A stretch of 21,642 nucleotides of DNA from a virus: the IMG/VR virus record IMGVR_UViG_3300033141_002353, positions 1-21,642 of that record. One strand, 5' to 3'. The notes beneath the pieces are model-generated. The model worked only from the letters and a program-made list of their open reading frames with translations, made no database searches and was not told the origin of the DNA. Of this stretch, positions 1-21,642 are shown one piece after another (position 1 is the first letter of the stretch; each line of letters opens with the position of its first letter). The position numbers and the translations under genes are program-made.

Positions 1-646
1 CGCCCTCGCCGGATACGCTAATAACACCCTCACTAGTAACCGAAATTCCCGTACCAATTTTAACCGTACCTCTATTTGCATCAGTTGCAATAACTGCCTT
101 TACTGAATCTCGCACATCACCAAGACTGACCTTAGTCGCAAGCGAATCCTTAATCCACGCAGAATCAGCTGACGACATTCCACCATCCCCGCCATCATCA
201 TCATGCGCTGAGATATAAGCATTCCATTGAGCGTCATTTAGTTGAGTCGTATCGAAAGGGAATATCGTGTTAATTGAATCCCGGACATCTGCTTTCTGTA
301 AATAATATTGAAGCGAATCAGTTATTATAATTGCAACCGTATCCTCAAAAGTCACGCCCCTTAATGCAAAACTCGAATCAAAATCCACCGGACTAAGAAA
401 TAACATCGTATCAATATCAGCAGTAAGCAATGTATCAACAGTAAATGAACCGCTATAAACTGTTAGTAATTTATTTATCCATTTATTTATCAGCAAAGTA
501 TCATGCATAGTAACAACTGCACCTGTCGAATCTCTATAAAACAAATGTACAAATTGCGGAGCTTTCTGAGACATCTGCCCGATAGAATCGTCGACCGAAA
601 AAACAATTATTAATAAAACAACTAATAAACCGATATATTTTTTCAT
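1..646 (-). CDS. Secreted fibre-like protein, 3' end cut by window edge
   Basis: Start at ATG 646 behind ACGGAGTGTAGT. 215 residues are visible and the frame is open at base 1. Residues 1-23 look like a Sec signal peptide (KKYIGLLVVLLIIVFSVDDSIG, Gln next). The rest is rich in Asp-Ser and Asp-Thr pairs (at least 13, for example FYRDSTG, HDTLLI, VDTLLTADIDT) and contains DTTQLNDAQWNAYISAHDDD. The visible end GTVKIGTGISVTSEGVISVSG is a motif typical of tail fibre shafts and necks. Whether this is a fibre with an export signal or a secreted adhesin cannot be settled without the missing C-terminus. Confidence 0.7.
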   Translation of the reverse strand, partial: MKKYIGLLVVLLIIVFSVDDSIGQMSQKAPQFVHLFYRDSTGAVVTMHDTLLINKWINKLLTVYSGSFTVDTLLTADIDTMLFLSPVDFDSSFALRGVTFEDTVAIIITDSLQYYLQKADVRDSINTIFPFDTTQLNDAQWNAYISAHDDDGGDGGMSSADSAWIKDSLATKVSLGDVRDSVKAVIATDANRGTVKIGTGISVTSEGVISVSGEG

Positions 647-664
647 ACTACACTCCGTTTATTT

Positions 665-1363
665 TTACCATTTACTATGCTTTTGTTTAGCCCCATAAGT
701 ATCCATTCGATAAAGAAAATGTATTCCCAAAAATCCAGCATCATCATTATTATCATCATGACCATTTGCTGGATCACGAGCTATTCTAAATAATAATACA
801 CTTCCAATTGTTTTTCCTGAGCCGGAAATAGCTGAAAAATCTGTCTGCTCATGTTGATCGGCAGTCCCGGAAGCTTCACAATATACAGTGTCATTTGTAG
901 TCGCTCCAAAAGAGGTATCTATATTAGCCCATGAATATTCAATTACCCAAACAGTTGTATCCGTATCGGTATTAATAGGACTCCAATGAATACAAGGAAC
1001 TATATCTGTCCCTTCCCTGTATGATGAAGGTAAATGAATCTCGCCGAATAATTCTTCAAGGTTTGTAGGATCAAATAGATATGAATACAATCCATTAATC
1101 ACCGCTCCGAAATTGGGATCATTCGATGCACCTTTAATGAAATTAGTTTGAGTAACAGTAATATAACTCCAATTAGAATCTGCAAAATGCACCGCACCAT
1201 TAATGGTTAAGGAATCAAAATTTGCATGACCATTAAAATCGGATAATACGGTATGTATCATATTCAATATCACTTTTTGAGTATACCAGATAAATTGCGC
1301 TTGCGTATTTATACTAAAAAACATTAATAATATAATAACTAATAATATAATTGTGCGTTTCAT
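665..1363 (-). CDS. Secreted protein with phage fibre-type C-terminal domain
   Basis: Two ATGs are possible. That at 1363 is chosen because GGAGAG stands four bases before it, while the ATG at 1375 has no SD. The product is 232 residues with a Sec signal peptide (KRTIILLVIILLMFFSINTQA, Gln at +1). A short linker with LDSLTINGAVHFAD-like strands follows. From about residue 105 it has a domain with YREGTDIVPCIHWSP, VWVIEYSWANI, GSVLLFRIARDP and GFLGIHFLYRMDTYG. I recall that domain from tail fibre and tailspike ends of many phages, where it probably folds as a trimeric tip. A Sec signal on such a domain is odd. Confidence 0.7.
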   Translation of the reverse strand: MKRTIILLVIILLMFFSINTQAQFIWYTQKVILNMIHTVLSDFNGHANFDSLTINGAVHFADSNWSYITVTQTNFIKGASNDPNFGAVINGLYSYLFDPTNLEELFGEIHLPSSYREGTDIVPCIHWSPINTDTDTTVWVIEYSWANIDTSFGATTNDTVYCEASGTADQHEQTDFSAISGSGKTIGSVLLFRIARDPANGHDDNNDDAGFLGIHFLYRMDTYGAKQKHSKW

Positions 1364-1387
1364 ATTACTCTCCATTTATTTATTATT

Positions 1388-2830
1388 TTAATATCGCCTT
1401 CGTATAACAAACGAATCATAAAGTTTAGTATTCGTTCCCATTCCTAAACGTCCCATGAATTCATAATAAAAATGTTGACCAAGCGGAAGATTATGATGCC
1501 ATATATAAATTTTGCCAAGCGAATTATCATAATAGAATCCCGTTACATTGTCAATATCGTCTGTTGTATTGAACGTATCGACAGGAGTCATTACACGAAT
1601 CGAGTCATTTATTGCGTTACCGCTCCATAAAATGATTTCAAATTCAGTTGAATCGCTCGCCTGATCTGCGAATATCATTATGCCGGTCTGTTCCCATGAG
1701 TTATATATAGCAGACGTATCCCGTGAAGTCGAATCGGTAAAATTAATTGTATCATCATAAGTAGCAGCGAATAATATCAATTCACCGGGGTCATAATTTT
1801 GTTCCCATACGGTCGCCTTAGACAGTAATGCCCGTGTATTTTGCAAAGTGCCATCACTAAATTTCGGTTCAATCGGGATTGATTCTATGCGGAATGTTAT
1901 TACTCCATCTGCATCTGAATATGTAGTAATCAACGAATCGTCATTATCATACATTCTGGCTCTAAATGAATATGTCGTATTATTTGTTAATCCTGTTATC
2001 CAACCCGATGTCGTAGTGAATGTTTGATGTACTGAACTATCTGCAGCCATTACAATTTCCAATTTCGACATTGGACCATCTGAATACATCGCCGTGTCAA
2101 TTGAAAATGATGCGCTATTATAAGTTGAATCTGTAATCAAAAAATTAGATAATGCCGGAGCGGTTGTAGTCGTAAACCAGAGTGAATCTGTCGAATAAAT
2201 TGCATTATTATTTACATATAAAATTACTTGAAATGTATCTTTTGTAGATGCCGTTAAATTCTGAATCACGCCGGATGTATCCGATAAAGTAAATTCGGGG
2301 AATAGTACGATATTCGTTGAACTATCCGTACAGTCTATAATTTTCAGCGAATCCCAAACGGTTATCGGATTCCCAGAATCGGCATAATTAAAATAATATG
2401 TAGCGTTTTTATACGTTGAATCTATAATCGTAAGATTTGTAAGCACTGGTAATTCCAGCGTGGTCATTGTTACGACATCCGAATACAACGTTGTTAATGC
2501 CGTTCCTGTTCGGGAATCGTGAAAAAATACTTGCGCTCTAATATCCTCATATAGCGAATCTGCCGTTAAACCCGTAAAAGTTCCGGATTGAATTGCACCA
2601 GTTTGGACTGTTTGAACGGTTTGACTGCCGGAATGAATTACCGTACTATCGGCATCTTTAATCCATCGAAGTGAATCAAACGTGATATATTGAGTCGGAT
2701 AACTAATACTAACTTCCCACGAAAATGATTCACATGTTGAATCTGTAATCGCAACGCTTTGAATAGTTTGTGCCGACACTTCGATAGAAAAACCGATAAT
2801 CATTATTGCAATTAATATTAATCGTTTCAT
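1388..2830 (-). CDS. Secreted protein with three fibronectin type III-like repeats
   Basis: A 480-residue protein. Residues 1-20 are a Sec signal peptide (KR, a hydrophobic core LILIAIMIIGF, cleavage after VSA with Gln at +1). Three FN3-like repeats follow at about 22-124, 127-222 and 225-315. Each opens with (I/L)xDST and ends with the pattern GLTxxxxYxxRxxVxxxxx...TTT. The C-terminal 160 residues are a different beta-rich domain (TLQNTRALLSKATVWEQNY ... GQHFYYEFMGRLGMG). The chain is rich in Asp-Ser and Asp-Thr pairs, about 20 in all. An SD (AGGAGA) lies within the end of the lysin gene. FN3 modules are known on phage tails, but a Sec signal is unusual there. It may be an exported prophage factor or a fibre-related protein. 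Confidence 0.7.
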   Translation of the reverse strand: MKRLILIAIMIIGFSIEVSAQTIQSVAITDSTCESFSWEVSISYPTQYITFDSLRWIKDADSTVIHSGSQTVQTVQTGAIQSGTFTGLTADSLYEDIRAQVFFHDSRTGTALTTLYSDVVTMTTLELPVLTNLTIIDSTYKNATYYFNYADSGNPITVWDSLKIIDCTDSSTNIVLFPEFTLSDTSGVIQNLTASTKDTFQVILYVNNNAIYSTDSLWFTTTTAPALSNFLITDSTYNSASFSIDTAMYSDGPMSKLEIVMAADSSVHQTFTTTSGWITGLTNNTTYSFRARMYDNDDSLITTYSDADGVITFRIESIPIEPKFSDGTLQNTRALLSKATVWEQNYDPGELILFAATYDDTINFTDSTSRDTSAIYNSWEQTGIMIFADQASDSTEFEIILWSGNAINDSIRVMTPVDTFNTTDDIDNVTGFYYDNSLGKIYIWHHNLPLGQHFYYEFMGRLGMGTNTKLYDSFVIRRRY

Positions 2831-3228
2831 AATATATTTCTCCTATTATTTTTTTCGTAATAATGCCAAAACCTGTTTTGTATTTTATTCGGATCGATGT
2901 CCACATGAATAAAATCTTTCCCTAATCCTATACGATTAAATCCGACCATAAACAAAGCTCGCAATATTGTATATCTTTCAGCGCTATTAACCGTCAATAT
3001 ATCAACCGCCGTACAATAAAAAGCATTGCTTTTAAGCGGTAAATGACTCGAATCCGGTTCACCGCCTTTTTCAACATTGTGTTTTTCACATCGGCAGCCG
3101 GACGTTATATCGAATGGCACACCCGCAACCTCTCTCGCATTATCAAGCAATTCCATTAACCTGTAATGCATGCTCACCAATCCGCATCCGCATTTACAAG
3201 CGAATTCTGTCATTTTAAAATATTTCAT
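2827..3228 (-). CDS. M15-family peptidase, probable endolysin
   Basis: A 133-residue protein of the M15 type (D-Ala-D-Ala or L-Ala-D-Glu cleaving peptidoglycan peptidases). It has FACKCGCG at 9-16, DITSGCRCEKHN at 40-51, then zinc ligands H62 (SSH), D76 (AVDI) and H108 (FIHVD) with probable catalytic D105. RIGLGKDFIHVDID is very close to the family signature. The H62-to-D76 spacing is 14, about seven longer than the usual SxHxxGxAxD, so there is a small insertion. No signal peptide or membrane segment is seen, so release would need a holin not visible here. It could alternatively be a virion-borne lysin. It overlaps the next gene by ATGA and has only a weak SD. Confidence 0.85.
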   Translation of the reverse strand: MKYFKMTEFACKCGCGLVSMHYRLMELLDNAREVAGVPFDITSGCRCEKHNVEKGGEPDSSHLPLKSNAFYCTAVDILTVNSAERYTILRALFMVGFNRIGLGKDFIHVDIDPNKIQNRFWHYYEKNNRRNIL

Positions 3229-3230
3229 AA

Positions 3231-4043
3231 TTACATCTGCGTTACGGTTTCCGGCGTTGGATTGACCATAAAGCTATTTGTGCCGAGTGTATAGCCAACA
3301 TAACCAAGCCATTCATTTGAGCCGACACCCGGTGCATCTTCAGTCAATTCACCATTAGCATCAACATAAAGATTTTTTTGTTCAGCGCTGAAATCAAAAT
3401 CATCACTTCTAATTTCACCAAATACGACAACCTCTTTTGTATCGGCTGCTGCATAATTAGATGTAATGACTCCGATTACTCTTGCCTCGTCTTCACTTGC
3501 TGTGCTGGCTCGTTTCACTTCGTTATTACCTGACGCATAAACGCACGTATTAGCATTACCGCCGCCATCCGTGCCGATAGTTTTGACTTTTGTTTTTACT
3601 AATTTCATATAATCATCCTTGCCCGTTGCGGTCGCCGGGATTCCGGTTTCCGTTCGGATCGCTTTAGATTTTACGTAAATTTTAATTGTTTCAAGATAAA
3701 CATTACTTAATGAAGTTATCACTTTGAAAGTTACTGTATAGGGTCCGTCATCTTCTGTACCTGCCCGCACCCTTACTTTCAGTGTAGTTTCATCGCTTTC
3801 AAGCTCGATTGAATCTAAATCCAAAAAAACATAAGAGACATCCGTGCCGTCCGAATCTTTAGCTACGACCGAATATGAGCTTATGGTCTCGCCGGTTTCA
3901 AACGGCGCATCCTCGAAATTAACATCAATAAAAAATTGTTCTTCAGGTTCTTTTCCTATTATATTTTCAATAGGCATTTCTCGCCCCACTATAAAATCAA
4001 ATGAGATTTTTCTTTTCTGTATATCGAATGAATACTTTGCCAC
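3231..4043 (-). CDS. Fibre-like tail protein with Ig-like and beta domains
   Basis: A 270-residue protein starting at GTG 4043 (AAAGGAACGGGAAT upstream). Residues of about 25-125 (EEQFFIDVNFEDAPFETGETISSYSV, LKVRVRAGTEDDGPYTVTFKV, ETIKIYV) look like an Ig-like module common in phage virion proteins. Residues of about 150-270 (NTCVYASGNNEVKRASTASEDEARVIGVITS, VVVFGEIRSDDFDFSAEQKNLYVDANGELTE, WLGYVGYTLGTNSFMV) show a repeating strand pattern typical of fibre or decoration modules. It lies directly after the hub and before the lysin. It is probably attached to the tail tip, but no receptor can be inferred. Confidence 0.6.
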   Translation of the reverse strand: MAKYSFDIQKRKISFDFIVGREMPIENIIGKEPEEQFFIDVNFEDAPFETGETISSYSVVAKDSDGTDVSYVFLDLDSIELESDETTLKVRVRAGTEDDGPYTVTFKVITSLSNVYLETIKIYVKSKAIRTETGIPATATGKDDYMKLVKTKVKTIGTDGGGNANTCVYASGNNEVKRASTASEDEARVIGVITSNYAAADTKEVVVFGEIRSDDFDFSAEQKNLYVDANGELTEDAPGVGSNEWLGYVGYTLGTNSFMVNPTPETVTQM

Positions 4044-4055
4044 ATTCCCGTTCCT

Positions 4056-6341
4056 TTAAAAATCATCAATCCGGCTCTCAGCATAGATTTCCACATAAGT
4101 CAATGATTTCTGTATCTTCATTATCTCCCAACGTTCTGTTGTACCTTCGACAGTCGCAGGAAACCATCCATGCGCTATCGTAATCGTATCGTTTATTTCA
4201 AGCGGAAATCCGAACTCCGGATACGTTCTAAACTTACAAGTATAATTACGTAATGTATAATAATCAGCCAATGCTTTGCAAAGCAATTCAGCCGTTGCAT
4301 CATCATTGATCCATTTCGCTTTTATTCGCAATGATTCAGTCGTAGCGTAATTCGTTTGTGAATTATAGCATTGACTTTGATACCCTGTACCCCCCGCAGC
4401 AAAATTATGATCCGATGCTGTCACGAATTTTAGTTTTTCACATTTCTTTGTCGCCGGATTGTATCCGTATTCGACATAGAATTCATTGCGTATTTTAGAA
4501 AGTGGTGTCCGTCCCTGAGATACATTCCACATTTTACCAGTCGTGAAATGCTGCTGAATCGTATCGGTTAGTGAAGGACGTCCTTGTAACGTTTCCGAAC
4601 CATCCGCTCGTTTAAAATTCCGTGCCATACAAGATTTGCATAACATATCGATCAATTCAGCGCTATCGGTATCATCAATAACTTGACCGGCAAATTTCCA
4701 ATCTTTAAGTGTGCCGTTCGTAGTATTGCCGAGTACGTCAAATTCAGCCCAGTCAATATCAGCGGTCGTAAGTCCGAGCTCATCACGGAAAATAGATTCA
4801 ATTACATACGGCGGGCTATCGATTAAATTCGTTGCATTCTTTCCGTTATCACGCGCGCCTTCATCAATCCAAGCTGCAAACTCAAGTCCTGCCATGTCGG
4901 CATAAAATTGTTTTTTTGGTATATGCAAAAAATCAATAGTAAAATCCATACGCAACATAATTTCATACAATCGCAAATCCGGCATATAAGATCCGCCACC
5001 ACCATCACCGGCACTTGTCATTTGTATTCCAAGTAATCCACGCCGCATTTTTTCAAATGTATCATAAGCTTCGATACCCGGAGTCGCTACCATATCATGA
5101 GTCGTTTCAACTTCCGAACCGGGAGTCATATTGTCGAATTCTGCTACTGGAGTTCCTGATAAATCTGCCGCTAAATTTTCAGTATTGGTTGCGGCATATC
5201 CTTCAGCGTTATTACCAATCATACTTACTAATGCACCACCAGGTAAAGCTTCAGGTGTTTCCCCATCTTTTTCTCGCAATCCTAATTTAGTTATAAGATA
5301 TAATCCGAATAATTCACCTTTAAATCCATCAAATTGTTCAAGTCGATATAATAAATTACCTTGATCTATTTCATCATTCGGCACACCGGTAATCCTGCCG
5401 AAAGTATCTAAATCAGTATCAATAGTATTTTTTTCATCATCAACAAAATTTAAATCATCGTGATCATAAGGGCATAAATTAGGTATCGCATGATAAATCA
5501 AATATAATTCACCTTCAACACATTTGTTGTTTTCAGTATCATTGAAAGTAGCCGCATCATTATCAGTATCAATATCATATTCGGTATCTGCTGAATCAGC
5601 ATTCGTTTCTTCAAATACCCGAATAAACCGTTCTCCCATCCATATATACATATTGGTAAATGCATTATTTACGATATTACCTGCCTCATTTGTTGGAGCG
5701 GAAAAACGTACTATTTGTTCAGGATATACTTGTTTTGTCAAATATCCAAGAGCTTTGGCATTTTCTGAAAATGTACCATAGGTAATCGGATATCCTTTGC
5801 CTATATGTTCATCAGGAACGATATTATTATCAACAGTACCGCTATTATCACTTTTTTTAATTCTCGTTAATGGTAATGTTTTATGTATCTTAAAACTTGA
5901 ATCTTTAATATTAAATGTCAATGTTTCGTTATTCCAGCTATAATCTTCGACAACTCCGGTAAACACCGTCACGAAATTATCCAGCAGAAAATCATTGCCA
6001 TAGTTATCTTTGGCAAATCCGAATTTTATAATAACTGCTGCATTTTCAGCATAGCTTAAACTGGATTGTATCGCATTGCTTTTTTTATCAGCATTAAGAA
6101 TCGTTACTTCAACATCCGATACGATAGCCCGCCCGAATCCTTCAGATGGGAATTCCATTGTCAATACAGGATCATTTTTAATGATAGGATCGTAGTCATC
6201 ATATCCTGCGCCCGCACCAGCTAAAAGTCTCCGAGTCGAAAAATACCAATCCGTATTACCTGCAATCTCTACAAGTAGAATCGGATCAGTGCCCGGTTGC
6301 TCTATTCGGTCATCGAATGATGTGTTAGTCGTTATTGCCAT
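4056..6341 (-). CDS. Tail hub / central tail-tip protein
   Basis: A 761-residue protein. The N-terminal 150 residues (SFDDRIEQPGTDPILLVEI, FGRAIVSDVEVTILNADKK, VTVFTGVVEDYSWNNETLTFNIKDSS) form a beta-rich domain of the kind seen at the start of tail hub proteins. The middle (about 290-520) is variable and acidic. The last 130 residues (FYVEYGYNPATKKCEKLKFV, YYTLRNYTCKFRTYPEFGFPLEINDTITIAHGW, WEIMKIQKSL) match the C-terminal half-barrel of gp27/Tal-like hubs, which close the tube and hold fibres. The start abuts the upstream stop (TAA|ATG). It is the largest tail gene here after the portal fusion, as expected for this role. No peptidase motif seen. Confidence 0.65.
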   Translation of the reverse strand: MAITTNTSFDDRIEQPGTDPILLVEIAGNTDWYFSTRRLLAGAGAGYDDYDPIIKNDPVLTMEFPSEGFGRAIVSDVEVTILNADKKSNAIQSSLSYAENAAVIIKFGFAKDNYGNDFLLDNFVTVFTGVVEDYSWNNETLTFNIKDSSFKIHKTLPLTRIKKSDNSGTVDNNIVPDEHIGKGYPITYGTFSENAKALGYLTKQVYPEQIVRFSAPTNEAGNIVNNAFTNMYIWMGERFIRVFEETNADSADTEYDIDTDNDAATFNDTENNKCVEGELYLIYHAIPNLCPYDHDDLNFVDDEKNTIDTDLDTFGRITGVPNDEIDQGNLLYRLEQFDGFKGELFGLYLITKLGLREKDGETPEALPGGALVSMIGNNAEGYAATNTENLAADLSGTPVAEFDNMTPGSEVETTHDMVATPGIEAYDTFEKMRRGLLGIQMTSAGDGGGGSYMPDLRLYEIMLRMDFTIDFLHIPKKQFYADMAGLEFAAWIDEGARDNGKNATNLIDSPPYVIESIFRDELGLTTADIDWAEFDVLGNTTNGTLKDWKFAGQVIDDTDSAELIDMLCKSCMARNFKRADGSETLQGRPSLTDTIQQHFTTGKMWNVSQGRTPLSKIRNEFYVEYGYNPATKKCEKLKFVTASDHNFAAGGTGYQSQCYNSQTNYATTESLRIKAKWINDDATAELLCKALADYYTLRNYTCKFRTYPEFGFPLEINDTITIAHGWFPATVEGTTERWEIMKIQKSLTYVEIYAESRIDDF

Positions 6342-7205
6342 TTATGTCGCTTCTATTAATTCAGTCATTTTCATTGTAACTGCATATTTATTATTTTTTA
6401 ATCGCTGAACCCCAAAGCCATCAAGATATACGTTCCAAATTTCACCGCTCTTGACAACTTCTATCTGAAATGGATTCAATCCGAAATCAATTAACTGTTC
6501 AACGAAATCTTTAAGTAAATCATAATCAGACCAGTCTAAATGTGAGAATTTCATATCAATCGAATCACGTGGAATGCCGAGCTTCGCTGTTTGTCGGTAT
6601 CCTGAGACCGCCTCGATACTTGTAATATTAGTGACCGGCGATATTTTCAACGGCAAACTCGGTGCATTAGAGTCAATCGTGACCGTCTGCTCAGTGATTC
6701 CGAAACAATTATCAACGTATATTGTAGCTGCTCCTGCTGCCGTATGGTCGAATTTTATTACATCAATGTCACTTTTATCGCCATCAGCGACTGCTGATAT
6801 ATCAATCAAATGTTGAACCCAGGTATTAACTTCTTCGGCTTCGGTTTTAAGTATCCTATCCGCAACTATTGCCCCGCCCGTGCCATCAATAAAAGATACT
6901 GTCCAATCGCTATTGGCAGCAGTTGAATATGTCCATAATACGATAACATTTTTCCCGCTTAAACTGATATTTAAATCAACCGTTTTAACTTCCTCTGTTC
7001 CATCATCTGAAGCATCGGCAAGAATCTTCATTGAATATGTTCCCTGCTTAACGATAGTCGATTCACTATAAACCTCAAGTTTCGTTCCATCAGTCGTTAT
7101 GAATACCGCCTGTGCCGCATCATAATTCGCATATTCAAAATAATCCAGTTCAGTTTTAATCGCTGAATTTTGGTCTCGTGGGTATCTGAATTTTACGAAG
7201 TCCAT
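6342..7205 (-). CDS. Tail-tip protein with inserted carbohydrate-binding-like domain
   Basis: A 287-residue protein. Residues 1-35 and about 180-287 form a likely tail scaffold domain (KISPVTNITSIEAVSGYRQ, IDMKFSHLDWSDYDLLKDFVEQLIDFG, and an ending NNKYAVTMKMTELIEA). Residues of about 40-175 look like a jelly-roll carbohydrate-binding module: ESTIVKQGTYSMKILAD, NVIVLWTYSTAANSDW, WVQHLIDISAV and AATIYVDNCFG. Located between tape measure and hub, it corresponds to the distal tail or minor tail position in siphoviruses. The family of the scaffold part is not recognised with confidence. Confidence 0.6.
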   Translation of the reverse strand: MDFVKFRYPRDQNSAIKTELDYFEYANYDAAQAVFITTDGTKLEVYSESTIVKQGTYSMKILADASDDGTEEVKTVDLNISLSGKNVIVLWTYSTAANSDWTVSFIDGTGGAIVADRILKTEAEEVNTWVQHLIDISAVADGDKSDIDVIKFDHTAAGAATIYVDNCFGITEQTVTIDSNAPSLPLKISPVTNITSIEAVSGYRQTAKLGIPRDSIDMKFSHLDWSDYDLLKDFVEQLIDFGLNPFQIEVVKSGEIWNVYLDGFGVQRLKNNKYAVTMKMTELIEAT

Positions 7206-7360
7206 TATAGCATCCCGCTGCGTTGCGCATCTTTAAACATCGGCACAAATGAATCCCGAAACCATTGCCGGTCACTCATTGCGCCCTGCGATAAATTTAT
7301 ATTGTTAGTAACATTTGAACCGCCTTGAACCGCCGCCCGCCCGGACCGCTTCCAATCCGG
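7205..7360 (-). other. Out-of-frame C-terminal piece of the tape measure
   Basis: The +1 frame relative to the tape measure is open from just after a TAG at 7361-7363 to TAA at 7205-7207. It reads SGRAAVQGGSNVTNNINLSQ, then GAMSDRQWFRDSFVPMFKDA and ends RSGML. This is the kind of ending tape measures have, and its stop overlaps the next start (TAATG), as tight as other junctions here. The shift most likely lies in the GC-rich run at 7330-7350. Removing one G there joins the frames as VRAAAVQGGS. Confidence 0.65.
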
Positions 7361-8771
7361 CTATTGTACCGGGCATTCCCGCAACCATCCAGTCGGGAAT
7401 TACATATTCGTGTTTATGGACTATGCCGCCGATGTCGCCTGTATAACCGCCGGCTTGAAATTCAAATATCGATTTAATGCCTTTTCCTATAGATGCCCAT
7501 GTTCCCACATCAACTCCGGCTAATTTTAAAATTGCCAATATAGCTGCTTTACTTGCCGCCTCGATAACCATTGCAATTAATAATCGTTGCCATCCTCTAA
7601 ATACGGCTTTGAAAAAGTTCTCATGAGCAAATGCTGCTTGTGTTAAAATAGAACTCATTGTATTTCCGAATCGCATCCAACTTTCAATTGTTTCATTAAT
7701 CTCTTTATCCTGAATATCATACATTTCTTCTAATAATTTCTTTATTATTTTATATTCTCTAGTATGTTCAGTAAGCCATACATGAGATTTCGCTTTCTCA
7801 AGATTTATTTTTTCTATTTGCGCTAATTCTGTTTCGCCTGTTATAATAGATTCTTTTTTTATTGCAGCTTCTTTTTCTAATTCTAAATTTAATGTTTTAT
7901 ATAAAGCTGCATATTCAGCCATTGCTTCATTGTATCTTTCTAAATAAAAATATCCACCTTTTTCATATCTTTCAATATCTGCCCACAATTCTGCCAGTTT
8001 TACATATATTTCAGTTGTTCTGGACATTTCTGCAGTAACACCTATCCAAGAATTTAGAATTTTAACAGCATCTGATACATATTCTATAAATTCAATAAGA
8101 TGTGGTAATAATGGAACTAATCCTAATTTCACTAAATCACCGAAAGCTTCTTGTAGATCGCCAACTGTATTCCCGAATTGTTTCATTTGACCGGCGCCGC
8201 TTTTCGCTTCATCTGTTGCAAGTGAGAATGCTTCGTTACCTATTTTAAGGATTTCGGTAAATCTTTCTTGATCAGTCATACTCATATCAAGCTGAATTCC
8301 GTATCGACTGAACATCTGCGTTGCGCCTTGAGCTGCACGTCCTAAAAGCATGAATGCTGTCCGTGCATCCACACCCATCTTCCGTGATAATCCTATTGCC
8401 GCCTTTGTCGCTTTGGGAATTACATCTGCTGACAGCTTACCGAGATTTATCATTAATGCCTGATTTGCGAGTGTCGCTTCGTCACCTTCGGTCGTAACTT
8501 TTTGTAAATCCGATGCAAGTGTTTGTAATTCGTTGGATAATGCCGCTGAATATATTCCTGTATTTTTAAGTGCGGCGTTCAATGAAGTAACTGCCGCCTC
8601 TTGAATATTACTCGCTTTCGTAAATTTGACTATTGCCGCCGTAGCAAATGAAGCCGCTATTATCCCTTTCAAAGAAATTAATTTTTTACCAAGCCCGGCT
8701 ATACTTGTACCTGTTTTCTTTACTTCTTTTAAAGAAATAACGAGATTTAATTTGTCAGTTTTTGATGCCAT
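7305..8771 (-). CDS. Tail tape measure protein, short, C-terminus out of frame
   Basis: A 488-residue frame. It has an N-terminal LVISLKEVKKTGTSIAGLGKKL, hydrophobic helices (GIIAASFATAAIVKF and LLIAMVIEAASKAAILAILKLAG), a charged coiled coil at about 250-370, and the typical end GGYTGDIGGIVHKHEYVIPDWM. The motif MGVDARTAFMLLGRAAQGATQMFSRYG is common in tape measures. This protein sets tail length and helps pass DNA through the membrane. The frame stops at 7305, yet a sensible C-terminus continues in another frame to 7205, giving about 521 residues if joined. At roughly 1.5 angstroms per residue, that predicts a tail of about 80 nm. Confidence 0.87.
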   Translation of the reverse strand: MASKTDKLNLVISLKEVKKTGTSIAGLGKKLISLKGIIAASFATAAIVKFTKASNIQEAAVTSLNAALKNTGIYSAALSNELQTLASDLQKVTTEGDEATLANQALMINLGKLSADVIPKATKAAIGLSRKMGVDARTAFMLLGRAAQGATQMFSRYGIQLDMSMTDQERFTEILKIGNEAFSLATDEAKSGAGQMKQFGNTVGDLQEAFGDLVKLGLVPLLPHLIEFIEYVSDAVKILNSWIGVTAEMSRTTEIYVKLAELWADIERYEKGGYFYLERYNEAMAEYAALYKTLNLELEKEAAIKKESIITGETELAQIEKINLEKAKSHVWLTEHTREYKIIKKLLEEMYDIQDKEINETIESWMRFGNTMSSILTQAAFAHENFFKAVFRGWQRLLIAMVIEAASKAAILAILKLAGVDVGTWASIGKGIKSIFEFQAGGYTGDIGGIVHKHEYVIPDWMVAGMPGTIAGLEAVRAGGGSRRFKCY

Positions 8772-8772
8772 T

Positions 8773-9099
8773 TTATATGTTCTCTATCGTACCGAATCCA
8801 TATTTCTCGAAATCCTCAATCGAGTTATCCGGTTTTTCCGGTTTCTTATATATAGCTTCATTTGTTTTCTTTTTTGCCAGCGCATAAGAAAATAATAACC
8901 ACAGTGGTAACTTTCTAAGTTTATAATAGTCAAGAGGATTCTGGCTACACGCGTAAGTTAAGACGATTTTTCTGAGATATTTTTCAGACCCTTCGGTGGA
9001 TTCTTTTTCAGACTTTCCGCAAATTCCCCTTGAATCGGTTTCTCGTTCTTCTTTTTCCTCATCATCTCTGTCAAAAAGCTCGTGAATGATGTTATCCAA
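8773..9099 (-). CDS. Tail assembly chaperone frameshift partner, gpT-like
   Basis: Open in the -1 frame relative to the gpG-like gene. The ATG at 9099 has no good SD, so I expect it to be made only as a fusion. A slip at 9003-9009 would join residue 132 of the first protein to ESTEGSEKYLRKIVLTY and give about 208 residues. The conserved part is the C-terminal half (YACSQNPLDYYKLRKLPLWLLFSYALAKKK), which resembles the bacteriophage T-type extension that binds tape measure and tube subunits. The stop lies one base before the tape measure ATG. Confidence 0.75.
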   Translation of the reverse strand: MDNIIHELFDRDDEEKEERETDSRGICGKSEKESTEGSEKYLRKIVLTYACSQNPLDYYKLRKLPLWLLFSYALAKKKTNEAIYKKPEKPDNSIEDFEKYGFGTIENI

Positions 9100-9398
9100 T
9101 TCAAGTTGAGTTGCAAAAAATCACCAATTACCTCCGATATTTGAGACATTGTAACCGTTTTTGTTTTTTCAATTGGAATATCAATAAGAATATTGAACAT
9201 TTTACCAATGAGTTTTTTCTTTATTAATTCCTGAATAACCTCTTTGACATTGATTTTATCCCATTTCTCAATCTCAAGCGTCCCGGTTATCAGCTCTGCC
9301 ATAAGCTCGGATTTCTCAAGCGTCAATTCTCCTTGCGTATACTTCACGCCGCCAATCTCGTATTCAATCGGCTTTGTTAAATCGATTTTCTTTTTCAT
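8958..9398 (-). CDS. Tail assembly chaperone, gpG-like
   Basis: A 146-residue protein starting KKKIDLTKPIEYEIGGVKYTQGEL, a typical opening of tail assembly chaperones, followed by a helical body and a charged C-terminus. It sits between tail tube and tape measure, the fixed position for this gene. The following ORF overlaps it by 142 bases in the -1 frame, as in lambda G and GT. Two in-frame heptamers G_AAA_AAG lie in the overlap, at 9051-9057 and 9003-9009, where ribosomes could slip. It has a good SD (AGGAG). These chaperones coat the tape measure during tail assembly and are not in the virion. Confidence 0.8.
   Translation of the reverse strand: MKKKIDLTKPIEYEIGGVKYTQGELTLEKSELMAELITGTLEIEKWDKINVKEVIQELIKKKLIGKMFNILIDIPIEKTKTVTMSQISEVIGDFLQLNLNWITSFTSFLTEMMRKKKNEKPIQGEFAESLKKNPPKGLKNISEKSS
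9003..9057 (-). promoter_or_regulatory. Candidate -1 programmed frameshift sites
   Basis: Two copies of G_AAA_AAG in the correct phase of the gpG-like frame, at 9051-9057 and 9003-9009. Both allow the A-site tRNA-Lys to re-pair perfectly after a -1 slip. A weak hairpin (CCGATTC with GAAT...CGG) follows the first. Neither is the ideal X_XXY_YYZ form, so the true site is uncertain. Confidence 0.5.
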
Positions 9399-9426
9399 GT
9401 TATGTTACTCCTGTTTTATTTAATAA

Positions 9427-10119
9427 TTAAGTCGCTGTCTGGTGCAATATTTTCGCACAAGCGAAAGAATTATTCGCATCGATATACATATCTTCCGAAT
9501 CCGTTGAACCGCCGGTAGTACCGTCTTGATGCGATGCCATCACATGAGCCGTTACTTCAACTTCTCGTGGGGCTTTTTTTGCGAATGCAAGCGTGAAACT
9601 TGGATCGATTTGTACTCTCGGCATGTAAATACAGTCAAACCATTCTTCTGAGACCTGCGAATTACGTACAACTGAAAGCAATGTAATGAGTGACGGTTTT
9701 CGTATTCCGACAAGCAATGTATCGGCATCATCGCCCGAACCGAGTACATCGGATTCCTGCGCTGGATTTGTACCGCTTACAAAACAAAGACCAACAGCGA
9801 AAGCGAGCTTATCTGCGTTCCCGGCATTCAGTGTAAATTTAAAAGTAGCTTTACCACTTGCTGCAAATAATTGAACAGGATATGCTTCTTGTGCAATTTC
9901 ATCATGAATAATTTCTGCTTCATGAATGAATTCCATATCGGCAGATGCACCGCCCATTGCTGTCGCCTCAGCTTTCGCCAATGCAATAGTCCACATAGTC
10001 GTCAATGCTTTTTCACCATCAAATGGCGCTCCGGCTTCGTCACCTGTGGTTGCGTGAGGCGCAAAGTAAATATATCCACTGCCGATTTTTCGTTTAGTTG
10101 GTGTATAAAGAGTTGCCAT
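9427..10119 (-). CDS. Tail tube-like protein without the inserted domain
   Basis: A 230-residue paralogue of the preceding gene. It shares KRKIGSGYIYFAPH at the start, GKATFKFTLNAGNAD, DVLGSGDDADTLLVGIRKP, NSQVS, VQIDPSFTLAFAKK and the ending AKILHQTAT, about 45-50% identical by eye over the common part. It lacks the discoidin insert and has a short loop (ATTGDEAGAPFDGEKALT) in its place. The position right before the chaperone pair and tape measure is that of the major tail tube gene in siphoviruses. It has a strong SD (AAAGGAG). Which of the two is the main subunit cannot be told from sequence, but this plain form is the likelier one. Confidence 0.8.
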   Translation of the reverse strand: MATLYTPTKRKIGSGYIYFAPHATTGDEAGAPFDGEKALTTMWTIALAKAEATAMGGASADMEFIHEAEIIHDEIAQEAYPVQLFAASGKATFKFTLNAGNADKLAFAVGLCFVSGTNPAQESDVLGSGDDADTLLVGIRKPSLITLLSVVRNSQVSEEWFDCIYMPRVQIDPSFTLAFAKKAPREVEVTAHVMASHQDGTTGGSTDSEDMYIDANNSFACAKILHQTAT

Positions 10120-10137
10120 TTATTTTTCTCCTTTTTT

Positions 10138-11190
10138 TTATGTACTTGATTGATGTAATATTTTTACTATGCCGCCCATATTCGGCGGATAAGAAACTGC
10201 CATTGCTGTCTGTACCGATGCCAATAAATGAAATGTTACCTCGACCGTTCGGACGGTTTTCTTGCTCAATGTCAAAGTAAAACTCGGATCGACTTGAACG
10301 TTTGGCATATAAAAATAATCGATATATCCACTAACCTGTGAATTGGCAACCTTGTGCAAAAGACTTAATCCAATAGGTTTTCGTAATCCAATCAATAATG
10401 TATCCGCATCATCGTCACTGCCGAGTACATCTTCCTCAGCAGTCACCGCAGCCAATCCTAAAGCTATCGCAAGTATATCTGCATCACCGGCGTTAAGTGT
10501 CAATTTAAACGTTCCCTTCCCGCCTATCGTGAATATTTGCACAGGAAATTGTTCCTGTTGAATTTCATCAAGGATTATTTCAGACTCACAGACCAGTTCA
10601 GCATCCGCAGATGTGCCACCGAGTGTGTTGGTTGTCAAATCGAGCATTTCCTTCCACGTCCATTCCCGTGTTTCCGTAGTGGATTTTTCCATCATCTCGA
10701 TTTCGTATATTTGAATTGAATTATTACCAGCGACCCAATTAGCCGTTGCTGCAATGATTCGATAATACCGATATGCCGTTGCATTGGTAAAATGAAAATC
10801 CTGCCATGCTCCATTATCTGGGAATTCCGTATCAAGAATATCCGTCCAATCAGAATCGTTATTGCTACCCTGTAATTTGAAATCTTTAAGAAATGCGCCT
10901 GTATCATTATCTGTTACAACTTTCAGTCGAAGTTTACAGACGGTTTTCGTGACACCATCACCGAGATCATATTTCCACCAGTGCGGAAAAGCTGAATCGG
11001 TACTCGCCCAGTACGTTGCCGTATTGCCATCAATAGCTTTGTCAGCAGTGTGTGCGCCGTCCTCCGTATCCGCCGATTCCGTTCCGCTAACCAAAACGTC
11101 GACACTGAAATCATAAGCAGCTGAATGCGGCTCAAAATATGTATAACCGTCACCAATTTTTCTTTTTAAAAGTTTATATTTTGATGCCAT
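10138..11190 (-). CDS. Tail tube-like protein with inserted F5/8 type C (discoidin) domain
   Basis: A 350-residue protein. Residues 1-26 (KRKIGDGYTYFEPH) and about 170-350 (GGTSADAEL, KGTFKLTLNAGDAD, DVLGSDDDADTLLIGLRKP, VQVDPSFTLTLSKK, KILHQSST) align with the protein encoded next door, so both are tail tube-type subunits. Between them, at about 28-168, lies a separate domain with TADKAIDGNTATYWAS, WWKYDLG, LKDFKLQGSNNDSDW and YRYYRIIA. That is the signature of F5/8 type C (discoidin) modules, which usually bind sugars or lipid headgroups. The insertion is in a loop after the first strand and is probably exposed on the tail surface. It has a clear SD (AGGAGA). Confidence 0.8.
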   Translation of the reverse strand: MASKYKLLKRKIGDGYTYFEPHSAAYDFSVDVLVSGTESADTEDGAHTADKAIDGNTATYWASTDSAFPHWWKYDLGDGVTKTVCKLRLKVVTDNDTGAFLKDFKLQGSNNDSDWTDILDTEFPDNGAWQDFHFTNATAYRYYRIIAATANWVAGNNSIQIYEIEMMEKSTTETREWTWKEMLDLTTNTLGGTSADAELVCESEIILDEIQQEQFPVQIFTIGGKGTFKLTLNAGDADILAIALGLAAVTAEEDVLGSDDDADTLLIGLRKPIGLSLLHKVANSQVSGYIDYFYMPNVQVDPSFTLTLSKKTVRTVEVTFHLLASVQTAMAVSYPPNMGGIVKILHQSST

Positions 11191-11204
11191 TATAGTCTCC
11201 TGAT

Positions 11205-11690
11205 TTAAACTGCTTTAATTTGCAGCCAATTTAATGCAATCGTATATATTGGATTTGCAGGAGTTTGAACGTAACCGGCATAATCAACGCTAATTATATC
11301 AATCGGTGCGCAAGAAACCTGCTCCAGCCGCCGTTTATCAAGTACGTGTTTGATTTCATCTATTAATTCATAAGCTCCATGTGCTTTACGTCTGGCGGTT
11401 GCCTCATTTCTATAACTCCGTGCAAGTATATGAATTTCAAATCTATAAACTATTAAATTAGTTAAATCCTCTTCTGAAATAATATCATCCATATCGACCG
11501 TAAAAGCATCGGATTCGCTGGATTCACCTGTATAGACCACAAGTATCATTGGCATATCGGGAACTAAGCGGTCTGCGACTTCGGCATATTCGCCTGAATA
11601 AGATTTAATTGAACTCGTTTTAATGAGTCCGCTTAATTCCTGTTTCAATTGTTTAATTATTGCATCTTCTAAAACTGTAATAGACGACAT
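11205..11690 (-). CDS. Mu gp37-like tail terminator family protein (DUF1834)
   Basis: A 161-residue protein beginning with a helix (ITVLEDAIIKQLKQEL). It has PMILVVYTGESSES in the middle, then the strand and helix pair LIVYRFEIHILARSYRNEATAR and a C-terminal YTIALNWLQIKAV. This layout is that of the DUF1834/Mu gp37 family, whose fold resembles tail terminators that cap the tail tube at the head end. It sits immediately before the tail tube genes, consistent with the role. The start abuts the upstream stop. Confidence 0.75.
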   Translation of the reverse strand: MSSITVLEDAIIKQLKQELSGLIKTSSIKSYSGEYAEVADRLVPDMPMILVVYTGESSESDAFTVDMDDIISEEDLTNLIVYRFEIHILARSYRNEATARRKAHGAYELIDEIKHVLDKRRLEQVSCAPIDIISVDYAGYVQTPANPIYTIALNWLQIKAV

Positions 11691-12272
11691 TTATTTTAAT
11701 AATCCTATATGTTTGGAATACTCACGCAAAATTGCATCATCGTCTTCCTCTTGAATAACTAAAAAAGGTCTCGGCGGAATAGTCACTGATTTACTTAAAA
11801 GAAATAACGGTTTGATTCCCGAAGCGACATTCTGAAATATTATAAGATTTCCTGCACTGCTTTTCGCAATGAAAGTATCTGAAAAATCTTTTGCTCGTTT
11901 ACCCTGCCGTTGTTCTTGTCTTGACAATCCAATCGGAATAGTCAAATATTGTTTAGATTTTGGTGTAATCGTACCGCCGAAATGTTGAAGTGCTGAATAT
12001 GGTTTATTCGTACCAATTATAACGCTGTCTTTATGTGCCGTAAAATTAATACTACGCTTCAATTCACCAGAATTTGTAAGCACAGTGCCACCGAATAATT
12101 GTACTCGCATCGATGTTTTCCATTTTGGTCGTCCACCTGCACGAAAATTTCTCAAAATAGAACGTACAACCAACACACCTACACGCCTATTCGCAGGCGT
12201 AAAATCTCTCATCTTGGTTTTTATTTTAGCCAATTTCTTCCTCAAACGTGCCCAGCTTGGATCTTCAGCCAT
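11691..12272 (-). CDS. Virion morphogenesis/tail completion protein (Mu gpG, phage tail S family)
   Basis: A 193-residue protein. The features FRAGGRPKWKTSMR, LTNSGELKRSINFTAHKDSVIIGTN, PYSALQHFGGTITPK and TIPPRPFLVI are characteristic of the family that includes Mu gpG and P2 gpS. Members act in joining tails to heads or completing the tail. The basic N-terminus (RLRKKLAKIKTKMRDF) is also typical. It is coupled to both neighbours (TAATG upstream, abutting TAA|ATG downstream). In Mu this gene lies before the protease, so its place here after the capsid genes is a rearrangement also known from other Mu-like phages. Confidence 0.85.
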   Translation of the reverse strand: MAEDPSWARLRKKLAKIKTKMRDFTPANRRVGVLVVRSILRNFRAGGRPKWKTSMRVQLFGGTVLTNSGELKRSINFTAHKDSVIIGTNKPYSALQHFGGTITPKSKQYLTIPIGLSRQEQRQGKRAKDFSDTFIAKSSAGNLIIFQNVASGIKPLFLLSKSVTIPPRPFLVIQEEDDDAILREYSKHIGLLK

Positions 12273-12547
12273 TATTTTTTCCTGGTATATTTCCGCTTCT
12301 TTTTTGTATTAATTTCGATTACTCTTAATTTATCAACCGGCGTACAGGATTCCTTAAATATATCATTCTGTATAATCTTATGGCTTTTATCAGGAAATTC
12401 CACGAACCAACTGCCTGCACCGATTATATGCACACTTCCATTGATAATTATATTTTTAGTTTCTTTCGCCTGCCATGCTTTGACAATCTGTTTCGGTGCA
12501 TATATATATTCTTTTAATTTATTTGGTGATTTTTTCTTTTTCGCCAT
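12272..12547 (-). CDS. Unknown small lysine-rich structural-region protein
   Basis: A 91-residue protein with lysine-rich ends (KKKKSPNK at the start, KKKRKYTRKK at the end) around a strand-rich core (IIINGSVHIIGAGSWFVEF). It has a good SD (GGAGA, six bases before ATG). Its stop overlaps the next start (TAATG). Its place between gp36-like and gpG-like genes suggests a connector or tail-completion role, such as the small Mu gene 38 product, but I do not recognise the sequence. Confidence 0.6.
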   Translation of the reverse strand: MAKKKKSPNKLKEYIYAPKQIVKAWQAKETKNIIINGSVHIIGAGSWFVEFPDKSHKIIQNDIFKESCTPVDKLRVIEINTKKKRKYTRKK

Positions 12548-12563
12548 TGTATTCTCCGAATTT

Positions 12564-13010
12564 TTAAAATCCGCTTAAACTTTCCCGTGACATTATACGT
12601 GAATCCGAATCTATGGACGTTTTGCCAACCCTGTTCAAGTTAGCCGTAGGATCGGGTACGGATAGAACCGCTTCGCCCTTCGACACACTTTTTAACAGGG
12701 TTATGGTCAAATCGTAATTAGATTTTATCGTGCTGCCCATTTCAAGATTTCCCCATTTGCGGCAAGCAAGATAATATATGGTTAAATCAACACTCATTTC
12801 TTCGACTTTGTCGGGAATTGTATCGAATGGCACACTATATTTTTTGCCACAATATAGATCGATAGTATTGTCTGCTTTTTCGATTGCGGCGGCAATCCGT
12901 GCGGTCTTGTCAGTTTCTGAATCATGCCCGGAATCATCCAGTAATGCCTCGAGATCGTTTTCGGGGAATTGCAATTTGACAGCCGCTACAGTGCAATATG
13001 GATGTGCCAT
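12564..13010 (-). CDS. Mu gp36-like head-tail connector (DUF1320)
   Basis: A 148-residue protein starting MAHPYCTVAAVKLQFPENDLEAL. It then has IAAAIEKADNTIDLYCGKKYSVPF, VEEMSVDLTIYYLACRKW and a C-terminal region with Ser and Asp. This all-helical pattern with the IDxYCGxxY-type motif is that of the DUF1320 family (Mu gp36), which joins head and tail in Mu-like phages. It directly follows the capsid gene, in the same order as in Mu. The SD is weak (AGGG). Confidence 0.82.
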   Translation of the reverse strand: MAHPYCTVAAVKLQFPENDLEALLDDSGHDSETDKTARIAAAIEKADNTIDLYCGKKYSVPFDTIPDKVEEMSVDLTIYYLACRKWGNLEMGSTIKSNYDLTITLLKSVSKGEAVLSVPDPTANLNRVGKTSIDSDSRIMSRESLSGF

Positions 13011-13030
13011 TATGTGCCCTTCAATATTAA

Positions 13031-13981
13031 TTATGTCAAATGTGTATCGGTAAATAAATAACCGGCATTCACCGATGTCTGTTCGACTGCATAACTTTCC
13101 GATATGCGAAGTACATCGGATTTTTCGTCGATCAATCTCCAGCGATCGATTGTTCTTGGTTTGCTCTGGATAATGTACCCAGCAGCCGGATCCATTAATG
13201 TCGGAGACGAAGGTGCATAGAATAAAAATCCTATGCCTTTAGTTGCCGTTTTATCCCAAACGTCAAGAGCAGTGAAATCATCACCGGCAGCGGTTTCTTC
13301 GGCGCTGGAATAAATTGCACCGCCCACGAGAACTTCGTCAAGCTCAAATATCGCCGCAAGCGCTTGAGCCGTTACAATAGCAGGTGATCCGGGTCCACCA
13401 CTGTATTTTATTCTTTGCAGAATATCATCGACATTTTTCAAATCTTCAAATGTCTTTGAATCGATCAGGAGTTTATTCGGGTATCTGCCGATAGCTCTGC
13501 GGATTGTTGATTTTCCGGTCGCAATATCAGCTATAACAGTATTCGTTGATCCTGCCGGCGCCCATAATCCTCCAGCATCTTCTGTCGCAGTCCAGGCAGT
13601 AACGATTGCCGCAACTTTTCTTTCTTTACTTAACATTGCAGCATTTGTCAAAAATTCAGTTGCTACGGTATCCGGTCGCAACGGCGCATCGGCATTATTA
13701 CGCTCTTCATCGGTAACTAACTTTTTAAGCGCCATTTCAACGCAATTGTATGTACCGGTACCCATTCCATAACCGCTCTCGGCAGATTTAGCACCGGGAC
13801 CGCGAGTTTTCATATCATCACGAAACCAGGGTCCGCGATCGAATGTGAAATATTTGTCGGAATCCTTTGTGACGGGCACAGTCGGAAATACTCTATCCGC
13901 AACCCAAAACGCATTTTTGTATGCGATAGAGACATTCGTCATTGCAATGTCAATATGGATTTCCGCTTTAGTTGGTTGCAT
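13031..13981 (-). CDS. Major capsid protein
   Basis: A 316-residue protein that forms the head shell, probably with the HK97 fold. The N-terminus NVSIAYKNAFWVADRVFPTVPVTKDSDKY matches the usual opening of this capsid family, in which a loop and Phe-Pro motif precede the E-loop. Further family-like features are KKLVTDEERNNAD in the first third, and ALAAIFELDEVLVGGAIYSS and GFLFYAPSSPTLMDPAAGYI in the last third. It has a strong GGAGGT SD and follows the protease, scaffold and decoration genes, the standard position. No N-terminal propeptide is obvious, which fits the separate scaffold. Confidence 0.87.
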   Translation of the reverse strand: MQPTKAEIHIDIAMTNVSIAYKNAFWVADRVFPTVPVTKDSDKYFTFDRGPWFRDDMKTRGPGAKSAESGYGMGTGTYNCVEMALKKLVTDEERNNADAPLRPDTVATEFLTNAAMLSKERKVAAIVTAWTATEDAGGLWAPAGSTNTVIADIATGKSTIRRAIGRYPNKLLIDSKTFEDLKNVDDILQRIKYSGGPGSPAIVTAQALAAIFELDEVLVGGAIYSSAEETAAGDDFTALDVWDKTATKGIGFLFYAPSSPTLMDPAAGYIIQSKPRTIDRWRLIDEKSDVLRISESYAVEQTSVNAGYLFTDTHLT

Positions 13982-14025
13982 TTCAGACCTCCATACTTAA
14001 ATAAATATTTTAATTAATTACAGTT

Positions 14026-14392
14026 TTAGACGCTGTGAAAGAATTTAGTTATATGTATCGATGCAAGATCGTCTTCAGAAGCTCCCGCAAGAATGGTAAT
14101 TCCGATAACGAAATCTTTATCAGTTGTGGTCGCAATCCCCTTCCCTGCATCAGTTGCACTTACATACTCGGCACAACACAAATCGCCTTCGTCAAGCCCG
14201 CCCGAACCAGCGACAACTTTCGATATGCCCGAAATCCGTACAACTGCGGATTCACCTTCTAATGGTGCATTTTGCGCCGGCATTCGGTCTTATGACCGTA
14301 CCACTCGAAAGATACATAATACGAAATTGATCATCGCTTAAATCCTCGCCAGCAGGCAAAGAAATATCTTCACCTTTGTATGCGATAGCCAT
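14026..14392 (-). pseudogene. Capsid decoration protein copy 2, frameshifted
   Basis: Tandem paralogue of the preceding gene. From ATG 14392, behind a strong GGAGGT, the frame reads MAIAYKGEDISLPAGEDL ... VIRPNAG but stops at 14252 after 46 residues. The rest of the homology (QNAPLEGESAVVRISGISKVVAG ... ITKFFHSV) is in another frame, open from ATG 14283 to 14026. Aligned to copy 1, about 26 bases are missing between RP and QNAP, removing a strand and shifting the frame. A separately translated 85-residue C-terminal piece from ATG 14283 is possible but has no good SD. A single-base sequencing error on top of a natural 27-base difference cannot be excluded. As written, the gene is broken. Confidence 0.7.
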
Positions 14393-14436
14393 CTCTGACC
14401 TCCGTATTTAGATTAATATTTTAGTTAGTTACTATT

Positions 14437-14829
14437 TTATGTAATGCTGTGAAAACTCTTAACAATATGTATTCCAGCCAAATCATTTTCTGCACCAGCA
14501 GCTTCAACACAAAAACCAATGATAAAATGTTTATTAGTTGTAGTCGTAATTCCTTTACCGGCATCAGCCGCATCAACCCATTCAGCCGCAATCGCAGCAT
14601 TTTCACTAATTGCGTCGGCTGCGACAATCTTGGATATACCTGAAATACGCACGACAGCAGCTTCACCGCTTGCTGGTGCATTCTGCAATATGCCATGAAC
14701 CAACAGTCCAGTGGCGGTATCCGGTCGATATGCCATTTCACTAGAAAGTCGAACAGCTCGATATTTATCGTTTATCAAACTTTCTCCAGCGATTACAGAT
14801 ATATCTTCGCCTTTATATCCAACAGACAT
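14437..14829 (-). CDS. Capsid decoration (cement) protein, DUF2190-like, copy 1
   Basis: A 130-residue intact protein beginning MSVGYKGEDISVIAGESL, with VVRISGISKIVAADAI in the middle and AAEWVDAADAGKGITTTTNKHFIIGF near the end. This Gly/Ala-rich strand pattern is that of the small DUF2190-type proteins that sit on the outside of capsids in many Mu-like and other tailed phages. It lies between protease and major capsid genes, as expected for such a protein. It has its own SD (GGAGA, six bases from ATG) and a leader resembling those of the next two genes. A closely related but broken copy follows. Confidence 0.8.
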   Translation of the reverse strand: MSVGYKGEDISVIAGESLINDKYRAVRLSSEMAYRPDTATGLLVHGILQNAPASGEAAVVRISGISKIVAADAISENAAIAAEWVDAADAGKGITTTTNKHFIIGFCVEAAGAENDLAGIHIVKSFHSIT

Positions 14830-14867
14830 AATTATCTCCGTGTATTGAATATTGATATTTCAGTTAA

Positions 14868-15494
14868 TTATTTGTTTCGCGATTCGGCAAGTACCTGCTC
14901 TGCAAGTTCCGGATTCTGTTTTTGTGCCATCAAAAAAGCTTCCGAATAACTCAATCCTTCGGTTTCTTTCATTATCGCAATCGTTTTATCATTTAATTGT
15001 GTAGTTGCATTTGCATCCGGTGTCTCTGTATCAGCAATGCGCTTAAAATTTACTATAACAGCTGCATTTTTTTCAAATTCTAGGAAGCTTTTTTGATCAT
15101 TCAGCGCAAGTTTTAACGCCCAGTCTTTCTGTGCCGAGAGTATTTTACCCGATTTCTGAAGTGCCTCGACCTGGATTTTGGCTTTTTCTTCCGCACGTTC
15201 CGCTTCAATCGCTTTAAGCCGGGCGTTTTGGGCGTCAAATGATTTTTCAAGCTCTTTAAATGTGCTGACCGGTACGAATTTGTCAGGGTCAGGTTCTTTC
15301 GTTTCTTGCGTTAATTTCTTAATGCCTTCAAGGATCGCCGTCGTATCTGAATCTTCTGACAGTTTCAATTCTTTGAATATGCCTGTCAAATCAGGTTTAT
15401 CCGGGTTAGTTACAAGTTCCTCAATCGCAGTGATAACAGCAGCTTCATCTGCATCATCACTTAAATGAAGAATTTCACGAATTTTGGTAATCAT
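14868..15494 (-). CDS. Nested scaffold protein (Mu gpZ-like) from internal start
   Basis: In-frame internal start within the protease gene: ATG at 15494 preceded by GGAGGTAATA, one of the best SDs in the window. It gives a 208-residue protein beginning MITKIREILHLSDDADEAA, acidic and helical, with a long charged coiled coil in the middle (FKELEKSF ... AIEAERAEEKAKIQVEALQ). In phage Mu and relatives, the scaffold (Z) is made from an internal start in the protease gene (I) in exactly this way. Internal scaffold is degraded or expelled during head maturation. The SD is seen directly and the role is inferred from family knowledge. Confidence 0.65.
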   Translation of the reverse strand: MITKIREILHLSDDADEAAVITAIEELVTNPDKPDLTGIFKELKLSEDSDTTAILEGIKKLTQETKEPDPDKFVPVSTFKELEKSFDAQNARLKAIEAERAEEKAKIQVEALQKSGKILSAQKDWALKLALNDQKSFLEFEKNAAVIVNFKRIADTETPDANATTQLNDKTIAIMKETEGLSYSEAFLMAQKQNPELAEQVLAESRNK

Positions 15495-16295
15495 TATTAC
15501 CTCCGTATTTGGTTTTTTGTTTAGGTTATTAGCTATTTGAAAAAATAATGGCATGTTGTCTGCGGAATCTTTGGCAGCGATCGCCGTCATGTTATCGAAC
15601 CAGGGTACGTTAGTAAGCGCAACCGAATGCAACCGCACACCGGTAGGTTTACCGGATTTCTTTTCAGTCGATTCACGCATTATCGTAGGCGATATATACC
15701 GATATTCACGTTTTTTAATATGTTCTTCAGCATCCGGTGTCCAATTTACTTTCGCCCAAATACCACGTCCCGGATTCCGAGTCTTAATGTACATTTCGGT
15801 AATCCAACCAGCAGCCAAAGCTAATTCGCCGACTCCGGTAGATTGATGTTCATAGTCGATAACGAGATCTTTTTTCTCTTTATTGAAATTACTAATAATC
15901 TCATTGAGAATATCTTCTGTTAAATCCATTTCACCATAGAATTCATGAGTGTAAATTCCATACGGTACGATATGAATTTCAGAAGGGATTTTCGCTTCGT
16001 CTGCGAAAGTTATTTCAGATAAACCATAAACTTTCATTGTATGCTCCTTTGTAGATTTTTTGGCAGCTTCAAATGTTCCATCGTGTTCAGTACAAAATTT
16101 CCGGGCCTGGCTTTCTGTCCATTCGTCTTTAGACATTCGATATGATTGCGTTGTCGTTGTCGTTTTTCCCTTTAATCTACCGATGATAATATTCAAAGTT
16201 TTCCCATCGGATTTTTTTGATATACGCCGAAACGAATCTTTTTGAAATTCGCCAGGTTCACGAATGCGACATGCATGCTCCTGAGGATAGGGAAT
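14868..16295 (-). CDS. Mu I-like head maturation protease with C-terminal scaffold
   Basis: The open frame extends up to a TTG at 16343, but that start and the ATG at 16337 lie inside the terminator hairpin. GGAGG at 16302-16306 stands six bases before ATT at 16295, giving (M)PYPQEHACRIREPGEF, which looks like the normal N-terminus of this family. I therefore place the start at the rare codon ATT. Residues 1 to about 85 form a small domain (HACR ... QSYRMSKDEWT) that I recall in front of phage proteases. From residue 87 comes the Mu gpI-like protease, with VIDYEHQS, ISPTIMRE and LHSVALTNVPWF, which probably carry the catalytic His and Ser. Residues from 268 are acidic and coiled-coil rich, as expected of a scaffold. 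Strong SDs before internal ATGs at 16037 and 15494 suggest separate products. Confidence 0.85.
   Translation of the reverse strand: MPYPQEHACRIREPGEFQKDSFRRISKKSDGKTLNIIIGRLKGKTTTTTQSYRMSKDEWTESQARKFCTEHDGTFEAAKKSTKEHTMKVYGLSEITFADEAKIPSEIHIVPYGIYTHEFYGEMDLTEDILNEIISNFNKEKKDLVIDYEHQSTGVGELALAAGWITEMYIKTRNPGRGIWAKVNWTPDAEEHIKKREYRYISPTIMRESTEKKSGKPTGVRLHSVALTNVPWFDNMTAIAAKDSADNMPLFFQIANNLNKKPNTEVIMITKIREILHLSDDADEAAVITAIEELVTNPDKPDLTGIFKELKLSEDSDTTAILEGIKKLTQETKEPDPDKFVPVSTFKELEKSFDAQNARLKAIEAERAEEKAKIQVEALQKSGKILSAQKDWALKLALNDQKSFLEFEKNAAVIVNFKRIADTETPDANATTQLNDKTIAIMKETEGLSYSEAFLMAQKQNPELAEQVLAESRNK
16035..16050 (-). promoter_or_regulatory. Internal SD and ATG inside the protease gene
   Basis: AAAGGAGC stands about six bases before an in-frame ATG at 16037, which begins MKVYGLSEITFADEAK, the natural N-terminus of a Mu I-type protease domain. 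This could give a protease lacking the HACR-containing N-terminal domain, or be a remnant of a gene fusion. Confidence 0.55.
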
Positions 16296-16321
16296 AATAA
16301 ACCTCCGGTCATTTTTAAAAT

Positions 16322-16360
16322 AAAAAAAGCCGAGCATTCTCAATTAAGAGATTGCCCGGC
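16322..16360 (-). terminator. Rho-independent terminator-like hairpin before the protease gene
   Basis: Reading the minus strand, GCCGGGCA pairs with TGCTCGGC (one G-U pair), then after an A-A mismatch TCTC pairs with GAGA around a TTAATT loop. Seven T residues follow directly. This is a textbook intrinsic terminator, and it lies in the only sizeable non-coding gap. It is not palindromic for the plus strand because there is no T-run on the other side. It could also be an attenuator or the 3' end of a short RNA starting after the upstream gene. Confidence 0.75.
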
Positions 16361-16412
16361 CCGGCTGTTCCGATACCAGCGATTCTATGTTCTGGGTTTC
16401 TTTATTTTTTCG

Positions 16413-16625
16413 TTATGTCGATGCCGTTAATGATATAAGTTTAAATTTTCTATTACTTTTTTTAATAATTATATATTTACAGCCGTCTTTTTCGTTTCTG
16501 TTTATTCGATCACCAATCTCTACCTTAATTTTTTTTATTATTCCATTATCCTCAATTTCAGCAGAAAATTCCCTCCCAGAAATGCCTAATTTTGTTTTTC
16601 TCAAATAATATTGATGTGAATTCAT
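16413..16625 (-). CDS. Small basic unknown protein (70 aa)
   Basis: A 70-residue, lysine-rich, strand-rich protein (MNSHQYYLRKTKLGISG, then alternating IKKIKVEIGDRI and YIIIKKSNRKFKLISL). Its start overlaps the upstream stop (ATGA). It is the last gene before the hairpin at 16322-16360, so it probably ends a transcript or a sub-operon. No family recognised. Confidence 0.55.
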   Translation of the reverse strand: MNSHQYYLRKTKLGISGREFSAEIEDNGIIKKIKVEIGDRINRNEKDGCKYIIIKKSNRKFKLISLTAST

Positions 16626-16789
16626 TTTAATATCCTCACCAATAAATTCAATATCGGTTCACAAATTGGTCGTATTGCTGAAAGAATTTCTTTTTTTAAA
16701 TCATGCAATGCGTTACTAACTTCTATCGCTTGCCCGTGAAACGAATTACTTATCGCTTCGTTATATTTCAACGTTTCGTAATTAGTCAT
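16622..16789 (-). CDS. Small unknown protein (55 aa)
   Basis: A 55-residue ORF (MTNYETLKYNEAISNSF ... ILNLLVRILK), largely helical by composition. It overlaps both neighbours by ATGA junctions. The C-terminal stretch (ILSAIRPICEPILNLLVRIL) is amphipathic to hydrophobic. No family recognised. The evidence for translation is the unbroken chain of start/stop overlaps. Confidence 0.5.
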   Translation of the reverse strand: MTNYETLKYNEAISNSFHGQAIEVSNALHDLKKEILSAIRPICEPILNLLVRILK

Positions 16790-16935
16790 TTAATCGTCTC
16801 CCGTTTCTCGATATGCGTTAATTTGCCATGTTGGAAAGTCAATATATACTTTCCGTACCATATCTTACCATCTAAACTAACGATTTTTTCTTTACAAAGC
16901 AACCGGATTTTTGAAAGTAACATTTCGGGAGTCAT
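16786..16935 (-). CDS. Small basic unknown protein (49 aa)
   Basis: A 49-residue ORF (MTPEMLLSKIRLLCKEK ... HIEKRETIK) filling the space between its neighbours. Its ATG abuts the upstream TAA, and its TGA overlaps the next ATG (ATGA). The central GKIWYGKYILTF looks like two short strands. It shares its first codons with the preceding gene through a 16-base repeat. Gapless coupling on both sides is the main evidence that it is translated. No family recognised. Confidence 0.5.
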   Translation of the reverse strand: MTPEMLLSKIRLLCKEKIVSLDGKIWYGKYILTFQHGKLTHIEKRETIK

Positions 16936-17171
16936 TTATCGTCTCGTTCGCAAAAATGTATCGAAATTTATAGGATGCTCAAAATCATTTCTATCTATTT
17001 TTGTATTATTTCCACTATACCAATCAAGAAATTTTCTTGCAATATCCCTTGATGGATCATTACTTGAATCTATTACTTTTTCTATGCCATGTGATTCACG
17101 GCTCAAATCAATTATTTCTATATAAAATGATTCCAGCATATCTAATATAGAATTTATTTCGGGAGTCATTT
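16922..17171. repeat. 16-bp direct repeat over two start codons
   Basis: ATTTCGGGAGTCATTT (plus strand) occurs at 17156-17171 and at 16922-16937. The period is 234 bases, exactly 78 codons, the length of the 77-residue gene plus its stop. Each copy spans an ATG and the first codons MTPE of a gene, so the repeats bracket the 77-residue gene. Confidence 0.85.
16936..17169 (-). CDS. Small acidic unknown protein
   Basis: A 77-residue acidic protein, mostly helical in its first half (INSILDMLESFYIEIIDLS), ending with basic RTRR. Its ATG overlaps the upstream stop by four bases, and its TAA directly abuts the next ATG at 16935. A 16-base direct repeat covers its start codon and the start codon of the following gene, so both begin MTPE. 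No family recognised. Its small size, acidity and position after the MuF fusion make it one candidate for an immunity or accessory protein, without direct support. Confidence 0.6.
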   Translation of the reverse strand: MTPEINSILDMLESFYIEIIDLSRESHGIEKVIDSSNDPSRDIARKFLDWYSGNNTKIDRNDFEHPINFDTFLRTRR

Positions 17172-17390
17172 TAAATCTGCCTCTATAATAGCAAGCATTC
17201 TTTCCGCTCTTATTTTTGTAGCTAATTTAATTATTTTATCTGCTGCCTCTTTTATAGATGTATTTTCATTACAACCATATTCATCATAAATTTGCAATGA
17301 TAATTCATAATTACCACATCCATTCCCACCATTTGCACGGCGCAATATCTGCCATGCTTGCCATTCTGATAATGTGAATTTAGCTTCCAT
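17166..17390 (-). CDS. Small unknown protein
   Basis: A 74-residue protein that starts two bases after the portal-MuF stop codon and overlaps the next gene by four bases (ATGA). It has a Trp-rich N-terminus (LSEWQAWQILRRANGG), a central NGCGNYEL and a helical, charged C-terminal half. I do not recognise a family. It sits immediately downstream of a gene with a possible nuclease tail, so an immunity role is conceivable but is inference from position only. It could equally be a head accessory protein. Confidence 0.6.
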   Translation of the reverse strand: MEAKFTLSEWQAWQILRRANGGNGCGNYELSLQIYDEYGCNENTSIKEAADKIIKLATKIRAERMLAIIEADLK

Positions 17391-17391
17391 T

Positions 17392-19887
17392 TCAATTCCC
17401 CGCTTTTATCGGCACACCTATCCGAGCTTTCGCTGGATTCACTATTTCTTTTATTTCTTTTATCACACCGCCTTCGACTTTTGCGACTACGTAATAAATC
17501 TCACCCGTCGCCGAATCGCTGAATTTCTTGATATATCGGAATAACGGACTGCCGCTTTTCATTACGCCCCAAATTTCATCCGGACTTTGCAGGATAACAT
17601 CTGTCTCTGATAGCAATTGCTTGGTTTTCGTGATGTTATACGATTTGACGGATTTCCAATATGGTAAAGTATATGATGCCGCCATCCCGCTCCATGCCGC
17701 TTTTGTGTTAATCAGATTCTCGTATTTATGTCCTATCCTTGCCGGGCTTTCACGAAACGCTTTATCGGGTAATACCTGTCGCCGTGAATTCGGATCGATA
17801 GGTACAGATGATCCCCTTTCAATACCTTGCGTTTCCGCTTCGTGTGCCGTAATAACTTCAACGTCACATCGGCAACGAAATCCATTAGGTGGATACCATT
17901 TCTGCCAAATCGGATCATTAGCTGGTGCGATAAATCCGTTCATAGCTGCATGATTCGGGCGTACAAGACCGTCATCCATTGTTACATAGCGCCAAAACGG
18001 GAACGCTTCAACCATTTCTGGCGATGATAATTCCGCGAATTTACCAGCTTGATAACAATTTATATTGTTCTGTAAATATACGGTCTCTAAATGAAACGGA
18101 TTAAGCGGTGAATATCCTGATTTTTCAAAGAACTCGTTTATGTTATCCATGAATGCCGAATAAACTGCGCCGGTTTCGGCTTGTATTATTAACTCTTTTT
18201 TTATTTTATCGAGTATCGCTTTAAACTCCACATGTGCAACTGCAAAACTATTGATCTTTAAAAAGTCAATCATTGATTCGGGCGATTGATGAAAGCCGAA
18301 ATCGAACGGTGGTTGTTTAAATTTAAGTTCTTTTGATTCTTCGTTGACGGCATATTTACCGAAGGATTCGAGCATTGAAATTCCGATTGGCTCAGCCAAT
18401 GCTCGCACATCTCTTTGGTCAAAATGGTAATTGGTAATTGCGTTTTTCGCACGTTCATAACCTCTGGCTTTTTCAAGCGTTTCCTTAATTTCCTCAAACC
18501 AAAGAGAAACGATATTACTCGACGAATCATTTGCTGCCACTTCCGTAATTTCATCAATAACTGCTTTACATTTCAAGACATCAGATATTTTATTTTCTGA
18601 TTTAAACTTTTTTTTTATACCTGTATTCTCTGAATATTCAGGAAATCCGCCATCATAATCAGTTCCGACTTCAAGCAATTCTTCATCGTCTTTCGGTATG
18701 GGTATATTATATTTTTCATATAGATAATTTTGTGCTACTGGCAATCCCAACCCTTTAAATATCTTAATATCTTTGTCGGCTTCTTTGTAAGTATCCGGTT
18801 TCGTTTCATAATCGAACATAAATGCAGGAATTGGAATGCCTTCTCCATAGTTAAACCGCACCAATGGCGCTATTAATTGCATCTTTAAATCTTCTGCCAG
18901 TAACAAAGCATCGGAAACCAGCAAATCACCTCGTACCCTGTCATGAGTTTTAGAAGCTGCATAGCTGCCTTTATCACCGATTTCAGTTGTCAATGTTTGA
19001 CCAAGTACAGCAATACTCATTTTTTTATCTGCATACTCTTGGAATGATTTGTATATGTCGGTATTAGTAGATTTGCGTTCAATGAGTTCAATTATAGCGG
19101 AATCGGGCACGATAGCCGATGCATCTGTACCAAGCAATTCTATAGCATCCTTCAAAACATTTAAATCCTCATCGCTTATTCCCTGTGGATATTTACCGAG
19201 CCGCGTAGGCATACCGAATACTTCTGAAAATATACTCCAATCTTTTAGTGAAAACGATTTCAGCATATAGAAGAATGCACATAACCGCAACAATCCGCCC
19301 CGATTTGTGAGTCCTGATTTACTGTGCGGTACGTGTACAATGAATTTATTCGGCTCTAATTCTTCGCCGGTCGTTGTATTCGCAGCTGTCATTAATCGTG
19401 GTTCAAATGAATTGGCAAACGTGAATTTCCGCTGCCGAATACGTTCGATATTTTCTATACCTATTTTATTACCTTCTTGTTTCCAAATGATTTCAGATAC
19501 TGAAAAACCGTATCCGATAGCCGTTAGCAAATCTAATAATATATTCCTAAATTTAGGAATCGCTTTGAGTTCTGTTTTAACGAAATCGGCAATATCAACG
19601 TCTCGTTTATCTTCCGTGACAGGAATAATATTCCAACTTAATCCACTGACAGCCAATTGTCGTGTTTGTAACACCGACGCTAAATGCAGATCTTTTTCTT
19701 CCATCTCCATGAATAAATCATATAGTTGCTGCACGTATCCCTGATTTGCCATGCGGAGAATAGTGACTAATCGTTCGGGTTTAAGTGTGCCGATAACTAA
19801 AGAGATGCGTTCGGATATGCTTTGCTGTACGATACGCTTGGTAATAGGGGTTTCTTTTTGCTTGAATATTCTAAGTGGATTCAGCAT
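17392..19887 (-). CDS. Portal (Mu gp29-like, DUF935) fused to MuF head protein and a possible BECR-type nuclease
   Basis: An 831-residue protein. Residues 1 to about 430 resemble the Mu gp29 (DUF935) portal family: an N-terminal segment with LHLASVLQTRQLAVSGLSW, then GYGFSVSEIIW, HVPHSKSG and GMPTRLGKYP. This part forms the DNA channel at the head vertex. Residues of about 560-690 match the Mu gpF/SPP1 gp7 domain, with the hallmark DPIWQKWYPPNGFRCRC near 657-674. In Mu these are two genes (29 and 30). The last 140 residues contain LSETDVILQSPDEIWGVM and FRYIKKF followed by a strand-rich stretch. This resembles the PBECR (barnase/EndoU/ColicinE5-D/RelE-like) nuclease domains known to be attached to MuF proteins. 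That last call is by pattern only, and no catalytic histidine is obvious. The portal and MuF calls are firm. The stop is followed one base later by the next ATG. Confidence 0.88.
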   Translation of the reverse strand: MLNPLRIFKQKETPITKRIVQQSISERISLVIGTLKPERLVTILRMANQGYVQQLYDLFMEMEEKDLHLASVLQTRQLAVSGLSWNIIPVTEDKRDVDIADFVKTELKAIPKFRNILLDLLTAIGYGFSVSEIIWKQEGNKIGIENIERIRQRKFTFANSFEPRLMTAANTTTGEELEPNKFIVHVPHSKSGLTNRGGLLRLCAFFYMLKSFSLKDWSIFSEVFGMPTRLGKYPQGISDEDLNVLKDAIELLGTDASAIVPDSAIIELIERKSTNTDIYKSFQEYADKKMSIAVLGQTLTTEIGDKGSYAASKTHDRVRGDLLVSDALLLAEDLKMQLIAPLVRFNYGEGIPIPAFMFDYETKPDTYKEADKDIKIFKGLGLPVAQNYLYEKYNIPIPKDDEELLEVGTDYDGGFPEYSENTGIKKKFKSENKISDVLKCKAVIDEITEVAANDSSSNIVSLWFEEIKETLEKARGYERAKNAITNYHFDQRDVRALAEPIGISMLESFGKYAVNEESKELKFKQPPFDFGFHQSPESMIDFLKINSFAVAHVEFKAILDKIKKELIIQAETGAVYSAFMDNINEFFEKSGYSPLNPFHLETVYLQNNINCYQAGKFAELSSPEMVEAFPFWRYVTMDDGLVRPNHAAMNGFIAPANDPIWQKWYPPNGFRCRCDVEVITAHEAETQGIERGSSVPIDPNSRRQVLPDKAFRESPARIGHKYENLINTKAAWSGMAASYTLPYWKSVKSYNITKTKQLLSETDVILQSPDEIWGVMKSGSPLFRYIKKFSDSATGEIYYVVAKVEGGVIKEIKEIVNPAKARIGVPIKAGN

Positions 19888-20062
19888 TTTTGTATTTCAT
19901 ATTATGTATTGGAATATTTCTAATTTTTCTATCCGTATAATGACAACGACAGCAATACCAATGTTGTTCAATTGTAGATTCATCATAAAAATAACTCTCT
20001 AATTGAAAAGTTAAATATTTACATCTTGGACATTCTTTATTTTGAAAATACGGATTCAGCAT
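19871..20062 (-). CDS. Small zinc-ribbon protein
   Basis: A 63-residue protein with two cysteine pairs, C11-x2-C14 (ECPRC) and C37-x2-C40 (YCCRC), separated by 22 residues, which is the usual zinc-ribbon layout. Its ATG abuts the stop of the ORF upstream, and its end overlaps the portal start by 17 bases, so translation is probably coupled. I see no clear SD of its own. A 13-base direct repeat covers both its start codon and the portal start codon, so both proteins begin MLNP. This suggests the gene was inserted as a unit. The role is unknown. Zinc ribbons in phages bind nucleic acid or are structural, and nothing here decides between these. Confidence 0.6.
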   Translation of the reverse strand: MLNPYFQNKECPRCKYLTFQLESYFYDESTIEQHWYCCRCHYTDRKIRNIPIHNMKYKNAEST

Positions 20063-20064
20063 TT
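19877..20064. repeat. 13-bp direct repeat over two start codons
   Basis: GGATTCAGCATTT (plus strand) occurs at 20052-20064 and again at 19877-19889, with a period of 175 bases. Each copy contains the start codon and first four codons (MLNP) of a gene: the zinc-ribbon ORF and the portal. The repeats exactly bracket the zinc-ribbon gene. Confidence 0.8.
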
Positions 20065-20244
20065 ATTTTTTTGCTTTCGGTTTCAATAACAGCTTCATGA
20101 AGTCGGCATGATTCATTTTAAGATGTATATATTGACCATTGATGTATATGTCAACGTATTCTGTTTTGGTAAAACTTTTATCATCCTCTGAATGTATGCC
20201 GGTTATCGTGCCACAATTGTATTTGTCAATCTGATATAGTCCAT
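20063..20244 (-). pseudogene. Small unknown ORF with broken reading frame after terL
   Basis: The ATG at 20244 directly follows the terL stop and has GGGAG eight bases upstream, but its frame stops after 13 codons. The -1 frame from 20242 is open for 59 codons (GLYQIDKYNCGTITG ... KLLLKPKAKK) and ends TAA at 20063, exactly abutting the ATG of the next gene. It has no ATG, GTG or TTG before its C-terminal third. One extra G (ATG GGA CTA) would give a clean 60-residue basic protein starting at the well-placed ATG. I therefore read this as a real small gene with a one-base deletion or a sequencing error. A -1 slip on the A-run near the end of terL is an alternative but is poorly supported. No function recognised. 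Confidence 0.45.
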
Positions 20245-21642
20245 TTAATACACTCCCGCTCTTTCTTTTTTAGCTCGGTAAACTTTGCCACCGATTGCGC
20301 CGAATGTGTAAAATGTGTTTATCAACGAATCGCCTTTGTCTGGACTGCGCCCTAATCGTTGCTTTATTTTTTCCTTCTCCTCTATTTTAATCTTTCCATT
20401 CGATTTAAGTTCCCATTTTATCGAAGTTAATTCTTCAAGTAGTTCATCATCGGGCGGCAAAGCCAACTTACAATCGAATTTCGGGTCAAGTGCATCCCGC
20501 AAAGCCCAGTGTAGATACGCCCGCATATTCAAAAATTTGCGCTCACCGGTTAAATCTGTCAAATCCCGGTCATTATGTTTAGCAGCTTCGGAGAATTTTA
20601 CTGAAATAACACGTACATTAAGCTCTCGCAATCGGGAATAGACACCTGCACCCTCACCTATGGTATCAATATACGCATAATCTTTATTAGTTCGCAACTC
20701 ATTTTTTATAATTCCGGCTGTTTTCATGTGATCCTGCTGTTGATATGATTTAAAATGTTCTATCATATCGCCCCGCCGGAATGCCAAAACAGTCTTATCA
20801 CGTCCCATACCGGCAATATCTACACCGAGTTTAAGCGGCTCATTAACATATCCATCTGTCGCTTTAAACTGAATCCAGCGGTCATTTGCCATTTCGATCC
20901 ATTTGCGCGGGATAAGCACATCCTCTGATTCACGTGGAAACTCACCCATAACACGCATCAAAAACAAATCAGACGGTCGATACCAATTGCCATCGAATTT
21001 GAAGTCGTGCATTTCCTGTGATATATTTTCTTCTGCAATCGGCTCACACCAGGAATCAACGTGCTCGGATACCCATTCATAATCGACTTGACCAGGAATG
21101 AGTATCCGTCTCGCCCGCACATTAGGCGCATTCAAACAATTGAGCTTAAACTTTGTGAAATGCTTGCTGCGAGTGCTTTCGTATGCTGCACCGATTACTC
21201 GAATGGGATTGAATACGATTAGAAGCTTAGAATTACCTGTCAATACACCTTCAATAGCATTAAATGTAATATCTTCGACACCGGTCGCCTCAGTTACAAT
21301 TACCATCATATTCGGGCTGTGGTATCCTGTCCAGCTTTCAGGATCCTTGTCAGCTGCTTTGAACCCCTCAAGAAACCAATCTCGATTATCAGGGAATATG
21401 ATTCGATGTGTTAATACATTTCCGCCAAGCTTGATTCGTGCTTTGGAATGAATTGTTGCGATTTCCGACATATTGATTGAAACGACTTGCCGATCGGTCG
21501 GTGCGGTACATATCACTTTACTCGGATAATACAGATACAGAAAGCATAATGCAGCAACAGCAGCAAGATAGTCCTTACCTCGTGCATGTCCGCTGCGGAC
21601 GGATGTTTTACGATTATTTTGAACACCTCGCAATATACGGCG
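20245..21642 (-). CDS. terL: Phage terminase large subunit, 5' end cut by window edge
   Basis: ATP-driven DNA packaging motor with a nuclease domain. About 465 residues are visible. The frame stays open to the right edge, and the TTG at 21633 is probably not the true start, because a few residues of the ATPase N-terminus are missing. Counting from that TTG, a Walker A-like stretch SGHARGKDY lies at about residues 14-22, and a Walker B-like VIVTEATG at about 111-118 has Thr in place of the usual first acidic residue but keeps the catalytic Glu. The coupling motif LIVFNP is near 138-143. The nuclease domain follows, with probable metal ligands D272 (LGVDIAGMGRDK), D323 (YIDTIGEG) and D432/D435 (RSPDKGDSL). 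The stop codon directly abuts the ATG at 20244. Identification rests on the order and spacing of these motifs and the portal nearby. Confidence 0.93.
   Translation of the reverse strand, partial: RRILRGVQNNRKTSVRSGHARGKDYLAAVAALCFLYLYYPSKVICTAPTDRQVVSINMSEIATIHSKARIKLGGNVLTHRIIFPDNRDWFLEGFKAADKDPESWTGYHSPNMMVIVTEATGVEDITFNAIEGVLTGNSKLLIVFNPIRVIGAAYESTRSKHFTKFKLNCLNAPNVRARRILIPGQVDYEWVSEHVDSWCEPIAEENISQEMHDFKFDGNWYRPSDLFLMRVMGEFPRESEDVLIPRKWIEMANDRWIQFKATDGYVNEPLKLGVDIAGMGRDKTVLAFRRGDMIEHFKSYQQQDHMKTAGIIKNELRTNKDYAYIDTIGEGAGVYSRLRELNVRVISVKFSEAAKHNDRDLTDLTGERKFLNMRAYLHWALRDALDPKFDCKLALPPDDELLEELTSIKWELKSNGKIKIEEKEKIKQRLGRSPDKGDSLINTFYTFGAIGGKVYRAKKERAGVY

Follow-up and report, generated by a model that had tools for sequence, protein, structure and literature searches.

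The portal locus

The window analysed here is a stretch of 21,642 nucleotides, which comprises positions 1-21,642 of the IMG/VR record IMGVR_UViG_3300033141_002353. It carries a Mu-like head module in which a terminase gene lies upstream of one long chain, and genes for a maturation protease, a scaffold-like protein, a major head protein and connector proteins lie downstream. The principal features are as follows.

20245..21642, minus strand: large terminase subunit, upstream, running off the window (phrog_2, E 1.3e-32)
17392..19887, minus strand: P0001, portal-MuF-PBECR2-like fusion protein, 831 aa (ORF and the orthologue L053)
18703..19722, minus strand: Mu-type portal domain, residues 56-395 (Pfam PF06074, 328.5 bits)
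17860..18207, minus strand: MuF domain, residues 561-676, with a PPNGFRCRC motif (Pfam PF04233 and TIGR01641)
17623..17832, minus strand: linker after MuF (residues 686-755), modelled with low confidence and lacking a catalytic His at the PBECR2 place (alignment and model)
17395..17622, minus strand: PBECR2-like core (residues 756-831), modelled as one helix and five strands, with Lys/Glu in place of S/T (profiles, alignment and model)
14868..16343, minus strand: head maturation protease, downstream (phrog_328, E 5e-57)
13031..13981, minus strand: major head protein, downstream (phrog_1005, E 3.9e-69)

A single chain of portal, MuF and tail

The open reading frame at 17392-19887 (minus strand) encodes 831 aa with zero internal stops, and its portal and MuF parts both pass the thresholds of their families. 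The Portal_Mu profile (PF06074) scores 328.5 bits (E 6.8e-98; gathering score 23.9), and among solved portals the portal half matches 8rka (E 6.6e-54) and 9khx (E 9.9e-48) by phmmer. The Phage_Mu_F profile (PF04233) scores 54 bits (E 3.3e-14; gathering score 29.6), and TIGR01641 also detects MuF with 40.4 bits (cut-off 39.65). About 140 residues follow the MuF domain, and a likeness to PBECR2, which has the BECR fold, is found in the last ~75 of them.

The joining of portal, MuF and a nuclease-like tail in one chain is real, as the sequence-only reading of this DNA had proposed. A separate IMG/VR contig recovered in our viral-contig scans, IMGVR_UViG_3300009488_001761 (hereafter L053), encodes a continuous orthologue of 843 aa with the same three parts, which likewise adjoins its terminase gene and is 49% identical to the window chain over residues 18-827. 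Because a different contig has an equivalent unbroken chain, we rejected the explanation that the fusion is an artefact of assembly, frameshift or sequencing. Identity between the two chains is 57% for the portal, 57% for MuF, 40% for the post-MuF linker, 39.5% for the PBECR2-like core and 29% for the portal-MuF linker. The two loci differ in their neighbouring small ORFs and in the response of their tails to the PBECR2 profile. We also considered whether MuF is additionally made from an internal start, and rejected this since a search near the portal-MuF junction (~residue 480) found no start with a ribosome-binding site. A model of the full-length chain (mean pLDDT 67, pTM 0.45) is too uncertain for placing the three domains relative to one another.

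Homology of the C-terminal tail to PBECR2

The proposal that the C-terminus resembles BECR nucleases was originally based on three motifs, all of which are present (SPDEIWG at 768-774, FRYIKKF at 783-789 and YYVV at 798-801). Profile comparisons bear this proposal out as homology to PBECR2, although not at the level that Pfam demands. The PBECR2 profile (PF18810) matches residues 763-805 with 15.1 bits in the whole chain and 18.2 bits in the tail alone, which is below the cut-off of 27.1, whereas a profile comparison of the tail with hhalign gives a score of 40.2 (E 2e-6 as a single comparison) that exceeds every one of the 250 controls, namely 100 shuffles (maximum 20.5) and 150 unrelated C-termini (maximum 17.8). 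The match extends over 73 aligned columns, and the N-terminal helix bearing the His lies outside them. We also gathered MuF-linked PBECR2 tails, for which genomes were used as well as phage records and viral contigs. In a set of 2908 sequences, a profile of such tails scored the window tail at 18.0 bits (E 1.7e-4), compared with 5.5 bits for the best ORF that is not PBECR2. Moreover, an alignment of 40 tails has only four invariant columns (E, W, R and G), each of which is kept in the window, as E771, W773, R822 and G824. As judged from these sequence comparisons, we regard the last ~75 residues as a divergent PBECR2 homologue whose likeness to the family is beyond chance. By itself, the L053 tail reaches an hhalign probability of just 0.4% against the PBECR2 profile and goes unrecognised, and so membership in the family rests on the window copy together with the 41% identity between the two tails.

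In the structural model of the tail, the core (tail residues about 81-150) is mostly predicted with a pLDDT of 82-92 as one helix and five strands, while the part preceding it is not reliably modelled; 65 of the 152 residues fall under a pLDDT of 50, and matches in structure libraries are weak. Fold searches with the tail model returned nothing at E <= 0.001. The top VIA-align row, itself weak (Z 4.0), is the chain of 6cp9 at residues 147-261. This entry is a CDI toxin-immunity complex from Klebsiella, and the toxin in it is a BECR RNase whose active site includes residues 157, 160 and 255 (PMC6851490). This model-based match would fit a BECR reading and is no proof by itself. Solved structures were searched with a profile of the aligned tails, viral contigs were scanned with MuF plus tail and genome contigs with the whole chain, all of which led nowhere, and tblastn of the tail in phages gave chance matches only.

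Loss of the catalytic residues

BECR-fold RNases are taken here to have an N-terminal helix and four or five strands, with a His in the helix and a Ser or Thr in strand 4. The window tail has no His near the catalytic column of the 40-tail alignment, which agrees with the original remark that an obvious catalytic His is missing, and it carries Lys813 and Glu814 at the S/T position. Both residues are kept in 24 of the 40 aligned tails and both are gone in only two, one of which is the window. His is missing in 11 of the 40 rows, and thus its loss alone is not unusual. In L053 the alignment shows no equivalent His, and MAFFT places a Thr in the S/T column. Given that the catalytic His is absent and that Lys/Glu replaces S/T, the tail is unlikely to be a canonical active RNase, and the suggestion that every portal subunit carries an active enzyme finds no support. 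The tail has been kept in both members of this lineage, since its PBECR2-like core is still 39.5% identical between them, as compared with 57% for portal and MuF.

Related chains and their evolution

The sequence-only reading knew of no description of such a portal fusion, and this part of it does not stand. Iyer et al. (2017) name fusions to MuF and portal domains as the simplest PBECR architectures, and for larger proteins that contain PBECR they predict packaging into the virion followed by injection (PMC5512222). Among 280 portal-bearing loci, portal and MuF are fused in 37 chains, counting that of the window, and a clear PBECR2 tail is present in 28 of the 37; the sample is biased, as a fused query had served to fetch 35 of the loci. 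The three-part layout is, by these sequence matches and by that description, not new and is common in other phages.

The closest counterpart in layout is found in Porphyromonas gingivalis phages (BK068095 and relatives, including our locus L008), whose chains likewise run from portal through MuF to PBECR2 and, at 853 aa, are nearly as long as that of the window (831 aa). In L008, Portal_Mu, Phage_Mu_F and PBECR2 are all over their Pfam cut-offs in one polypeptide, and its PBECR2 domain (46.8 bits) has both His and Thr, unlike that of the window. The P. gingivalis-type chains also have roughly 60 residues between MuF and PBECR2 that the window does not have, and their portals belong to a distant clade. 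A portal tree with 119 rows groups the window and L053 into one clade (SH-aLRT 95) and places the P. gingivalis phages elsewhere, in a fused clade of 25 rows; the label ‘fused’ requires three changes. The tree allows either one old shared fusion that was later split or separate fusions.

Other fused chains end differently. In L040 (3989-6601), which belongs to the same fused group, CdiA_C (28.2 bits, over the cut-off) takes the place of PBECR2; L044 (3971-6526) has a weaker CdiA_C match and no PBECR2; L047 (3971-6574) is a fused portal-MuF chain without PBECR2; and in L001 the portal is fused to a divergent MuF-like part with no PBECR2 tail. Because L040, and with a weaker match L044, carry CdiA_C where relatives have PBECR2, C-terminal domains are swapped on the portal chain as they are in polymorphic toxins. 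MuF polymorphic toxins, which are encoded in the packaging modules of phages, likewise combine MuF with a C-terminal domain that varies (PMC5576092), and they differ from the window in that their portal is a separate upstream gene and their toxin domains are recognised, whereas the tail here is degenerate.

Phage Mu has a homologous portal (gp29) and MuF protein (gp30) in the same gene order after the terminase, but, as had been pointed out at the outset, in two genes. Its gp30 offers a second likeness, to the tail, for Iyer et al. describe the C-terminal domain of gp30 as an inactive PBECR domain with a proposed role ‘probably via RNA binding’ (PMC5512222). In our Mu record (L017), however, Pfam assigns the tail of MuF to MuF_C, with a sub-threshold 22.1 bits, and not to PBECR2.

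Only the degenerate yet retained tail and the separate lineage are novel points, and these mildly so. We propose tentatively, and at well under even odds, that in the lineage of the window and L053 a portal-fused PBECR2 nuclease lost catalysis and came to serve a dodecameric portal as a fixed component, either structural or nucleic-acid-binding. The portal-MuF fusion that came before may have been independent of the one in relatives of the P. gingivalis phages.

Proposed function in the phage head

We conclude, with a probability of about 0.65, that a Mu-like tailed phage uses this chain as its portal protein, to whose C-terminus a MuF minor head protein and then a degenerate PBECR2 domain are joined. 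By analogy with known portals, the chain most likely would form a dodecameric portal with MuF and the degenerate tail within the head. The portal of JBD30 is a dodecamer whose crown and wing sit within the capsid (PMC11445458), and by homology the portal part here would assemble in the same manner. With the crown and wing placed there, twelve arms of MuF plus tail are expected to reach into the head if they escape trimming by the prohead protease, and such arms could help in assembly, DNA packaging or ejection. The tail itself would be a folded and possibly nucleic-acid-binding appendage, not a canonical RNase, as Iyer et al. propose for the inactive PBECR of Mu gp30 (PMC5512222). We favour a retained, non-catalytic and perhaps nucleic-acid-binding tail.

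MuF proteins are believed to transport effectors together with the DNA. Each SPP1 capsid contains just one or two copies of the MuF protein gp7 (PMC5576092), and a portal-fused chain should occur twelve times at the DNA gate. Such phages should be convenient for testing the location and ejection of MuF tails because of this expected copy number, and the window copy is a natural ‘inactive’ comparison for P. gingivalis-type chains, which are intact.

Somewhat unlikely, and yet the best of the alternatives, is that the prohead protease cuts the chain and leaves portal and MuF-tail to work apart from each other, as they do in Mu, an arrangement that is compatible with a degenerate tail and incompatible with twelve fixed arms. 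A head maturation protease is encoded downstream of the fused chain, and in JBD30 the scaffolding protein gp33, which by gene order seems to us to be the MuF protein of that phage, is cleaved by the prohead protease (PMC11445458). Against such a cut, the unbroken chain has been maintained in many lineages.

We consider it improbable that the tail works as an RNase effector whose active site is non-canonical and which, in the manner of MuF polymorphic toxins, travels in the head and is delivered together with the DNA. Close relatives of the same layout have intact PBECR2 or CdiA_C tails, and tails are thus swapped in the polymorphic-toxin manner. The Klebsiella toxin that provides the top structural match, weak as that match is, has Lys, Tyr and Thr superposed on the active site of colicin D (PMC6851490), and W744, K745, K748 and Y750 are the same in the window and L053. 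However, the helix region has no His and the S/T position is Lys/Glu, and no immunity-like gene was recognised adjacent to the chain; a 74-aa downstream ORF is without a family match, and the small ORF at this place in L053 is not the same one.

Marginally less probable again is the reading that the tail merely extends the structure, has no kinship with BECR nucleases and bears its PDEIW-like motif by coincidence. This would suit the sub-threshold Pfam score, the unrecognised L053 tail and the fold searches without a significant match. Against it stand an hhalign score about twice that of the best control, the four retained invariant residues, a position after MuF that PBECR2 shares in dozens of other proteins and the strand pattern of the tail model.

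Small ORFs and other elements of the locus

A zinc-ribbon-like ORF of 63 aa (19871-20062, minus strand) lies between the terminase gene and the portal chain of the window. Its start, ATGCTGAATCC, duplicates the start of the portal gene as a direct repeat (19877-19897 and 20052-20072). In L053 the gap from terminase to portal is only 3 bases, and for this reason a small cassette seems to have been inserted between the two genes in the window. L053 has a 54-aa CxxC zinc-ribbon ORF right after its fused chain (6266-6430, plus strand), which resembles Mu Com (PF10122, 14.6 bits, below the cut-off). Farther downstream in the window, a perfect 16-base direct repeat (16922-16937 and 17156-17171) stands at the starts of two adjacent small ORFs (AAATGACTCCCGAAAT, minus strand).

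Rfam and tRNA scans of the window gave no matches. Just before the protease gene, at about 16310-16365 (minus strand), a GC-rich hairpin-like stretch is followed by a T run, which was not listed by the terminator scan, and L053 has a similar hairpin-like element at the equivalent place.
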